The notes under the pieces: generated by a model
What the model was told of the DNA's origin: nothing
Databases searched by the model: none
What the model saw: only the letters and a program-made list of their open reading frames with translations
In this document: one piece after another, positions 1-64,000 of the stretch
Layout: every line of letters starts with the position of its first letter
Position numbering within the stretch: the first letter of the stretch is position 1
Position numbers and translations under genes: made by a program
Source: Seohaeicola saemankumensis
Lineage (GTDB): Bacteria > Pseudomonadota > Alphaproteobacteria > Rhodobacterales > Rhodobacteraceae
DNA length: 64,000 nucleotides
Direction: 5' to 3'
Assembly (NCBI RefSeq): GCF_020171285.1
Contig: NZ_JAIUZI010000001.1
Coordinates: 372,001 to 436,000 of the forward strand

Positions 1-771
1 GACCGCAGTGTCGGCCATGCTCTGGCGCAATTCGGCGGCACAGTTCTGCAGCCCGCGCAACAGCCGATCGAGATTCTCCGGGTCGCCGCGCCCGCGTGCG
101 CTGGATGTCCCGATCACCGTTTCGGCCGGTCCGCTGACCGGCACCGCCAGACCCACGATGCCGGGTTCGAATTCGCTGTCGGTGACCGCATAGCCGTCCT
201 GCCGGATGGCCTGAACCCGCTGTCCGATGGAGTCCCGTTCGGCCAGCGACTGCGCTGTATGGCGGGGCAGGGGCGCGGTTTCGATCAGGCGCTCCGCACG
301 CTCCGGCGTCGTTTCGGCCAACAGCATCCGGCCAAGGCTGGTGTGCATCAAGGGCAGGCGGCTGCCGGGGGTGAAACCCTGCGACACCGGCCCGTCCAAT
401 ACCGTGGACTGTGCGAGCAGCAGCACGGCGTCGCCGTCCCGTGTCGCCAGGGTGATTTCCGATCCGATGGCGGCGGCGTGGTGATTCAGAACCGGCTGCA
501 CCCGGCGCCCGAACTGGTTCGCCTGCAGATATCCGCCGGCCAGCGTCAGAACCTTGGGAGTCAGGGCAAACGCGCGCCCGGTCTGCTGCAGGTACCCGGT
601 GGCGACCAGCGTCAGCGCGCCGCGCCGCGCGGCGGCGCGGTCCTGTCCGGTGCGCCGGGCAATGTCCGCCACGGTCAGGGCCGCGGGCCTGCCGTCAAAG
701 GCTTCGAGCACGCGCAGACCCTTGGCGAAGGTGGCGGCGATATTGCGGTCCTGGGTGTCCGGCACAGGCAA
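1..771 (-). CDS. IclR-family transcriptional regulator (C-terminus cut by window edge)
   Basis: The reading frame is open from the window's left edge to a TTG start at 771 (or GTG at 765), giving at least 257 residues. The N-terminal third reads as an IclR winged helix (RNIAATFAKGLRVLEAF, then TVADIARRTGQDRAAARR). The rest resembles the IclR effector-binding domain (SEITLATRDGDAVLL, then HTSLGRMLLA and FEPGIVGLAVPVSG). No ATG lies in frame upstream, and an AGGCAG stretch precedes the TTG. It is divergent from the Rieske/GS-like pair, with a perfect dyad between them, so it probably controls that pair and itself. The effector is not predictable from sequence. Confidence 0.85.
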   Translation of the reverse strand, partial: MPVPDTQDRNIAATFAKGLRVLEAFDGRPAALTVADIARRTGQDRAAARRGALTLVATGYLQQTGRAFALTPKVLTLAGGYLQANQFGRRVQPVLNHHAAAIGSEITLATRDGDAVLLLAQSTVLDGPVSQGFTPGSRLPLMHTSLGRMLLAETTPERAERLIETAPLPRHTAQSLAERDSIGQRVQAIRQDGYAVTDSEFEPGIVGLAVPVSGPAETVIGTSSARGRGDPENLDRLLRGLQNCAAELRQSMADTAV

Positions 772-816
772 GCTTTCTGCCTGCCGACTTGACAGGACGG
801 GTGAGAGCAGGAAATG

Positions 817-853
817 TGTTCGTATATAATATAGTATGCGCGATATACGAACA
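817..853. promoter_or_regulatory. Perfect 11-bp inverted repeat, probable IclR operator
   Basis: TGTTCGTATAT at 817-827 is mirrored exactly by ATATACGAACA at 843-853, with a 15-bp spacer. A TATAAT hexamer (825-830) lies within it. The site occupies the divergent promoter region between the IclR-type gene and the Rieske gene. The GTTCG...CGAAC ends resemble operators I recall for PcaR/PobR-type IclR proteins, but that likeness is inference. Confidence 0.7.
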
Positions 854-889
854 TCACGCAAGCACATTCGCAAGCTCGAGAGGCCCGAT

Positions 890-2218
890 ATGATCAGCCA
901 GCAACTGAACGACAGCCTGACCCGCGTTGGCCCCGGCAGCGATGCCGGTGAGGTGTTGCGCCGCTACTGGCAACCCGCCGCGCTCAGCGACGAGTTGATG
1001 ACCGGGCGCCCCGTGGTGCCGGTCCGGCTGTTGGGAGAGGACCTGGTCCTGTTCCGGGACAGCAGCGGCGAACTGGGCCTGATCGGGCGCCACTGCCCGC
1101 ATCGCGGCGCCGACATGTGCTATGGCCGGTTGGAGGACAACGGGCTGCGCTGCCCGTTCCACGGCTGGCATTTCGACCGCACCGGCCAATGCGTCGAACA
1201 GCCCGGCGAACCCGAAGGCAGCCGCATGCACGAACAGATCCGCTCGACCTCCTATCCGGTGGTCGAAAAGAACGGCATCGTCTGGGCCTACATGGGGCCG
1301 GGTACGCCGCCGGCCTTCCCCAATTTCGACTGTTTCCGCGCCCCCGATACCCACGTCTTTGCCTTCAAGGGGCTGTGGCAGTGCAACTGGCTGCAGGCGC
1401 TAGAGGTCGGTATCGACCCGGCGCACGCCTCCTTCCTGCACCGCTTTCTCCAGGATGAAGACCCCGCCGACAGCTATGGCAAACAGTTCCGCGACAAGGC
1501 GGCGAATACCGAAATCCCGATGACCAAGCTGCTGCGCGACTTTCCCCGCCCCGAGATCAACGTGGACGAAACCGACTATGGGTTGCGGCTGACCGCGCTG
1601 CGCCATCTTGGCGACGGGCGTACCCATGTGCGGGTCACCAACCAGATCTTCCCCGAGGCGATCTGCATCCCGATGAGCCGGGAAATGACCATTACCCAGT
1701 GGCATGTGCCCGTGGACGACCACAATTGCTACTGGTTCTCCATGTTCACCAGTTTCGGTGATCCGGTGAACAAGACGCTGATGCGCGAACAACGGCTGAA
1801 GGAACATCGCCTGCCGGACTATGCGCCGCTGAAAAACGCCGCTAACAATTACGGTTATGATCCGGATGAACAGGCGAACGAGACGTATACGGGCATGGGC
1901 CTTGATATCAACGTGCACGATCAGTGGGCGGTTGAGAGCATGGGCGCGATCCAGGACCGGACCCAGGAGCATCTGGGCAAGACCGATGTTGGTATCATCC
2001 GCTATCGCCGCATGCTGCGCGCGGCCATCGACGCGGTCAAGGCCGGGCGCGATGATGACCTGCCCATGCGCAACGGCACCGATCCGGCGGCGATCTTTGG
2101 CCCGGTCTCGAACGATTCCATCGCCGAGGACGGCGACCTGGCGGCAGCGACGCGCAACAGCGATTTCGCTCGCCGGTCCGGCTGTGCCTGGGACGCCTCC
2201 ATCGCCGATCCGGCCTGA
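890..2218 (+). CDS. Rieske non-haem iron oxygenase, alpha subunit
   Basis: This is a 442-aa aromatic-ring-hydroxylating-type oxygenase. The Rieske [2Fe-2S] motif is complete: C69-P-H71 and C88-P-F-H91. The mononuclear iron site is GIDPAHASFLH, with H179 and H184 in an Hx4H arrangement. The start at 890 is chosen for the GAGAGG Shine-Dalgarno; an ATG at 836 in frame would run through the operator. It resembles single-component-type alpha subunits of the phthalate/phenoxybenzoate dioxygenase group, which need a separate reductase. No reductase or beta subunit is nearby. The next gene, 15 bp downstream, is a glutamine-synthetase-like ligase, so the substrate may be an amine. The substrate itself is unknown. 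Confidence 0.9.
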   Translation: MISQQLNDSLTRVGPGSDAGEVLRRYWQPAALSDELMTGRPVVPVRLLGEDLVLFRDSSGELGLIGRHCPHRGADMCYGRLEDNGLRCPFHGWHFDRTGQCVEQPGEPEGSRMHEQIRSTSYPVVEKNGIVWAYMGPGTPPAFPNFDCFRAPDTHVFAFKGLWQCNWLQALEVGIDPAHASFLHRFLQDEDPADSYGKQFRDKAANTEIPMTKLLRDFPRPEINVDETDYGLRLTALRHLGDGRTHVRVTNQIFPEAICIPMSREMTITQWHVPVDDHNCYWFSMFTSFGDPVNKTLMREQRLKEHRLPDYAPLKNAANNYGYDPDEQANETYTGMGLDINVHDQWAVESMGAIQDRTQEHLGKTDVGIIRYRRMLRAAIDAVKAGRDDDLPMRNGTDPAAIFGPVSNDSIAEDGDLAAATRNSDFARRSGCAWDASIADPA

Positions 2219-2233
2219 CGCTGGGCGCGCCGC

Positions 2234-3682
2234 ATGACCGATCTGGAGCAGGGCGCACTGGCGCAACGCGGGTTGACGACCGGGGCTGACCGGTCTCGCG
2301 CAGCGGAAGTTTTGACCGCTGTCGCGAACAGCGATCTGGAAACCGTGCGTATTCTGTTCCCCGACCAGCACGGGGTGCTGCGTGGCAAGACGCTGGTGGC
2401 CGAGGCGCTGCCGTCGGTGTTCGCCAACGGTCTCGCGGTGGCCTCGACCCTGCTGCTGAAAGACACCTCGCACCGCACCGTCTTTCCGGTCTGGACCCCG
2501 GATGCCGGCATTGCCGCCGCGCCGATGCAGGGCGCCAACGACGTGCTTCTGGTGCCCGATGCCAGCACCTTTCGGCGGCTGCCGCACAGCCCGCATTCGG
2601 CCTGGATGCTGTGCGACGTGGTGTTCCGGGACGGCGCGCCGATCCCGTTTTCGTCGCGTGGCGTGTTGCAGCGCGCGGTGGACCGGCTGGCGGCCCAGCA
2701 ATTGCAGGCCACGATCGGGCTCGAGGTCGAATTCCACGTGTTCGAGCGTACCGATGCCGCGCTGGAGCATGCCCAGACCACCATGCCCGGCGCCCCGCCG
2801 CAGACCCGCGCGCTGACGCAGGGCTACCAGTTCCTGACCGAAACCCGCTACGGCGAGGCCGAACCGATTCTGGACGAGTTGCGCCGCGCCGCGCAGGGTA
2901 TCGGCCTGCGGGTCCGCTCGGTCGAGATCGAGATGGGCCCCAGCCAGTTCGAGTTCACCTTCGAACCCGGCGACCCGATGGAACAGGCCGACAACCTCGT
3001 GATGTTCCGCACGCTGGTCAAGGAGATCTGCGCCGCTCGCGGTCTGCACGCCAGCTTCATGGCCAAGCCGCGGCTGGCGAATGTCGCGGCGAACGGCTGG
3101 CACATCCATCAATCGCTGAGCGACCCCGAGACCGGTGAAAACCTCTTTGCCCCCGACGGGCCGAACGAGCTGACGCCGCAGGCCGGCGGCTGGATCGCAG
3201 GGTTGCTGAAACATGCCCGCGCCGCCAGCCTGCTGAACGTGCCCACGGTGAACGGCTACAAACGCTACCAGCCCTACCAGCTGGCCCCGAACCGCATCCA
3301 GTGGGGGCAGGACAACCGGGGCGCCATGGTGCGCGCCCTGCTGGCGCCGGGCGACACCGCCAGCCGTGTCGAGAATCGCGCGCCGGAAAGCGCGGCGAAC
3401 CCCTATTTTGCCCTCGCCGCGCAGCTGGTCTGCGGGCTGGACGGGATTTCCAGCGGCCTGATGCCGCCGCCGCCCACCGCCTCGCCCTATGACGGCCCCG
3501 AGGACCCGCTGCCCGGCTCCCTGATCGAGGCGATCGAGACCTTCGAGGATTCGGCCCTGTTCCGCCGGGCGCTGGGCGATGACTTTGTCGACTACCTGGT
3601 CCGGATCAAGCGGTTCGAGTGGGATCGCTATGTTTCGGCCCTGTCGGAATGGGAACAGGCCGAGTATTTCTCATTGTTCTGA
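2234..3682 (+). CDS. Glutamine synthetase-like protein (probable gamma-glutamyl-amine ligase)
   Basis: This 482-aa protein has the glutamine synthetase catalytic fold: metal-ligand glutamates in GLEVEFHVF (E164/E166), EIEMGPSQFEFTF near 232, the NGWHIHQSL histidine segment near 290, and the ENRAPESAANPYF loop near 385. Its length, divergence and position after a Rieske oxygenase argue against housekeeping GlnA. Family members of this kind ligate glutamate to amines (PuuA-, IpuC- and aniline GS-like enzymes). I infer that it gamma-glutamylates an amine or shields an amine group, working with the oxygenase. It is probably co-transcribed with the upstream gene and controlled by the IclR-type protein. 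It is followed by the promoter of the gcv operon. Confidence 0.85.
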   Translation: MTDLEQGALAQRGLTTGADRSRAAEVLTAVANSDLETVRILFPDQHGVLRGKTLVAEALPSVFANGLAVASTLLLKDTSHRTVFPVWTPDAGIAAAPMQGANDVLLVPDASTFRRLPHSPHSAWMLCDVVFRDGAPIPFSSRGVLQRAVDRLAAQQLQATIGLEVEFHVFERTDAALEHAQTTMPGAPPQTRALTQGYQFLTETRYGEAEPILDELRRAAQGIGLRVRSVEIEMGPSQFEFTFEPGDPMEQADNLVMFRTLVKEICAARGLHASFMAKPRLANVAANGWHIHQSLSDPETGENLFAPDGPNELTPQAGGWIAGLLKHARAASLLNVPTVNGYKRYQPYQLAPNRIQWGQDNRGAMVRALLAPGDTASRVENRAPESAANPYFALAAQLVCGLDGISSGLMPPPPTASPYDGPEDPLPGSLIEAIETFEDSALFRRALGDDFVDYLVRIKRFEWDRYVSALSEWEQAEYFSLF

Positions 3683-3747
3683 AGGCGGTGCCCCGCGCGG
3701 GGGGCCGCGAAACGGCAAAAACCGACCCTTTTCCGGCAAATCCCGTC

Positions 3748-3776
3748 TTGCCCGCTTCGGGCGCGGCGGCTAATGT
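3748..3776 (+). promoter_or_regulatory. Probable sigma-70 promoter of the glycine riboswitch/gcv operon
   Basis: TTGCCC (3748-3753) and TAATGT (3771-3776) are separated by exactly 17 bp. Transcription would begin about 3783, immediately before the first glycine aptamer. That agreement is the main support. Confidence 0.55.
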
Positions 3777-3783
3777 GCGCGCA

Positions 3784-3937
3784 AGCATGTGGGAGAACCG
3801 GTGTCAGCCGGTGCCGAAGGAGCAACCGCCCCGGAAACTCTCAGGCCCAAGGGACCGCAGGCTTGACAAACACTCTGGAGAGAGACGCGATGGGCGTCCG
3901 CCGAAGGGATAACGATCTCAGGCACAACGACAGAGGG
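3784..3937 (+). promoter_or_regulatory. Tandem glycine riboswitch (two aptamers) upstream of gcvT
   Basis: Two glycine-aptamer signatures lie in series. The first (about 3784-3859) contains GGGAGAACCGG, then CCGAAGGAGCAA and AACTCTCAGGC. The second (about 3871-3937) contains TCTGGAGAGAGACGCG, then CCGAAGGGATAACGATCTCAGGC and CAGAGGG. A short A-rich linker joins them. The remaining ~87 bp before the gcvT ATG would hold the expression platform. Glycine riboswitches of this type usually turn on glycine cleavage genes when glycine is abundant, which fits the downstream gcvTHP. Confidence 0.95.
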
Positions 3938-4024
3938 GGCATCGCATGGCCGCGCGCAAGCGGGCCGGATAATGGGATGCCGGATGATTTCCGAAAATCG
4001 GCCGGTTGGGGATAGGATTGGCCA

Positions 4025-5140
4025 ATGACGGAACTGTCAAAGACTCCGCTGTATGAACTGCACGTCGAACTGGGGGGCAAGATGGTGCCCTTTGCCGGCT
4101 ACGAGATGCCGGTACAGTTCCCGGCCGGCATCATGACCGAACACAATCACACCCGCGCCAAGGCCGGTCTGTTCGATGTCAGCCACATGGGGCAGGTGAT
4201 CCTGCGCGGGCCGGATGTGGCCAGCGCCTTCGAGACGCTGGTGCCGATGGATGTCGCCGGACTGGGCGAGGGGCGCCAGCGCTACGGGCTGTTTCTGAAC
4301 GATCAGGGCGGCATTCTGGACGACCTGATGTTCGCCAACCGGGGCGATCACCTGTTCGTGGTGGTCAATGCCGCCTGCAAAGAGGCCGACACCGCCCATA
4401 TGAAAGCCGCGCTGGAACCGGCGATCAGCGTTACCCCAGTCACGAACCGCGCGCTGCTGGCGTTGCAGGGGCCCGGGGCCGAGGCGGTGCTGGCGGGTCT
4501 GGCGCCCGAGGCGGCGCAGATGCGCTTCATGGACGTGCGGACGCTGGAACTGCAGGGGGCCGAATGCTGGGTGTCGCGCTCGGGCTATACCGGCGAGGAC
4601 GGATATGAGATTTCGGTCCCCTCCGATCAGGCTGAAGCGTTGGCGCGGACCCTGCTGGCCCATGACGACGTGATGCCGATCGGTCTGGGCGCGCGCGATT
4701 CGCTGCGGCTGGAGGCGGGGCTGTGCCTCTATGGCCACGACATAGACGCGGCGACATTGCCGGCCGAGGCCGGGCTGACCTGGGCGATCCAGAAGCTGCG
4801 CCGCACGGGCGGCGCGCGCGAGGGCGGCTTTCCCGGCGCAGAGCCGGTTCTGGCACAGATTGCCCAGGGTCCGGCGCGGTTGCGCGTCGGGCTGCGCCCC
4901 GAAGGCCGGGCGCCGATGCGCGAGGGCGTCGAACTTTTTGCCGAGGCCGAGGGCGGCGCGCCGATCGGGCGGATCACCTCGGGCGGCTTTGGCCCGACGG
5001 TGGGCGGTCCCGTTGCGATGGGCTATGTGCCCGCGGATCTGGCCGCGCCCGGCACCACTGTATATGGCGAGCTGCGCGGCAAGCGCCTGCCCGCGACACT
5101 CACCAAACTGCCCTTTGTGGCGGCAAATTTCAAACGATAG
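4025..5140 (+). CDS. gcvT: Glycine cleavage system T protein (aminomethyltransferase)
   Basis: This 371-aa protein moves the methylene group from the aminomethyl-lipoyl H protein to tetrahydrofolate and releases ammonia. It is full length. GcvT features are seen: an N-terminal LYELHVELGGKMVPFAGYEMPVQ-type segment, FDVSHMGQ near 57, the SRSGYTGEDGYEI folate-region motif near 182-194, and a C-terminal barrel with GRITSGGFGPT near 317. AGGA precedes the ATG by about 8 bases. It is the first gene after the glycine riboswitch, with gcvH 20 bp downstream. Confidence 0.97.
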   Translation: MTELSKTPLYELHVELGGKMVPFAGYEMPVQFPAGIMTEHNHTRAKAGLFDVSHMGQVILRGPDVASAFETLVPMDVAGLGEGRQRYGLFLNDQGGILDDLMFANRGDHLFVVVNAACKEADTAHMKAALEPAISVTPVTNRALLALQGPGAEAVLAGLAPEAAQMRFMDVRTLELQGAECWVSRSGYTGEDGYEISVPSDQAEALARTLLAHDDVMPIGLGARDSLRLEAGLCLYGHDIDAATLPAEAGLTWAIQKLRRTGGAREGGFPGAEPVLAQIAQGPARLRVGLRPEGRAPMREGVELFAEAEGGAPIGRITSGGFGPTVGGPVAMGYVPADLAAPGTTVYGELRGKRLPATLTKLPFVAANFKR

Positions 5141-5160
5141 TCCAAGGGGATACGAGGGAC

Positions 5161-5520
5161 ATGAAATACACCGAAGAACATGAATGGCTGCTGCCCGAGG
5201 GCGATCTGATTGTCGTCGGCATCACCGAATATGCCGCCGAGCAACTGGGCGACGTGGTCTTTGTGGAACTGCCCGAAGTCGGCACCGAGGTCACCAAGGA
5301 CGAAGAGATCGTGGTGATCGAAAGCGTCAAGGCGGCCTCAGACATCCTGGCGCCGCTGGACGGCGAGATCGTCGAGGTCAACGAGGCGCTGGCAGACAAT
5401 CCGGGCAAGGTGAACGAAGACGCGATGGGCGACGCCTGGTTCTTCAAGATCCGGCCCAGCGATCTGTCGCCGATGGACGATTACATGGATGAAGCGGCCT
5501 ACAAGGACTTCATCGGGTAA
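5161..5520 (+). CDS. gcvH: Glycine cleavage system H protein
   Basis: This 119-aa lipoyl carrier shuttles the aminomethyl and dihydrolipoyl intermediates between the P, T and L proteins. The lipoylated lysine is K57 in ESVKAASD, within a typical GcvH fold (HEWL near the N-terminus, GITEYAAEQLGDVVFVELP near 20-38). The start at 5161 gives the standard family length; the frame is open further upstream but there overlaps gcvT. It is co-transcribed with gcvT. A copy of the dispersed intergenic repeat follows, before gcvP. Confidence 0.97.
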   Translation: MKYTEEHEWLLPEGDLIVVGITEYAAEQLGDVVFVELPEVGTEVTKDEEIVVIESVKAASDILAPLDGEIVEVNEALADNPGKVNEDAMGDAWFFKIRPSDLSPMDDYMDEAAYKDFIG

Positions 5521-5542
5521 CGTGCGGCGCCGGCCGGGGGAG

Positions 5543-5575
5543 CCTCCGGCGGGAGTATTTGACAAAGAGATGAAA
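5543..5575 (+). repeat. Dispersed intergenic repeat, short subtype (copy 1)
   Basis: CCTCCGGCGGGAGTATTTG is followed by ACAAAGAGATGAAA. The copy is in sense orientation directly after the gcvH stop and within the 101-bp gcvH-gcvP gap. The same sequence recurs at 47599-47631 and, inverted, at 60245-60276. Confidence 0.8.
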
Positions 5576-5621
5576 CACCGGACCCGGATCCGGACCGTTT
5601 GGGTTTGCCAGAGGACAAGAC

Positions 5622-8465
5622 ATGACGTTCACGCCAACCGACTATCTGCCGTATGATTTTGCCAACCGCCGCCACATCGGTCCGTCTCCGGCGGAGATGG
5701 CGGAGATGCTGAGACTCGTGGGGGTGGAAAGCCTCGATCAGCTGATCGACCAGACGGTGCCCGGGGCGATCCGGCAGGCGGAACCGCTGAACTTTGGCAA
5801 GCCCAAGTCGGAGCGCGAGCTGCTCTACCACATGCGCAAGACGGCGGCGAAAAACCAGGTCCTGGTCTCGCTGATCGGGCAGGGTTACCACGGCACCGTC
5901 ACCCCGCCCGCGATCCAGCGCAACATCCTGGAGAACCCGGCCTGGTACACGGCCTATACGCCCTATCAGCCCGAGATCAGCCAGGGGCGGCTCGAGGCGC
6001 TGCTGAACTACCAGACGATGATCAGCGACCTGACCGGGCTGGAAATCGCAAACGCCTCTTTGCTGGATGAATCCACCGCCTGCGCCGAGGCGATGACAAT
6101 GGCGCAGCGGATTGCCAAGTCGAAGGCCAAGGCGTTCTTTGTCGACGAGAACTGTCATCCGCAGAACATCGCGGTGATCCAGACGCGGGCGGCGCCGCTG
6201 GGGATCGAGGTGATTGTCGGATCTCCGGGCGAGATGGATGCCGGGGCCGTGTTCGGCGCGATCTTTCAGTACCCGGGCACCTATGGTCACGTCCGCGATT
6301 TCACCGATCAGATCACGGCCCTGCACGCCGCAAAGGCGGTCGGGGTTGTCTCGGCCGATCCGCTGTCGCTGACCCTGCTGAAAGAGCCGGGCGCGATGGG
6401 CGCTGATATCGCCGTGGGCAGCGCCCAGCGGTTCGGCGTGCCGATGGGCTATGGCGGCCCCCACGCGGCCTATATGGCCACGAAACAGCAATATGCCCGG
6501 TCGATGCCCGGTCGGATCGTCGGGGTCAGCGTCGATGCCCACGGCAATCGCGCCTACCGTTTGTCGCTGCAGACCCGCGAACAGCACATCCGGCGGGAAA
6601 AGGCCACGTCGAACGTCTGTACGGCGCAGGCGCTGCTGGCGGTCATGGCGTCGTTCTATGCGGTGTTCCACGGTCCCGAGGGGCTCAAGGCCATCGCCCA
6701 GCGGATCCATCGCAAGACCGTGCGCCTGGCCAAGGGGCTGGAAGCGGCGGGGTTCAAGGTCGAGCCGGAGAGCTATTTCGACACCATCACCGTGGATGTC
6801 GGCCTGTTGCAGCGCGGCGTTCTGCAGGCCGCCGTGCGCGAGGGGATCAACCTGCGCCGGGTTGGCGACAGCAAGGTGGGCATCACGCTGGACGAACGCA
6901 CCCGGCCCGCCACAATCGAGGCGGTCTGGCGTGCCTTTGGCATGGTGCGCGAGGATGTTGACCTGACACCGGAATACCGGCTGCCCGAGGCGCTGATCCG
7001 GCAGAGCGGGTACCTGGAACATCCGATTTTCCACATGAACCGGGCCGAGACCGAGATGATGCGCTATATGCGCCGGCTGGCGGATCGCGATCTGGCGCTG
7101 GACCGGGCGATGATCCCGCTGGGGTCCTGCACGATGAAGCTGAACTCGGCCGCCGAGATGATGCCGCTCAGCTGGCGCGAGTTTGCCCAGCTGCACCCCT
7201 TTGTCCCGGCTGACCAGGCGGCGGGCTATCACGAGATGATCGAGGATCTGTCGGCCAAGCTCTGCGAGATCACCGGCTACGCCGCCTTTTCGATGCAGCC
7301 CAATTCGGGGGCGCAGGGGGAATACGCCGGTCTGCTGACCATCGCGGCCTGGCAGCGCGCGCGGGGGCAGGGGCATCGCAACATCTGCCTGATCCCCGTC
7401 AGCGCCCATGGCACCAATCCGGCCAGCGCCCAGATGGTGGGCTGGAAGGTGGTCCCGGTCAAATCCGCCGCGAACGGCGACATCGACCTTGAGGATTTCC
7501 GCGCCAAGGCCGAGAAATACGCCGACGACCTTGCCGGATGCATGATCACCTATCCCTCGACCCATGGCGTGTTCGAGGAGACCGTGCAAGAGGTCTGCGA
7601 CATCACCCATGCCCACGGCGGACAGGTCTATATCGACGGCGCGAACCTCAATGCCATGGTCGGCTTGTCGCGGCCGGGCGATCTGGGCGGCGATGTCAGC
7701 CACCTGAACCTGCACAAGACCTTCTGCATTCCGCATGGCGGCGGCGGCCCCGGCATGGGGCCGATCGGCGTGAAAGAACACCTGGTCGCGCATCTGCCCG
7801 GTCACCCCAGCACGGGCGGGGCCGAAGGGCCGGTTTCGGCGGCCCCCTTCGGGTCGCCCTCGCTGCTGCCGATCAGCTGGGCCTATATCCTCATGATGGG
7901 CGGCGAGGGGCTGACCCAGGCGACGCGGGTCGCGATCCTGAATGCCAACTACATCGCGCAACGGCTGGAGGGGGCCTTTGACGTGCTCTACCGCGGCGGG
8001 CAGGGGCGCGTGGCGCACGAATGCATCATCGACACCCGCCCCTTTGCGGACAGCGCCGGCATCACCGTGGATGACATCGCCAAACGGCTGATGGACGCCG
8101 GGTTCCATGCGCCGACCATGAGCTGGCCGGTGGCCGGAACCCTGATGATCGAACCCACGGAATCGGAAACCAAGGCCGAGCTGGACCGTTTCTGTGACGC
8201 CATGCTCGCGATCCGCGAAGAGATCCGCGCCATCGAAGACGGGCACATGGAACGGGTCAACAACCCGCTGAAGAATGCCCCGCACACGATGGAGGACCTG
8301 GTGCGCGACTGGGATCGCCCCTATAGCCGCGAACAGGGGTGCTTCCCGCCGGGCGCGTTCCGTGTCGACAAGTACTGGCCGCCGGTCAACCGGGTCGACA
8401 ACGTCTACGGTGACCGCAATCTGGTGTGTTCCTGCCCACCGATGGAGGACTATTCCGAAGAGTGA
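5622..8465 (+). CDS. gcvP: Glycine dehydrogenase (decarboxylating), P protein
   Basis: This 947-aa PLP enzyme decarboxylates glycine and loads the aminomethyl group onto GcvH. It is full length and has the fused alpha-beta architecture of proteobacterial GcvP. The PLP lysine is about K699 in [14 protein letters not shown]. Other family marks include RRHIGPS at the N-terminus, [11 protein letters not shown] near 87 and [10 protein letters not shown] near 504. AGAGGA lies just before the ATG. Co-transcription with gcvTH is likely, though a repeat element sits between gcvH and gcvP and could alter mRNA processing. Confidence 0.97.
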
Positions 8466-8505
8466 CGCAAGGCGCGTAAATACCGGTACGCGACCAAACG
8501 CGACA

Positions 8506-8934
8506 TTATTTCGATTCTGTGGCGCTGGTCGCGGCGATCTGCAATGCCAGATCAAAAGACGAAAGATCGATTTCCCCGGCTTCGTATAGCTCGGCGGCAA
8601 TCTTGATGTCCTGTGGTTTCAATGTGCCGCCGAATTCCCGTTTGGCGGCCAGAAAATCGGAAATGGAGTTTCCGCAGTTTGCGGTCATGGCGTGCCAGAT
8701 CACCAGATCAATGTCCGGGGCGCCCATTCCAGGAACCCGCAGGTTCGGATCCAGCCCTGTCTTCAACCGGTCACGGTAACTTGGCTCTGTGGCGTTCAGC
8801 GGGCAGGTTTCCAGGTACCACGGGGTACCAGGAAGAAAGAGGTACGCAAGGCTGATCATCAAAAGGAGAAAAAAGAAAACCACGACAGACGTTGAGGGGA
8901 TCCATGCGCTTTTTTCCGGAGAATGGGGTGTCAT
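8506..8934 (-). CDS. Hypothetical single-pass membrane protein
   Basis: This 142-aa protein is not recognised. An N-terminal cytosolic stub is followed by one strongly hydrophobic segment (about 17-33, SVVVFFFLLLMISLAYLFL). A soluble tail with two cysteines (44 and 86) follows, containing a helical AAELYEAGEIDLSSFD stretch. It is convergent with gcvP, 40 bp from its stop. An AGGT lies about 10 bases before the ATG. The gene and the region beyond it are visibly richer in A/T than neighbours, which suggests accessory origin. Confidence 0.55.
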   Translation of the reverse strand: MTPHSPEKSAWIPSTSVVVFFFLLLMISLAYLFLPGTPWYLETCPLNATEPSYRDRLKTGLDPNLRVPGMGAPDIDLVIWHAMTANCGNSISDFLAAKREFGGTLKPQDIKIAAELYEAGEIDLSSFDLALQIAATSATESK

Positions 8935-9515
8935 TACTCAATTACCTGAAATGTAGTGTCTTCTTGATCATCCAGTGCAATCACCCAAACGTCCGCGGGA
9001 CCTTTGGGCGGCGATTGACCTGCCGGTCTGCAATTCGGCAGCGCGGCAAACGGTGATCGTCGAAACCCTGTGCTGAGAGAAAACACGTGTACTGGGCCGT
9101 TCCGGAAAAGAAATCACAGCGCTATTATTATTGATCGCTTTACAGGGATATTCGAAAACAATCGTTCGATAATACGTCTTTCGACATGACTTGGGGCCGG
9201 CACGTTTTCGCACCGCAATTGAAACATCGGTCAAATTCACAAAGCTCTCGACACTTAGGGGTTGTCGGATAACTTACTTTAAAAACCAGAGGTAGGTTTC
9301 TCAATACGTTTATCGCAGACAACGTCAAAAAATCGGCGTGTCTTCGTCGCGGCGCCTGTAGCGCGGTGGACAGCCAGCCACGCGGCCGCGCGCCGCTGCG
9401 AAAAATTTTTCCGTTGATGCGCGGCTCTCATGGTGGACATCTGCCGGCTGTTCCAGTCAAGTTTCGCAGTGAGAGTATCGACTGGTGGATGCACCATTCA
9501 GGGAGGAAGACCAAA
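8935..9515. other. ~580-bp gene-poor, A/T-richer intergenic stretch
   Basis: No convincing gene is present. The small open frames on either strand lack a Shine-Dalgarno and protein-like composition. The central part (about 9096-9330) is clearly A/T-richer than the flanks. It must contain the promoter and leader of the downstream acyl-CoA dehydrogenase, but I could not fix promoter elements. Confidence 0.5.
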
Positions 9516-10751
9516 ATGAACATGACCTTCGGAATGAGGGACGAAAACCGCGCGCTTCTGGATCGGGTCAAGACCATGATCCGCGACGACATCATGCCGC
9601 TTGCGGATGAATACGCCGAGGAAATCGCCAAGGGAGATCGCTGGCAGTTCACCGAGCGCCAGACTGAAATTCTGGAGGGGCTGAAGTCGAAGGCCAAGGA
9701 GCAGGGCCTGTGGAACTTCTGGCTCACCGACTCGGCGGCCGGATTCGGGCTGACCACCGTGGAATATGCCTATTTCGCCGAAGAGATGGGCAAGACCCCC
9801 CTGGGGGCCGAGGTGTTCAACTGCTCGGCGCCCGACACCGGCAACATGGAGGTGCTGGAGCGCTACGGCTCCGCCAGGATGAAGGAAACCTGGCTGAAAC
9901 CACTGCTCGACGGGCAGATCCGCTCGGCCTACCTGATGACCGAACCCGCCGTGGCCAGCTCTGACGCCACCAACATCTCGATGTCCTGCGTGCGCGACGG
10001 GGACGACTACGTGCTGAACGGCGAAAAGTGGTGGTCCTCCGGTGCCGGCGACCCGCGCTGCAAGGTCTATATCACCATGGTCAAGACCGGCAGCGACGAC
10101 ATGCCGAAGCACCAGCAGCATTCGATGATCGTGGTCCCGGCGGGCACGCCCGGTATCGAGATCCTGCGCGCCATGGAGGTCTACGGCCATGACGACGCGC
10201 CCCACGGCCATATGCACATCCGGTTCACCGATGTGCGCGTGCCGGCAGAAAACCTGATCCTGGGAGAGGGGCGCGGCTTCGAAATCTCGCAGGGCCGTCT
10301 CGGGCCGGGCCGTATCCACCACTGCATGCGGGCGATCGGCCAGGCCGAGGCGGCGCTGGAACAGATGTGCAGACGCGCGCTGAACCGCGAGGCCTTTGGC
10401 AAGAAACTGGCGCAGCTCGGCGCGAACTACGACATCATGGCGGAATGCCGGATGGAAATCGAAATGGCCCGCCTGCTGTGCCTCAAGGCAGCCTGGTACA
10501 TGGACCAGGGCGACGCCCGCGCCGCCGCGCCGTGGATCAGCCAGATCAAGGTCGTCGCGCCGCGCACGGCGCTCAAGGTGATCGACGAGGCGGTGCAGAT
10601 GTTCGGCGGCCAAGGGGTCAGCCAGGACACGAAACTGGCCCAGACCTGGACCCACGTCAGAACCCTGCGGCTGGCCGACGGCCCCGACGCCGTGCACCGC
10701 CGCCAGATCGCCCGGGCCGAGCTCAAGAAATACACGCAGGAAAAGATGTAG
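9516..10751 (+). CDS. Acyl-CoA dehydrogenase family protein (ACAD10/11-like)
   Basis: This 411-aa FAD-dependent dehydrogenase catalyses alpha,beta-dehydrogenation of an acyl-CoA. Family landmarks are AYLMTEPAVASSDATN (flavin/substrate loop near 140-155), VLNGEKWWSSGAG near 166-178, the GPGRIHHCMR helix near 265, and FGGQGVSQDT near 364-373. The start at 9516 is set by GGGAGGA seven bases upstream; the frame extends upstream to 9366 without a good ribosome site. The substrate is unknown. It stands alone and is convergent with the hydrogenase cluster, with facing copies of the dispersed repeat after both stops. Confidence 0.92.
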   Translation: MNMTFGMRDENRALLDRVKTMIRDDIMPLADEYAEEIAKGDRWQFTERQTEILEGLKSKAKEQGLWNFWLTDSAAGFGLTTVEYAYFAEEMGKTPLGAEVFNCSAPDTGNMEVLERYGSARMKETWLKPLLDGQIRSAYLMTEPAVASSDATNISMSCVRDGDDYVLNGEKWWSSGAGDPRCKVYITMVKTGSDDMPKHQQHSMIVVPAGTPGIEILRAMEVYGHDDAPHGHMHIRFTDVRVPAENLILGEGRGFEISQGRLGPGRIHHCMRAIGQAEAALEQMCRRALNREAFGKKLAQLGANYDIMAECRMEIEMARLLCLKAAWYMDQGDARAAAPWISQIKVVAPRTALKVIDEAVQMFGGQGVSQDTKLAQTWTHVRTLRLADGPDAVHRRQIARAELKKYTQEKM

Positions 10752-10763
10752 GGCCTGCGCAAT

Positions 10764-10823
10764 CGGGGGCGCTGCCCCCGCCGCCAAAGGCGGCTCCCCC
10801 GGAGTATTTGAAAAGAGATGAAA
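10764..10823 (+). repeat. Dispersed intergenic repeat, long subtype (copy 2)
   Basis: The copy has three modules. Hairpin 1 is CGGGGGC-gct-GCCCCCG (10764-10780). Hairpin 2 is CCGCC-aaa-GGCGG (10781-10793). The core is CTCCCCCGGAGTATTTGA then AAAGAGATGAAA (10794-10823). It begins 12 bp after the acyl-CoA dehydrogenase stop, in sense orientation. Its core can pair with the inverted copy at 10840-10868, so the two form a bidirectional terminator-like structure. Confidence 0.8.
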
Positions 10824-10839
10824 CCATGATCTTTGGCTA

Positions 10840-10889
10840 TTTCATCTCTTGGAAAATACTCCAGGGAGTTTGAGGGACAGCGTCCCTCA
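10840..10889 (-). repeat. Dispersed intergenic repeat, inverted copy 3 downstream of hypE
   Basis: Read on the minus strand it carries hairpin TGAGGGAC-gct-GTCCCTCA (10889-10871), then CTCCCTGGAGTATTTTCC and AAGAGATGAAA (10868-10840). It is in sense orientation after the hypE stop (10925) and faces copy 2. Confidence 0.75.
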
Positions 10890-10924
10890 TTCCGAGAATG
10901 GAACGCGCCGCAGGCGCGCATTTT

Positions 10925-11959
10925 TCAACAGATCCGCGGCAGCTGTTCGCCAACCAGCATGTCGACGATCCGGGCGCCGCCGAACAGTGTTCGCATGGTG
11001 ACGCGCGCCGGGGTCGTCGGGGTGGCCTTGCCGATGATGACCGCATCGCGTCCCGCCGGTGTTCGGCGCATCGCAGACAGCGCCGCCTGGGCCTCGGCCT
11101 CGGGGACAAAGAGGACCAGAGTGCCTTCGTTGGCCAGATAGAGCGGATCCAGGCCGAGGATTTCACACATGCCCTTGACCTCCGGCCGCAGGGGCAGGGC
11201 GGTTTCTTCGATCTCGATACCGACACTGGCCGCTTCGGCCATTTCGTTCAGGGCCGACGCCAGGCCGCCGCGGGTTGCGTCGCGGGCGGCGCGGGTGTTG
11301 GGCGCGGCGGTCAGGACCGCCTCCATCAGGTGCCCCAGCCCCTGGCAGTCGGACCTGATGTCCGCCGACAGCGCCATGTCGCCGCGCGCGGCCAGGATGG
11401 CGGCGCCGTGGTCGCCCAGAACCCCGTTGACGATGGCCACGTCACCGGGGCGGATGCGTCCGGCGGCCAGATCCCGTCCCGGTGCGATCACGCCGACACC
11501 GGATGTCGTGACGAACAGCTTGTCGGCCATGCCGCGCCCGACGACCTTGGTGTCGCCGGTGACGATCCGGACGCCGGCGGCGCGCGCCTCGGATACCATC
11601 GAGGCGACCACGCGCTCCAGCAAAGCGATCTCGGTGCCTTCCTCGATGATGAAGGCGGCGGACAGCCACAGCGGGCGCGCCCCGCCTACCGCCAGATCAT
11701 TGACGGTGCCACAGACCGCGATCTTGCCGATATCACCGCCGGGAAATTCGACCGGATCGACCACGAAACTGTCCGTGGTAAAGGCCAGCCGCGCGCCGGG
11801 TTCCCGCAGGGCGGCATCGCTCAGGCGGGCCTGGTCCTCCATTCCGTCGGGTTCGAAAGCCGATGTGAACACGCGTTCGATCAGGTCGCGCATCGCCTTG
11901 CCGCCGCCGCCATGGGCGAGGGTGACACGATCGGAGCCGGATTTCAGGGGCATGTTCAT
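10925..11959 (-). CDS. hypE: Hydrogenase maturation protein HypE
   Basis: This 344-aa protein dehydrates the carbamoyl group placed on its C-terminal cysteine by HypF, giving the thiocyanate that becomes the CN ligands of the [NiFe] site. The diagnostic C-terminus LPRIC is intact, and an ATP-binding PurM-like N-terminal half is evident (LAHGGGGKAMRDLI; GDTKVVGRG; RDATRGGLASAL). The ATG at 11959 overlaps the hypD stop as ATGA, so translation is probably coupled. It is the last gene of the hup/hyp cluster and is followed by a sense copy of the dispersed repeat. Confidence 0.96.
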   Translation of the reverse strand: MNMPLKSGSDRVTLAHGGGGKAMRDLIERVFTSAFEPDGMEDQARLSDAALREPGARLAFTTDSFVVDPVEFPGGDIGKIAVCGTVNDLAVGGARPLWLSAAFIIEEGTEIALLERVVASMVSEARAAGVRIVTGDTKVVGRGMADKLFVTTSGVGVIAPGRDLAAGRIRPGDVAIVNGVLGDHGAAILAARGDMALSADIRSDCQGLGHLMEAVLTAAPNTRAARDATRGGLASALNEMAEAASVGIEIEETALPLRPEVKGMCEILGLDPLYLANEGTLVLFVPEAEAQAALSAMRRTPAGRDAVIIGKATPTTPARVTMRTLFGGARIVDMLVGEQLPRIC

Positions 11960-13098
11960 GTCGCGGGCTCCGCCGCGCGGGCGCCTCCGTACTGGTAATA
12001 GGCGGCGCAGGCGCCCTCCGAGCTGACCATCAGCGCGCCGAGCGGCATTTCGGGCGTGCAGCCGGTGCCGAATTGCGGGCATTGCACCGGTTTCATCCGG
12101 CCGGTCATCACCGCGCCGCATTCACAGCCCTCGGGCTCTTGCACGACGCGCGGGCCGGCGGCATAGCCGATGCCGAATTTCACCTCGGCGTCGAACCGGG
12201 CATACCGGTCCCGGATGCGCAGGCCGCTGGCGTCAATCTCGCCCAGCCCGCGCCATTCAAAGCTGGGGCGGGGTTCGTAGACATCGGCGATCGCGGCCAG
12301 CGACACCGGGTTGCCGTGTTCCGGCACGATGCGGGCATATTGGTTCTCTACCTCGGCCCGGCCGTCGCGGATCTGTTCCAGCACCATCAGCACCGATTGC
12401 AGCAGGTCCAGCGGTTCGAACCCGGCCACCACGATGGGTTTGCCATAGTCCTGTGCGATGAAGTCATAGGGGTGGGTGCCGATCACCATCGACACATGGC
12501 CCGGCCCCACGAACCCGTCGAGGATCATGTGCGGATCGTCCAGTAGCACCTTGATCGGCGGCGGCACGGTGATGTGGTTGCAAAAGACGCTGAAGTTGCC
12601 GAGCCCCTCGCGCGCGGCGGCCTGGATCGACAGCGCGGTCGAAGGCGTTGTGGTCTCGAACCCCAGCCCGAAAAACACCACCTCGCGGTCCGGGTTGCGG
12701 CGGGCCAGTTCCAGCGCGTCCAGCGGAGAGTAGACCATGCGGATGTCGGCGCCCTCGGCCTTGGCCTGCATCAGGCTCTTGCGGGTGCCGGGCACCCGCA
12801 TGGCGTCGCCAAAGGTGGTAAAGATCACCCGGGGATCCTCGGCCAGCTGTACGCATTCATCCACCCGGCTCATCGGCAGCACGCAGACCGGGCAGCCGGG
12901 GCCGTGGATGAACTCGATGCCCGGCGGGGTCAGCTTGTCCAGCCCATAGCGAAAAATCGCGTGGGTGTGGCCGCCGCAGATCTCCATGATGTGGACTGGG
13001 CTGTCGGCGGTGGCGCCGATCTGGTCGACCACCGTCGCGATCTGGTCAAGCAGCCCCTTGGCCGCGACGGGATCGCGGAATTCGTCCGTATACTTCAT
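11956..13098 (-). CDS. hypD: Hydrogenase maturation protein HypD
   Basis: This 380-aa [4Fe-4S] protein assembles the Fe(CN)2CO unit with HypC and HypE. Conserved HypD motifs are EICGGHTHAIFRYG (about 38-51), HGPGCPVCVLP (about 63-73), GFETTTPSTA and FCNHITVPPP, and a C-terminal cysteine cluster (CECGAV; CPQFGTGCTP). The start at 13098 overlaps the hypC stop by ATGA, which excludes the longer frame to 13509. It lies within hypCDE downstream of hupR. Confidence 0.97.
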   Translation of the reverse strand: MKYTDEFRDPVAAKGLLDQIATVVDQIGATADSPVHIMEICGGHTHAIFRYGLDKLTPPGIEFIHGPGCPVCVLPMSRVDECVQLAEDPRVIFTTFGDAMRVPGTRKSLMQAKAEGADIRMVYSPLDALELARRNPDREVVFFGLGFETTTPSTALSIQAAAREGLGNFSVFCNHITVPPPIKVLLDDPHMILDGFVGPGHVSMVIGTHPYDFIAQDYGKPIVVAGFEPLDLLQSVLMVLEQIRDGRAEVENQYARIVPEHGNPVSLAAIADVYEPRPSFEWRGLGEIDASGLRIRDRYARFDAEVKFGIGYAAGPRVVQEPEGCECGAVMTGRMKPVQCPQFGTGCTPEMPLGALMVSSEGACAAYYQYGGARAAEPAT

Positions 13099-13385
13099 TG
13101 CCTGCCCTCCAGCGCGGCCGCGCCCTGTGCCATCGCCTCCAGTGTTTCCTGTGCCTCGCCCAGACCTCGCAGCGCCTCGAGGGTCTTGGCGGCCTCGTCC
13201 TCGTCGATCACGCTCATGGCAAAGCCAACGTGGATCAGCACCCATTTGCCGATCAGGTCTTCCATCGCGCCCTTGACGACGCAGGCGACGTTGACCTCGC
13301 GTTTGACGCCAGAGACGTCGGCCATGGCCATTTGCCGGTCCGCATCGGTGACGGCGGTGATTTGGCCGGGAATGCCCAGACACAT
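13095..13385 (-). CDS. hypC: Hydrogenase maturation chaperone HypC
   Basis: This 96-aa chaperone carries the Fe(CN)2CO moiety with HypD and delivers it to the large-subunit precursor. The N-terminus MCLGIPG retains the essential cysteine 2. The central WVLIHVGFAMSVIDEDEA segment is typical. It starts 3 bp after the hupR stop and overlaps hypD by ATGA. HupF (19009-19329) is a second member of this family in the cluster. Confidence 0.96.
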   Translation of the reverse strand: MCLGIPGQITAVTDADRQMAMADVSGVKREVNVACVVKGAMEDLIGKWVLIHVGFAMSVIDEDEAAKTLEALRGLGEAQETLEAMAQGAAALEGRQ

Positions 13386-13388
13386 GGT

Positions 13389-14870
13389 TCAGTCCTCCTC
13401 TTGATCCGCCTGCGCCTTGCCGGGCTCGGCAATGCCATAGCGGTCGATCTTGGCGCGCAGCCCGACACGGGACAGGCCCAGTTCGGCGGCGGCGCGGCTC
13501 TTGTTCCATTTCAGGCGTGTCAGCGTTTCGCGCAGGATCCGCATTTCGACATGTTCGACGCGGTCCTTCAGGGTGCCGTCGCTGGTCAGCACCGTGTCGA
13601 TCGCGGTGTCGGCGCCCTCCGGTCCCGGCGCCGCCTGCAGGATATGGCGCGAGATCAGCTCAGGCCCCAGCACCGGGTCCTGGGAAAAGATCAGCATGCG
13701 GATCATCTCGTTTTCCAGCTCGCGCAGATTGCCGGGCCAGTCATGGTTTTCCAGAAACCGCAGCGCGTCATCCGACAGCCCGTGCACCGGCTTGCCATGG
13801 GCGGCGGCGGCGTCAAACAGCAGCGACTGCGCCAGAACCGGCAGGTCCGGTATCCGCGCGCGCAGCGGCGGAACCGCGAGGGTGGCCTGCGCCAGCGCGA
13901 AATACAGGTCCGAACGGAACCGCCCCGCTGCCATCTCGGTGCGCAGGTCGCGGTCGGTCCCCGACAGCAGCCGCACGTCGCAGCGCTGGGTTTCGTGGCT
14001 GCCCAGCGGGCGAAAACTGCCCTCGGAGGCGATCCGCGCCAGCATCAGCTGCATGCGCGGGCTCAGCCCGGCGATGCCGTTCAGGAACAGGGTGCCGCGG
14101 TCGGCTTTTTGCAGCAGGCCGATCTTGTTCGACTGCAGACCGGGCACCGCGCCGCGTCGCGCCCCGACCAGCTCCAGTTCCAGCATGTCATCGTCGATCC
14201 CGAGGCAGTTGATCTCGTGGAACGGCCGGTCCGACCGCAGCGAGCCATAGTGCATCGCCCGCGCCAGCGCCGCCTTGCCGGTGCCGGTCTCGCCGGTGAT
14301 CAGGACCGGTACGTTGAAACTGGCGAATTGCCGGGCCTGCGCGATCACCGCGTTCATCGGCGAATTGGGCGCCCGCAGGATCGTCTCAAAGCCCAGCCCC
14401 TCGCGCAGGGCCTTGCGCTGCCCCTCCAGCTTGCTTTCCACCCGCCGCGAGAGATAGCGCATCTCCAGCGACATGCGGTCATGCTCGCGGTTCAGCCGGA
14501 ACAGGTCGGTGGCGTTCTTGGCGGTCATCACCAGGTGGTCGGGGTGCCAGGGCTTGGTCAGGAACTGGTAAATCCCGGCGTCGTTGATCGCCGCGATCAT
14601 GTCGTTGGTCTCGGTATAGCCGGTGATGATGATGCGCACCGTGTCGGGCCAGCGGTCACGCACCTCGGTCAGGAATTCCACCCCGGTCTTGCCCGGCATC
14701 CGCTGGTCGCAAAAGATCACCTGGACAAAGTTCTCTTCCATCAGCAGCGTCGCGGTTTCGGCGTTGGTCGCGGTCAGGCATTCGAAATCGTCCTCCAGCG
14801 CCATGCGCATGGCGGCCAGCGAATGTTCCTCGTCGTCAACCAGCAGGACTGTCGGTAGCGGATCTGGCAT
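13389..14870 (-). CDS. hupR: HupR-type response regulator of hydrogenase genes (NtrC-like)
   Basis: This 493-aa protein has a receiver domain (phospho-acceptor D55 in [13 protein letters not shown]), an AAA+ region (Walker A GETGTGKA, about 193-200) and a C-terminal Fis-type helix-turn-helix ([20 protein letters not shown]). Two sigma-54 activator hallmarks are lost. The GAFTGA loop reads GAVPGL (about 240-245), and the Walker B aspartate-glutamate pair reads NG (about 264-265). This matches what I recall of R. capsulatus HupR, which works with sigma-70 polymerase. Its expected target is the hupS promoter and its expected kinase HupT. It lies between hypB and hypC. Confidence 0.92.
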
Positions 14871-14873
14871 CGG

Positions 14874-15713
14874 TTACTCCGCCGCCGTCCTTGCGGTCTT
14901 GCGGGTCAGGCTGCCGGTCAGCCAGTTCAGCCAGCTGTCCATGCCCTCGCCGGTGCGGGCCGAGACGCGGATCACCTCGATGCCCGGGTTCACCCGCCGC
15001 AGGTTCGCCTCGTACAGGTCCAGATCGACATCGCAATAGGGCGCCAGATCGACCTTGTTCAACAGCGCCAAACGCGAGGCGGTGAACATGTCGGGGTATT
15101 TCAGCGGCTTGTCCTCGCCCTCGGTCACCGACAGGATCGCCACCTTGCAATCCTCGCCCAGGTCGAAGCCCGCCGGGCAGACCAGGTTGCCGACGTTTTC
15201 GATGAACAGAAAACTGTTCTGCGCCAGCTTCAGATGCTCCATCGCATGGCCCACCATATGGCCGTCCAAATGGCAGCCCTTGCCGGTGTTGACCTGAATG
15301 GCCGGCGCCCCGGTGGCGCGAATGCGGTCCGCGTCATTGGTGGTCTGCTGGTCGCCCTCGATCACCGCCAGCGGCTGGTCGCCCAGGGCCTCGATCGTCT
15401 TGCACAGCAGCGTTGTCTTGCCCGATCCGGGGGACGAGACAAGGTTGACCGCAAAGGCGCCCAGACCGGCCAGAACCGCGCGGTTGGCATCAGCATACCG
15501 GTCGTTCTTGGCCATGATCCCGGTTTCGATCTCGATCAGCCGCTCCTGCGACATGCCCGGCACCTCGACGCCCGCCGGGCCCGTCCCAAAGTGCATGTCG
15601 TGGTGATGATGCCCATGGTCGTGTCCATGGTCATGCGTGTGGGTATGGGCATGGCTGTGACCATGATCGTGGCCTTCCAGCTTGGCGTCGCCACATCCGC
15701 AAACAGTACACAT
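14874..15713 (-). CDS. hypB: Hydrogenase nickel incorporation GTPase HypB
   Basis: This 279-aa SIMIBI GTPase drives nickel insertion into the hydrogenase large subunit. The N-terminus has CxxCGCG ([11 protein letters not shown]), the high-affinity nickel site. A histidine-rich tract (about 15-41) probably stores nickel. The P-loop is SSPGSGKTT near 93-101, the metal-site segment [13 protein letters not shown] lies near 146, and NKVDL is the guanine-specificity motif. Its ATG overlaps the hypA stop as TGATG. The next gene downstream is hupR, 3 bp away. Confidence 0.97.
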
Positions 15714-16054
15714 CAGATCACCTCCAGATCCTTGATTCTCAATTCATCTCCGGCGACCGGCATCAGCTTGCCACCGCCGCAATCGGGGCAGGGCGCCAGC
15801 CGGTCGTCGATTTCGACCTCGTGCATGCAATCATAACACATGGCCCGCCCGGGCATGTCGATCATCTCAAGCGTCGCGCCCTGGGCCACCGACCCGCGCA
15901 TCACCACGTCAAAGGCGAACTCCAGCGCCGATTTCTCGACCCCCGAGAACCGGCCGATCTCGACCCGGACCCGGCGCACCGCCTTGATGTCGTGGCTGCG
16001 GGCCTGATCCTCGATCACCGTGCGGATACCTTCGCAAAGGGACATCTCATGCAT
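15713..16054 (-). CDS. hypA: Hydrogenase nickel metallochaperone HypA
   Basis: This 113-aa protein delivers Ni2+ with HypB. The nickel-binding N-terminus MHE is intact. The structural zinc site consists of CYDC and CPDC (about residues 73-76 and 88-91). It overlaps the 3' end of hupK by 8 bp and the start of hypB by one base, so the three are translated from one message. Confidence 0.96.
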
Positions 16055-16934
16055 GTGGCGCGACCTCCCTGACGGTGACGGGGCTGCAGGGATCCATCAG
16101 GTCGATCACCAGCTGCGCCAGATGGCGCTTCGACCCCGGCAGGCTGTTCAAACTCTGCGCCAGAATGCCGTTCGGTGCCAGCATGTGATCGGTGGGCGTG
16201 ATGCGCTCTAGCGCCGCAACCGTGCCGTCGCGCACCTCGGCGCGCAGGAAATAGGCGCCGCGCGCCGCCGCGACCACGGCCGATCCCGGTGCCGGAACAC
16301 GCGGCGGGGGCAGGACGCCGGCCAGGCATGCGCGCGCATCCAGCAGGCGCGCGGTGACCCGCCACAGCGGGCCGCGCCCGTGATGGGCTTCGACGGCCCG
16401 CAAAATCGGGTCATCCTGCCGCCGGCCCGCGACGGAATTCTCGCAAGGTGCCACGCCGGGCCACAGGCCCTCTTCCGGCACCGGCAGCGCGGCACAGCAG
16501 GCCTCCTGCGGCGCAAAAAGCGCGGCGATCGCGGACAGCAGCGGCGCAGCGCCTTGCCCCGACCGCAGGAACGCGGCGAACGCATCCGGGGTCTCCGGCG
16601 CATCGCCTGCCCCGAACAGGGCCGCGCGCAGATCCTGTAGCGCACCCATATCGACCGGCCTTCCGGGCAATCCCAGCCGGGCGGGCCACAGCACCAAGAG
16701 CCGCAGCGCGTGTTCGCGCAGGATCTCGCGGGTCAGCCCGTCGCGCTCCCGCGGGTCCAGCGCCAGCCCCAGCGCCAGCCGCGCCGCACAGCCCTGCGCC
16801 GCCGGGCACAGGTTGTACACGCGCGGCAGCAGCGCGGCGACCTCGTCCACCGGTTTGCCAACCACCAGCCGCGCAATCGGCAGGGGCGGCGCGGCGACCG
16901 GTTCAAGGCGCGTTATGCCGGGACGGTCAAGCAT
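16047..16934 (-). CDS. hupK: Hydrogenase expression/formation protein HupK
   Basis: This 295-aa protein resembles a degenerate, shortened [NiFe] large subunit. It keeps a reduced N-terminal segment ([15 protein letters not shown], about 38-52) and a terminal LMDPCSPV echo of the DPCxxC motif, but cannot form a full Ni-Fe site. HupK proteins are thought to scaffold Fe(CN)2CO transfer to the real large subunit, especially under oxygen. It sits between hupJ (3-bp gap) and hypA (8-bp overlap). The weak sequence conservation means that gene order supports the name as much as motifs. Confidence 0.85.
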
Positions 16935-16937
16935 CGC

Positions 16938-17741
16938 TCAGCCGGCGTCTCCGGCGGGTTCGGCGGCCAGCCCGGCCGAGATCACCTGCCGGCGGGTGGG
17001 CGGCACCGCCTCGGCTGCCGCCTCCGGCTCCGCAGCCTCCGCTTCGGCCAGCTCGGCCTCGCGGGTGGAGCGAATGTCCGCCGAACGGTCGGTCTCGGCC
17101 CGGTGCTCGTCCTGAAACAATGCAACCATCACCGCGCTGGCCACGTCGACCGCCTGGTTCTGCGACCGGAACTCTCCCATCGGCGAGAACAGCGAACAGG
17201 CCTTGTAGCCGCCGGTCTGTTCGCGGGTGTTGTGCAGGAATTCGTAATCGCCGGAGGGAAAGGCGATGACCTCCTTGTCGCCCGGCGTCAGGCCTGACCA
17301 GTCCTCACCCTCGTCCGGCAACTGGATCAGGTTCATGAACCACGGCGCAATCAGCACGCCCAGCGGCCGGCCCTCGTAGATCCGGAACCCCACGGCCTGA
17401 ACATGCAGCAGCTTGTTGACCATCGGAACATCACGCATCTTCGCATGCCAGACCTCGGTGAAATCCGCCACCAGCGCCTGCGTCCGGGGCGCCAGCAGCG
17501 CCGCCTCGCGCATGGCGTCGGATCCGGGGTCTTCCGAGACGAGGAACTGCGCCTTGGGCGCATCGCAATTCGAGCAGGACCAGTCGTCTGGCAGGTCCAG
17601 AAACGCCGTGCCGGGCAACACCTGCCGGGTGTCGTCGCCCTCCGCCGGGTCGTACGGGGTCCAGCAGATCTTGCATTCCATGATGGCCTGCGGGCTGATC
17701 TTGTCATTTGCGCCCAGAAAAGACCCCTCGAACCCGCTCAT
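16938..17741 (-). CDS. hupJ: Rubredoxin-HybE fusion, hydrogenase maturation protein HupJ
   Basis: In this 267-aa protein, residues about 21-65 are a rubredoxin: MECKICWTPYDP and WSCSNCDAPKAQF give two CxxC pairs for one iron. Residues about 85-215 match the HybE/HupJ chaperone family (MRDVPMVNKLLHVQAVGFR, GVLIAPWFMNLIQLP, GDYEFLHNT). The tail (about 216-267) is acidic and alanine/glutamate-rich. In Rhizobium, HupI (rubredoxin) and HupJ are separate; here they form one chain. The likely role is protecting or reducing the HupS/HupL precursors during assembly. It overlaps hupH by ATGA. Confidence 0.92.
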   Translation of the reverse strand: MSGFEGSFLGANDKISPQAIMECKICWTPYDPAEGDDTRQVLPGTAFLDLPDDWSCSNCDAPKAQFLVSEDPGSDAMREAALLAPRTQALVADFTEVWHAKMRDVPMVNKLLHVQAVGFRIYEGRPLGVLIAPWFMNLIQLPDEGEDWSGLTPGDKEVIAFPSGDYEFLHNTREQTGGYKACSLFSPMGEFRSQNQAVDVASAVMVALFQDEHRAETDRSADIRSTREAELAEAEAAEPEAAAEAVPPTRRQVISAGLAAEPAGDAG

Positions 17742-18574
17742 CGGATCGCCTCCAACACCTCGCGCAGACGACCGGCGCTGTCCGCCAGATCCTCGGGCGC
17801 GGCGATGGCGACCTCGGGCATATCCGTGACCTCGTAGGTATCAAGGATCAGTGTGTCCATCGAGTTGAAGAACTGCACCTTCCAGACATGCGGCATCGCG
17901 GTCGAGGTGACCCGGCAATTGCCATAGCCGCGCGACAGGATATCGACCGACCCCTGGCCCAGAGCCATGTCCAGCCAGGCCAGGTCGTCCTCGGTGTGGG
18001 GCAGCAGGCTCAGGTTGATGACATGTACCTCGTCTTCGGCGGTATAGGCGCGCGACTTGTCGGTCAGCTCGACCAGCAGCGGTGGCGCGTTGATCACGGC
18101 CGGGGTCTTGGCGGCCTGCGCACCCTGACCGTTCCGCAGCGGTTCAAAGGCGCGCGACCGCGCCTGCGCGGGCACCGGGCCGACCTCGATCGCATCCAGA
18201 CCCGCGCCCTTCAGGCTCCAGATCCCGGCAAAGACGCTTTCCTGCGCGGCCACGGCCGGAATGCCGTGCATCCGGATCGACACCTCGCCGTGGCCCATGG
18301 TCTCGGCCACCAGCGCGCGGTTTTCGGCGTTCAGCCCCGACAGGTCAAATCGGGTGTTTGCGCCGCCCCTGGCGGCGCTGTCGGCGGCGCGGGCGATCTG
18401 GCCCATGACCTCCATCGCGGCGGTCAGCGCCGGGTTGAACTCGACCTCCGGAATATGGGCGGTATAGGCGCGCATGTCCTGCGGCAGCTGCATGTACTCC
18501 AGTTCCGCGCCCTCGTCCGAGGGCTGCGAGCCGGGGCCATAACCGGTGGGGGGAAGGTGAAAATTGCTGACCAT
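17738..18574 (-). CDS. hupH: Hydrogenase expression/formation protein HupH
   Basis: This 278-aa protein belongs to the HupH/HyaF family, assigned to small-subunit maturation of uptake hydrogenases. Characteristic segments are YMQLPQDMRAYTAHIPE near 27-43, GEVSIRMHGIPAVAAQESVFAGIW near 95-118, and SRGYGNCRVTSTAMPHVWKVQFFNS near 214-238. It follows hupG by 43 bp and overlaps hupJ by ATGA. Confidence 0.93.
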   Translation of the reverse strand: MVSNFHLPPTGYGPGSQPSDEGAELEYMQLPQDMRAYTAHIPEVEFNPALTAAMEVMGQIARAADSAARGGANTRFDLSGLNAENRALVAETMGHGEVSIRMHGIPAVAAQESVFAGIWSLKGAGLDAIEVGPVPAQARSRAFEPLRNGQGAQAAKTPAVINAPPLLVELTDKSRAYTAEDEVHVINLSLLPHTEDDLAWLDMALGQGSVDILSRGYGNCRVTSTAMPHVWKVQFFNSMDTLILDTYEVTDMPEVAIAAPEDLADSAGRLREVLEAIR

Positions 18575-18617
18575 CTGGGGTCTCCTGTTCGCGTCTTGGG
18601 GCCCAAGGGGCGGGGGG

Positions 18618-18998
18618 TCAGGCGGCCACGGGCAGGGCCAGGATCTGGGTGATGCGGGTGACGTATTCGGCCCAGTCGCGGACCTTGGGGATCGCGCCGA
18701 TCATCTTGCCGTCGCGGTAAAAGATCAGGCTGGGCGTTTTCAGCACGCGGGTGTACTGGCGCAGCTCGGCCTCGATCGCGTCATCGACGACGGCGCAGTC
18801 GAACTTGCCCTGAAACGCCTGCCGCAGCTCGGGCAGGATCACCGCCACATCGGCGGTTTCAAGGTTGCGCTTGGGGTCGCCGGGCACGAACAGCACATGC
18901 ACGCCGGCGCGGGTGGTGAACTCGGCCAGATCGCTGTCATTGGCCAGCCGGGGCCAGTTGAACTCATCGGTCAGCCGGGCGATCAGCGGGTGGGTCAT
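18618..18998 (-). CDS. hupG: Thioredoxin-like hydrogenase chaperone HupG (HyaE family)
   Basis: This 126-aa protein has a thioredoxin fold without the CxxC redox motif (VHVLFVPGDPKRN replaces the active-site loop; TPSLIFYRDGKMIG is the cis-proline region). HyaE/HupG proteins are thought to escort the Tat-exported small subunit. The start at 18998 is set by GAGGAGA; the frame runs upstream to 19088 over hupF. It is in operon with hupF (10-bp gap). Confidence 0.92.
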   Translation of the reverse strand: MTHPLIARLTDEFNWPRLANDSDLAEFTTRAGVHVLFVPGDPKRNLETADVAVILPELRQAFQGKFDCAVVDDAIEAELRQYTRVLKTPSLIFYRDGKMIGAIPKVRDWAEYVTRITQILALPVAA

Positions 18999-19008
18999 CG
19001 GGGTCTCC

Positions 19009-19329
19009 TCAGGCGGTGGGTTCGCCGGCGTCCAGCGCGGCTTGCAGATGGGGCGGCAATTGTGGCGCGCGGGCGTCGAGATCGGCAAAGGCGTCCCCGT
19101 GATCGCCGCCTGCCATGATCGCGCGCAGCCCGTTCAGGGCGGCGGTGATCTTGGCGGCCTCCTCGGCGCTGATCACCTCGCGAGCGGTGCCCAGAAAGGT
19201 CAGCAGCCAGCAGCCCGGCGCTACCGGTCCGGTCAGCGACAGGTCGATCATCGCCTCCTCGTGCCCGTCGGTGGCGCGCGCGGCGATGCCCTCGACCGCG
19301 ATCACCTGCATGGGAATGCCAACGCACAT
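19009..19329 (-). CDS. hupF: HupF, HypC-family hydrogenase chaperone
   Basis: This 106-aa HypC paralogue has the N-terminus [14 protein letters not shown], with cysteine 2 conserved, and [20 protein letters not shown] in the middle. Its C-terminus is longer than in HypC. In rhizobia HupF stabilises the large-subunit precursor when oxygen is present and works with HupK, which is also encoded here. It begins 4 bp after the hupD stop. Confidence 0.94.
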
Positions 19330-19333
19330 GGCC

Positions 19334-19939
19334 CTATTCCGTCACCGGAAAGAACCGCGCGTCGCCGGTGCGACAGGCCTCTTCGGCGCTGGGCCGGCCG
19401 GCCTCGTAGGTGTCGCGCAGGATCGACCGGTCGGCCAGCAGGCTGGTGTCGGCCTGACCTTCGCGGGCCTCCACGCCCCAGCCGGCCAGACGGTCCAGCG
19501 CGATCTGCACCGCCGGGGCGATCTGCGCCGCCACGACATCGCGCAGCCCGCCGCCGTAGTCTTCCAGCTCTTCGGGCTGGCAGCCGACCAACAGCAGCGT
19601 TTCGGGGCAGTAGCCCATCAGCTGCGCGGTGGCGATCACGTCCTGGAACCCGGTCTGATGCAGGCTCATCTTCTTGGCGCCCATGAACGCCGGCACCTCG
19701 TCGCCCTCTACGATCTTCAGCGTGCCGGGGGGCAGGCCGTAATCCACCGCGTCAAAGACGACCAGCCTGTCGGCCTCCTCGAGGAACGGCAGCAGGTACA
19801 GCCCTTGGGTGCCACCGTCGAGCAGTGTCACCTCCGGCCCGAACGACCGGATCTGGGCCAGATGCTCCACGCAGCGGACCCCGAAACCTTCGTCCGCCCA
19901 CAGCACGTTTCCGATGCCGAGTATCAGCACATTGGCCAA
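19334..19939 (-). CDS. hupD: Hydrogenase maturation endopeptidase HupD
   Basis: This 201-aa nickel-dependent protease removes the C-terminal peptide of the HupL precursor. It has the HybD/HupD motifs [15 protein letters not shown] (metal ligand E near 17), VVFDAVDYG (D near 64) and [10 protein letters not shown] (H near 94). The start is TTG at 19939, supported by GGGAGGA eight bases upstream; no in-frame ATG precedes it. It begins the second half of the cluster, 290 bp after hupC and its terminator-like hairpin, so it may have its own promoter. Confidence 0.95.
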
Positions 19940-20170
19940 TTTCCGTTCCTCCCTGGCTGGCTGTTGCTGGTCGCAAGCTTGCCGGTTTCCCCTTTGGCCG
20001 GCATTCTAGCTGCGGAAACGATGTATTGTGGACCAGTGTACACAGACCCGGTGATTTACATAAAATACATTGATTACAGACAGTTGATCGGTCGTCGTAG
20101 GCTCGCTGCCCATTTCGATGTGGAAGAAGAGTTTCCCAAAAGTCAGAAAATGAAAAGAAGTTTGCCATAA
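19940..20170 (-). other. hupC-hupD intergenic spacer
   Basis: No gene is seen. The middle (about 20010-20090) is A/T-rich relative to the flanks and contains short dyads such as GTGTACAC. It is a plausible place for a secondary promoter for hupDFGHJK-hypAB-hupR-hypCDE. I could not identify confident -35/-10 elements. Confidence 0.4.
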
Positions 20171-20198
20171 GAAAGGCGGGCCACCGGGCCCGCCTTTC
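20171..20198 (-). terminator. Strong GC hairpin after hupC
   Basis: GAAAGGCGGGCC (20171-20182) pairs perfectly with GGCCCGCCTTTC (20187-20198) around a 4-nt loop, about 30 bp after the hupC stop. On the minus strand it is followed by a short T-containing run (TTATGG). It may be a partial terminator or an mRNA stabiliser that raises hupSLC over the accessory genes. Confidence 0.65.
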
Positions 20199-20228
20199 CG
20201 CTCTTGCCTGATTCTGGCTGCCTCGTGA

Positions 20229-21005
20229 TCAGTCCGGCCGGTCGTCCTTGAACGTGCGATGGCCCGAGATCATCGTCGAAACCATCGACTGGCGGCTCAT
20301 GATATCCTCGCGGATCGCGGCATAGATGTGGATGATCATGAAGATCACGATGAACCACATGCCCAGGTGATGCAGCGAATGCAGCACCTGCGTGTTGCCC
20401 ACCAGCCCGATCAGCCAGCCCATCACCAGATCCGGCAGCGACCCCTGTCCGGCCCCCTCGGCATACAGCGCCCATCCGGTCAGCAGCATAAAGGTGATCC
20501 CCAGCGTCATGAAAAAGAACATGGCGATCTGCGCCAGCGGGTTGTGGCCAACATATTTCTTGGGCTCCGCCTCAAGAAACAGGTACCAGCGCAGCTCGAA
20601 AAACACTTCTTTCCACCAGTGCTTGTTCAGCACCGGCACATAGAACAGCTGCTTGGCATGGTGGTTGCCGACAATGGCCCAGTAGATGCGGCCAAAGAAC
20701 CCCACCGTCAGGATCTGCGCGGCGGCGAAATGGGCAAACCGCATGTACCCCATGACGAACTGAAACGTCGCCTCGGCAAAATTCATGCTGGGCAGCGGGC
20801 TGGCGATGAACCAGCCGGTGACGCACAGCACGATGATGCAGGCCGCGTTGACCCAGTGCCACAGCCGCACCGGCCATTCATAGACGTAGACCGAGGTGCG
20901 CTTGCGGATGCTCTCGATATCCGCCGCCGTGGCGTCGCCGGTCAGCTGCGACGACGGCAGCGGCTCGATGTCGAGGTTGGGATTATGAATGGAACCCTGT
21001 GCCAT
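20229..21005 (-). CDS. hupC: Uptake hydrogenase b-type cytochrome subunit HupC
   Basis: This 258-aa protein anchors HupSL to the periplasmic face of the membrane and passes electrons to the quinone pool. It has four predicted membrane helices with haem-ligand histidine candidates (WPVRLWHWVNA near 44-54, MRFAHFAAAQ near 86, LHSLHHLGMWF near 208, MIIHIYAAIRED near 225). AAGGGA precedes the ATG. It starts 3 bp after the 60-aa membrane protein gene, so it is part of hupSL-x-C. Confidence 0.96.
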   Translation of the reverse strand: MAQGSIHNPNLDIEPLPSSQLTGDATAADIESIRKRTSVYVYEWPVRLWHWVNAACIIVLCVTGWFIASPLPSMNFAEATFQFVMGYMRFAHFAAAQILTVGFFGRIYWAIVGNHHAKQLFYVPVLNKHWWKEVFFELRWYLFLEAEPKKYVGHNPLAQIAMFFFMTLGITFMLLTGWALYAEGAGQGSLPDLVMGWLIGLVGNTQVLHSLHHLGMWFIVIFMIIHIYAAIREDIMSRQSMVSTMISGHRTFKDDRPD

Positions 21006-21008
21006 GTC

Positions 21009-21191
21009 TCATCCCTTCTGACGCGCGGTATGCACGACCAGCGCCACCGCGGCCACGGCGACCACCGCCAGCCCGTGCTGTGGCGAGAACAGCCAGTGGC
21101 TGACCCCCTCGCGCAGGGCCTCGTCATGGCCACTGTGGGCCAGGGCCGCCGAACCGCTGAACAGAAAGCAGGCAAAAGTTGCGTATTTCAT
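21009..21191 (-). CDS. 60-aa HupE-like mini membrane protein between hupL and hupC
   Basis: A signal-like segment (1-18, ending ALA) is followed by HSGHDEALREGVSHWLF and one hydrophobic helix (about 39-54, HGLAVVAVAAVALVVH). The histidine pattern after the signal and HGLAVVAV resemble the first helix of HupE/UreJ nickel permeases (H...HP...DHxLAMVAV), but the other helices are absent. GAGGAGAT lies six bases before the ATG. The stop lies 3 bp before hupC, and hupL ends 10 bp upstream, so coupling supports a real gene. No full hupE is in the window. Function unknown: nickel entry, or a small HupC accessory. Confidence 0.75.
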   Translation of the reverse strand: MKYATFACFLFSGSAALAHSGHDEALREGVSHWLFSPQHGLAVVAVAAVALVVHTARQKG

Positions 21192-21201
21192 GACGATCTC
21201 C

Positions 21202-22992
21202 TCAGCGCACCTTGACGGTGGTCAGCTCGTCGCCATCGGGCGACATGACATGGGTGGAACAGGCCAGGCAGGGGTCGAAACTGTGCAGCGTGCGCAGGAT
21301 CTCGACCGGCTCGTCGGGGCGTTCCATCTTGGTGTTCATCAGGCTGGCCTCGAAAGCGCCGATGTTGCCGGCGGTATCGCGGGGCGACCCGTTCCAGGTG
21401 GTCGGCACGACGCATTGATAGTTCTCGATGCGCCCGTCCTTGATCTTGATCCAATGCCCCAGCGCCCCGCGCGGCGCCTCGGTCATGCCGACGCCCTTGG
21501 CCTCCTTGGGCCATGTAGACGGGTCCCATTTCTCGACATTCGCGGTCGAGCTGTCGCCGTTCTTGATGTTCTGCACCAGCTTGTCAAAGAAGTGCTTTTG
21601 CAGACGCCCGCAGTATTCGCTTTCCAGCGCCCGCGCGGCGGTGCGGCCCAGGGTCGAAAACACCGCCTCCAGCGGCAGGTTCATGTCGCGCAGCAACCCG
21701 TCGACCTGATCCTTGATGTCCTCGTGCCCCTTGGCATAGCCGACGACGTAACGGGCCAGCGGACCCACCTCCATCGCGTGCCCCTTCCAGCGCGGCGCCT
21801 TGATCCACGAATATTTCGCCGCCTCGTCCAGCTCCTTGATGTCGGTCTTGGTGCCCTTGGTATTCGGACCCAGCTCGTACTTGGGTTCGGTCACCCCGTC
21901 CCAGGGGTGCAGACCCTGACCCGGCTTGCCGTAGGTGTACCAGCTGTGATCGACGTATTCCTGCACCTGCTCGGGGTCGCGCGGATCGACGTCGTGGACC
22001 TGGCTCAGATCGCCGTTGATGATCGCCCCGCGCGGCAGATGCAGCTGTTCGGCGCTGAAATCATTGGGATGTTCGGGAATGTCGCCATAGGCCAGACAGG
22101 CCTGTGACGACAGCCCGCCACCGTAAAGCCAGTTCTTGTAGAAGCCGCCGATTGCCTTCACATCCGGCAGATACACGTTCTTGTTGAACTCGATGCATTT
22201 GTCGATGATCGAGCTGACCATGTTCAGCCGTTCCATGTTGATCGCACCGACCGACCCCACGCCATCGACGTTGATCGGGCAGGGCACGCCGCCCACCAGC
22301 CAGTTGGGATGCGGGTTCTTGCCGCCAAAGATCGTGTGAACCTTGACGATCTCCTTCTGCAGGTCCAGCGCCTCAAGGTAATGGGTGGTCGCCATCAGGT
22401 CCGCCTCGGGCGGCAGCAGATAGGCCGGGTTGTCCCAGTAGCCGTTCTTGAACAGACCCAGCTGGCCGCTTTCGACGAATTTCTTCAGCCGGTTCTGCAC
22501 GTCGCGGAAATACCCCGGCGATGACATCGGATGCGACGGCGACACCGCCTGCTGCAGCTCGCTGGTGGCCTTGGGGTCGGCCTTCAGCGCGTTGACCGGG
22601 TTCACCCAGTCCAGCGCATGCAGGTGATAGAAATGCACGATGTGGTCATGGATCTGCAGGTTCAGCTGCATCATGTTGCGGATCGAGTTGGCGTTGTCGG
22701 GAATGGTGATCCCCAGCGCATCCTCCACCGCGCGGACGCTGGTCAGCGCATGCGTGCCTGTGCAGACGCCACAGATCCGCTCGGTAAAGGCCCAGGCATC
22801 GCGCGGATCGCGGCCCTTGAGGATCACCTCAAGCCCGCGCCACATGGTCCCCGTGCTGACCGCGTTGCGGATGATGCCGTCATCGTCGACATTCACTTCA
22901 CAGCGCATATGCCCCTCGATCCGGGTGACCGGGTCCACCACGATGCGGCGGCCGCTATTGTCGAGGTCGAAACCGTTTGGCGTTGTGTTCAT
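21202..22992 (-). CDS. hupL: Uptake [NiFe] hydrogenase large subunit HupL
   Basis: This 596-aa catalytic subunit oxidises H2. The N-terminal nickel motif is RICGVC (C74, C77) and the C-terminal motif is DPCLACSTH (C575, C578, H581). Fifteen residues after H581 form the peptide that HupD should remove, so it is a true catalytic precursor, unlike Hup[16 protein letters not shown] near 53-67 is also typical. It follows hupS by 3 bp. It travels folded with HupS through the Tat system. Confidence 0.98.
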
Positions 22993-22995
22993 GGG

Positions 22996-24084
22996 TTACG
23001 CCTCCTCTTTGTCAGATTGGGTCTTGCGTTGCGCGGCCTTCAGCGCGCTGATCGCCGCGTGGGCGGCCACACCGGCGCCGACCACGCCCGCCGCCGCCAT
23101 GCCGACCTTGTCAGCATTGGCCTCGACCCCGAACTGGGTCAGGTCGGTCACCCGGTCATAGAAACTGCCCTGGTCCCAGAACCCGTCTTCGGAACAGCCG
23201 ATACAGCCGTGGCCCGACTGGATCGGAAAGCTGACGCCCTCGTTCCATCGCACGGTGGAACAGGCGTTGTAGGTGGTCGGCCCCTTGCAGCCCATCTTGT
23301 AGAGGCAATAGCCCTTGCGCGCGTTCTCGTCGTCCCAGGTCTCGACAAACTGGCCGGCGTCAAAATGCGGCCGGCGGTAGCATTTGTCGTGGATCCGCTG
23401 GCTGTAGAACATCGCCGGGCGGCCCTGGCGGTCCAGCTCGGGCAGCCGGTCAAAGGTCAGCATATAGGTGATCACCCCGGTCATCACCTCGGCGATCGGC
23501 GGGCAGCCGGGCACCTTGATGATCGGCTTGTCGGTGATCACCTTGTGCACCGGCGTGGCCCGCGTCGGGTTCGGCTTGGCCGCCTGCACGCAGCCGTATG
23601 AGGCGCAGGCGCCCCAGCTGATCACCGCCTTGGCGTGTTCGGCGGCATGTTTCAACTGGTCGACAAAGGGCTTGCCGCCGACGATGCAATACATGCCGTC
23701 CTCGTTCAGCGGCGGGTTGCCTTCCACCGCGAGGATATAGTTGCCCTTGTATTTCTCGATGGTGTCCTGCAGCGCCGCCTCGGCCTGGTGGCCGGCCGCC
23801 GCCATCAGCGTGTCATCGTAGTCGAGGCTGATCATCGATAGCACCACATCCTTGGCCAACGGGTGAGCCGAGCGGATGAAGCTCTCCGAACAACAGGTGC
23901 ATTCCAGCCCGTGCACCCAGATCACCGGCGTGCGCGGCTTGGTTTCCATCGCATGGGCGATTTTCGGAACGAACGAGGGCGACAACCCCAGCGCCGCCGC
24001 CGTCAGCGAACAGTATTTCATGAAACTGCGCCGGGTGATCCCCTGCCGCCGCATCACGTCATAGAAGGTTTCGATCTGGCTCAA
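22996..24084 (-). CDS. hupS: Uptake [NiFe] hydrogenase small subunit HupS
   Basis: This protein of about 362 aa carries three Fe-S clusters to pass electrons from HupL to HupC. A Tat signal ([15 protein letters not shown]) precedes the mature part, which starts near METKPRTP. Cluster ligands include [42 protein letters not shown] and [11 protein letters not shown]-terminal hydrophobic segment (about 317-340) anchors it. I chose TTG at 24084 because GAGGAGG lies just upstream and the resulting [15 protein letters not shown] matches HupS N-termini I remember. An in-frame ATG at 24132 also has a GGGAGGGA site and adds 16 residues. Confidence 0.95.
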
Positions 24085-24310
24085 ATGCTGGCCCTCCTCG
24101 GATGGTCGATTCTCTCCGGAATGCAGTTGCATACATTCCCTCCCGACCTAGCTGAGCAGAGCCCGCGCTATGGCGCAAAACCATAACCCCAATTGCGCGC
24201 CCCAAGAATTTTCGTCGAAAATTCTTGTCGTTAGGCGCCGTTCCCACAAAAATCGAACATCGGGACTTGGCCAGATGGTAACCGCCTGACCGCCTGTCCC
24301 GGTAACTGCC
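24085..24310 (-). promoter_or_regulatory. hupS upstream region (hypF-hupS gap)
   Basis: This 226-bp stretch between the hypF stop and the hupS coding region (180 bp if the ATG at 24132 is used) should contain the main structural-gene promoter and HupR site. I found no exact TTG-N5-CAA HupR half-site pair and no clear sigma-70 boxes. The visible structure is the perfect palindrome at 24203-24227. Confidence 0.4.
24203..24227. repeat. Perfect 11-bp palindrome, also found near 63.7 kb
   Basis: CAAGAATTTTC (24203-24213) and GAAAATTCTTG (24217-24227) are separated by GTC. It lies 84 bp beyond the hypF stop and upstream of hupS. An almost identical palindrome without the spacer is at 63694-63715. 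Its position after a gene in both cases favours a terminator-like or REP-like role; an operator for hupS is the alternative. Confidence 0.65.
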
Positions 24311-26599
24311 TTACCGGCGCCGCACCGCCCGCGCCGCCGCCACCAGCGCCTGTCCCAGCGCCAATCCGCCATCATTGGCCGGGGTTTTCTGGTGGGTCAG
24401 GACCGGCAGATCAGACAGGGAACGCTGCATCAGTTCGCTCAGCAGGACATTCTGGAAACACCCCCCCGACAGTGCGACGGCATCCGCCTTGTGCACCGCC
24501 AACGCGGTCCTGACAGATCCATCCATGGCCCGCGTCAGCCAATGATGGAAAGCAAAGGCCAGGTCTTCGACCGCCTCTCCGTCCCGGCGCCCCTTCGCCA
24601 TGGCGCGGATCATGGCCGTGGGGTCAATCGGGCCCTGGCTCATGGATTTGGTCGGAATGCCGATCCCGAGAGTGTGCCGCCTCAACCCACCCGAGGCGCG
24701 GGCCAGCGCCTCCAGCCGCATCCCGGCCTCGCCCTCATAGCTCTGGCGCTCAGGACAAACTCCCAGGATCGCCGCGACCGCATCGAATAGCCGCCCCGCT
24801 GACGACGACATCGGCGCATTGATCCCTTTCGCCGCCGCCTGCCGCGCCATCGACAGGGGCTTGTCGGCAAAGATCTCCTCCGCCACATCCGACAGCCCCG
24901 CCTGGTCCAGCCGCACCAACGCATTGCGCCATGGCTCGCGCGCCGCCATGTCGCCGCCGATCAACGGCGCCGGGGCCACCCATCCATGCCGCTCAAAGCC
25001 CAGGTAATCGCCGGCCAGAACCTCGCCGCCCCATACTGTGCCATCGGGGCCCAACCCGGTTCCGTCCAGCACGATCCCGACCACCCGCCCGCCGTCGAGC
25101 GGCCAGCCGTTCTCGCCCAGGCATGCCGCCAGATGCGCATGGTGGTGCTGCACCGCCTCCACCGGCAGACCCTTGGCATCGGCGCGGCTGCGCGCATGGC
25201 GCGAGGCGCGATGCTCGGGATGCAGATCGCAGGCCACCAGCGCCGGATCGTGATCGAAGAGATCGGCATAATCGGCGTCCGCCTGCACAAAGGCGTCATA
25301 GGTCAGCGCCTCGTCCAGCTCGCCCAGGTGATGCCCCAGCAGCGCCTGACCGTTCTTGATCAGGCAGATCGCCGCCTTCATCTGCCCGCCATAGGCCACG
25401 ATCTGCGGCGCGCCGCCAAAGCCGGGCGGCACCGGCAGCGTCCCCGGCACCCGTCCGCGCGCCCGGCGCAGCACCGTCGGCCCCTGTGGCGTGACGCGCT
25501 CGACACTGTCATCCAGCCGCCGCGCGATCTCGCGGTCATGCATCAAAAAGGCATCGGCAAACCCGCCCAGTTTCTCGCGCGCCTCCTCGTTGCCGATCAC
25601 CTGCGGTTCCCCCGACAGGTTGCCGCTGGTCATCACCAGCGGCCCGCCCACCGCCTCCAGCAACAGGTGATGCAGCGGTGTATAGGGCAGCATCCAGCCC
25701 AGACACGACTGCCCCGGTGCAACCCCCTCCGGCAAGGCCGCCCCCGCCTTGTCCAACAGCACGATGGGCGCCGCCGGGTCGCGCAGCAAACCCGCCTCCG
25801 CCTCCGATACAGCCGAATGCGCCCGGATCATCTCCATCGTCCCCATCACCGCAAAGGGCTTGCCCGGCCGCCGCTTGCGGTCCCTCAGCCGCGCCACCGC
25901 CGCCGCGTCGCGCGCCGCCACCGCCAGGTGAAACCCGCCCAGCCCCTTGACCGCCAGCACCCCGCCGCCCGCCAGCACCCTTGCCGCCCCGGCCACCGGA
26001 TCTCCGGCCTCCGAGCCCCCGGCCTCCAGCCACAGCCGCGGCCCGCAGGCCGGGCAGGCGACCGGTTGCGCATGAAACCTCCGGTCACCGGGGTCGGCAT
26101 ATTCCGCCGCGCACTCTGCGCACATCTCAAAGGACGCCATAGTCGTCTGCGCCCGGTCATAGGGCAGCCCGCGCAGGATGGTGAAACGCGGCCCGCAATG
26201 GGTGCAATTGGCAAAGGCATAGCCAAACCGCCGGTCGCCCGGATCGCGGATCTCGGCCAGGCAGGCCGGGCAGGTCGCCGCATCCGGCGTCACCCGCGTC
26301 TCGGCCCCGCTGCCCTCCGAGGCGACGATCTCAAATCCCGCACCTGCCTCGAACCGCGCCGCCGCGCGCTCCACCGCATCGACCCGCGCCAGCACCGGCG
26401 CCTCCGCCGTCAGCGCGTGTTCGAACCCGTCCAGGTCCCCGCCGCCAGCCCAGATTAACACCCCCTCGGGATCGTTCAGCACCCGGCCCCGCAGCCCGAA
26501 CCGCCGCGCCAGCTGCCAGACAAAGGGCCGGAACCCGACCCCCTGAACCTGGCCGCGCACCCGGATCCGCCGACCTTCGATCACCCTGTCCCCTTTCAT
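24311..26599 (-). CDS. hypF: Carbamoyltransferase HypF
   Basis: This protein of about 762 aa makes the carbamoyl-adenylate used to form CN ligands. In order: acylphosphatase-like domain (VRGQVQGVGFRPFVWQL, about 8-90), two zinc-finger units (CPACLAEIRD...CTHC and CAEC...CPAC, about 110-185), YrdC-like domain (about 200-385), and Kae1-like domain with VQHHHAHLAACLGE (about 475). The start at 26599 lies inside a copy of the dispersed repeat (its AGAGATGAAA provides the ATG); GTG at 26584, preceded by AGGGGACAG, is a good alternative. It lies between hupV and hupS. Confidence 0.95.
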   Translation of the reverse strand: MKGDRVIEGRRIRVRGQVQGVGFRPFVWQLARRFGLRGRVLNDPEGVLIWAGGGDLDGFEHALTAEAPVLARVDAVERAAARFEAGAGFEIVASEGSGAETRVTPDAATCPACLAEIRDPGDRRFGYAFANCTHCGPRFTILRGLPYDRAQTTMASFEMCAECAAEYADPGDRRFHAQPVACPACGPRLWLEAGGSEAGDPVAGAARVLAGGGVLAVKGLGGFHLAVAARDAAAVARLRDRKRRPGKPFAVMGTMEMIRAHSAVSEAEAGLLRDPAAPIVLLDKAGAALPEGVAPGQSCLGWMLPYTPLHHLLLEAVGGPLVMTSGNLSGEPQVIGNEEAREKLGGFADAFLMHDREIARRLDDSVERVTPQGPTVLRRARGRVPGTLPVPPGFGGAPQIVAYGGQMKAAICLIKNGQALLGHHLGELDEALTYDAFVQADADYADLFDHDPALVACDLHPEHRASRHARSRADAKGLPVEAVQHHHAHLAACLGENGWPLDGGRVVGIVLDGTGLGPDGTVWGGEVLAGDYLGFERHGWVAPAPLIGGDMAAREPWRNALVRLDQAGLSDVAEEIFADKPLSMARQAAAKGINAPMSSSAGRLFDAVAAILGVCPERQSYEGEAGMRLEALARASGGLRRHTLGIGIPTKSMSQGPIDPTAMIRAMAKGRRDGEAVEDLAFAFHHWLTRAMDGSVRTALAVHKADAVALSGGCFQNVLLSELMQRSLSDLPVLTHQKTPANDGGLALGQALVAAARAVRRR

Positions 26600-26655
26600 C
26601 TCTTTCCAAATACTCCGGGGGACGCCCGTCAGGGCGGGGGGCAGCGCCCCCTCCC
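26594..26655 (-). repeat. Dispersed intergenic repeat, long subtype (copy 4)
   Basis: Read on the minus strand it carries hairpin GGGGGCGCTGCCCCC, then a GCCC-TGAC-GGGC-type hairpin, then TCCCCCGGAGTATTTGG and AAAGAGATGAAA. It begins right after the hupV stop (26659), in sense orientation, and its end overlaps the hypF start. Confidence 0.8.
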
Positions 26656-26658
26656 GCC

Positions 26659-28089
26659 TCAATGCACCGTGCAGACCATACAGGGGTCAAAGCTGCGCAC
26701 GATATGCTGCACGCTCAGCGGCGTGTCCTCTCCGCCCGCGACCCGAGCCCCCTCCAGCGCCGCCTCCACCGGTCCCGGCGTCCCGGTGGCGTCGCGCGGG
26801 CTGAAATTCCAGGTAGTCGGCGCGATGATCTGGTACGAGGCGATCTGACCGCCCTCGATGCGGCACCAGTGCCCCAGCGCCCCGCGCGCCGCCTCGACCA
26901 GCCCTTCGCCCGCGCCCTCCTGCGGCAGCTCAACAGCGGCCATGAACGGGCGCGCCGGGTTGATCGCCCCGGCCAGCGCTTCCAGAACCCGCTGGGTCCG
27001 CGCGATCTCCAGCAGCCGCCCGGCAACCCGCGCGCGCACCCCGCCCTCGTCCGCCAGAGCCAGGGCCAGAGGGTGCCCGTCAATTACCTGCCGCGCCAGC
27101 GCGCCGGTCTCAAAGCTCCGCCCGTCCAGGCGCGGCGCCTTGCACCAGCTGTAGGCGCCCGCGCGCATGGTCTCGTCCGGCCGCGTGTCGCCCTCGCGCG
27201 GATGCGCCGTCTCGCCCAGCATCCAGGCATGGCTGATGTCCTCGGCAATGGCCCCGGTGTCCAGCGGACCCGCCACGCCCCCCGCCCAGATCCCCCGGCC
27301 AAAGGCCGGCCCGTCCGGGCCGGGGTAGGCGCCGAACGACAGGTAGCGCCCCGGTCCCGGTCCCGCCCGGGCCAGGTCCAGATCCGCCGCGATCTCCAGA
27401 AACAGCGCGACATCGCCCCGGTCCCAGCCCTTCAGCCGGTCGATGCTGTCCAGCTCGGCAAAGGCCTCGAGCGGCGCGCCGAACAGCACCCCCTCCAGGT
27501 AATCGCGAAAGGCCTTCAGGCTTGCCCCGATCCGGATCTTGTCGCGCATGCTCACCGCCCGCGTCACCCCGCCGGGCTGGATCGCCAGCGTATGCGGCCA
27601 GCGTCCGCCCAGCAGTCCGACGATATGCAGCAGCCGGGCGCGGGCCTCGACGGCGGCCTTCAGCGCCGATCCCTCCATCGCGGTGAACCGCGCGACGGCG
27701 CGGTCATGCCACCGGCGCCCGGCATAGTCGGGCCGCGCGAAATCGGGCATGAAGAACAGGTGGAAATGGGTCAGGTGATCGGACATGTTCTCGACTGCGT
27801 GCAACAGCGCGGCCACCCGCGCGCCCTCCGGCGCCGGGGCGATCCCCGCCGCATCGGCCAGCGCGCGCGCCGCGGCCACCGACTGGCTGATCGAACAGAT
27901 CCCGCAGATCCGGGGCGTGATGGTCAGCGCGTCCAGCGGCGGTTTGCCCAGCAGCATCCGCTCGAACCCCCGGAACATCGGCGAATTGGTATAGGCGGCG
28001 GTGACGCGCCCCTCGGCGATCTCAAGTCGGATTTCCAGATCGCCTTCGACCCGGTTGAACGGACCAACCAGCAGGGATGTTTCGCTCAC
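26659..28089 (-). CDS. hupV: Regulatory (H2-sensing) hydrogenase large subunit HupV
   Basis: This 476-aa [NiFe] large subunit has the L1 motif RICGIC (C62, C65) and a terminal DPCMVCTVH. The chain stops at that histidine, so there is no C-terminal extension for HupD to cleave, a defining trait of HupV/HoxC sensors. It signals H2 to HupT rather than supplying energy. The GTG start at 28089 overlaps the hupU stop (GTGA). The longer frame to 28596 overlaps hupU and is rejected. Confidence 0.96.
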   Translation of the reverse strand: MSETSLLVGPFNRVEGDLEIRLEIAEGRVTAAYTNSPMFRGFERMLLGKPPLDALTITPRICGICSISQSVAAARALADAAGIAPAPEGARVAALLHAVENMSDHLTHFHLFFMPDFARPDYAGRRWHDRAVARFTAMEGSALKAAVEARARLLHIVGLLGGRWPHTLAIQPGGVTRAVSMRDKIRIGASLKAFRDYLEGVLFGAPLEAFAELDSIDRLKGWDRGDVALFLEIAADLDLARAGPGPGRYLSFGAYPGPDGPAFGRGIWAGGVAGPLDTGAIAEDISHAWMLGETAHPREGDTRPDETMRAGAYSWCKAPRLDGRSFETGALARQVIDGHPLALALADEGGVRARVAGRLLEIARTQRVLEALAGAINPARPFMAAVELPQEGAGEGLVEAARGALGHWCRIEGGQIASYQIIAPTTWNFSPRDATGTPGPVEAALEGARVAGGEDTPLSVQHIVRSFDPCMVCTVH

Positions 28090-29078
28090 GGTTTTGGCTT
28101 CTTCAGACTGGGGGGAACGGTGATCCGGTCGGCCTCGGCATTGACCCCGATCCGGTGCGGCGTGGCGGCCTTGGACAGCGATGCCAGCGCCATGAACCAG
28201 GCTTTCGGCATGTCCGACGGCAGGCCGACCGGGATGCCCGCGAACTTCGGCGTTTCGGTGAATCCGTGGCCGGGTTCCTCGAACTCCGGCGCGGTGCAGG
28301 CGATACAGGGATAGCCGGCGCGGGTGCAGCTGCCGTCGCCGTTCCAGCTGCGGATGTTGCAATCGCCCACCGCCTGGGTTCCGACACAGCCCAGATGCTC
28401 CATCATGCAGCCGATCTGCGACAGGTTCCGGGCGCTGGCCTTGTATTCGTAGAACTCGTTCTTGGGACAGCCGTGGTGGACCAGGTTGTCGGCATAGAAC
28501 CGGGGCCGCGCCAGCCCGTCCAGATCCGCGCGCGACAGCGCGTCTGCGGCCAGCAGCAGCAGCGTTTCGGTGATCCAGTCGGGATGCGTCGGGCATCCCG
28601 CGACGTTGATCACCGGCAGGCCCGAGCGGCTGGTGAAATCGGCCGCCAGCGCCCCGCCGGGATGCGAGCCGTCATATTGCACCCCCACCGCGTCCGCCGG
28701 GTTCTCCCCGGTCGAGGTGATGCCGCCATAGGTGGCGCAGGTGCCCACGGCCACCACGTGGCGTGCCATCGGGGCCAGCTCGCGCACCCACTCCAGCATG
28801 GCCCGCCCGGTGCCCGACAGCATCTGGAACCGCCCGGTGCCGTTCGGCCCCAGCAGGATCGACCCCTCGACGCAGAGGATGTCGAGCGGCTGTTCGCCCG
28901 CGATCACCGCCTCCAGCAGCCGCCGCACCGGCGCGCCGGTCGCCGCGCTCAGCGCCGGGTGCCAGAGAAACTCCAGCCCCGCGCCCGCCAGCAGGTCCAG
29001 CACGTTGGGATCCTCGGCACAGAGCAGCGACATCGTGCAGCCGCCACAGCCCGCCGATTGCAGCCACAGGATATTCAT
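28086..29078 (-). CDS. hupU: Regulatory (H2-sensing) hydrogenase small subunit HupU
   Basis: This 330-aa cytoplasmic Fe-S subunit pairs with HupV. It begins directly with NILWLQSAGCGGCTMS and lacks the Tat leader and C-terminal anchor that HupS has, so it stays in the cytosol. Fe-S ligands are in GTCATYGG, GCPTHPD, HHGCPKNEFYEY, CMMEHLGCVG and GYPCIACT. The ATG at 29078 overlaps the hupT stop (ATGA), giving a translationally linked hupT-U-V sensor operon. Confidence 0.96.
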   Translation of the reverse strand: MNILWLQSAGCGGCTMSLLCAEDPNVLDLLAGAGLEFLWHPALSAATGAPVRRLLEAVIAGEQPLDILCVEGSILLGPNGTGRFQMLSGTGRAMLEWVRELAPMARHVVAVGTCATYGGITSTGENPADAVGVQYDGSHPGGALAADFTSRSGLPVINVAGCPTHPDWITETLLLLAADALSRADLDGLARPRFYADNLVHHGCPKNEFYEYKASARNLSQIGCMMEHLGCVGTQAVGDCNIRSWNGDGSCTRAGYPCIACTAPEFEEPGHGFTETPKFAGIPVGLPSDMPKAWFMALASLSKAATPHRIGVNAEADRITVPPSLKKPKP

Positions 29079-30406
29079 CTGCTGTCCCCGCGTTTCAGCG
29101 TGAGCCGGAAACAGGCTCCCGGGCCGTCGCGCTCCACCAGCTCCAGCCGGCCGCCATGTTCCTCGACGATCTTGTGCGAAATCGACAGCCCCAGCCCGGT
29201 GCCCTGTCCGACGTCCTTGGTGGTAAAGAACGGGTCGAAAATCGTCGGCGCCACCTCGGGCGGCACACCGGGGCCGTTGTCGCACAGATCCAGCACGGCC
29301 ATCTCCCTGTGATAGGCCAGCCGCACCGCGATCTGCGGATCGGGCTGGCCCGCCATCGCGTCCACCGCGTTCTGCACCAGGTTCATCAACACCTGCTGGA
29401 TATGCCCCGACCGGCCATGCGCGAGGCAGGCGGGCTCGCCGTCGAATGTGATCGTCACCCCCGATTTCGACCCGCGCTCGATCCAGTTGGCCGCGACCCG
29501 CGCGGTCTCGGTCAGATCGAAACTGGCCATCTCGCCCGACCCCTCGGCCGACAGCCGGCGCAGATCCTCGACGATGTTGCGCACCCGTTCGGACCCGTCG
29601 CGCGCGCCCTCGATGGCGGCGCGCAGGTTCTTCAGGTCGCGTTCCAGCCGCAGTTCCTGACGCAGCGCGATCAGCTCCTCCCGGCTGGCGCCCATCTGCA
29701 CCTTTTCGAAATAGGTCTCGAACCGGTCCAGGTATTTCTCCAGCGAATGGGTATTGGCGTAGACAAAGCTGATCGGGTTGTTCAGCTCATGCGCGACCCC
29801 GGCCAGCAACCGGCCCAGCGAGGCCAGCTTTTCGTTGCGCACCAGCTGCCCCTGCGCCTGCTTCAGCTCCTCGTGGCTTTCCTCCAGCTCGGAATAGGCC
29901 CGCCGCAATTCACCCAGCGGACGCCCGGCCAGCACCACGCCGGTGCTCTTGCGGCGCCGGTCCAGACGCGGCGACAGGCGGAACTCGACCGGTTCCGCCC
30001 CCTGCGCGGTGGTCAGCTCGACCTCGACGGTCGCCCGCTGCCGCCCGGATTGGCACAGCGAGATGGTATCGCTCAGGTGGGTGCGGTGCGCCCCGTCGAA
30101 CAGCCCCAGCAACGGCTGACCCACAAGGTCCGGCTTCGGCAGGCCGAGCGCTTCGCAGAATGAGACGCTGGCGTCCGCGATGGTGCCGGATTTATCCGCA
30201 ACCACGAGGTAATCGCTGATCGAACTCATGATCGAACCCAGGAAATCGCGCAGCGTCGTCAGCTCGGCGTTGCGCGCCTCCAGCTGCTCCTGGTAATCGA
30301 CCAGCTCGGCATAGGTCTTGTCGACCGCCTCCAGCACGTCGACCCAGACCTTGTCGCCGACATCGCGGCCCAGCCCGGCCGTTATCGCGTCCTGCTCTTG
30401 CGCCAT
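29075..30406 (-). CDS. hupT: HupT sensor histidine kinase
   Basis: This 443-aa soluble kinase has no membrane segment. An N-terminal coiled-coil-like helix (about 25-55) leads to a PAS domain (about 55-155), a second coiled coil, the H-box GVAHELNNPISF (H206), and a HATPase with NLVQNAVDA (N-box), DNGPGVP and GTGLGLSISHKIVEEHGG. The start at 30406 is set by GGAGGG; an ATG at 30445 has no good site. It is expected to phosphorylate HupR, with HupUV modulating it when H2 is present. In R. capsulatus the unphosphorylated HupR is the active form, as I recall. Confidence 0.95.
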   Translation of the reverse strand: MAQEQDAITAGLGRDVGDKVWVDVLEAVDKTYAELVDYQEQLEARNAELTTLRDFLGSIMSSISDYLVVADKSGTIADASVSFCEALGLPKPDLVGQPLLGLFDGAHRTHLSDTISLCQSGRQRATVEVELTTAQGAEPVEFRLSPRLDRRRKSTGVVLAGRPLGELRRAYSELEESHEELKQAQGQLVRNEKLASLGRLLAGVAHELNNPISFVYANTHSLEKYLDRFETYFEKVQMGASREELIALRQELRLERDLKNLRAAIEGARDGSERVRNIVEDLRRLSAEGSGEMASFDLTETARVAANWIERGSKSGVTITFDGEPACLAHGRSGHIQQVLMNLVQNAVDAMAGQPDPQIAVRLAYHREMAVLDLCDNGPGVPPEVAPTIFDPFFTTKDVGQGTGLGLSISHKIVEEHGGRLELVERDGPGACFRLTLKRGDSR

Positions 30407-30461
30407 TGAACCCTCCGGCCCCAAGTCTAGGCGCGGGCGGGACAAAACGAAAGTGGGACCA

Positions 30462-31298
30462 TCAGGTCAGGAACCGGCCGGCCCGCATCGTCTCGGGCAC
30501 CGGCGCGCCCAGCCGCGACAGGATGGTCGGCGCCAGCTGCAGCTGGTCGATCACCGCGTCCTCCTCCGGCCCCTCCGCCGGGCCGAAATAATACAGCGCG
30601 GTCTCCTGCTGCAGCGGGCTGCGCCCGCCGTGGTGGCCGCGCTCGTCCTGGCCGTGATCGGCGGTCACGATCACCTCGTACCCCGCCGCGCGCCATTTCG
30701 GGATGAACGGCGCCAGCATCTCGTCCATCACCGCACAGGCATGGTCCATCTCCTGGCATTCGTGGAAAAACCGGTGCCCCATGCTGTCCAGCGTGCAGGT
30801 ATGCAGCATGCCATAGTTCAGCCCGAACCGCAGGCACAGGTTGGTCAGCGTCCCGAACAGGTCCACGTCCGACGGCGTCATCTGGTTGTTCAGGCCATAG
30901 CCGGTCATGGTGTGGAACCGACCGTGGTTGATGGTGTCGCTGTCGGGCTCGTCATATTCGATGTCGCGCACGTAATCGAACGGGTGGCGGTTGAAAAACT
31001 CCGACCAGAACGAATGCGCCACCGCCCCGGTCACGCCGCCCGCCGCGCGGGTGGCGCTGAACACATCCGGCTGCGCCAGCCGGAACACGTTGCCGTTGCC
31101 GGTACAGCCGTGCTCCTGCGGGGTGACGCCGGTGTGGATGGATGCATAGCAACTTGCCGATATCGACGGCAAAACGGCACGATGTTTCCACACCCGGGCC
31201 TCGCCCGAATCGACCCAGCCTTCCAGATTGCCAAACAGCCGCCGGAAATTCCGGTAGGGCACACCGTCCAGGATGATCAACAACAACTTTCCGTCCAT
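30462..31298 (-). CDS. Alkaline phosphatase/phosphodiesterase superfamily protein
   Basis: This 278-aa protein has the alkaline-phosphatase-superfamily metal layout: IILDGVPYRNF at the N-terminus, PSISASCYASIHTGVTPQEHG as the nucleophile loop (about 44-64), HTCTLDSMGHRFF near 166, and VTADHGQDERGHHGG near 215. It resembles type I phosphodiesterases/nucleotide pyrophosphatases. The start at 31298 has GGAGGGG. It lies 55 bp upstream of hupT on the same strand and could share its transcript, but no functional link to H2 metabolism is known to me. Confidence 0.8.
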   Translation of the reverse strand: MDGKLLLIILDGVPYRNFRRLFGNLEGWVDSGEARVWKHRAVLPSISASCYASIHTGVTPQEHGCTGNGNVFRLAQPDVFSATRAAGGVTGAVAHSFWSEFFNRHPFDYVRDIEYDEPDSDTINHGRFHTMTGYGLNNQMTPSDVDLFGTLTNLCLRFGLNYGMLHTCTLDSMGHRFFHECQEMDHACAVMDEMLAPFIPKWRAAGYEVIVTADHGQDERGHHGGRSPLQQETALYYFGPAEGPEEDAVIDQLQLAPTILSRLGAPVPETMRAGRFLT

Positions 31299-31433
31299 TC
31301 GCCCCTCCATCGACACGCGGCAACTGCCCCAAGCCTTATCGCGGTGACGCCGGCCCGCAAGGCCAAAAGCGACGGCTATTGACCGCACGCGCTTCGGGCA
31401 GAAAGAAATATCCTGGGTTGCTGTGCAGATACC

Positions 31434-32003
31434 TTACAGCTCATGTAACCTTGCGAGTTCACAGGCCGCACGCCCTGCGGTTTCGATGTATTCTGTTTCT
31501 CCGTGTATCAAAGCAAGGATCATCGATCCTTCGATCAACGTTACGATGGAGCGCGCAGTGCTTTTGGGGTTGATATGTCCGGCTTTCGCAAGCCGGTCAG
31601 CGAGCCACTGTTCGACCAAGGCTTTATGCGAACTTGCGGCCTGGCGGGCAGGGTGGCCGGGTCTGTCTGCCAACTCGGTTGCAATTCGAGTGAAGCCTGA
31701 TCCGAGAAATGGCGTCCCTTCGGCCCACTGATAGAGACGGGCGAAGAGGTTTTGAACTAGCTGAACGGGTGTCTGCTCTGCCGATCCCGCCCATTCCTGA
31801 AACTGACGCAAAAGGTATTCGTGCTGATCAGTCAGAACATCGGCAACGATGTCGTCTTTGCTCTGGAAATGATAGTACACAGTCCGCTTTGTCACGCCTG
31901 CCCGATTTGCGATGGCATCCACACTAACGCGGGTGAACCCCTCTTTCCGAAAAAGCGTGTACGCTGATTTCAATATTTTTCCTTTGGTGCTCACTTGCTC
32001 CAT
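31434..32003 (-). CDS. TetR-family transcriptional regulator
   Basis: This 189-aa protein has an N-terminal TetR helix-turn-helix (TLFRKEGFTRVSVDAIANRAGVTKRTVYYHF, about 17-47) and a ligand domain typical of YcdC-like or C-terminal TetR families. The start at 32003 has GGAGCG upstream. It is divergent from an MFS transporter gene with a perfect 12-bp palindrome between them, so it probably represses the transporter and itself. Codon and base composition are less GC-rich than the surroundings. Confidence 0.9.
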   Translation of the reverse strand: MEQVSTKGKILKSAYTLFRKEGFTRVSVDAIANRAGVTKRTVYYHFQSKDDIVADVLTDQHEYLLRQFQEWAGSAEQTPVQLVQNLFARLYQWAEGTPFLGSGFTRIATELADRPGHPARQAASSHKALVEQWLADRLAKAGHINPKSTARSIVTLIEGSMILALIHGETEYIETAGRAACELARLHEL

Positions 32004-32023
32004 CGTCGCGCTCCGCATGTATA

Positions 32024-32035
32024 CTCACTAGTGAG
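32024..32035. promoter_or_regulatory. Perfect palindrome CTCACTAGTGAG, probable TetR operator
   Basis: The 12-bp perfect palindrome lies 21 bp before the tetR-like start, in the 81-bp divergent gap to the MFS gene. Its flanks (ATA...GTG) weaken the symmetry. Its position is typical of autoregulating TetR repressors. Confidence 0.65.
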
Positions 32036-32084
32036 GTGACATGCCTATTGAAGCGACTTAGCACTTAGATCAACGATTTTCTTC

Positions 32085-33317
32085 ATGATTTACGAAAGGA
32101 TCACTCGCGTGAAAGGAGATGCCAGAACACCCGAGCCAAGGTTCAGATGGGTCGTCGCATTCTCGGCCGCCCTGATCTTGGCAATTGCCATGGGTACCCT
32201 CGTGAACGGCATGTCGGCGTTCCTTGTTCCGCTTGAAGAAGCCTTTGGCTGGAGCCGGGCCGAGACGGCAGCGATTAACTCCTTTGGGCTGATCGGCATC
32301 GCAATTGGCGGTATCCTCATGGGCTTCCTGGCCGACAACTTGGCGACGCGAACAGTCTGCCTGATAGGATCTGCGGCGATGTGCCTGGCACTGATAACAT
32401 CCGCTTATGCGACCACGTTGTGGCAGTTCTATGCGCTTTTTTTCATCGCAGGAGCGTTAGGTGGCGGCGCATTTTTTGCACCAATCATCGCTCTCGTTGG
32501 TGGTTGGTTCCGAACCGGAGCCGGGCTGGCAATTGGAATTGCATCAGCAGGCCAGGCTGTGGGCCAAGGTCTTGTTCCCTATGGCTCAGGGTATCTAATC
32601 GAAACGGTCGGGTGGCAGGGGGCTTTGACGTATCTGGGGATTATCTGCGCAGTGACCCTTGTCCCGCTATCTTTCGCGATGATTGATCCACCGAAGCAAG
32701 GCACTGCTGCTTTTATGCAGGGCAATGATGTCGTGGCGCTGTCTCCTCGCTTAGCTCTTCCGGCTTTGTCTATTGCGGTGTTGGGGTGTTGTGCAGGAAT
32801 GGCCGTTCCCTTGATCCACTTGGTACCACTCATTCAAATTGTGTGTGGTGTAGGTGCAGAAGCAGGCGGCCCTCTCCTTCTCATGCTGGTGACTGCCATT
32901 GCCGGTCGGGTTTTCTTTGGCCGGCTTGCCGACACGATTGGACCTCTTCGCGCGTGGATGCTGGCGACGGCCTGGCAAACCGCGCTGATGCTCGGGTTCA
33001 TGCTGTTGGGTTCACTTGAGGCCTTTTGGATTTTCGCCGTCCTTTATGGGTTCGGCTATGGTGGAGTGATGACCGGCGTACTGGTTTCGGTGCGGGCACT
33101 CACACCTCAGTCGAGGCGGGCGTCAGCGACCGGGATTGTGCTGGCATTTGCCTGGCTGGGACACGCTGCAGGAGGCTGGCAGGGTGGTCTTACGTTCGAC
33201 ATAACCGGCGCCTACTTCTGGGCATTCGCCAATGCGACAGTGTTCGGTCTTATCAACCTGGCAATTATCGGGACGATTTACCTCGTTTTGCGTCAGCGAA
33301 CGATGCCTTCGGGCTGA
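32085..33317 (+). CDS. MFS transporter
   Basis: This protein of about 410 aa has 12 predicted membrane helices. It resembles monocarboxylate/OFA-type MFS carriers (SAFLVPLEEAFGWSRAETAAINS near 44-66, GFLADNLATRTV loop, WFRTGAGLAIGIASAGQAVGQGLVP near 142-165). GTG at 32109, with GAAAGGA upstream, is a credible alternative start. The substrate is unknown; the divergent TetR-type gene suggests induction by it. Base composition is lower in GC than adjacent genes. The MFS gene at 58607 belongs to the same family. Confidence 0.9.
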   Translation: MIYERITRVKGDARTPEPRFRWVVAFSAALILAIAMGTLVNGMSAFLVPLEEAFGWSRAETAAINSFGLIGIAIGGILMGFLADNLATRTVCLIGSAAMCLALITSAYATTLWQFYALFFIAGALGGGAFFAPIIALVGGWFRTGAGLAIGIASAGQAVGQGLVPYGSGYLIETVGWQGALTYLGIICAVTLVPLSFAMIDPPKQGTAAFMQGNDVVALSPRLALPALSIAVLGCCAGMAVPLIHLVPLIQIVCGVGAEAGGPLLLMLVTAIAGRVFFGRLADTIGPLRAWMLATAWQTALMLGFMLLGSLEAFWIFAVLYGFGYGGVMTGVLVSVRALTPQSRRASATGIVLAFAWLGHAAGGWQGGLTFDITGAYFWAFANATVFGLINLAIIGTIYLVLRQRTMPSG

Positions 33318-33362
33318 TTTCTCCTCGGAGTTGAGAGCCGAGTTTCGGCCAAAAGCGACCCC

Positions 33363-34046
33363 TTACGCCGGTATCGGCGCCCGCTTGCTGTCGTGGAAAA
33401 TGCTGGGCTTCAGCCAGGCCGAGATATTGCGCGTCAGCGCCGCGTCCCCTTCGATTGACAGATCGCCCGCCTTGATCGCCTCGCGGTAACTGCGGTCCCC
33501 CATCCAGACCTCGGACATCGTGCGCACCGAACAGTGGAAATACACGTCCACGTCGCGCCCCGGGTCGCGCAGGCAGATATCGGTCTTGTCCCGGTCCACC
33601 ACCAGCCACCAGTTCGGCTGTTCGGTCAGGTCCGAGAACCGGAACTTGATCACCGCGCTGCCCGCCAGCTGGTCGGCATCGATCGACCGCTCCAGGTAGA
33701 ACATCAGGAACTCCGCGTCGAAATCCTGGTCCAGGATCGTGTGCCGCGCCCATTCCAGACCCCATTCGCCCAGATGCACCAGCACCGGTGTCAGCGCCTC
33801 GCAGGCCGCCGTGGGGTGGTATTCATAGCCTTTCTGGCCGGGAATGCGCCGCCGGACCACCATGCCCTGTTCCTCCAGCGATTTCAGCCGCGCGGTCAGC
33901 AACGCGGGCGAGATATCGCCCAGCCCGCGCTGCAATTCGTTGAACCGCCGCCCGCCCATGCACATCTCGCGCACGATCAGGATCGTCCATTTTTCGCCAA
34001 GTATTTCAGTGGCTTTCGCTATCGGGCAGAACTGGCCGTATCGCAT
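33363..34046 (-). CDS. HxlR-family regulator with C-terminal SCP2-like domain
   Basis: This 227-aa protein has HxlR winged-helix residues 1-100 (CPIAKATEILGEKWTILIVREM, FNELQRGLGDISPALLTARLKSLEEQGMV). Residues about 110-225 form an extra domain with PNWWLVVDRDKTDICLRDPGRDVDVYF, which looks like an SCP2/sterol-carrier ligand domain. Plain HxlR proteins are about half this size. It is divergent from the tautomerase gene with a long dyad in the gap, so it probably controls it. Confidence 0.87.
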   Translation of the reverse strand: MRYGQFCPIAKATEILGEKWTILIVREMCMGGRRFNELQRGLGDISPALLTARLKSLEEQGMVVRRRIPGQKGYEYHPTAACEALTPVLVHLGEWGLEWARHTILDQDFDAEFLMFYLERSIDADQLAGSAVIKFRFSDLTEQPNWWLVVDRDKTDICLRDPGRDVDVYFHCSVRTMSEVWMGDRSYREAIKAGDLSIEGDAALTRNISAWLKPSIFHDSKRAPIPA

Positions 34047-34092
34047 CCTTAACCCTCGCTGGCGGTCATCTTCACCTTTTGTAGTGGCTTAC

Positions 34093-34127
34093 TTCAGAAC
34101 CTGTAGCGCTTTGCTACAGTCCCTGAA
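34093..34127. promoter_or_regulatory. Extended dyad TTCAG-N3-CTGTAGC-N5-GCTACAG-N3-CTGAA, probable HxlR operator
   Basis: Both the inner 7-bp arms (34101-34107 and 34113-34119) and the outer 5-bp arms (34093-34097 and 34123-34127) match perfectly. The site lies in the 162-bp divergent gap between the HxlR-type and tautomerase genes. Confidence 0.7.
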
Positions 34128-34208
34128 CTATAACCCAAAGGGGCCCCCGCGTTATCAATTTCTCACACCGCCGGACGATCCGGCGGACCCACATCAGGAG
34201 AGATAACA

Positions 34209-34436
34209 ATGCCCCTCGTTACCGTTGACGTCATCAAGAACGTGTTCACCCCCGAACAGAAGGCCGACATGGTCGCCCGCGTGACCGATGCCATGGTCGC
34301 CGTCGAAGGCGAAAACATGCGCCCCTACACCTGGGTCCGCATTTGCGAAGTCGAAGAAGGCGACTGGGCCATCGGCGGCCAGCCCCTGACCGCACCCGCC
34401 GTGCAGGCCATCGCAAGGGGCGAGACGGCGGCCTGA
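34209..34436 (+). CDS. 4-oxalocrotonate tautomerase family protein
   Basis: This 75-aa protein has proline directly after the initiator methionine ([17 protein letters not shown]), the catalytic Pro1 of the tautomerase superfamily. The rest has the beta-alpha-beta layout with an AIGGQPLT segment near 54-61. AGGAGAG lies about 9 bases before the ATG. It probably forms a hexamer or similar oligomer that tautomerises or dehalogenates a small unsaturated acid. Divergence from the HxlR-SCP2 regulator suggests induction by its substrate. Confidence 0.85.
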
Positions 34437-34492
34437 TGCCGTCTCACCTTCGCGCCGCCCAGGCACACCGGGGCGGCGCGAAGGCCCGAGCG

Positions 34493-35329
34493 TCACGACG
34501 GGTCGGGCAGCGGCGGCAGCTGCCGCAGATAGAGAATGATCGCGTCCAGATCCTGCGCGGTCATCGCCGCATAATGGGGATAGCCCATCGGCGGCTTCAT
34601 CGGCGATCCGTCCGGGCGGATGCCTTGCGTGATCATCACCTTCAGCTCTTCGTCGCTGTAGCCTGCCAGCCCGTCTTCATGCGTGGTCAGGTTGGGCGAC
34701 ACCGAGACCCCCCATGGCCCATGGAACTCGAAGCCACCCGCGCCCAGGTGAGTGTCGAGCTTTGGCCCGCGTTCGCCCATCGGCGAATGGCACTCGATGC
34801 AATGCGCCACCGGCCCGGCCAGATAGGCGCCGTATTCTACCGTCACCCCGGCGGGCACCGCCGCCACGCTGTCGATCGGCGGGCCATAGGCAGGCGGCAG
34901 CGGAATGTTATAGGTCGAGAACGGCGTGCTGTTGTCACTGGCGGGCACCGTGCGCAGAAACGCGACGATGGAATAGAGATCATCGTCCGACAGCCCGCGA
35001 TAGAGGCCAATCGGCATCGGCGGGCCGATCACCGTGCCGTCGGGCCGGATGCCTTCGCGAATGGCGCGCGCCAGCTCGTCGTCGCTCCAGTCCGCGACCC
35101 GGCTGCCGGGCGTGATATTGACCGCCCATGCCTCGAACGCCGGGGTCTTTTCCACCAGGAACCCGCCCAGCTCGTTCGCCATGTCCGGCCCGTTGGGCCC
35201 CTTGGGCGTATGACAGTTACCGCATCCCGCTGGCCCCCGGACCAGGTATTCACCGCGTTCGACCGAGACTTCGGCAAAGGCGGCGGTGCCCGCCAGCAGC
35301 GTGGCGGCAAGGCTGAGAATGGCTCGCAT
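34493..35329 (-). CDS. Periplasmic di-haem cytochrome c
   Basis: This 278-aa protein has a Sec signal peptide (1-18, ending AFA) and two class I cytochrome c domains: CGNCH (about 36-40) with the methionine ligand probably in GPPMPIG (about 102), and CIECH (about 176-180) with a second methionine region KPPMGYPH (about 246). It resembles cytochrome subunits of alcohol/aldehyde dehydrogenases and other two-domain cytochromes c. The start at 35329 has GGGAGATAG. No partner dehydrogenase is adjacent. Confidence 0.88.
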   Translation of the reverse strand: MRAILSLAATLLAGTAAFAEVSVERGEYLVRGPAGCGNCHTPKGPNGPDMANELGGFLVEKTPAFEAWAVNITPGSRVADWSDDELARAIREGIRPDGTVIGPPMPIGLYRGLSDDDLYSIVAFLRTVPASDNSTPFSTYNIPLPPAYGPPIDSVAAVPAGVTVEYGAYLAGPVAHCIECHSPMGERGPKLDTHLGAGGFEFHGPWGVSVSPNLTTHEDGLAGYSDEELKVMITQGIRPDGSPMKPPMGYPHYAAMTAQDLDAIILYLRQLPPLPDPS

Positions 35330-35425
35330 GGCTATCTCCCCGTTGGATTTTCTGTTGCGCTGGTCACAGCTTACACCCTTGCGCGATTCGCGCATCAGGG
35401 AATCCAAACAGGCATCCGGGAGGCC

Positions 35426-37063
35426 TCAGTTCCCCGCGCTCTCCATTTTGCGATGGGCAATGACCTCTTCCAGCCAGCCCAGCTTCATCTCCGGCACCGA
35501 GCTGAGCAGCAGGTCGGTATAGTCGTCGAACGGCGGCGACAGCACCTGGCTCTTGGGGCCGTACCGCACCACCTTGCCCTGATACATGACCGCGATGCTG
35601 TCGGCGATGGCCCGCACCGTCGCCAGGTCATGGGTGATGAACAGATAGGCTACGTCCTCGACCTTCTGCAGATCCAGCAACAGCTTGAGAATGCCGTCCG
35701 CCACCAGCGGATCCAGCGCCGATGTGACCTCGTCGCAGATGATCAGCTTGGGCTTGGCCGCCAGCGCCCGCGCGATACACACCCGCTGCTTCTGCCCGCC
35801 CGACAGCTCGGCCGGATAGCGGTCGATGAACCCGTCGCCCATTTCGATCTTGTCGAGCAGTTCCACCACCCGCGCGCGCTTCTCCGCCCCCTTCAGCCCG
35901 AAATAGAACTCCAGCGGTCTCCCGATGATCGTGCCCACGGTCTGGCGCGGGTTCATTGCCACATCGGCCATCTGATAGATCATCTGCAATTCGCGCAGAT
36001 CCTCGCGCGACCGACCGGCCAGCGCGTCCGACAGCGACCGCCCGGCAAAGTCGATCTTCCCATGGCTGGGTGGCAGCAAACCGGTGATCACACGCGCCAG
36101 CGTCGATTTCCCCGAGCCGCTCTCGCCCACCACGGCGAGCGTCTGACCCGGATGCAGTTCGACCGACACATCGTGCAGCACGTCGAAATTGGTGCCCTTG
36201 TACCGGGCCGTGATCTTCTTGGCCGTCAGCACCGGCGTGGCAGAGGGCTGTTTCTCCTCGTGCCGGATCGACCGCACCGAAACCAGCGCCTTGGTGTACT
36301 CCTCCTGCGGCGCGTTGATGATCTGGTCGGTGGGTCCATATTCCACCATGTCGCCCATCCGCAGCACCATGATGTCATCACTCACCTGCGCCACCACCGC
36401 CAGATCGTGGGTGATATAAAGCGCGGCGACGCCGGTATCGCGGATCGCCTCCTTGATCGCCTTCAGCACGTCGATCTGTGTCGTCACGTCCAGCGCCGTG
36501 GTCGGCTCATCAAACACCACCAGGTCCGGCTCGGGGCACAGCGCCAGCGCCGTCATGCAGCGTTGCAGCTGCCCGCCCGACACCTGGTGCGGATAGCGTT
36601 TGCCGATGTTGTCGGGGTCCGGCAGCCCCAGCTTGGCAAACAGCGCCCGCGCGCGGTCCTCGGCCTGCGCCTTGGTGAACTTGCCATGCTCGACCGCGGC
36701 CTCGATCACCTGATCCATGATCTTTTTCGCCGGGTTGAACGACGCGGCGGCGGATTGCGACACATAGGTCACCTCACCCCCGCGCAGGCTGCGCACGTCG
36801 CGGATGCCCGATTTCAGGATATCGCGGCCATTGACCCAGACCTCGCCGCCGGTGATCTCGACCCCGCCACGGCCATAGGCCATCGAGGCCAGCCCGATGG
36901 TCGATTTGCCCGCCCCGGATTCGCCAATCAGCCCCAGCACCTTGCCCGGCGCCAGATCGAAATCGACCCCATGCACGATCTCGATGTCATGCGGTTTCTC
37001 GCCCGGCGGATAGACCGTCGCGCCGATTTTCAGGTTGCGCACCTTGAGAAGCGGATCGCTCAT
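35426..37063 (-). CDS. Dipeptide/oligopeptide ABC transporter, fused dual ATPase
   Basis: This 545-aa protein has two complete nucleotide-binding domains in one chain. Domain 1 has GESGAGKS (about 44-51), the signature VSGGQLQRC and Walker B DLVVFDEPT. Domain 2 has GESGSGKST (about 313), LSGGQKQRVCIARAL and IICDEVTSALD. Such DppD-DppF fusions energise peptide/opine/nickel-family importers. It overlaps the upstream permease gene by ATGA and is the last gene of the transporter operon. Confidence 0.94.
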   Translation of the reverse strand: MSDPLLKVRNLKIGATVYPPGEKPHDIEIVHGVDFDLAPGKVLGLIGESGAGKSTIGLASMAYGRGGVEITGGEVWVNGRDILKSGIRDVRSLRGGEVTYVSQSAAASFNPAKKIMDQVIEAAVEHGKFTKAQAEDRARALFAKLGLPDPDNIGKRYPHQVSGGQLQRCMTALALCPEPDLVVFDEPTTALDVTTQIDVLKAIKEAIRDTGVAALYITHDLAVVAQVSDDIMVLRMGDMVEYGPTDQIINAPQEEYTKALVSVRSIRHEEKQPSATPVLTAKKITARYKGTNFDVLHDVSVELHPGQTLAVVGESGSGKSTLARVITGLLPPSHGKIDFAGRSLSDALAGRSREDLRELQMIYQMADVAMNPRQTVGTIIGRPLEFYFGLKGAEKRARVVELLDKIEMGDGFIDRYPAELSGGQKQRVCIARALAAKPKLIICDEVTSALDPLVADGILKLLLDLQKVEDVAYLFITHDLATVRAIADSIAVMYQGKVVRYGPKSQVLSPPFDDYTDLLLSSVPEMKLGWLEEVIAHRKMESAGN

Positions 37064-37875
37064 CCCCGGCCTCCTTTCAGCGATGTGGTCCGGTTCAGGA
37101 TCCAGTCGGCCACCAGGTTCACCGAAATCGCCAGCGTCGCGATGGCCACCGCCGGCCAGAGCGCCGCGCCGATGCCATAAACGATGCCTTCCTTGTTCTC
37201 CTTCACGATACCGCCCCAGTCAGCGGCCGGCGGCTGCACCCCCAGACCCAGGAACGACAGGGTCGAGACAAAGAGCACCATGAAGATGAACCGCAGCCCC
37301 ATTTCGGCCACCAGCGGCGACAGCGCATTCGGCAGGATCTCGCGGAAAATCACCCACCCGCGCCCCTCGCCGCGCAGCTTGGCGGCCTCGACGTAATCCA
37401 TCACGTTGATGTCCACCGCCACTGCGCGCGCCAGCCGGTAAACCCGCGTGGAATCCAGCAGCCCCATCACCAGGATCAGCACCGGGATCGTCACCGGCAT
37501 CACCGACAGCACCACCAGCGCAAAGATCAGCGACGGGATCGACATGATCAGATCGACAAACCGCGACATCGCCTGATCGGCCCAGCCGCCCAAAACGGCG
37601 GCCAGCAGGCCAAACACCGACCCGGTGATGAAACTCAGCGCGGTCGCGACCGTGGCGATAAAGATGGTCGTGCGCCCGCCATAGATCATCCGGCTGAGCA
37701 GATCGCGGCCGATGTTGTCGGTGCCCAAGAGATGCTCGGACGACGCCGGTTCCCAGACATCGCCGACCACTTCGGCCATGCCATAGGGCGCAATCAGCGG
37801 CGCCAGGATGGCGGCGGCAAAATAGAGACCGGTAAAGAACAGGCCGATCATGGCAGAGATTGGGATGTTCTTCAT
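37060..37875 (-). CDS. ABC transporter permease (DppC-like)
   Basis: This 271-aa inner-membrane protein has about six helices. It carries the DppC N-terminal pattern LLGTDNIGRDLLSRMIYGGRTT (about 49-70) and the EAA loop EAAKLRGEGRGWVIFREILPNALSPL (about 163-188), which docks on the ATPase. A 109-bp gap with two hairpins separates it from the upstream permease gene. Confidence 0.94.
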   Translation of the reverse strand: MKNIPISAMIGLFFTGLYFAAAILAPLIAPYGMAEVVGDVWEPASSEHLLGTDNIGRDLLSRMIYGGRTTIFIATVATALSFITGSVFGLLAAVLGGWADQAMSRFVDLIMSIPSLIFALVVLSVMPVTIPVLILVMGLLDSTRVYRLARAVAVDINVMDYVEAAKLRGEGRGWVIFREILPNALSPLVAEMGLRFIFMVLFVSTLSFLGLGVQPPAADWGGIVKENKEGIVYGIGAALWPAVAIATLAISVNLVADWILNRTTSLKGGRG

Positions 37876-37928
37876 GGCCGGGCCTCTTTCAGTGCACCGG
37901 AAACGGCGGGTGAGCGCCGGACTCCGCA

Positions 37929-37992
37929 GGTTTTCTGGGAAAACCCGCTCTGTCCGCGCGAAATGAGTTTTCTCGATGCAAAACTCATTTCG
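37929..37992 (-). promoter_or_regulatory. Two strong hairpins between the two permease genes
   Basis: Hairpin A is GGTTTTC-TGG-GAAAACC (37929-37945). Hairpin B has perfect 13-bp arms, CGAAATGAGTTTT (37959-37971) and AAAACTCATTTCG (37980-37992), around an 8-nt loop and overlaps the stop of the upstream permease gene. They interrupt an otherwise tight operon and may act in processing or attenuation. Confidence 0.65.
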
Positions 37993-38941
37993 GATGCCTC
38001 AGCCTTGGGTTGGCCAGGATCGACACGATGTCAGCCACCATGTTCAGCCCGATATAGACGGCGGCAAAGATCAGCCCGCAGGCCTGCACCACCGGCACGT
38101 CGCGTTTCGACACATGGTCGACCAGGTACTGCCCCATGCCGGGATAGACAAACACCACCTCGATCACCACGACACCCACCACCAGGTAGGCGAGGTTCAG
38201 CATCACCACGTTGACAATCGGCGCAATCGCATTGGGAAAGGCGTGCCGGTAAATCACCTGCAACCCGCTCAGCCCCTTCAGCTCGGCGGTCTCGATATAG
38301 GCCGACTGCATCACGTTCAAAATCGCGGCCCGCGTCATCCGCATCATATGCGCCAGCACCACCAGCGTCAGCACGGTGACGGGCAGGGCGATCGCCTGCA
38401 GCTTCTGGCCCAGCGTCATGGTGTCATTGATCATCGCGACTGACGGGAACCAGCCCAGCTTGACCGAGACGAAATACATCAGCAGATAGCCGATCAGGAA
38501 TTCGGGGATCGAAATCGACGCCAGCGTCACCCCGGAAATCAGCTTGTCGGGCCAGCGGTTGCGGAACCGCACCGCCAGCAGCCCCAGCCCGATGGCCAGC
38601 GGGACCGAGACGACGGCCGCCCAGAAGGCCAGGAACAGCGTGTTCTTCAACCGGTAACCAACGCTTTCGGCGATGTCGCGCCCGTTGGTCAGCGCGGTGC
38701 CCAGGTCACCTTGCAGCGCGTTGCCAAGCCAGCTGAAATACCGGCTCAGGGCGGGCTCGTTCAGGCCCAGCTCTTCGCGCAGGTTGGCCAGCGCCTCGGG
38801 GGTCGCCGATTGGCCAAGAATGGATTGCGCCACGTCGCCCGGCAGAATGATGGTACCGGCAAAAATCAGCGCCGACGCGGCAAGAAGCAGAAGGAAGCTC
38901 AGCGCAAGGCGCTGAGCAACCAGTTTCAATATCGGGTGCAT
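37985..38941 (-). CDS. ABC transporter permease (DppB-like)
   Basis: This 318-aa permease has about six helices, the N-terminal leader MHPILKLVAQRLALSF, the long periplasmic segment with LGLNEPALSRYFSWLGNALQGDLG (about 58-81), and the EAA-type loop ETAELKGLSGLQVIYRHAFPNAIAPI (about 216-241). It lies 13 bp downstream of the binding-protein gene. Confidence 0.94.
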   Translation of the reverse strand: MHPILKLVAQRLALSFLLLLAASALIFAGTIILPGDVAQSILGQSATPEALANLREELGLNEPALSRYFSWLGNALQGDLGTALTNGRDIAESVGYRLKNTLFLAFWAAVVSVPLAIGLGLLAVRFRNRWPDKLISGVTLASISIPEFLIGYLLMYFVSVKLGWFPSVAMINDTMTLGQKLQAIALPVTVLTLVVLAHMMRMTRAAILNVMQSAYIETAELKGLSGLQVIYRHAFPNAIAPIVNVVMLNLAYLVVGVVVIEVVFVYPGMGQYLVDHVSKRDVPVVQACGLIFAAVYIGLNMVADIVSILANPRLRHPK

Positions 38942-38954
38942 ACCTGCGCCCCGA

Positions 38955-40541
38955 TCATCCGAACCAGAGCGCGGAAGACCAGCGGCCCGCCATCGTGTCG
39001 CCCGACGGTGTCGGCTCCCAGCCCATCACGTCGGTGCTGGTGGCTTCGACCCAATCGTTGAACATCGGGCAGATCAACCCGCCTTCATCACGCAGCATGT
39101 ACCCCATCTTGGAATAGAGCGCCTTGCGCTTGTCGGTATCCAGCTCGGCCCGCGCTTCCAGCAACAGCTTGTCGAAATCCTCGCGCTTGAAGCGGGTGTC
39201 GTTCCAGTCGGCGGTCGACAGGTAGGCGGTCGAATACATCTGGTCCTGCACCGGACGCCCACCCCAGTAGGACGCGCAGAACGGCTGCTTGTTCCAGACT
39301 TCCGACCAGTAGCCGTCGTTCGGCTCGCGCTTGATCTCCAGCGGGATGCCGGCCTTCTTGGCCGACTGCTGGAACAGCGCGGCGGCATCGACCGCGCCGG
39401 GGAAGGCGCCATCGGCCACCCGCAGCACGATGGGCGATCCGTCGTGGCCCGAGTTCTTGTAATGCTCCGCCGCCTTGTCCACGTCGAACATGCGCTGCGG
39501 AATCGCATCGTCGAACAGCGGATAAGACCCGTTGATCGGCATGTCGTTGCCGACCGAGCCATAGCCGCGCAGCACCTTCTCCACCATCTCTTCACGGTCG
39601 ATGGCGTATTTCAGCGCCAGCCGCAGTTCGTTGTTGTCAAAGGGTGCGGTGTCCACATGCATGATGAACACGTAATGCCCCGGCCCGCCGACGTTGTGCA
39701 CGTTGACATTGGGCGCCCGGTCCAGCAGCGCCGCGACCTTCGGCTCGACCCGGTTGACCACATGCACCTGGCCCGACTGCAGCGCCGCCATCCGCGCGGT
39801 GGCATCGTTCAGCACCAGGATCTCGGTGCTGTCCACGTGACCGCGGCTGTCGTCCCAGTAGTTGGCGAATTTCTTGAACCCGTGGCGCACGCCCGGCTCG
39901 TCGACCTCGACCATGTAGGGGCCGCAACCCACCTTGGTCGCCGGATCGTCCATACCGCCGCCCGGCTGGATCATCAGGTGATAATCCGCCATCAGATAGG
40001 GCAGGTCGGCATTCGGCGCATTCAGCGTCACGCTGAACACATCGCCCTCGGCCTTCATGCTCTCGATGCCGCGCATGATACCCAGCGCGCCCGACTTCGA
40101 ATCCTCGTTCGAATGCCGCTCCATCGTCTTGAGCACATCCTCGGCGGTGACCGTCTTGCCGTTGTGGAATTCCACACCGCCCCGGATCTTGAACATCCAG
40201 GTCTTGGCATCGGCCGAGCTTTCGATGCTCTCTGCGACGCGCATGTTCAGCGACCCGTCGGCGTTGATCTGCACGAGGTTCTCGCCGAAATTGTACAGCA
40301 CGTGATAGGGCACCTGGCTCGCGGCCAGCGCCGGATCCAGCGAGTTGGTGCTTTCGCCGCCGACGCTGCCCATCTTCAGGTGGCCGCCCTTGGCCGGTCC
40401 GGCGGCACGCGCGGCATCGGCAAACAGCGTGCTGGCCATGGCGGCGCTGACACCCAGCGCGGCGGCCTTGCCCATGAATTCACGGCGGGTCATTTTGCCA
40501 GCGGTGACGCGGCCCGTCATATAGTCCAGTTGTTCGTTCAT
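38955..40541 (-). CDS. Tat-exported ABC transporter substrate-binding protein (SBP family 5)
   Basis: This 528-aa periplasmic binding protein is of the DppA/OppA class. The N-terminal twin arginine TRREFMGKAAALGVSAAM (about 18-35) with an AxA-type end near 47 indicates Tat export. Family segments include WMFKIRGGVEFHNGKTVTAEDV near 112-133. GGGAGACATTC precedes the ATG. The ligand is unknown; the downstream permeases and ATPase and the upstream hydrolase gene suggest a peptide-like or amidated compound. Confidence 0.94.
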   Translation of the reverse strand: MNEQLDYMTGRVTAGKMTRREFMGKAAALGVSAAMASTLFADAARAAGPAKGGHLKMGSVGGESTNSLDPALAASQVPYHVLYNFGENLVQINADGSLNMRVAESIESSADAKTWMFKIRGGVEFHNGKTVTAEDVLKTMERHSNEDSKSGALGIMRGIESMKAEGDVFSVTLNAPNADLPYLMADYHLMIQPGGGMDDPATKVGCGPYMVEVDEPGVRHGFKKFANYWDDSRGHVDSTEILVLNDATARMAALQSGQVHVVNRVEPKVAALLDRAPNVNVHNVGGPGHYVFIMHVDTAPFDNNELRLALKYAIDREEMVEKVLRGYGSVGNDMPINGSYPLFDDAIPQRMFDVDKAAEHYKNSGHDGSPIVLRVADGAFPGAVDAAALFQQSAKKAGIPLEIKREPNDGYWSEVWNKQPFCASYWGGRPVQDQMYSTAYLSTADWNDTRFKREDFDKLLLEARAELDTDKRKALYSKMGYMLRDEGGLICPMFNDWVEATSTDVMGWEPTPSGDTMAGRWSSALWFG

Positions 40542-40587
40542 GAATGTCTCCCGGTTGGTGCCTGCGTCTGTGGCGCAGTTTTATTGA

Positions 40588-40599
40588 TTGACGAGTCAA
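40588..40599. promoter_or_regulatory. TTGAC-GA-GTCAA inverted repeat upstream of the ABC operon
   Basis: This perfect 5-bp dyad lies 46 bp before the binding-protein start, in the 117-bp gap to the CocE-type gene. Read on the minus strand it includes TTGACT, which could serve as a -35 box. It is a plausible operator, but short. Confidence 0.4.
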
Positions 40600-40658
40600 G
40601 TTAGGCGCGATTCGCCATTTGTCGCAAGTGCTAATGGCCAGACCCCGCCGTCCGTGCG

Positions 40659-42650
40659 CTACATCTGGTCCCGCTCAATTCGGTCCTCGACCGCGCGGCA
40701 AAAGATCTCGGCGTCATTGTCGTAGGCCCGCAGTGTGGCGCGCAGATGAAAATGCGTGCGATCCGACCACATTTCACAGCGCGCCTCGGTGCGCAGCCGG
40801 ATGTCGCCCCGTTCCATCTCATCGCTCCAGTGGCACTCACCGCGCGCCGACAGCGGATCGTCGGGATGAATGCTCCAGACTTCGCGCGCGACCGACCCGT
40901 GCACCAGCCCGTGATCGCAATCGCGGCGCTTGCCGAAATCGTCGGTGATCCGCAGATGCACCATGCCCGTCGTCAGGTCCCGCTCCACGGTCCGGCTGTT
41001 GCCCGACGCCCTGATTTCCTCTGTCTTCCATGGGGTTTCGGCATCGGGCGGCGGAAACGACCACTCGTCCGCACCGGCGGTCTCGCGCACCGGCAGCGTC
41101 AACGCCCCGCCGCTCAGGCTCAGCGTGGCGGTGTCCGGGCTCGGCCAGACCAGCGGCCAACAGGCCGACGACACCGCCACCCGGATCCGGTGCCCGCGCG
41201 GCACCCGGTAGGCGATATGGTCCAGCGGCACCTGCACCTCACAGACCTCCCCCGGCACCAGCGGCTCGGGCGCGCCATGCCCGGCCCGGTGGCTCAGGTT
41301 CAGCACGCCATAGGTGATCCGGGTCGAGGCGCCATCGGGATGCACATGGCACAGCCGCACCGCCAACTGTGCCTGGCCCCGGTCCGCGCTCAGCCGCAAC
41401 CGCAGCACCGGCGCGCCGACGATATCGGTGTCCGCCGCCAGCGGCGCGCTGTCGAAACAGGCCGACAGCGCATCGTCGGGGCGCTGGTCGCCCGGCATCT
41501 CCGGACCCAGCCAGATCGCACAGTATTCGCCCGCCGCCATGCCGCAATCGAACGGCGACCGGACCCGGCGCTCCAGCGGTCCGGGCGTCGGCGCAAGCCC
41601 CGCTTCGGTCAGGTGATAGACCTCGGTGGGGATCCGCGCCGTCGCATGGCCGCGCTCGGCGATCCAGCGCCCGGCGCGCTCCGTGTACCAGCTCTGCGGG
41701 CGCACCCCGTCCATCAGGTAGGCGCGGTAATCGGGGTCGTCCTCGACCCCGGTCTCAACCCCCTTCAGCCAGCGGTCCCACCACCGCAGCGCCTCCTGCA
41801 GAAACCCGATGCGCGGCTCCGGCACCGCGAAATGCGGGTACTTGTGGACCCATGGCCCGACAATCCCCTTGGCGCCCGGCACGTTCTCCACCAGCTGCGG
41901 CACCGCGTTCTTATAGGCATCGCCCCAGCCGCCCACCGCCAGCACCTTGGCGTTCAGCGCGCCAAAATCCTCGCAGACCGACCCGTGCCGCCAATAGGCG
42001 TCGCGCCGCTGGTGGCGCAGCCAGACCTCCGGCAGGAACGGTTCGTTTTCCAGCCGCTCCAGCCAGACCGCGCGCCAGTCGTCTCGCAATGCCGGATCCG
42101 GCGCCCGGCTGGAATAGCTCCACATCGTCGCGCCCCAGCCCAGGTTCTCGTTCAGCAGGCAGCCGCCCTTGTAGTGGATGTCGTCGGCAAAGCGGTCGAC
42201 GGTGGAACACAGCGTGATGATCGCCTTCAGCGGCGCGGGCTGCAACGCCGCCACCTGCAGCGCGTTGAACCCGCCCCAGCTGATGCCCATCATCCCCACC
42301 GTGCCGCTGCACCAGTCCTGCGCCGCCAGCCAGTTGATCACCTCCACCGCATCATCCAGCTCCTGCGGCGTGTATTCATCCGCCATCAGCCCGTCGCTGT
42401 CGCCATTGCCGCGCATGTCCACCCGCACACAGGCATAGCCGCGCCTGGCAAAATACGGATGGGTCAGCGCATCGCGCGCACAGGTGCCGTCGCGCTTGCG
42501 ATAGGGCAGGTACTCCAGGATGACCGGAACCGGGTCCTCTGCCGCATCCACCGGCCGCCAGACCCGCGCCGACAACCGGCACCCGTCCGACAGCACGATG
42601 CCCAGATCCGCGATGTCCTCGATCTCGCGCAAATAGCTGTTGCCACTCAT
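40659..42650 (-). CDS. CocE/NonD-family alpha/beta hydrolase (X-Pro dipeptidyl-peptidase-like)
   Basis: This 663-aa protein has an alpha/beta hydrolase core with the nucleophile in GISWGG (S124), RVDMRGNGDSDG near 76-87 and a probable histidine in GPWVHKYPHFA. A C-terminal jelly-roll domain (VPRGHRIRVAVSSACWPLVWPSPDT) is typical of CocE/X-prolyl peptidases. It cleaves esters, amides or Xaa-Pro bonds. The ATG at 42650 follows GGGGGG; GTG at 42659 is possible. It lies immediately upstream of the ABC importer on the same strand, but no signal peptide is seen, so it probably acts on imported substrate in the cytosol. Confidence 0.9.
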   Translation of the reverse strand: MSGNSYLREIEDIADLGIVLSDGCRLSARVWRPVDAAEDPVPVILEYLPYRKRDGTCARDALTHPYFARRGYACVRVDMRGNGDSDGLMADEYTPQELDDAVEVINWLAAQDWCSGTVGMMGISWGGFNALQVAALQPAPLKAIITLCSTVDRFADDIHYKGGCLLNENLGWGATMWSYSSRAPDPALRDDWRAVWLERLENEPFLPEVWLRHQRRDAYWRHGSVCEDFGALNAKVLAVGGWGDAYKNAVPQLVENVPGAKGIVGPWVHKYPHFAVPEPRIGFLQEALRWWDRWLKGVETGVEDDPDYRAYLMDGVRPQSWYTERAGRWIAERGHATARIPTEVYHLTEAGLAPTPGPLERRVRSPFDCGMAAGEYCAIWLGPEMPGDQRPDDALSACFDSAPLAADTDIVGAPVLRLRLSADRGQAQLAVRLCHVHPDGASTRITYGVLNLSHRAGHGAPEPLVPGEVCEVQVPLDHIAYRVPRGHRIRVAVSSACWPLVWPSPDTATLSLSGGALTLPVRETAGADEWSFPPPDAETPWKTEEIRASGNSRTVERDLTTGMVHLRITDDFGKRRDCDHGLVHGSVAREVWSIHPDDPLSARGECHWSDEMERGDIRLRTEARCEMWSDRTHFHLRATLRAYDNDAEIFCRAVEDRIERDQM

Positions 42651-42665
42651 GGCGCGCACCCCCCG

Positions 42666-42727
42666 CTTCTTCTGTTCACAAATATCCCGGGGGAGGCGCG
42701 GCTTGCCGCGCCGGGGGCAGAGCCCCC
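42666..42727 (-). repeat. Dispersed intergenic repeat, divergent long copy 5
   Basis: On the minus strand it carries hairpin GGGGGCTCTGCCCCC, then GGCGCGGC-AA-GCCGCGCC, then TCCCCCGGGATATTTGTG and a degenerate AACAGAAGAAG end. It lies 18 bp after the glycerate kinase stop, in sense orientation, and just before the CocE-type start. Confidence 0.65.
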
Positions 42728-42744
42728 TCCGCCGCCGCCACCGG

Positions 42745-43854
42745 TCAAAGCCGCACCGCGACCAGCAGGTCCATCACGTTGGTGCCGGTCGGCCCGGTCA
42801 CCAGCAGCGCGCCGCGCCGCTCCAGGTAGCTGCCGCTGTCCGCCGCCGCTGCTGCCTCCGCCGCGCCATCGCCCCAGGTCGCGCCATCGACGATGCCGCC
42901 GGCGGCATCGGTCGGCCCGTCGCTGCCATCGGTGCCGCCCACCACGATACACAGCCCTTGGGTGCCCGCGATATGCTCCGCCAGCGCCAGCGCCAGCGCC
43001 TGGTTGCGCCCGCCACGCCCCGGCGCCTCGGGCAGGTGCACCGTCGGCTCGCCGCCCAGCACCAGCGCCCCCGGCGCCATCGCGCGAATCCTCGGCCCCC
43101 AGTGTGCCGCCAGCGCCGCCAGATCGTCGTGCAGCGCCTCCGCCTCGGCCTGCACCGGCAAACCGGCCGCCTCCGCCGCCTGCACGGCGGCGGCGCGGGC
43201 GTGGGCGTTGCTGGCCACGATCTCGGCGGCAAACGCGAACCCATGCGCCGCCGGCGCCGCGCCGATGCCCGACCCGATCACCGCCAGGTCGTCGCCCGGC
43301 ACGTCCGAGATCGCCAGCACCCGCACCCGCGCACCCCGGAACCCCTCCAGCAGCCCGCCGCCCTTGATCCGCGACAGCTTGCGCCGCTCCCTGTTCATCG
43401 CGGTAATGTCCAGCCCGGCGGCCAGCAGCCGACCGTTCAACGCCGCCAGATCCTCCAGCGTCGCGCCCGCCACCAGATCCTCGGCCAGCGCCGAGGCGCC
43501 GCCCGACACCAGCAGCAACAGCTCCGATCCGGCGGGCATCGCCGCCACCGCCGCGCGCAGCGCCGCGCCGCCCTCCAGGCTGCGCGCGTCCGGCACCGGA
43601 TGCGCCGCCTCGATCACCTCGACTGTCGCGGGCACCCCCTCGCCGTGGCCGTCCTTGGTCACCACCAGGGCCGGCACCGCGCCAAAATGGTCCAGCGCCG
43701 CCCGCGTCATCGTCCCGGCCGCCTTGCCCACCGCCAGGATGCGGTCGGGGCGGGCCCTGTCGCCCGATAGGGCGGCGGCCACCGCCGCATAGCCGTCCAC
43801 CGCCTCAACCCCGGCTTGCCAGATGTCCTGGGCGATCTGCTGCGGCGCGCTCAT
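42745..43854 (-). CDS. Glycerate 2-kinase (DUF4147/MOFRL family)
   Basis: This 369-aa kinase phosphorylates D-glycerate (2-phosphoglycerate-forming in this family, feeding serine/glyoxylate metabolism). N-terminal AVGKAAGTM near 42-50, LVSGGASAL near 114-122 and the conserved [15 protein letters not shown] near 153-167 mark the DUF4147 domain. The MOFRL C-terminal domain has GGEPTVHLP and [12 protein letters not shown]. It is somewhat shorter than typical (about 420 aa). It overlaps dtd by ATGA. Confidence 0.9.
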
Positions 43855-44288
43855 GTTTCCATCCAGATCGTCACCGGCCCGTCATTGACCAGCGCCACCG
43901 CCATGTCGGCGCCGAACCGCCCGGTTGCCACCGCGATCCCCTGCGCCGCCATCTGCGCCGCGAAATACTCATAGAGCCGCTCGCCCTCCTCGGGCGGCGC
44001 GGCGGCGGAAAACCCGGGCCGGTTGCCGCGCGCGGTATCGGCGGCCAGCGTGAACTGGCTGACCACCAGCGCCGCGCCGCCGCTGTCCTTCAGCGACCGG
44101 TTCATCTTGCCCGCCTCGTCGCGGAAAACCCGCAGCTTGGCGATCTTCGCCGCCAGCCGGTCGGCCTCGGCCTCGCTGTCGCCCTGCATGGCACAGACCA
44201 GGATCAGCAGCCCGCCGCCGATCTCGCCGACACAGGCGCCCTCGACGGTCACGCTGGCCTGGCTCACCCGCTGGATCAACGCGCGCAT
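43851..44288 (-). CDS. dtd: D-aminoacyl-tRNA deacylase
   Basis: This 145-aa homodimeric enzyme hydrolyses D-aminoacyl-tRNAs. Motif SQFTLAADT (about 78-86) and the gly-cis-pro loop [11 protein letters not shown] at the C-terminus (about 135-145) are intact, as is [17 protein letters not shown] at the N-terminus. The start at 44288 gives family length; it overlaps the end of the PfkB-type gene by 13 bp and glycerate kinase by 4 bp. Confidence 0.95.
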
Positions 44289-45214
44289 GTCATGTCCTTT
44301 CCTGTCGGGGCCGCCGCGCCGGGGCGCGTGACACTGAAACTCGCCGCCCGAATGCCGGCGGTCAAGGCGCTTTGCAGCAGATCGTCGTGCCAATCCCGCG
44401 CGCTGCCCAATCCGCCGGCCCGCCACAGCGCCGCCAGGAACCCGGCGTTGAAAATATCACCGGCCCCCACCGTGTCGCGGACCTCGACCGCCGGGGCTGG
44501 CTGCGCCAGCCGCCGCGCCCCGATCCAGACGGTTGCGCCCGCCGCGCCGCGCGTATGCACCAGCATCCGGCCGTCCCGCGCCGCGCGCAGCGCCGCGATA
44601 TCCTGCCCGAGCCAGTCCAGATCCTCGTCCGACACCTTGACCACATCCGCCAGCGCCATCATCCTCCTCAGCCGGGCGCGATAGCCCGCCGCATCCCGCA
44701 CCAGCCCGGGCCGGATGTTCAGATCAAGCCAGATCAGCCGATCCGCCATCTGTCCCGCCAGCGCCTCGAAGGCATCGGCCGCCGGCGGCGCGATCAGGCT
44801 GATGCCGCCAAACACCGCCGCCCGCACGCTGCGGGGCAGGGCGGTCTGCGCCGCCCGCCCGGCAAAGGCCCGCCCGGCGCTGCCCTCGTCATAGAGATCA
44901 AACCGCATGCCATCGGGCAGCGGATGCGGCAGCGCCACCGGGCAGGGCAGCGCCCCGCGCTCCGCCAGCGTCAGGTCGACCCCCTCGGCGCGCAGGTGAT
45001 CGGCCAGCCGGCAACCCGCCGGATCTTGTGAGAGCGCGCCGACAAACCCCGCCGGCACCCCCTGCCGCGCCAGCGCCACGGCACAGTTCACCGCCGCGCC
45101 GCCGGGCACCGGCCGGTAGCCCGCGCCGCCCTCCAACAGCGCCGCCGGCACCAGGTCCAGCACCGCCTCGCCGCAACACAGGACAACCGGGCCGGTGTCC
45201 ACCGCCTCAGCCAC
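44276..45214 (-). CDS. PfkB-family carbohydrate kinase
   Basis: This sugar kinase of about 312 aa is fructokinase-like. PfkB signatures are [15 protein letters not shown] near 37-51 and the catalytic [17 protein letters not shown] near 251-267. The start is uncertain. GTG at 45214 overlaps the nitroreductase stop and is in frame; GTG at 45202 is an alternative. The frame extends upstream over the nitroreductase gene, which is why a longer start is rejected. It overlaps dtd by 13 bp. Confidence 0.88.
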
Positions 45215-45875
45215 GCCAGTCGACGATGTCGTCGACCCCGGCCCGTTCAGTGCGGAACCCGTTGGCCGGGTGGTCCGGGTCGGCATAGCCGAAGGAGATC
45301 GCACAGAGGATCAGCCGGTCCTCGGGAATGTCGAAATAGTCATGCAGGAACGCCCCGTGCGCCGCCACCGCCGCCTGCGGGATGCTGGCCACCCCGGCGG
45401 CCTGCGCGGCCAGCGCAAAGGCCGCGACAAAGCCGCCGCTGTCCATCGCGCCATAGGGGCCCAGCTCCGCCGGGCTCGACAGGATCGCGCAATGGGGCGC
45501 GCCGAACAGGCGGAAATTCTCCATCATCTGCTTGGCCGACCCGGCGCGGTCGCCCTTTTCGACGCCAACCGCCTCATAAAGCTGCCAGCCGCAGGTGCGC
45601 CGGCGCTGCTGGTAAACCCCGGAATACCCCGAGGGAAAGGGCAGGTCGGGGTCATGCCCCCCCGCCATCGCCTGATCCCACAGCGCCTCGCGCAGCGCGT
45701 CGGTTTCCGCGCCGCTGGTGATGGTCAGCTGCCAGGGCTGCGCATTGCACCACGACGGCATCTTGCGGGCGGCGTTGACAATGGCTTCGATGATCTCGCG
45801 CGGGACGGGATCGGGGCGAAACCCCCGGCAGGAATAACGGCGGGCAAACAGGGCGTCCAGATCGGCAAGGGTCAT
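45207..45875 (-). CDS. Nitroreductase family FMN oxidoreductase
   Basis: This 222-aa FMN-dependent NAD(P)H oxidoreductase has RRYSCRGFRPDPVPREIIEAIVNAARKMPSWCNAQPW (about 12-48), with the RxSxR phosphate-binding region, and GVASIPQAAVAAHGAFLHDYFDIPED near 161-186. It could reduce nitroaromatics or quinones; the natural substrate is unknown. First of four overlapping genes (nitroreductase, pfkB-type, dtd, glycerate kinase). Confidence 0.9.
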   Translation of the reverse strand: MTLADLDALFARRYSCRGFRPDPVPREIIEAIVNAARKMPSWCNAQPWQLTITSGAETDALREALWDQAMAGGHDPDLPFPSGYSGVYQQRRRTCGWQLYEAVGVEKGDRAGSAKQMMENFRLFGAPHCAILSSPAELGPYGAMDSGGFVAAFALAAQAAGVASIPQAAVAAHGAFLHDYFDIPEDRLILCAISFGYADPDHPANGFRTERAGVDDIVDWRG

Positions 45876-46030
45876 CGGGCGGGCGGCTCCGGCAGTTGCG
45901 TTTCCGGCAGGATGGCCTCCGCGCCCGCGAACCGCAAGAGCCGAGCGGGACGGGTCATGATTTGAGCCGGATCAAGGCAAAAACCGGCGAATTGCGCGAC
46001 AATAGACAGGTCATGAAAGGAGGAGTGATC

Positions 46031-46450
46031 ATGGTTGAAAAGACGGAACATCCGGGCCTTTGGCCTTCGCTCTACGACCCGCTTCGCGCGTTCGGATCCC
46101 GCGTGGCGGACTGGCTCAGCCCCGCGACCGAGGCATCGGGCAGCAAGGATGCCTATGACATCAGCATGGAACTGCCGGGCGTGTCCGAGGATGACATCGA
46201 GCTGACGGTCGACAACGGCGCGGTCACCATCCGCGGCGAAAAGAAGACGCAAGTCGAAAAAAAGGGCGACACCTGGTTCTTCAGCGAACGGCAATACGGC
46301 GCCTTTCGCCGGTCGTTCCGCCTGCCCGAAGACGCCGACGGGGCGCGGGCCAGCGCCAGCATGAAGGACGGCGTGCTGCACGTGCGGGTGCCGAAAAAGG
46401 CGCCCGAAGAGGCGGAGGCCGCCAAACGGATCATGATTTCCCGCACCTGA
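46031..46450 (+). CDS. Small heat shock protein, Hsp20/alpha-crystallin family
   Basis: This 139-aa ATP-independent chaperone has an alpha-crystallin domain of about residues 40-130 (DAYDISMELPGVSEDDIELTVDNGAVTIRGEKK; ending in DGVLHVRVPK). The start at 46031 has a near-perfect AAAGGAGG; the frame continues upstream without such a site. It is monocistronic and convergent with the zinc-ribbon protein gene. Confidence 0.93.
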   Translation: MVEKTEHPGLWPSLYDPLRAFGSRVADWLSPATEASGSKDAYDISMELPGVSEDDIELTVDNGAVTIRGEKKTQVEKKGDTWFFSERQYGAFRRSFRLPEDADGARASASMKDGVLHVRVPKKAPEEAEAAKRIMISRT

Positions 46451-46482
46451 CGGGAGGGAGGGGGGCGGCCGGGGTGGCCGGA

Positions 46483-47592
46483 TCACTGGTTGGTTGCAAC
46501 CAGATATCCGACCCCGGCCGCGACCAGCAGGCCAAGGGTGACCGCCACGGTGATCTTGATCGCCGACCACGGGCGTTCGCCCTGAACCCGGCCCGTCCTG
46601 CCATTGATGACAAAGCGGTAGGTCTTGCCGCGATACTTGTAGGCGGCCAGCCAGACCGGCAGCAGGACATGTTTGAACGTCACCGCCGAAATGTCGGTGT
46701 CCAGCGCGTGAATACGCTGCTGGTCGCCACCGATGTCGAAACGGACATCGCGCTCGATCACTCGCGCCATATGCGCGCGTGCCTCCGTGTAGCCCTCTGA
46801 CAATTCGACGGTATAGGCCTCGGCCCGAAACCCCGCGAGGTACTGCGGCTGATAGGGCTGCAGCGCCGGCAGGTCCCAGGGCTCCAGCGCGTCGGTATAC
46901 TGTTTCGGCAGGCTGCGCGAGGCCAGCACCAGCACGTCGTCAAAGAACCGCGCCACCCGGCCCGCGGCCGGGGTCCAGCGGATCTTGGGCACCCGCTCCT
47001 GCACCTGCTTGCCGTTGCGGGTGACCGTGCGCGTCACATAGTAGACGGTGCCGCGCTCGCCCTTGTAGCGCGACTTGGTATCGGCGTCGAAGGTCCAGTA
47101 GGGCACGTAGATGCCCTGCATCCTGCGCCCCTTGCGGGCGTATTGCTGCAGCCCGTTCGGGGCGAACCAGAGCCGCCCGAGCCAGTCGCCCATCGCCTTG
47201 TGCGCGGTGCCCTCGTCCAGCGCAAAGGGCAGCACGCCGCGCGGCTTGATGTGGCGGCTGACGCCGGTGCCGGTGACCACCGGCGTGGCACAGAACGGGC
47301 ATTCGGCGGCGTGGGTGTCGGGGTCGAATTCCACCTGTGCGCCGCAATTGGGGCAGGACAGGACGCGGGTTTCCTCGATCTCCGCCTCCGGCAGCTTTTC
47401 GGCGATGGCGGCGTCGAAATCGAGCTCGCGCAGTTTCGTCCCGCCCCAGGGCCCCGCATTGACCGTTTCGCGATGCCCGCAATGATCGCAGGTCAGCGTG
47501 CCGTCGGCGGGGTTGAACCGGTAGTCGGCGCCGCACTGGTCGCAGGGGAACCGGTGCTCTTCCATCGGAACGGGGGCGCTTGTGTCGCTCAT
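46483..47592 (-). CDS. Zinc-ribbon membrane-anchored protein (TFIIB-like zinc finger)
   Basis: This 369-aa protein has two N-terminal zinc ribbons: CDQCGADY...CDHCGH (about 17-39) and CPNCGAQVEF...CPFC (about 80-100). A middle region follows (WLGRLWFAPNGLQQYARKGRRMQGIYVPYWTF, then a beta-rich part), with one C-terminal helix (about 348-365). Such proteins are often auto-annotated as PriA-like, which the sequence does not support; it lacks helicase motifs. It is the last gene of the XpaC-TelA-SPFH module. Its Shine-Dalgarno (CCGGAGG) comes from a copy of the dispersed repeat. Confidence 0.8.
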   Translation of the reverse strand: MSDTSAPVPMEEHRFPCDQCGADYRFNPADGTLTCDHCGHRETVNAGPWGGTKLRELDFDAAIAEKLPEAEIEETRVLSCPNCGAQVEFDPDTHAAECPFCATPVVTGTGVSRHIKPRGVLPFALDEGTAHKAMGDWLGRLWFAPNGLQQYARKGRRMQGIYVPYWTFDADTKSRYKGERGTVYYVTRTVTRNGKQVQERVPKIRWTPAAGRVARFFDDVLVLASRSLPKQYTDALEPWDLPALQPYQPQYLAGFRAEAYTVELSEGYTEARAHMARVIERDVRFDIGGDQQRIHALDTDISAVTFKHVLLPVWLAAYKYRGKTYRFVINGRTGRVQGERPWSAIKITVAVTLGLLVAAGVGYLVATNQ

Positions 47593-47598
47593 CGGATG

Positions 47599-47631
47599 CC
47601 TCCGGCGGGAGTATTTGACAAAGAGATGAAA
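47599..47631 (+). repeat. Dispersed intergenic repeat, short subtype (copy 6)
   Basis: CCTCCGGCGGGAGTATTTG then ACAAAGAGATGAAA, matching copy 1 throughout. It lies between the SPFH and zinc-ribbon genes and is antisense to them. On the minus strand its CCGGAGG falls six bases before the zinc-ribbon ATG. Confidence 0.8.
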
Positions 47632-47656
47632 GGGACGGGACGGGAGAGAGCGGCGG

Positions 47657-48805
47657 TCAGGCCGCGGGCGGCGGCGGGGGTGGCGGCATCACGGTAAAGA
47701 GCTGCGCCAGTTCCTGCAGGTCGCCGGCCTTCAGCCAGCCGTCCTGTCCGGCGGTCCAGACGTGGGTGTCGCGGGTCAGCTCTCCGGAGGCGGCCATGCG
47801 GCCCAGGGCGGCCTTGGAGAAGGGCCCGCGCGTCTCGCCGTTCTCGGCCAGGTGCCAGACCTTTTCGACCGGCGGCGGCGGCGGGGCCACGGGCGCCGCG
47901 GCCTGCGGGGCAGCGGGGGCGGGACGGCCCCAGGGGCCCGGCGCCTGACCCGCTGCCATCGTCCCCATCTGGCTGGCCATCGCCATGCCCATGCCGGCGC
48001 CGAGGCCTGCGGCCATGCCACCCCCCGAGGGGTTGGAGGCCGCCGCCGTCATCGCCTCGGCCGCCGAATACTGGGTGAACTTGCCCAGATCACCCGCCAG
48101 CCCCATCGAGGTGCGCTTGTCCAGCGCCGCCTCCACGGCGGGCGGCAGCGAGATGTTCTCGATATAGAACTCCGGCATCTCCAGCCCGTATTCGGCGATC
48201 ACCGGCGCCATCTCGGCCACGATCAGCTTGCCCAGATCGGCGGTATTGGCGGCCATGTCCAGCACCGGAATACCGGAACCGGCGATCACGCGGGAGAATT
48301 CCTGCACGATGATGTTTCGGATCTGATAGCTGATCTCGTCCATGGTGAACTCGCCATCGGTGCCGACGATTTCCACCAGGAACCGCGCCGGGTCCTTGAC
48401 CCGGATCGTGTAACTGCCAAAGGCCCGGATCCGGGTCGGCCCGAACTCCGGATCACGCAGCATGATCGGGTTCTTGGTGCCCCATTTGAGATCGGTGAAC
48501 CGCGTGGTGTTGACGAAATAGATCTCCGACTTGAACGGCGACTGGAACCCGTGGTCCCAATGCTGCAGCGTCGTCATGATCGGCATGTTGTTGGTCTCCA
48601 GCATGTAGAGACCGGGGGTGAACACATCGGCCAGCTGCCCCTCGTGCACGAAAACGGCGGCCTGGCCCTCGCGCACCGTCAGCTTGGCGCCGTATTTGAT
48701 CTCGTGGCCCTCGCGCTCGAACCGCCAGACCATGGTGTCGCGGGTGTCGTCCACCCAGTGGATGACGTCGATGAATTCACCGGTGAGAAAATCGAAGATA
48801 CCCAT
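47657..48805 (-). CDS. SPFH-domain (virion core/YdjI-like) protein with GYF_2 domain
   Basis: This 382-aa protein has an SPFH/band-7-like region of about residues 20-245 (GAKLTVREGQAAVFVHEGQLADVFTPGLYML; IRNIIVQEFSRVIAGSGIPVLDMAAN). A glycine/methionine-rich linker and a proline-rich stretch lead to a C-terminal GYF_2 domain (VWHLAENGETRGPFSKAALGRMAASGEL, about 320-375) and a terminal polyproline. It probably oligomerises at the membrane and recruits partners. AAAGGA precedes the ATG. It lies between the DUF2927 and zinc-ribbon genes. Confidence 0.85.
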   Translation of the reverse strand: MGIFDFLTGEFIDVIHWVDDTRDTMVWRFEREGHEIKYGAKLTVREGQAAVFVHEGQLADVFTPGLYMLETNNMPIMTTLQHWDHGFQSPFKSEIYFVNTTRFTDLKWGTKNPIMLRDPEFGPTRIRAFGSYTIRVKDPARFLVEIVGTDGEFTMDEISYQIRNIIVQEFSRVIAGSGIPVLDMAANTADLGKLIVAEMAPVIAEYGLEMPEFYIENISLPPAVEAALDKRTSMGLAGDLGKFTQYSAAEAMTAAASNPSGGGMAAGLGAGMGMAMASQMGTMAAGQAPGPWGRPAPAAPQAAAPVAPPPPPVEKVWHLAENGETRGPFSKAALGRMAASGELTRDTHVWTAGQDGWLKAGDLQELAQLFTVMPPPPPPPAA

Positions 48806-48845
48806 GGGGACGGTCCTTTCGTTCAGGAGGTTCGCGAGGCCGGTG

Positions 48846-49817
48846 TCACAACACCTGCCCCATCAGTTCGCGGGCGATGATCCGGGCGGCGGGCAGGGCC
48901 TCGGGCGCGGTCATGCCGGGTTTCAGGCGCGGATCGTAGAGCATCCGCAAGAGCAGTTCGTCGTGGTTGGTCAGCAGCGCGAATTCGTCGTCGTCGTTGA
49001 AGATCGAGGGCCGCGCGGCCGGGCTGTCATTGGGCAGGCCCAGCCCCTGGGCGATTTCCTCGTGAAAGCATGACTGGCGCATCAGGTCGGGGTGTTCGGC
49101 GGGGATCAGCGCCACCGCGCGGGCATAGGTGTTGGGGTCGCGGGCGCTGGGTGCGGCCACCAGCAGGCAGTAGAACGCGCTGGGGATGTCGCGGAACAGG
49201 GCCAGCTCCTGCGCGCCGATGCCGGGGATCAGCTGTTGCACCCGCGCGGCCACGTAATCGCCATCGTCGACCCCGGCGACAAAGACGGTAAAATTCGGGG
49301 CGTTGCGGGTGGTCGCGATCGAGTGCCCGGTCACCCGCGCCAGCCGGCTGGCATAGGCCGAGATGCTGGCGCTGTCGCGGCTGCGCTGCTCGGCGGGCAC
49401 GCTGGCGCCGAATTCCACCGCGATCCGCACCGGCGCGCTCCAGCGGCTCAGCGTGCCGCTGTCCAGCGCGCGGGCGCCACCAAAGGTGGTGCCGGAATAC
49501 TCGCCGTAAAAGGCGATGGTCTCAAAGGCGCGCACCAGCTCGTCGGGCGAAAACGGCGTGTCCGGGCCGCCGCCGTCGGTGCGCAGCAACCCGCGCGTCA
49601 GCAGGCCGTCCTGCACCTTCTGGTAGTGAAGTGCGCGCGCCTGGCTGGCGGATGAGGCGGGCACCGGCGCGGGCGAGGCGGGCACATAGCCCACCGGGCG
49701 CGCGGGCGGCACCGGCGATGTGCGCGGGCTGGTGGTTTCGCAGCCCGCCAGCGCCAGCGCGATCACCATCGCGCCCGCGATCCCCCGGCGTGGCCGGGAT
49801 ATGGGGGTGCCGCGCAC
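48846..49817 (-). CDS. DUF2927 lipoprotein
   Basis: This protein of about 323 aa has a signal peptide ending in the lipobox LALAGC (C about 26), then a proline-rich linker, then a DUF2927-like domain with SRWSAPVRIAVEFGASVP and RQSCFHEEIAQGLGLPNDSPAARPSIFNDDDEFALLTNHD (about 247-286). The HEE...H spacing suggests a metzincin-like zinc site, so it could be a secreted protease; this is inference. The GTG start at 49817 is tentative; an ATG at 49769 leaves a shorter signal. It follows telA-like by 7 bp. Confidence 0.8.
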   Translation of the reverse strand: MRGTPISRPRRGIAGAMVIALALAGCETTSPRTSPVPPARPVGYVPASPAPVPASSASQARALHYQKVQDGLLTRGLLRTDGGGPDTPFSPDELVRAFETIAFYGEYSGTTFGGARALDSGTLSRWSAPVRIAVEFGASVPAEQRSRDSASISAYASRLARVTGHSIATTRNAPNFTVFVAGVDDGDYVAARVQQLIPGIGAQELALFRDIPSAFYCLLVAAPSARDPNTYARAVALIPAEHPDLMRQSCFHEEIAQGLGLPNDSPAARPSIFNDDDEFALLTNHDELLLRMLYDPRLKPGMTAPEALPAARIIARELMGQVL

Positions 49818-49824
49818 CGGCGGA

Positions 49825-51015
49825 TCAGCCCGGCACCGCGGTGCCCGCGGTGTCGCCCAGCCCGTCCTTGCGGGCCTTGGCTGCGGCCAGCGTATCGCGC
49901 AGCTCGGCCTCCATCTTCTTTAGCTCTTCCTCGGCGGCGGCGCGGCGCGCCTTGCCCTCGTCGGCGATCTGCAGCGATTCATTGATGGTGCCGATCAGGT
50001 CGGCGTTGGCCTTCTTCACCGCCTCGATGTCAAAGACGCCGCGCTCCATCTCCTGCCGGATCATCTTGTTGCTCTCGCGCAGGTTGGCGGCATTGGCCGT
50101 CAGCAATTCGTTGGTCAGGTCATTGGCGTCGCGCACCGCCGCCGCCGCCTCGGCGCTGCGCTGGATGGTGACCGCCTGCGCCAGCTGGGTTTCCCACAGC
50201 GGCACCGTGTTCACCAGCGTCGAGTTGATCTTGGTCACCAGCGACTTGTCGTTTTCTTGCACCAGCCGGATCGACGGCAGCGACTGCATCGTCACCTGCC
50301 GCGTCAGCTTCAGGTCGTGCACCCGGCGTTCCAAATCGTCGCGCGCGGCGCGCAGGTCGCGCAGCTCTTGCGCCTTCATCACCTGCTCGCCCTCGGGCGC
50401 GGCCTGCACGGCCGCCTCGCGGGCAGGAATGTCAGTGCTGTCCAGCTCGCCCAGCTTTTCCTCGCCGGCCGCGATATAGAGCGCCAGTTCGTCGTAAAAC
50501 CCCAGCGTCTTTTCATACAGCAGATCCAGCGACTTGATGTCCTTCAGCAGCGTATGTTCATGGCCCAGCAGATCGTCGGTGATCTTGTCGATCTGGCCCT
50601 GCACATCCTCGAACCGGGCGGTGAACTTGGCCATCGGCGCGGCCCGGCCCAGCAGTTTCTCCCACCAGCTCTGCTCGCGCCGCACGTCCAGCTCCGAGAC
50701 AGAGAACCCCCGGATCGTGGTGACGATGTCGCGCAGGGAATCGCCCGCCGGGCCGACATCCTTGTTGCGCACGTCGGCCAGCATCGCCTGGCTGATTTCC
50801 TGCAGCTCGGCCTGCGCGCCCGACCCGAACGACACGATGGAATTGGTGTCACCCATGTCGATCTGGTCCATCCGGGCGCGGATTTCGGCCTGCACGGGCG
50901 CGTCGGCCTCTTGCATGACAACGATCTCGGACGAGGGTTCGGGCAGGTCGATCGCGGTGACCTCGTCAACGAGGGTCTGGCTCTCGGCGGCTTTCTGGCG
51001 GACGGTGTCGGACAT
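49825..51015 (-). CDS. TelA-like toxic anion resistance protein
   Basis: This 396-aa, almost wholly helical protein has the TelA-family core: FGSGAQAELQEISQAMLADVRNKDVGPAGDSL (about 63-94) and TMQSLPSIRLVQENDKSLVTKINSTLVNTVPLWETQLAQAVTI (about 244-286). A long C-terminal coiled coil ends it. TelA proteins are linked to tellurite, antibiotic and envelope-stress tolerance. AAGGAA lies before the ATG. It follows the XpaC-type gene by 33 bp. Confidence 0.93.
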   Translation of the reverse strand: MSDTVRQKAAESQTLVDEVTAIDLPEPSSEIVVMQEADAPVQAEIRARMDQIDMGDTNSIVSFGSGAQAELQEISQAMLADVRNKDVGPAGDSLRDIVTTIRGFSVSELDVRREQSWWEKLLGRAAPMAKFTARFEDVQGQIDKITDDLLGHEHTLLKDIKSLDLLYEKTLGFYDELALYIAAGEEKLGELDSTDIPAREAAVQAAPEGEQVMKAQELRDLRAARDDLERRVHDLKLTRQVTMQSLPSIRLVQENDKSLVTKINSTLVNTVPLWETQLAQAVTIQRSAEAAAAVRDANDLTNELLTANAANLRESNKMIRQEMERGVFDIEAVKKANADLIGTINESLQIADEGKARRAAAEEELKKMEAELRDTLAAAKARKDGLGDTAGTAVPG

Positions 51016-51048
51016 GGGACAGGGTTCCTTGTTACGAGAATTCGGGGA

Positions 51049-51951
51049 TCAGTCTAACCGGACGCCTTCGCGTTGCAGCCGGTCGCGCAGCACTTCGATT
51101 TCGACGGTCAGATCGCTGCGGTCGTCCTGCAGCATCTTGGTGGTCCGGGCGGCAAAGTTCTTTTCCAGATCGTCCAGCAGCGCCAGATAGTCGGCGCGGG
51201 CCTGCGCATCGTGGTTGCGGGCATAGATATCGGCGAACTTGATCGTCGCGTCGCGCGCCCCCATCAGGTAGACGGTCATGTACTTGCGCGCGCCGGTCAG
51301 GTCGCGCGGGTCTTCCTCGACGGTGCGGAACAGGTCGCGGGCGGTGCTCTGGAACCGCTCGACGCGGGCCTCGACCTGGCGGTCGCCGGCACGTTTGACC
51401 GCGTCGGTCATCGCACCCAGGTATTTCTCGGCCTCCTCCACCACGCGGGCCACGCGGTCCTGCTGGAAGGTGTCGATGCCTTCCATACCCTTGTCCTTCA
51501 GCGGGTCGATGCCAAAGGCGACGCCGTGCAGCACCGTGGCCGCCACGCAATACAGCGCGGGGGCCAGGATGCCGGGGTCTGTCTTGTAGGCCGCCACCGC
51601 CACCCCCAGCCCGGTCAGCAGGCTGGCCGCCATCTTGCGCGGAAAGGCCGGGCGCCGCGCCACCTTGCGCGCGTGATAGGCGCTCTCGGCGCGCAGCCCC
51701 TCGCGCAGCAGCCAGGCCGCCAGCGTCAGCATGCCGGCGGCGACCAGGCCCAGCGTCATGCCGATGGCGCCGTCGTTCAGCGAGATAAAGACCAACGGAA
51801 TGGCCGGAACGAACAGCACATTGGCCCGCGCGCCCGCCGGGTCGACGCGGGCGCCGTCATAGGCGCCGCGCGGGGCGGGGGGCTCGTCGTCGTTCTGGGG
51901 GGTGGGGGGCCGGGATGTGGGGCTGTACTTGCCGCCGAAACGCTGCGCCAT
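51049..51951 (-). CDS. XpaC-like (5-bromo-4-chloroindolyl phosphate hydrolysis family) protein
   Basis: This 300-aa protein has a short N-terminal cytosolic part, a cluster of hydrophobic helices (about 45-80 and 108-145), then a helical cytosolic domain (DRVARVVEEAEKYLGAMTDAVKRAGDRQVEARVERFQSTA, about 164-203). XpaC is commonly encoded next to TelA, as here. The molecular activity is unknown; the family name comes from a phenotype in Bacillus. It begins 3 bp after a 29-aa leader peptide gene. Confidence 0.9.
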   Translation of the reverse strand: MAQRFGGKYSPTSRPPTPQNDDEPPAPRGAYDGARVDPAGARANVLFVPAIPLVFISLNDGAIGMTLGLVAAGMLTLAAWLLREGLRAESAYHARKVARRPAFPRKMAASLLTGLGVAVAAYKTDPGILAPALYCVAATVLHGVAFGIDPLKDKGMEGIDTFQQDRVARVVEEAEKYLGAMTDAVKRAGDRQVEARVERFQSTARDLFRTVEEDPRDLTGARKYMTVYLMGARDATIKFADIYARNHDAQARADYLALLDDLEKNFAARTTKMLQDDRSDLTVEIEVLRDRLQREGVRLD

Positions 51952-51954
51952 CGG

Positions 51955-52044
51955 TCACAGCCCCCCGAGCAGGCCGGTGCAAACCCCGAACAGCAGAACC
52001 AATAACGCCGCATATGCGATCTTTTGCACGCCGGTTTGAGACAT
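51955..52044 (-). CDS. 29-aa hydrophobic peptide upstream of the xpaC-like gene
   Basis: An ATG at 52044 is preceded by AGGGG six bases upstream and opens a 29-codon frame. The peptide has a short polar N-terminus (MSQTGVQK) and one hydrophobic helix (AYAALLVLLFGVCTGLLGGL). The stop lies 3 bp before the xpaC-like ATG. The good ribosome site, membrane-helix composition and tight spacing support a real small membrane protein or translational leader. Not recognised. Confidence 0.65.
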   Translation of the reverse strand: MSQTGVQKIAYAALLVLLFGVCTGLLGGL

Positions 52045-52125
52045 ACGGAACCCCTGACCACCTATCTGTCCCGAATCTAGGCGATGCAGGCCGGGCTTGC
52101 TAGGGGGAACCGGCAGCCAACTGGC

Positions 52126-53040
52126 TCAGCTCCGGCGCTTTGGCCGGTTGTGCGGCGTCCCGCCGCGCTTGCCGGGGCCGCCGCCGTCACTCGCGGCGCG
52201 GGTCTTGCCGGGGGCCGGGTCAAAGGGTTTCGCCGGCGGTTTTCCGGCGCCGCCGCGCGCGCCCTTGGCGGGCCGCTTGCGTTTCAGCGGCGCGGGTTCG
52301 CCATCCTCGGGCTCCAGCCCCAGCTGGTCGCGCATCACCCGGCGGCGCACCTCCTCGACCGCGCCGGGCTTCAGCTGGCCCAGCTGGAACGGGCCATAAG
52401 ACACCCGGATCAGCCGGTTGACGGTAAAGCCCAGGTCCTCCATCGCGCGGCGGATCTCGCGGTTCTTGCCCTCGCGCAGGCTGACCGTGACCCAGGCGTT
52501 GGCGCCCTGCTGGCGGTCCAGCGACACGATCATCGGCTGGAATGTCTCGCCCTCGACGGTCAACCCCTGCCGCAGCGGCGCGAAATCCTCGTCCCTGGGC
52601 CGGCCATTGATGCGCACCCGGTACTTGCGCAGCCAGCCGGTGGCGGGCAGCTCCAGCTTGCGCTTGATGCCGCCGTCATTGGTCAACAGCAGCAACCCTT
52701 CCGAGTTCAGGTCCAGCCGCCCGACGCTCATCACCCGCGGCATCTCCTCGGGCAGATCGTCGTAGATGGTGGCGCGGCCCTTTTCGTCGCGGTCGGTGGT
52801 CACCAGCCCGGTAGGCTTGTGATACAGCCACAGCCGCGCAGGTTCCGGCGCGGCGATCGGCTTGCCATCGACGGCGATCTTGTCGCGGTCGGTGACGTTC
52901 AGCGCCGGGCTGTCGATCTTGCGGCCGTTGACGGTGACGCGGCCCGCTTCGATCATGCGTTCGGCAACGCGGCGCGAGGCGACGCCGGCGCGCGACAGGA
53001 CCTTGGCGATGCGGTCGCCAGGAGGGGTGGGGGTGCTCAT
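52126..53040 (-). CDS. rluB: 23S rRNA pseudouridine synthase, RluB-like
   Basis: This 304-aa protein has an N-terminal S4 domain (DRIAKVLSRAGVASRRVAERMIEAGRVTVNGRKI), then the RsuA/RluB catalytic domain with the aspartate in VGRLDLNSEGLLLLTNDG (about 107-124) and EGKNREIRRAMEDLGF. A basic, glycine/proline-rich tail (about 240-304) is typical of alphaproteobacterial members. RluB is more likely than RluE/RsuA from length and tail. It is divergent from tadA. Confidence 0.9.
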   Translation of the reverse strand: MSTPTPPGDRIAKVLSRAGVASRRVAERMIEAGRVTVNGRKIDSPALNVTDRDKIAVDGKPIAAPEPARLWLYHKPTGLVTTDRDEKGRATIYDDLPEEMPRVMSVGRLDLNSEGLLLLTNDGGIKRKLELPATGWLRKYRVRINGRPRDEDFAPLRQGLTVEGETFQPMIVSLDRQQGANAWVTVSLREGKNREIRRAMEDLGFTVNRLIRVSYGPFQLGQLKPGAVEEVRRRVMRDQLGLEPEDGEPAPLKRKRPAKGARGGAGKPPAKPFDPAPGKTRAASDGGGPGKRGGTPHNRPKRRS

Positions 53041-53124
53041 GCACTGGCCTTATCTGTGCTCATCCCCCGGCCTTAGACGATTTCGCGCGCTTGCGAAAGC
53101 GGCAGTTGCGGGGCAGGGTGGGGC

Positions 53125-53577
53125 ATGGTGTTCAAATCCTATATGAATCAAGCGCTTGACCAAGCGCGCGCCGCAGCCCTTCGCGGCGAGGTGCCGGTCG
53201 GCGCGGTGCTGGTCGATCCCGCAGGCCAGGTGGTGGCCGCCGCCGGCAACCGCACCCGCGAACAAAGCGACCCCACCGCGCACGCCGAAATCGCGGTGAT
53301 CCGCGCCGCCTGTGCCGCCGCCGGGTCCGAACGGCTGCCGGGGCACGACCTCTATGTCACGCTGGAACCCTGCGCCATGTGCGCCGCCGCCATCGCGGCG
53401 GCCCGGATCAGGCGGCTCTACTACGGCGCCGCCGACCCCAAATCCGGCGGCGTCGCCCACGGCGCCCGGGTCTTCACCCACCCCCAGGCCCACCACGTCC
53501 CCGAAATCTACGACGGCATCGCCGCCGAAGAGGCCGAAGCGCTGCTGCGCAGGTTCTTCCGCGACCGTCGGGCCTGA
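53125..53577 (+). CDS. tadA: tRNA(adenine34) deaminase
   Basis: This 150-aa zinc deaminase converts A34 to inosine in tRNA-Arg(ACG). Zinc and proton-shuttle motifs are HAE (about 53-55) and PCAMCAAAI (about 82-90). The C-terminal RRFFRDRRA is typical. The ATG at 53125 follows GGGTGGGG; ATG at 53143 is an alternative. Essential housekeeping gene. Confidence 0.95.
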   Translation: MVFKSYMNQALDQARAAALRGEVPVGAVLVDPAGQVVAAAGNRTREQSDPTAHAEIAVIRAACAAAGSERLPGHDLYVTLEPCAMCAAAIAAARIRRLYYGAADPKSGGVAHGARVFTHPQAHHVPEIYDGIAAEEAEALLRRFFRDRRA

Positions 53578-53618
53578 CCCCTCATAGGCCACCATCCCCG
53601 CGCCCAACCCGGGCCCGG

Positions 53619-54587
53619 CTAGGCGCGCCAGTCGAGCCGGAACACCACATGTTCGCCCTCAAACCCCTTCAGGGACGCGAGGATGGGGGCGCTGAACTCG
53701 TGCTCGGGGCCGCTTCCGACCATCGCGCGGGTCACATCCGAAACCAGGATCGTGTCGGACTTGGCCAGCGCCGTTATGCGGGCGGCCTTGTTGACCACCG
53801 AGCCAAAGAAATCGTCATCCGACTGCACCACGTCGCCGGTGTGGATGCCGATGCGCAGGCTCAGGCGCGGTTCGGCCTGCTGCGCATTCACATCCTCCTG
53901 GATGGCTCGCGCGGCGGCCAATGCGGCGCGCGCCGAGGAAAACGATGACATGGTGCCGTCGCCCAGCGACTTCACGAATTGCCCGCCGTGGTCCTCGATG
54001 ATCCCGCGTAACCGGGTGAAATGGGCCGATACGATGCCGGACCAGGCACGGTCCCCCACGGCACCGGCCAAGGTCGCAGAGGCGACAAGGTCGGTGAACA
54101 TGACCGAAGCCAACCCCTCGCGTTGACCCAGCAGGAACCCCTGCTGGGCGGCACTGACCAGCGCCTGTATGGCGGTGTGTTCAACCCCTGTCGTGTCACG
54201 ATTGGGCGCCGGAATCGACGCGTGCCGCTGCACGATTTTCCAAATGTTGTCCTCTAGGACAAAAACCATCGTGGCGTGGAACAGGATCGGCTCTGGGCGG
54301 GTGTCAAAGCGGAACCTGTTGATGAAAAAGGTCCAGCCGACACCGTCCTTCTCATGCGCCTCGGCAAAGACCTCCTCGTACTCCAGCACCGTCGGAAGCT
54401 CGTCGAAATGCGCATCGACCGCCTCGCGCACCGCCGCGCCGGACCAGGTTTCACCCTCTGCCGACCCGATAAACCGAAGCGCGTCGGTCCGCGACAGGAA
54501 ATGCCGCAGCTGGCCGTCCTTGCGCTCGATCAGCGAGCGGGTCCAGCGCCGCGCGACGGCGAGCAACTCGGGCGAAGGCCGGGTCAC
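53619..54587 (-). CDS. NTF2-like/class III adenylate cyclase, paralogue 4
   Basis: This protein of about 322 aa has residues 1-130 as an NTF2/SnoaL-like domain (WKIVQRHASIPAPN at its end) and about 160-290 as a class III cyclase catalytic domain. Metal aspartates are in VMFTDLVAS and KSLGDGTMSSF; the lysine of KSLGD and the aspartate of DFFGSVVN fit ATP specificity; VVNKAARI supplies the asparagine and arginine. The GTG start at 54587 overlaps the preceding paralogue's stop (GTGA); an ATG at 54596 would overlap further. Last of four cyclases. Confidence 0.9.
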   Translation of the reverse strand: MTRPSPELLAVARRWTRSLIERKDGQLRHFLSRTDALRFIGSAEGETWSGAAVREAVDAHFDELPTVLEYEEVFAEAHEKDGVGWTFFINRFRFDTRPEPILFHATMVFVLEDNIWKIVQRHASIPAPNRDTTGVEHTAIQALVSAAQQGFLLGQREGLASVMFTDLVASATLAGAVGDRAWSGIVSAHFTRLRGIIEDHGGQFVKSLGDGTMSSFSSARAALAAARAIQEDVNAQQAEPRLSLRIGIHTGDVVQSDDDFFGSVVNKAARITALAKSDTILVSDVTRAMVGSGPEHEFSAPILASLKGFEGEHVVFRLDWRA

Positions 54588-55549
54588 TCCCGCCACTCCA
54601 GCCGGTGCACCAGGTGGTCGCCGTCCAGCCCCCTGAGGTGCAGGGTGATCGGGTTGCCGAAACGGAATCCGCGCGCGGAGCCGGCCATCAGGCGGGTTGC
54701 CTCTGACAGCCGGATTTCGTCGGGTTCGGCAATGGCGGCGACGCGGGCGGACTTGTTCACGACGGTGCCAAAGAAATCATCCCGGGTCTGGATCACGTCG
54801 CCGGTGTGAATGCCGATGCGCAGGGCCAGCGGCGGCTCGGTTTCGACGGCGGCGTTCTGCCGCTGGATCTCGATTGCCGCGTCCAGCGCCGCCCGCGCCG
54901 AGGGGAAGGACGACATGGTACCGTCGCCCAGCGATTTCACCAGTTGCCCGCCCTGCGCGGCGATCACCCCGGCGACCCGCTCGAAATGGTCGCCCACCGC
55001 CGCCGCCCAGATCCGGTCGCCCAGAGTTTCGGCAATCGCCGAGGAATTGGCGATGTCGGTGAACATGACCGAAGCCATGCCCTCGCGCTGGTCCAGCCGA
55101 AATCCTTCGCGCGCGGCTTCGACCAGGTCGTTCAGAACCGCGTGTTCGATTCCGCTGACCTTTTCGTTCGGGGTCGGGACCGAGACATGGGTCAGGACGA
55201 TCTTCCACTGGCCGTTCTCGACGGCAAGAACATGAGAAAACCGCGCGTCAAAGACCTTGCCGCTGTGCCGAAAGCGCAGCCGCGCCCGGCAATGGGCCCA
55301 GCCCGTGTCGCCGTTTTCAAAGGCTTCCAGCCCCAGTTCCTCCCAGTCGTAGACCGGGACTTCGCGCTGGTGGTCGGCGAACCCCTGCTTGAACAGACGG
55401 CCCGCCCAGTATTCGTCGTCGGCGGTGCCCTGATACCGCAAATGCTCGGACATCGAGAGCATGTTGTCGAGCGCGGCTTCGTCGCGCCGTTCCAGGGCCG
55501 CGTTCCATCGCCGGACAACGGCGACCAGTTCCGGCGAGGGCCGGATCAT
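54584..55549 (-). CDS. NTF2-like/class III adenylate cyclase, paralogue 3
   Basis: This 321-aa protein has the same two-domain plan: NTF2/SnoaL-like part ending WKIVLTHVSVPTPN, then a cyclase with VMFTDIANSSAI, KSLGDGTMSSF and DFFGTVVNKSARVA. All catalytic residues are present. The C-terminus reads GLDGDHLVHRLEWRE. The ATG at 55549 overlaps the previous paralogue's stop by ATGA; ATG at 55558 is possible. The N-terminal domain differs more from its neighbours than the cyclase does, suggesting a different ligand. Confidence 0.9.
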   Translation of the reverse strand: MIRPSPELVAVVRRWNAALERRDEAALDNMLSMSEHLRYQGTADDEYWAGRLFKQGFADHQREVPVYDWEELGLEAFENGDTGWAHCRARLRFRHSGKVFDARFSHVLAVENGQWKIVLTHVSVPTPNEKVSGIEHAVLNDLVEAAREGFRLDQREGMASVMFTDIANSSAIAETLGDRIWAAAVGDHFERVAGVIAAQGGQLVKSLGDGTMSSFPSARAALDAAIEIQRQNAAVETEPPLALRIGIHTGDVIQTRDDFFGTVVNKSARVAAIAEPDEIRLSEATRLMAGSARGFRFGNPITLHLRGLDGDHLVHRLEWRE

Positions 55550-56511
55550 GGCCGCCACTCCAGCCGGTGGATCAGGTGATCGCCGTCCAGCCCCTTCAGA
55601 GGCGCGATCAGCGGGTCGCCAAAGGCGAATTCCGGGGCGTTTCCGACCATCAGGCGGGTTTCGTCCGATACCCGCGTCTCTCCCGGGGCGGCCTGCTCGG
55701 CGATGCGGGCAGCCTTGTTCACCACCGTGCCGAAAAAGTCATCGCCGCTTGCGACCACTTCGCCGGTGTGAATACCGATGCGGACCTGCAATCGCGGTTC
55801 TTGCGTGCTGGCATCCAGCCGGGACTGGATCCGCATGGCCGCGCGCATGGCCGCCAGCGCCGAGGTAAAGGATGACATCGTGCCGTCGCCCAGCGATTTC
55901 ACAAGCGTGCCTCCGGTCTCTTCGACGGCGGCGCGGATCATCGAAAAATGGTCGCCGATCTGCACCGCCCAGCGTTGGTCGCCGACCGCAGCGGCGATCG
56001 CCGACGACCCGCACACGTCGGTGAACATCACCGTCGCGATCCCGGATTTGCCCTCCATGGTGCCCTCTGCCCGGGCCGCATCCATCAGCGCGTTCATCGC
56101 GGTGTGTTTCGCCCCGTGCAAGGCGCTGTTTGGCACCGGCAAAGACGCATGGCGGTGCACGATCTTCCAGTTGCCGTCGATCAGGGCAAAAACCAGCGAC
56201 GTGCGGAACACGACAGGCTCCGGGCGGCCATCGACGTGCATCTGCCTGCAATAGAACGCCCACCCGGACTCGCCGCATTCAAAGGCCTGGGTCATGATCT
56301 CTTCGGCCTGAAACGCCGGCGCTTCGCGGAAATGCGCCTCGAGACCATCGCGCACCTGCCGACCGGTCCACAATTCGTCGGGTGCCGTGCCGATAAAGCT
56401 GACATGCTCCGACCCCGTCACCAGATTGCGCAGGGTCGCCCCGTCGCGGGCTTCGACCGCCTTGAAAAACCGCCGCGCGATCGCGGCCAGTTCCGGCGAC
56501 GGCCGGATCAT
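55546..56511 (-). CDS. NTF2-like/class III adenylate cyclase, paralogue 2
   Basis: This 321-aa protein has an N-terminal NTF2/SnoaL-like domain (WKIVHRHASLPVPN) and a cyclase with VMFTDVCGSSAI, KSLGDGTMSSF and DFFGTVVNKAARIA. All catalytic residues are conserved. The ATG at 56511 overlaps the upstream paralogue's stop (ATGA), so the longer frame to 56931 is rejected. No membrane segment or signal is visible; it should be cytosolic. Confidence 0.9.
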   Translation of the reverse strand: MIRPSPELAAIARRFFKAVEARDGATLRNLVTGSEHVSFIGTAPDELWTGRQVRDGLEAHFREAPAFQAEEIMTQAFECGESGWAFYCRQMHVDGRPEPVVFRTSLVFALIDGNWKIVHRHASLPVPNSALHGAKHTAMNALMDAARAEGTMEGKSGIATVMFTDVCGSSAIAAAVGDQRWAVQIGDHFSMIRAAVEETGGTLVKSLGDGTMSSFTSALAAMRAAMRIQSRLDASTQEPRLQVRIGIHTGEVVASGDDFFGTVVNKAARIAEQAAPGETRVSDETRLMVGNAPEFAFGDPLIAPLKGLDGDHLIHRLEWRP

Positions 56512-57476
56512 GGCCGCCACTCCAGCCGGTGAATCAGGTGCTCGCCCTCGAACCCTTTCAGCGGCACCCGGCGCGGGTCCGCAAAAACTAGCCCCGCCGC
56601 ATCCGCCACTATCTCCCGCGTCGCCTCCGACAGCCGGATCTCGGCCGGTGCTGCCAGCGCCGCGATGCGCGCCGCCTTGTTGACCACGCTGCCAAAGAAA
56701 TCGGCGTCGGTCTGCACCACGTCGCCGGAATGGATGCCCACCCGCAGGGCAATCGCCGGCCCGTCCGTGCCCTCTCCGGCGCGCAGGATATCGCGCGCCG
56801 CGCTCAGCGCCCGCGCCGGGTCGGCAAAGCTCGACATGGTGCCATCGCCCAGCGACTTCACGAACTGCCCGCCTGCGCCCTCGATGATCTCGCGCAGGGC
56901 GGCGAAATGCCGGGCCACCTCCGCCGACCACAGCCGGTCACCCATCACCTCGGCCAGCCGCGAAGAGTTGACGATATCGGTGAACATGACCGAGGCGAAC
57001 CCCTCGCGCTGGTTCAACGCAAAACCCTCGCGGGCGGCGGCGACCAGATCGGCGATGGCATTCTGTTCGGTCCGGGTCATCTCCATGGTGGCAAGCGGCA
57101 CCGACCCGTGGCGGTGCACGATCTTCCAGGCGCCATCCTCCAGCGTAAAGATCAGCGTCGTGCGCACGCTGAACTGCCGGTCCGGCTGGTTGGTGAAGAT
57201 CAGCTCGTGGTTCAGGCAGGCCCATCCGGTCTCGCCGTTCTCCCAGGCCTCGGCAAAGGTCTCCTCGTGCTTGAGCAGCGCCGGTATCACCCCGAAGAAA
57301 CCCGCGACCCCCTCGCGCACCGCCTTGCCGGTCCACAGCTCGCCCTCGTCGGTGCCGATGAATTGCAGGTGGTCCTGCTCGCTCATCAGGTTGCGTAGAT
57401 CGTTGCCGCGCCGGTTCGGGATCGCGTCGATCCAGCGCCGCGCGACGGCCAGCAGTTCCGGCGACGGCCGGGTCAT
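56508..57476 (-). CDS. NTF2-like/class III adenylate cyclase, paralogue 1 (first of operon)
   Basis: This 322-aa protein has an NTF2/SnoaL-like domain at 1-130 (WKIVHRHGSVPLAT) and a cyclase at about 160-290: D167 in VMFTDIVNSSRL, K207 and D211 in KSLGDGTMSSF, D259 in DFFGSVVN, and N266 and R270 in VVNKAARIA. K207 with D259 is the adenine-specifying pair of class IIIa-type enzymes, so cAMP is the likely product. GGGAG lies about 10 bases before the ATG. Upstream are two direct repeats of GTACAAAACGG. The four genes overlap stop-to-start in one operon. Confidence 0.92.
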   Translation of the reverse strand: MTRPSPELLAVARRWIDAIPNRRGNDLRNLMSEQDHLQFIGTDEGELWTGKAVREGVAGFFGVIPALLKHEETFAEAWENGETGWACLNHELIFTNQPDRQFSVRTTLIFTLEDGAWKIVHRHGSVPLATMEMTRTEQNAIADLVAAAREGFALNQREGFASVMFTDIVNSSRLAEVMGDRLWSAEVARHFAALREIIEGAGGQFVKSLGDGTMSSFADPARALSAARDILRAGEGTDGPAIALRVGIHSGDVVQTDADFFGSVVNKAARIAALAAPAEIRLSEATREIVADAAGLVFADPRRVPLKGFEGEHLIHRLEWRP

Positions 57477-57553
57477 CGCCGGCGCTCCCGCCGCGCGGGC
57501 GTGACCCAGGCGGCGTTAACCCTTTGTTCGCGCCCTGTTCCCGGAAAACTTTT

Positions 57554-57596
57554 GTACAAAACGGAAAATGCCGCCGCCCGCACCGGTACAAAACGG
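57554..57596. promoter_or_regulatory. Two direct repeats GTACAAAACGG upstream of the cyclase operon
   Basis: Exact 11-bp copies at 57554-57564 and 57586-57596 are 32 bp apart (about three helical turns), in the 152-bp gap between the metal-dependent hydrolase and the first cyclase. The spacing suggests cooperative binding of a regulator on one DNA face. Confidence 0.6.
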
Positions 57597-57628
57597 TCAA
57601 AACCGGGGCAGGGCGGCGGCGGCATGGG

Positions 57629-58321
57629 TCAGACCTCGATCGCGGTCATGATCTGCGGTTCGATCACATCCACCCCCGGCAGCGCGTCGATCAGCTCCTG
57701 CGCCGACTGCTCCAGGATCGGGAAGGTCTTGTAATGCGCCGGGATCAGCGTCTTGAAGTTGAAGTATCGTTTGGCGGCATAGGCGGCGCCCTTCATGTCC
57801 ATGGTGAAATGGCCGCCGGCGCTCAGAATCCCTACATCTGGTTTGTAATAGTCGCCCATCCACTCCATATCGGCCATGATGTCGGTATCGCCGCTGGCAT
57901 AGAGCGTCTTGCCCTCGGCCATGATCATGAACCCCGCCTCCGATCCGGCGGCGCGCGGCCCCTCGGGCGAGCCAAAGGTCGAGGAATGCACCGCGTTCAC
58001 CATCGACACCCGCGCGCCGCCCAGATCGACAGTGCCGCCCTTGTTGAATCCGATGGTCTCGATCCCCTCCTTTTCGGCCCAGTGGGACATCACGTCATAC
58101 TGCCCAACCACCGGCACACCCAGCTCCTTGGACAACCGCACCGCATCCGCCGAATGGTCAAAATGTGCATGAGTTACAAGGATTTGCGTGGCGCCTTCGA
58201 TGGCTTCCGCGTGCCGGTCCTCGGGCAGAACCGGGTTGCCCGTCAGCCAGGGGTCCAAGAGCAGAACGAGATTTCCGGTTTCGATGCGGAACGATCCGTG
58301 GCCAAGCCAGATGAGTTTCAT
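57629..58321 (-). CDS. Metal-dependent hydrolase, UPF0173 family (metallo-beta-lactamase fold)
   Basis: This 230-aa protein has an N-terminal KLIWLGHGSFRI, the metal motif THAHFDHSADA (HxHxDH, about 50-60), GDTDI near 147 and PAHYKTFP near 202. These match UPF0173/RomA-like hydrolases whose substrates are mostly unknown. GGGAGACATTC precedes the ATG at 58321; the frame runs on to 58519 without a good start. It lies upstream of the cyclase operon on the same strand, separated by the repeat-bearing gap. Confidence 0.92.
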   Translation of the reverse strand: MKLIWLGHGSFRIETGNLVLLLDPWLTGNPVLPEDRHAEAIEGATQILVTHAHFDHSADAVRLSKELGVPVVGQYDVMSHWAEKEGIETIGFNKGGTVDLGGARVSMVNAVHSSTFGSPEGPRAAGSEAGFMIMAEGKTLYASGDTDIMADMEWMGDYYKPDVGILSAGGHFTMDMKGAAYAAKRYFNFKTLIPAHYKTFPILEQSAQELIDALPGVDVIEPQIMTAIEV

Positions 58322-58606
58322 GAATGTCTCCCAGTTTTTGCTTCCGCAGCCTAGCATGGCGCGCCCGCGATGCCATAGCAGAGTCGCGCCGCCCGACCCG
58401 CCGGCAGCGGGCCGAACCGGCTGCCCCGGCAGGGCGCGACCTAGTGGAACCCGCCCCGCAGGATTGTGCATCTGGGCCTTGAGATGGTTTGCATGATGTT
58501 GATAAAAAACACTTTTCAAGCCTTTCTTGCCGAGGGAGACACCGGCGATGGACGCGGGCTCTCCGACCCGTTAACTCTTGAACGGAAACAGGAGAGGAGT
58601 GGCGCA

Positions 58607-59791
58607 ATGGGATCGCGCTATGCGGTGGTGTTCGGCGCCAGCCTGACGCAATTCACGATCATCGGGCTCTACATATCCTCGGGGCTGTTCTTCAAGGTGT
58701 TCGAGGCCGAGTTCGGCTGGTCACGGACCGTGCTGTCCTCGGCGTCGGCGCTCAGCGTGTTCATGATGGGGTTGCTGGCCATTCCCGCCGGGCGGCTGAG
58801 CGACCGTTTCGGGCCGCGCCGGGTGCTGGCGGCAACCGGGACGGTGTTCGGCGTCGGCTATATGCTTCTGTCACAAGTCTCTGAAATATGGCACCTTTTC
58901 GTCCTTTTTGGATTGTTTCTCGGGTTGGGTTTCGCCGCCCATGACGTGGTGACCCTGTCGACGGTGGCACGCTGGTTCGAGGCCCGGCGCGGGTTGATGA
59001 CGGCGGTGGTCAAGGTCGGAACAGCCATTGGCCAGGTGGTCGTGCCGCCCGTGGTCGCCCTGCTGGTGGCCGGGATCGGCTGGCGTCCGGCGGTTCTGGT
59101 GCTGGGCGGTGCGGCCCTGGTGCTGCTGGTCGTGGCGGCGCTGGCGATGTCCTCGCCGCCGGTGCGCAGCGGAGGGGACGCCGGGGGTGCCGGGGCGCCC
59201 GCTGCCGGACCGGGATTTGCCGAGGCGAAATCCAGCCGCGCCTTCTGGACCCTCTGCGCCGTGCAGTTCCTGTTCTTTCCAACCCTGATGACGGTTCCGC
59301 TGCATCTGCCGGCCCATGGCATGGACCTGGGCATGACCGCCACGGGGGCGGCGACGCTGATATCAGTGATGGGCGCGGCCAGCATCGCCGGACGGCTGGC
59401 TGTGGGCCGGCTGGTTGACGTGATCGGGGGGCGCAACTCCTACCTGTTCTGCTTTGCCTGCCTGATGGCGGCACTGGGGCCTCTGGCCTTTGTCAGCGCC
59501 CACTGGGCGCTTTATTGCATCGTGGCGGTCTATGGTTTTGCCCATGGCGCGCTGTTTGTCGTCGTCTCGCCCACTGTGGCTGAATATTTCGGCATGCGCG
59601 CCCTTGGCGCGATTTTTGGCGTGGTGGTGTTCTTCGGCACGGTCGGCGGGGCGGTCGGGCCGATTCTTGCCGGCATGCTGTTCGACATGACCGGCAGCTA
59701 CACGCTGGCCTTCCTGACGCTTATGGCGATGGCGGCGCTGGCCTTCGGGCTGATGCTGTCGCTGCCGCGCCCTCAGCTCTCGTCGACCTGA
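58607..59791 (+). CDS. MFS transporter
   Basis: This 394-aa carrier with about 12 membrane helices resembles the monocarboxylate/oxalate-formate branch (LYISSGLFFKVFEAEFGWSRTVLSSASALSVFMMG near 21-55, AGRLSDRFGPRRVL loop, WFEARRGLMTAVVKVGTAIGQVVVPP). The start at 58607 has GGAGAGGAG; the frame continues upstream to 58466. Its 3' end overlaps the convergent VOC gene by 19 bp. Substrate unknown. Confidence 0.92.
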   Translation: MGSRYAVVFGASLTQFTIIGLYISSGLFFKVFEAEFGWSRTVLSSASALSVFMMGLLAIPAGRLSDRFGPRRVLAATGTVFGVGYMLLSQVSEIWHLFVLFGLFLGLGFAAHDVVTLSTVARWFEARRGLMTAVVKVGTAIGQVVVPPVVALLVAGIGWRPAVLVLGGAALVLLVVAALAMSSPPVRSGGDAGGAGAPAAGPGFAEAKSSRAFWTLCAVQFLFFPTLMTVPLHLPAHGMDLGMTATGAATLISVMGAASIAGRLAVGRLVDVIGGRNSYLFCFACLMAALGPLAFVSAHWALYCIVAVYGFAHGALFVVVSPTVAEYFGMRALGAIFGVVVFFGTVGGAVGPILAGMLFDMTGSYTLAFLTLMAMAALAFGLMLSLPRPQLSST

Positions 59792-60183
59792 TGCACCTCG
59801 ATGACATTGCCGTCGGGATCATAGAAAAAGATCTGGCTCCAGCCCGCGACGGCGGCATTGCCCCAGTCGGAATAGGGAATGCCCTGTGCCTCCAGATGCG
59901 CCTTGAAGGCGGCCAGATCGTCGGTGCGATAGGCGATATGCCCGTGTGACACCGGGTTCACGATATGGCCGGTGTTGAACCCCGCGTGCACGTCCTTTTG
60001 CGCCAGGTGCATCTGGATATCGCCATCGGTGACAAAGGCCACGTCGCCGGCATAGCCCTTCTTTTTCTCCAGCACCGGCAGGCCGCCGCGCTCCGCGTCC
60101 AGCCCCAGCACGCGGCGATAGAAGTCATCCATGCGCCCGACATTCTCGGTCGCCAGGTTGATGTGATGCAGTTTCAGTTTCAT
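59773..60183 (-). CDS. VOC family (glyoxalase/dioxygenase-like) protein
   Basis: This 136-aa protein has a vicinal-oxygen-chelate fold: KLHHINLATENVGRMDDFYRRVLGLD at the N-terminus, GHIAYRTDDLAAFKAHLEAQGI near 81-102 and the metal-end motif FFYDPDGNVIEVHQ near 118-131. The histidines (H7, H81) and E129 could bind a divalent metal. Substrate not predictable. GAGAGGA precedes the ATG. Convergent overlap with the MFS gene. Confidence 0.88.
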   Translation of the reverse strand: MKLKLHHINLATENVGRMDDFYRRVLGLDAERGGLPVLEKKKGYAGDVAFVTDGDIQMHLAQKDVHAGFNTGHIVNPVSHGHIAYRTDDLAAFKAHLEAQGIPYSDWGNAAVAGWSQIFFYDPDGNVIEVHQVDES

Positions 60184-60244
60184 CCGCGTCCTCTCCCTCT
60201 CCCGGCAACCATGCCGTGCCGGCGGACCAGGGTAAACCGCCCCC

Positions 60245-60276
60245 TTTCATCTCTTTCCAAATACTCCCGCCGGAGG
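60245..60276 (-). repeat. Dispersed intergenic repeat, short subtype (copy 7)
   Basis: On the minus strand it reads CCTCCGGCGGGAGTATTTG then GAAAGAGATGAAA, almost identical to copies 1 and 6. It lies between the VOC gene and gatC, which are divergent, so it is not at a 3' end. Confidence 0.8.
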
Positions 60277-60362
60277 CGTCCCGCCCGCGCGACACCCGGA
60301 ACCGCTTGCGACCACTCCCCGGTGGCGGTAAACGCCAGTGCGACACCAGCCAGAGGGTTCCC

Positions 60363-60650
60363 ATGTCGATTGACCAAAACACCGCCGCCAAAGTGGCCAA
60401 ACTGGCCCGGATTAAGGTCGAAGAGGACGCGCTGCCGGCGCTTGCTTCGGAATTCAACACGATCCTCGGCTTTATCGAGCAGTTGAACGAAGTCGATGTC
60501 GAAGGCGTCGAGCCGATGGTCTCGGTGACCCCGATGCGGCTGAAACGCCGGGACGACGTCGTGACCGATGGCGACCAGCAGGACAAGGTCCTGTCGAACG
60601 CGCCGGATGCGCGCGAAGGGTTTTTTGCGGTGCCGAAGGTGGTGGAATAA
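60363..60650 (+). CDS. gatC: Aspartyl/glutamyl-tRNA amidotransferase subunit C
   Basis: This 95-aa small subunit stabilises GatA-GatB in converting Glu-tRNA(Gln) or Asp-tRNA(Asn). It has [45 protein letters not shown] at about 12-56. AGAGGG precedes the ATG. Its TAA overlaps the gatA ATG by one base. Confidence 0.96.
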
Positions 60651-62137
60651 TGAGCGATCTGAACAAACTGACCCTGGCCGAGGCCCGCGACGCGCTGCGC
60701 AAGGGTGACACCACTTCGGTCGAGCTGACCGAAAGCTGCCTGGCGGCCATCGACGCCGCCGATGCGCTGAACGCCTTTGTCCACAAGACGCCGGACATCG
60801 CGCTGGAGCGCGCCGCCGCCGCCGATACGCGGATCAAGTCCGGCGATGCGCCGTCGATGTGCGGGCTGCCGATCGGCATCAAGGACCTGTTCTGCACCAA
60901 AGGCGTGCCGAGCCAGGCCGCCAGCCGCATTCTCGAAGGATTCAAGCCCGAGTACGAATCCACTGTCAGCCAGAAGCTGGCGGACGCCGGCGCGGTGATG
61001 CTGGGCAAGCTGAACATGGACGAATTCGCCATGGGGTCGTCCAACGAGACCTCGGTCTACGGCAATGCCGTGAACCCCTGGCGGCGCGGCAACGATGATG
61101 CGCCGCTGACGCCCGGCGGCTCGTCGGGCGGCTCCGCCGCCGCCGTGGCCGCCGACCTGTGCCTTGCCGCCACCGGCACCGACACCGGCGGTTCGATCCG
61201 CCAGCCCGCCGCCTTTACCGGCACGGTGGGCATCAAGCCGACCTACGGGCGCTGCTCGCGCTGGGGCATCGTCGCCTTTGCCTCCTCGCTGGACCAGGCC
61301 GGGCCGATGACCAAATCGGTGCGCGATGCCGCCATCATGCTGGAAGCAATGATGGGTCACGATCCCAAGGACAGCACCTCTGCCGAACTGGCCGTCCCCG
61401 ATTTCGAGGCGATGCTGACCGGCGACATCCGCGGCAAGAAGATCGGCATCCCGCGCGAGTATCACATGGAGGGCATGCCCGCCGAGATTGACGCGCTCTG
61501 GGCCGAGGGGCGCAAGATGCTGGCGGATGCGGGCGCCGAGATCGTCGATATCTCGCTGCCGCACACCAAATACGCGCTGCCCGCCTATTACGTGATCGCA
61601 CCGGCCGAGGCCTCGTCCAACCTGGCGCGCTACGATGGTGTGCGCTACGGCCACCGCGCCACGCTGGCGCAGGGCGACGGCATCACCGAGATGTACGAAA
61701 AGACCCGCGCCGAGGGCTTTGGCCACGAGGTGCAGCGCCGCGTCATGGTCGGCACCTACGTGCTGTCGGCGGGCTTCTACGACGCTTATTACAACCGCGC
61801 CCGCCGGGTCCGCACCCTGATCAAGCGCGATTTCGAGACCGTTTTTGCGCAGGGTGTCGATGCGATCCTGACCCCGGCCACGCCGTCAGCGGCCTTTGGA
61901 CTGGGCGAGATGACGGATGCCGATCCGGTGCAGATGTATCTCAACGATGTGTTCACGGTGACGGTGAACCTGGCCGGTCTGCCGGGCATTTCGGTGCCTG
62001 CCGGGGTTGATGCGCAGGGCCTGCCGCTGGGGCTGCAGCTGATTGGGCGACCCTGGGAGGAAGGCGATCTGCTGAACACGGCCTATGCGCTGGAAACAGC
62101 CGCCGGGTTTGTGGCCAAACCGGGAAATTGGTGGTAA
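60650..62137 (+). CDS. gatA: Aspartyl/glutamyl-tRNA amidotransferase subunit A
   Basis: This 495-aa amidase-signature enzyme releases ammonia from glutamine for transamidation. The catalytic lysine lies in [14 protein letters not shown] (K about 79) and the cis-Ser/Ser pair in [15 protein letters not shown] (about 155-169), followed by [12 protein letters not shown]. Full length and co-translated with gatC. gatB is not adjacent in this window. Confidence 0.97.
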
Positions 62138-62178
62138 AAGATCGGCCAAGAAGACCAGAAATTGGCAGGACGGCAGTA

Positions 62179-62991
62179 ATGCGTTTGATCTATTCCGCTC
62201 TTGTTCTGGGCGCGCTGGGGGCTTGCGCGCCAGCCATTCCCGACAGTGCGGCGGGGGTGGGGTTTGACAATTCGCCAGCTGCCCAGCAACGCCGTGAAGC
62301 GCAGTTGACGGGATCCTCGGCCAATGGTGCGACGCTGGTCCCGCCGCGGGCGGTGTCGTCTGAAACGCTGCCGGCCGCGGCGACCCAGCCGCAAAGCGTC
62401 GCGGCGGCACAGGCTCCGGCAACGGGTGCGCCGCTTTCGGCGCTGGCGCCACAGCCCGTCGCGCCCGCGGACACGTCCGACTCGGCGGACGACATCGCGC
62501 GCGACACTGCCGCCGCGCTGGCGGCGGCACAGGCGAATTCCGGCGTGCCGCCGGTCGAAGCCAGCCCGCTGAACCCGCCGCCCGCGGCCGTCAGCTCCAC
62601 CGGGATTTCGAGCGAAAACGACTTTGCTGCCGTGTCCAGCACGCGCACCATCGAAAGCGATGCCGAACGGCTGGCTCAAAATAAGGCGCAGTACCAGCAG
62701 ATTCCGGCCGCACCGCTTCCGTCGCGCAGCGGCGACGCGCAGCCCAACATCGTCAGCTATGCGCTGTCGACCCAGAATGCGCCCGGCGTCCGCCTTTACA
62801 GCCGGTCAGGGTTCAATCTGGAGGCCAAGGCCGCTCGCAACTGCGCGGCCTTCACCTCGCCCGATCAGGCGCAGATTGCCTTTCTGAGCAGCGGCGGGCC
62901 GGAAAAGGACAAACGCGGTCTCGACCCGGACGGCGACGGGTTTGCCTGCGCCTGGGATCCGGCCCCGTTCCGTCGCGCCGTGCAGAACTGA
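62179..62991 (+). CDS. Lipoprotein with C-terminal excalibur calcium-binding domain
   Basis: This 270-aa protein has a signal with lipobox LGAC (C about 15). A long low-complexity Ala/Pro/Ser linker follows (about 45-150). The excalibur-like domain is at the C-terminus (NCAAFTSPDQAQIAFLSSGG, then DPDGDGFACAWDP, about 222-262), with the DxDxDGxxC signature. Excalibur domains occur in extracellular and envelope proteins and resemble EF-hand loops. AGGA precedes the ATG. It lies between gatA and an amidase gene, so a cell-wall role is possible. Confidence 0.85.
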   Translation: MRLIYSALVLGALGACAPAIPDSAAGVGFDNSPAAQQRREAQLTGSSANGATLVPPRAVSSETLPAAATQPQSVAAAQAPATGAPLSALAPQPVAPADTSDSADDIARDTAAALAAAQANSGVPPVEASPLNPPPAAVSSTGISSENDFAAVSSTRTIESDAERLAQNKAQYQQIPAAPLPSRSGDAQPNIVSYALSTQNAPGVRLYSRSGFNLEAKAARNCAAFTSPDQAQIAFLSSGGPEKDKRGLDPDGDGFACAWDPAPFRRAVQN

Positions 62992-63001
62992 CAGGCCCCC
63001 G

Positions 63002-63664
63002 TTGGAGCGGGCTGTCTGGCATCCTTCACCGAACTTCGGGCCGCGGCGAGACGGGCTGACGCCCACGTTGGTGGTGATCCACTATACGGCGATGTCGGAT
63101 GCGCGCGCGGCGCTTGACCGCCTGTGCGACCCCGGGGCCGAGGTCTCGGCCCACTATCTGATCGGCGTGGACGGCAAACTGTGGCAGATGGTGGACGAGA
63201 CGATGCGGGCCTGGCACGCGGGCGCGGGCGAATGGAACGGTCAGGATGACATCAACTCACGCTCGATCGGGATCGAACTGGATAACACGGGCGCGCATCC
63301 GTTTTCCGAGCCGCAGATGGCGGCGCTGGAACGACTGTTGTCGGAAATCCTGACACGCTGGGAAATCGCGCCGACCGGCGTGATCGGCCATTCGGACATG
63401 GCGCCGGGCCGCAAATGCGATCCGGGACCCCGGTTCGACTGGACCCGGCTGGCGCGCCAGGGGCTGGCGCGCGAATGCCGGGTTGGAACCGCCGCACCCG
63501 AGATCGGAACATTCCGGGCGCTGGCGCAGTCCTGCGGTTTCACCGCCGATGTGCCCGAGGAGGCGCTGCTGGAGGCGATCCGGCTGCGATTGCGACCCTG
63601 GGCGCTCGGCCCGCTGGAGCGTGACGACATGGCGGCGCTGGCGGGGTTTTCCAGCGGGTCCTGA
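63002..63664 (+). CDS. N-acetylmuramoyl-L-alanine amidase (Amidase_2, AmiD/AmpD-like)
   Basis: This protein of about 220 aa has Amidase_2 zinc ligands in LVVIHYTAM (H about 26), then GHSDMAPGRKCDPGPRFDW (about 136-154), with SRSIGIELDN between them. A C-terminal peptidoglycan-binding-like helix bundle (about 170-220) follows. It cleaves muramoyl-alanine bonds in wall turnover. The start is uncertain. TTG at 63002 lies just after the lipoprotein stop; an ATG at 62942 would overlap that gene by 50 bp. No signal peptide is visible from either start. Confidence 0.85.
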   Translation: MERAVWHPSPNFGPRRDGLTPTLVVIHYTAMSDARAALDRLCDPGAEVSAHYLIGVDGKLWQMVDETMRAWHAGAGEWNGQDDINSRSIGIELDNTGAHPFSEPQMAALERLLSEILTRWEIAPTGVIGHSDMAPGRKCDPGPRFDWTRLARQGLARECRVGTAAPEIGTFRALAQSCGFTADVPEEALLEAIRLRLRPWALGPLERDDMAALAGFSSGS

Positions 63665-63693
63665 TGCTGCGGGCGGCTGGCCTCGCGCGGTGG

Positions 63694-63739
63694 CAAGAAT
63701 TTTCGAAAATTCTTGACCGAAATCTTTGCAAGATTTCGG
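63694..63739. terminator. Two adjacent perfect palindromes between convergent genes
   Basis: Arms CAAGAATTTTC and GAAAATTCTTG meet directly at 63694-63715. CCGAAATCTT-TGC-AAGATTTCGG follows at 63717-63739. They lie between the amidase stop (63664) and the end of the SLC13-type gene (63753), a natural place for a bidirectional terminator. The first matches the palindrome at 24203-24227. Confidence 0.65.
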
Positions 63740-63752
63740 GGACCGTCGCGGG

Positions 63753-64000
63753 TCAGAGCGGCCAGAATACCAGGATCGCAGGGATCGAAACGGCGATCAC
63801 GAGGATTTCCAGCGGCAGACCCATACGCCAGTAATCGCCGAAGTGGTAGCCGCCGGGACCGAGGATCAGCGTGTTGTTTTTATGCCCGATCGGGGTCAGG
63901 AATGCCGAGGACGCGGCCACCGCGACCGCCATCAAGAAGGGGTCGGGAGAGACCCCCAGCGAATGCGCCATCTGGATTCCGACAGGCGCCGCAACGATGG
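63753..64000 (-). CDS. SLC13-type permease, C-terminal fragment (start outside window)
   Basis: The frame is open to the window's right edge; only the last ~82 residues are visible. They contain VAAPVGIQMAHSLGVSPDPFLMAVAVAASSAFLTPIGHKNNTLILGPGGYHFGDYWRMG, a pattern of the SLC13/DASS (divalent anion:sodium symporter) C-terminal helices, and a final hydrophobic helix ending ILVFWPL. It probably transports sulfate or dicarboxylates; regulatory TrkA-C domains, if any, lie outside. Confidence 0.85.
   Translation of the reverse strand, partial: IVAAPVGIQMAHSLGVSPDPFLMAVAVAASSAFLTPIGHKNNTLILGPGGYHFGDYWRMGLPLEILVIAVSIPAILVFWPL

Follow-up and report, generated by a model that had tools for sequence, protein, structure and literature searches.

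Ordered arrays of putative adenylate cyclases with NTF2-like N-terminal domains at one chromosomal site in roseobacters

Four overlapping cyclase genes at the locus

The window analyzed here is a 64,000-nucleotide stretch of the Seohaeicola saemankumensis genome. It contains an array of four head-to-tail genes on the minus strand (57476-53619), designated A to D from the first gene of the array:

57632..58315, minus strand: UPF0173 metal-dependent hydrolase (metallo-beta-lactamase fold), upstream border; also found at sites without cyclases
56508..57476, minus strand: gene A, first in array, clade A; SnoaL_3 and class III cyclase, 322 aa, ATG start
57093..57449, minus strand: NTF2-like (SnoaL_3) domain of A, residues 10-128 (Pfam; predicted fold)
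56538..57008, minus strand: cyclase domain of A, residues 157-313 (Pfam; predicted fold)
55546..56511, minus strand: gene B, clade B; SnoaL_3 and class III cyclase, 321 aa, ATG start
56131..56484, minus strand: NTF2-like domain of B, residues 10-127 (Pfam)
55615..56037, minus strand: cyclase domain of B, residues 159-299 (Pfam)
54584..55549, minus strand: gene C, clade C; SnoaL_3 and class III cyclase, 321 aa, ATG start
55172..55522, minus strand: NTF2-like domain of C, residues 10-126 (Pfam)
54629..55090, minus strand: cyclase domain of C, residues 154-307 (Pfam)
53619..54587, minus strand: gene D, clade D; SnoaL_3 and class III cyclase, 322 aa, GTG start
54204..54560, minus strand: NTF2-like domain of D, residues 10-128 (Pfam)
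53688..54116, minus strand: cyclase domain of D, residues 158-300 (Pfam)
53125..53577, plus strand: deaminase (Pfam deaminase families), which we take to be tadA-like, convergent border

The first-pass annotation had described four paralogous genes of 321-322 aa joined by ATGA or GTGA overlaps, and the gene coordinates and junctions bear this out: A/B, B/C and C/D each overlap by 4 nt (ATGA, ATGA and GTGA, respectively). The genome of the window has 30 class III cyclase matches, of which only A-D fit the full-length model at E <= 1e-30, and the architecture of the array is thus not a product of chance. Rfam gave no match at gathering score across 53000-58600, a scan for sigma-70 promoters found none, and terminator-like matches showed no excess over shuffled sequence.

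The N-terminal domain is predicted to be NTF2-like

All four proteins match Pfam SnoaL_3 (E = 1.2e-15, 2.3e-20, 1.6e-12 and 4.9e-13 for A-D; 48.3-73.6 bits against a gathering cut-off of 22) and carry the WKIVxxH motif with which the proposed SnoaL-like domain had been said to end. The family is matched at E <= 0.001 by 80/80 aligned members, and Glu7, Arg14, Gly41, Glu46, Trp117 and Ser125 are invariant. Because a VIA search with the whole model returned, among the matches listed, only cyclase-domain proteins, the N-terminal domain was predicted alone. The resulting model (pLDDT 96.3, pTM 0.88) has a cone-shaped alpha+beta fold and matches AtzH (Z 15.7), the ketosteroid-isomerase-like protein 3bb9 (Z 15.2) and the CaMKII hub (Z 14.4) in VIA. 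The Foldseek and VIA rows listed for it have NTF2-like titles or fold labels, and the proposed NTF2-like fold is thereby upheld at the level of prediction. NTF2-like domains can also be pure oligomerization domains or enzymes.

The catalytic domain carries the residues of an adenylate cyclase

Matches to Pfam Guanylate_cyc lie above cut-off in A-D (E = 1.1e-11, 2.9e-14, 5.2e-13 and 8.3e-13), and 80/80 aligned members match at E <= 0.001. In gene A numbering, all four carry Asp167 and Asp211, Lys207 and Asp259, and Asn266 and Arg270, which we take from the family to be the metal-binding, base-specifying and transition-state residues, respectively; the earlier claim that these are intact in A-D therefore stands. 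Among the 106 proteins scoring over 250 bits, the two metal aspartates and the transition-state Asn and Arg are present in 106/106. The substrate-specifying Lys is likewise found in 106/106 and the Asp in 105/106, the exception being L012, where a disrupted gene has Glu instead, so that all six residues are intact in 105/106. They are also intact in 40/41 array siblings with no overlap to the search match, and in 16/16 of those that lack both search peptides.

The predicted structure of the catalytic domain is most like the mycobacterial adenylyl cyclases of the Ma1120/Rv1900c type, which are presumably class IIIc (34-37% identity, Z 25.7-27.9 over 157-165 residues). Their N-terminal parts differ from SnoaL_3, and we know of no arrays of such cyclases. 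Ma1120 itself superposes with a Z-score of 27.9 and an rmsd of 1.4 over 164 aligned residues (35% identity, VIA search). Its substrate pair, reported as Lys101/Asp157 (PMC4215837), is shared here; the third place, assigned by spacing, is Ala in 101/106 proteins and Ser in 5. The Lys/Asp pair suggests that A-D and their relatives are adenylate rather than guanylate cyclases and would synthesize cAMP.

Weak matches to the PADLOC model PycC (best E 4e-11) raise the idea of anti-phage, Pycsar-like cyclases. These matches span the cyclase part only, the adenine-specifying Lys and Asp are present, and no Pycsar effector model of PADLOC is matched among 10 neighboring window genes. We consider a Pycsar role extremely improbable, and this or another defense role was set aside for want of more than weak matches and of a paired effector gene.

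Arrays of old clades recur at the same site

Fourteen further arrays, each of 2-5 genes, were found in related roseobacters, giving 15 with the window; the array is thus no oddity of one strain, and the refutation that the first-pass annotation had envisaged on that ground fails. The number of genes per site is 1-5 in marine roseobacters, and tandem copy number, whose conservation the first-pass annotation had suggested checking, is therefore not fixed. All 15 arrays adjoin the same UPF0173 gene, and they precede tadA wherever the fetched DNA extends that far. Neighboring genes overlap by 4 nt at 33/43 junctions and lie within 30 nt at 37/43. Copy counts from genome scans, in which 4-5 candidates were scored per genome, are lower bounds, and counts retain redundant close strains.

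In a full-length tree the array members form about ten old clades. The trees exclude three short proteins (L012_8196, L054_7337, L067_6920), and the clade means and the order count exclude the 15/103 tree rows in no named clade. A-D are not recent duplicates and fall in separate old clades. A named clade is never repeated within one array (0 observed against a shuffled mean of 8.4; 0/20,000 shuffles as low), and gene order is consistent in 72/76 observations of clade-pair types seen at least twice. The order does not call for selection, as vertical descent from a single ancestral array accounts for it.

The site might instead hold redundant cyclases, multiplied for gene dosage or by selfish duplication, with N-terminal domains drifting neutrally. 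The variable copy number (1-5) and the broken genes or remnants at the site in L054, L067, L072 and L073 would fit such a history; the age of the members, the lack of any repeated named clade and the purifying selection on N-terminal domains within clades (below) argue against it, and we regard it as quite improbable.

N-terminal domains look like discrete, maintained types

The N-terminal domains had been said to be more diverged than the catalytic domains. Between siblings this is so: pairwise identities among A-D are 35-47% for N-terminal and 51-59% for catalytic domains. Within clades it does not hold, as mean identity is 0.68 for the N-terminal and 0.645 for the catalytic domain (between clades, 0.37 and 0.52), with clade limits set by us on a full-length tree that includes the N-terminal domain. 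The linker behaves similarly, with identities of 0.66 within and 0.34 between clades. The N-terminal domain has evolved under purifying selection, with dN/dS of 0.06-0.18 in 30/33 close orthologue pairs; it lies below that of the catalytic domain in 24/33 of these non-independent pairs and above it in 9/33, including all 3 alpha pairs of L023-L025. Conservation within clades together with the lower dN/dS makes the N-terminal domains look like discrete kept types, not simply fast-evolving sequences. Clusters drawn from the catalytic domain only do not show this pattern; within them N-terminal identity (0.46-0.51) is below catalytic identity (0.57-0.61).

An N-terminal-domain tree keeps 10/10 clades whole with 9 changes, and a catalytic tree 1/10 with 15 changes. 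As the starred branches of the catalytic tree leave every clade free to stay whole (least forced, 1 each), shuffling of catalytic domains is not firmly supported. One recent conversion is seen in L050, where catalytic halves share 98% DNA identity over codons 205-264.

Candidate pocket positions

Ranked by clade information among 124 N-terminal-domain positions, 87 is first, 124 third and 108 67th, an ordinary value. Taken together, the three score higher than random trios (P 0.005; P 0.017 with 88 replacing 87). In a weak alignment to the CaMKII hub (E 0.21), 87 corresponds to Arg433 by extrapolation, 124 to Arg469 and 108 to Arg453, with hub residue numbers counted from what we take to be its C-terminus. 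Arg433 is one residue beyond the printed alignment. The hub has a small-molecule pocket in which these three arginines contact the ligand, and Arg469 differs between isozymes (PMC12148480). Two of the three most clade-specific positions thus align with ligand-contact arginines, one by extrapolation, which would be an indirect indication of a ligand pocket. Other top positions, 24 and 28, are in a helix and need not line a pocket.

Mixed dimers or homodimers

Overlapping genes could favor co-translational assembly of mixed cyclase dimers, with the NTF2-like parts providing a scaffold or a means of combination in the manner of the CaMKII hub. In keeping with this are the 4-nt overlaps at 33/43 junctions, and a ribosome-site-like motif near the gene end in 28/37 genes that directly precede another cyclase against 14/60 terminal or single genes (Fisher P 6e-7). 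The resemblance to the hub extends to Pfam CaMKII_AD, matched by 2/80 members, and the L050 conversion keeps catalytic halves alike. In obligate heterodimers, however, one of the sites is often lost to decay, and half-site loss occurs in no array member, with all six residues intact in 105/106 proteins. Linkers, kept within clades, differ between array siblings (identity 0.32). In a family sample, 8/14 positive genomes have one match seen (G276 partial; 5 candidates scored per genome), so the cyclase protein can occur alone. In several strains two or three places each hold a single cyclase gene (L032, L035 and L041 of one strain, for example), and these could still pair. On balance we find mixed dimers rather unlikely; each protein would most probably form a homodimer.

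Neighbors of the site

Among 18 array-free stretches, 8 (L087, L088, L089, L092, L093, L095, L096, L101) have UPF0173 61-738 nt from the tadA and pseudouridine-synthase genes and no cyclase match; in L103 the two sides are about 2.2 kb apart, and in 9/18 the tadA gene was not seen within the fetched DNA. UPF0173 as a partner cAMP phosphodiesterase was dropped, as the same site has it without cyclases. We found no paper on UPF0173 in the open-licence PMC literature. On the other border, PADLOC gave one weak partial dCTPase match, to the tadA-like deaminase.

A gene for an ectoine-hydrolase-like M24 protein adjoins the cyclases in 13/31 site loci. NTF2-like enzymes exist, and the N-terminal domain might be an isomerase- or hydrolase-type enzyme of a UPF0173/M24 pathway whose flux the cyclase reports. 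The M24 genes form a distinct subfamily, found in 6/394 genomes at 69-82% identity to the query (<= 56% elsewhere among the matches listed), and 4/6 of these have no cyclase match among 4-5 candidates scored per genome. In all four the gene is found at the end of the site that borders tadA, and in three it is beside UPF0173, the tadA side alone being seen in the fourth (L105). Both UPF0173 and M24 therefore occur at the site without cyclases and are weak clues to function; M24 as a ligand clue is weakened, and an enzymatic N-terminal domain seems very doubtful. Identification of the M24 gene as DoeA was rejected, with copies in L041, L023 and L063 scoring 501-535 bits against a cut-off of 613. 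Clustering of neighbors by sequence at 28 loci away from the site brought out no shared pathway; judged by sequence, another cyclase makes up the largest of the recurrent clusters (8 loci).

A possible panel of receptor cyclases

We propose, with moderate confidence, that the array forms a single operon which encodes, at a constant position in the chromosome, a modular panel of soluble adenylate cyclases acting as receptors. In each homodimer two class III catalytic domains would make cAMP from ATP, the cone-shaped pocket of the NTF2-like domain in each subunit would bind a small molecule, and a linker some 28 residues long would couple ligand state to the activity of the dimer. If each clade retains its own pocket, the genes of one array would answer different molecules. 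All members would feed one cAMP pool, read by the cNMP-binding proteins of the cell; 10 cNMP-binding domains score above cut-off in the window genome. Lineages would gain, lose and replace panel members, retaining order and one of each kind.

More tentatively, the locus may be a receptor cassette, with about ten kinds of NTF2-pocket adenylate cyclase in a set order, one of each, and every roseobacter lineage holding its own subset. Catalytic halves could be exchanged by conversion while pockets stay distinct, and gene order at one site would represent a set of cytosolic chemical senses. Few bacterial class III cyclases have a known input. With about ten receptor clades joined to similar catalytic halves, ligands could be screened per clade and pocket residues predicted beforehand. 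If the proposal is right, NTF2-like domains would be a class of cyclase sensor, and a bacterium could edit its chemical senses through cassette exchange at one locus.

Among the matches listed in the open-licence PMC literature, judged by title and abstract start, a SnoaL/NTF2-like-cyclase architecture is not described. Rv1319c and Rv1320c of M. tuberculosis carry membrane and HAMP parts, in contrast to the soluble NTF2-like domain here, and we know of no conserved order of theirs across genera. They are paralogous class III cyclases in one operon, as here, but number two genes (PMC3961136). In Sinorhizobium meliloti the sensor-fused class III cyclases CyaD1, CyaD2 and CyaK feed one cAMP receptor, Clr; their sensors are extracellular CHASE2 domains, and no collinear overlapping array is described there (PMC13001267). 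The CaMKII association domain shares the NTF2-like fold but is C-terminal with a kinase output, and the hub forms larger rings, whereas the domain here is N-terminal on a cyclase. A SnoaL-like domain fused to a regulator that it controls is also reported for the ECF41 and ECF56 sigma factors, which differ in their transcription output, in the C-terminal position of the domain and in its family, SnoaL_2 (PMC7730460).

The cyclase array and its distribution

As the first-pass annotation had claimed, the window contains four overlapping cyclase genes on the minus strand, encoding proteins of 322, 321, 321 and 322 aa and joined by ATGA, ATGA and GTGA:

57476-56508, minus, gene A
56511-55546, minus, gene B
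55549-54584, minus, gene C
54587-53619, minus, gene D

All four pass the curated cut-offs of Pfam SnoaL_3 and Guanylate_cyc, and B, C and D are 47%, 50% and 53% identical to A. The genome (5.1 Mb, 44 contigs) contains 30 class III cyclase matches, of which only A-D reach E <= 1e-30 against the full-length model; comparison of the 30 revealed no further pair of cyclase places less than 5 kb apart. Alongside these matches, the same genome encodes 10 cNMP-binding domains over the cut-off; the bacterium is heavily cAMP-wired.

One scan of genome contigs returned 74 loci (L numbers below), and an ORF scan of these yielded 106 proteins above 250 bits, the window's included. A gene longer than 280 aa occurs in 59 loci, comprising 14 arrays of 2-5 genes and 45 single genes; for two of the latter one flank is shorter than 1 kb, and several strains contribute two or three of these loci each. 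In a sample of the family that took each of 394 genomes from a different genus, 14 were positive, some of them possibly the same strains as named loci, with neighbouring copies in five (the window's own genome, G000, and G030, G072, G136 and G388). The class-level sample gave 2 positives in 385, the window's own genome and a second member of its family. Given these frequencies and the members from the contig scan, the family is mainly roseobacter; a small number of the matched loci are rhizobial or come from other metagenomes.

Clade composition and order of the arrays

In a tree of 103 proteins the four window copies fall in four clades common to other genera, and the label "window" costs four changes, the maximum for four rows.

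Array members in transcription order, by clade of the full-length tree (?, member without a named clade)
Window: A-B-C-D
L009: alpha-A-E
L010: beta-A-C
L012: ?-A-(disrupted gene)-E
L015, L021: alpha-beta-A-E
L017, L020: alpha-alpha2-beta-A-E
L022: alpha-A-D-E
L023: alpha-A-beta-B-C
L024: alpha-A-beta-?-C
L025: alpha-A-B-C
L027: F-D-E
L029: beta-D-E-F
L050: F-?

Because the arrays share descent, the following counts are of non-independent events: no named clade is repeated inside one array (label shuffles, mean 8.4 repeats, zero repeats in 0 of 20,000), and 72 of 76 observations of pair types occurring at least twice are consistent in order, the exceptions being beta versus A (2), F versus D (1) and F versus E (1). 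The beta gene of L015 is far from that of L017 and L020 (dN about 0.66 in the N-domain); the alpha, A and E genes of these arrays are nevertheless close orthologues, which looks like replacement at one slot.

Genes overlap by 4 nt at 33 of 43 junctions. At 22 of 37 close junctions the conserved C-terminal LEW is encoded by CTGGAGTGG, which places GGAG directly ahead of the next start. GGAG, GAGG or AGGA lies near the gene end in 28/37 cases with a cyclase directly behind versus 14/60 without (Fisher P 6e-7); gene D, the last in the window array, ends LDWR and lacks the motif.

Predicted folds and catalytic residues

AlphaFold modelled whole protein A with a mean pLDDT of 91.3, the weaker stretch lying chiefly around the linker (about 131-160); at a pTM of 0.56, the model does not fix the relative placement of the two domains. 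Ma1120 and Rv1900c are structural matches to its catalytic domain. The N-domain predicted alone (pLDDT 96.3, pTM 0.88) was compared by Foldseek and VIA-align, and both listed structures whose titles or fold labels are NTF2-like. The best 50 VIA-align rows (Z 13.6-15.7 across 107-132 residues) were NTF2-like proteins, AtzH, ketosteroid-isomerase-like proteins, NTF2, designed binders of the same fold and CaMKII hubs. Some rows are titled "cystatin-like", the fold class to which NTF2 belongs. In a sequence search, a profile of 80 N-domains found 3h51, a putative CaMKII-association-domain protein (E 5.5e-5).

Of the 106 proteins, 105 retain all six catalytic residues (Asp167, Lys207, Asp211, Asp259, Asn266 and Arg270 in gene A). 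The sole exception, Asp to Glu at position 259, is in the third array gene of L012 (7960-8924), which is split between frames. As a control for search bias, we considered the 41 array siblings outside the match that brought their locus in: 40 are intact, the L012 gene again being the exception. Among these 41, all 16 that lack both search peptides are intact.

Histories of the two domains

Between clades, which were defined on the full-length tree, identity is 37% for N-domains and 52% for catalytic domains, and within clades 68% and 65%; in clusters built from the catalytic domain alone, N-domain identity is not above that of the catalytic domain. The N-domain tree (123 columns) keeps 10/10 clades whole and the catalytic tree (165 columns) 1/10, though in the catalytic tree no starred branch forces any clade apart. 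Among close-strain orthologues, N-domain dN/dS lies at 0.06-0.18 for 30 of 33 pairs and peaks at 0.48, and the catalytic domain spans 0.06-0.39; N is lower in 24 of the 33 pairs, some sequences serving in more than one pair, with the reverse in the alpha genes of L023-L025.

Two adjacent genes (L050:6039-7960) are 98% identical in DNA across codons 205-264 and 37-85% in other 20-codon blocks; their N-domains share 35% identity. The tract marks recent gene conversion, in the catalytic core only. No other array has a sibling block of 20 codons at 88% identity or above, so general homogenisation is not supported.

The N-domain positions richest in clade information are 87, 70, 124, 16, 61, 88, 24, 28, 122 and 90. 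In a weak HMMER match (E 0.21), the CaMKII hub segment WQIVHFHRSG lines up with WKIVHRHGS of the N-domain; by count from this match Arg469 corresponds to position 124, Arg453 to 108 and, by extrapolation one residue outside the alignment, Arg433 to 87. PMC12148480 describes these three arginines as touching the hub ligand, with Arg469 varying among isozymes.

Proposed mechanism

We propose that each array protein would be a soluble adenylate cyclase set by ligand, each clade having a pocket of its own, and that the array would combine several cytosolic signals in a single cAMP pool. That the proteins make cAMP is very likely; the NTF2-like part is probably regulatory, and distinct ligands for array members are slightly favoured. 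Siblings may form mixed dimers. Homodimers are the preferred arrangement, because only a single match was found in 8 of the 14 positive family-sample genomes (five candidates scored per genome), where the protein thus stands by itself, and because no copy shows half-site decay.

Published work describes neighbouring class III cyclase paralogues (M. tuberculosis Rv1319c-Rv1320c, PMC3961136), sensor-fused class III cyclases (Sinorhizobium meliloti CyaD1, CyaD2 and CyaK, PMC13001267) and SnoaL-like regulatory domains on sigma factors (PMC7730460). Our searches of open-licence papers turned up no description of NTF2-like cyclases or of ordered arrays of them.

A fixed chromosomal site

The window array is flanked by two genes:

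57632-58315, minus, UPF0173 gene
53125-53577, plus, tadA-like gene

UPF0173 is also upstream in 31/59 loci, all 14 arrays among them, and 30 of these 31 have tadA downstream of the cyclases, the L025 stretch ending before that point. Eight of 18 cyclase-free genomes fetched keep UPF0173, tadA and a pseudouridine synthase 61-738 nt apart, and thus the cyclases look inserted into an old gene neighbourhood; in nine others tadA is absent from the fetched stretch.

In several arrays (e.g. L009, L010, L023) the first cyclase match begins about 12-26 nt past the UPF0173 match, a spacing at which the two may be co-transcribed. The window gap is 152 nt and contains a strong hairpin, so this array may have its own promoter. 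The hairpin, which lies within 57470-57640, is GC-rich and followed by ATTTTCC; it is terminator-like by eye, is absent from the list of a simple terminator scan, and has a shuffle z-score of -2.1 over the entire 171 nt.

Close to the window array, at 49825-51951, are genes for TelA (toxic anion resistance) and for a member of the Halogen_Hydrol family; many loci at this site have relatives of both nearby. An M24 enzyme adjoins the cyclases at L041:5814-6986, of a distinct subfamily close to the ectoine hydrolase DoeA (534.6 bits, cut-off 613); the subfamily is also next to cyclases in L009, L012, L020, L022-L025, L044-L046, L061 and L063. In cyclase-free L105-L108 the M24 gene is on the tadA side, beside UPF0173 in three and with overlapping matches in L107. 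The M24 and UPF0173 genes may constitute a two-hydrolase operon. Remnants and broken or shortened cyclase genes at the site (L054:6956-7960, L067:6887-7525, L072, L073) are signs of loss. Between array and tadA, close Ruegeria strains carry an agmatine-deiminase-like gene (L020:10559-11653) or an AAA/AbiEii-like one (L017:9004-10827); as these are unrelated and differ, the site may attract insertions other than cyclases.
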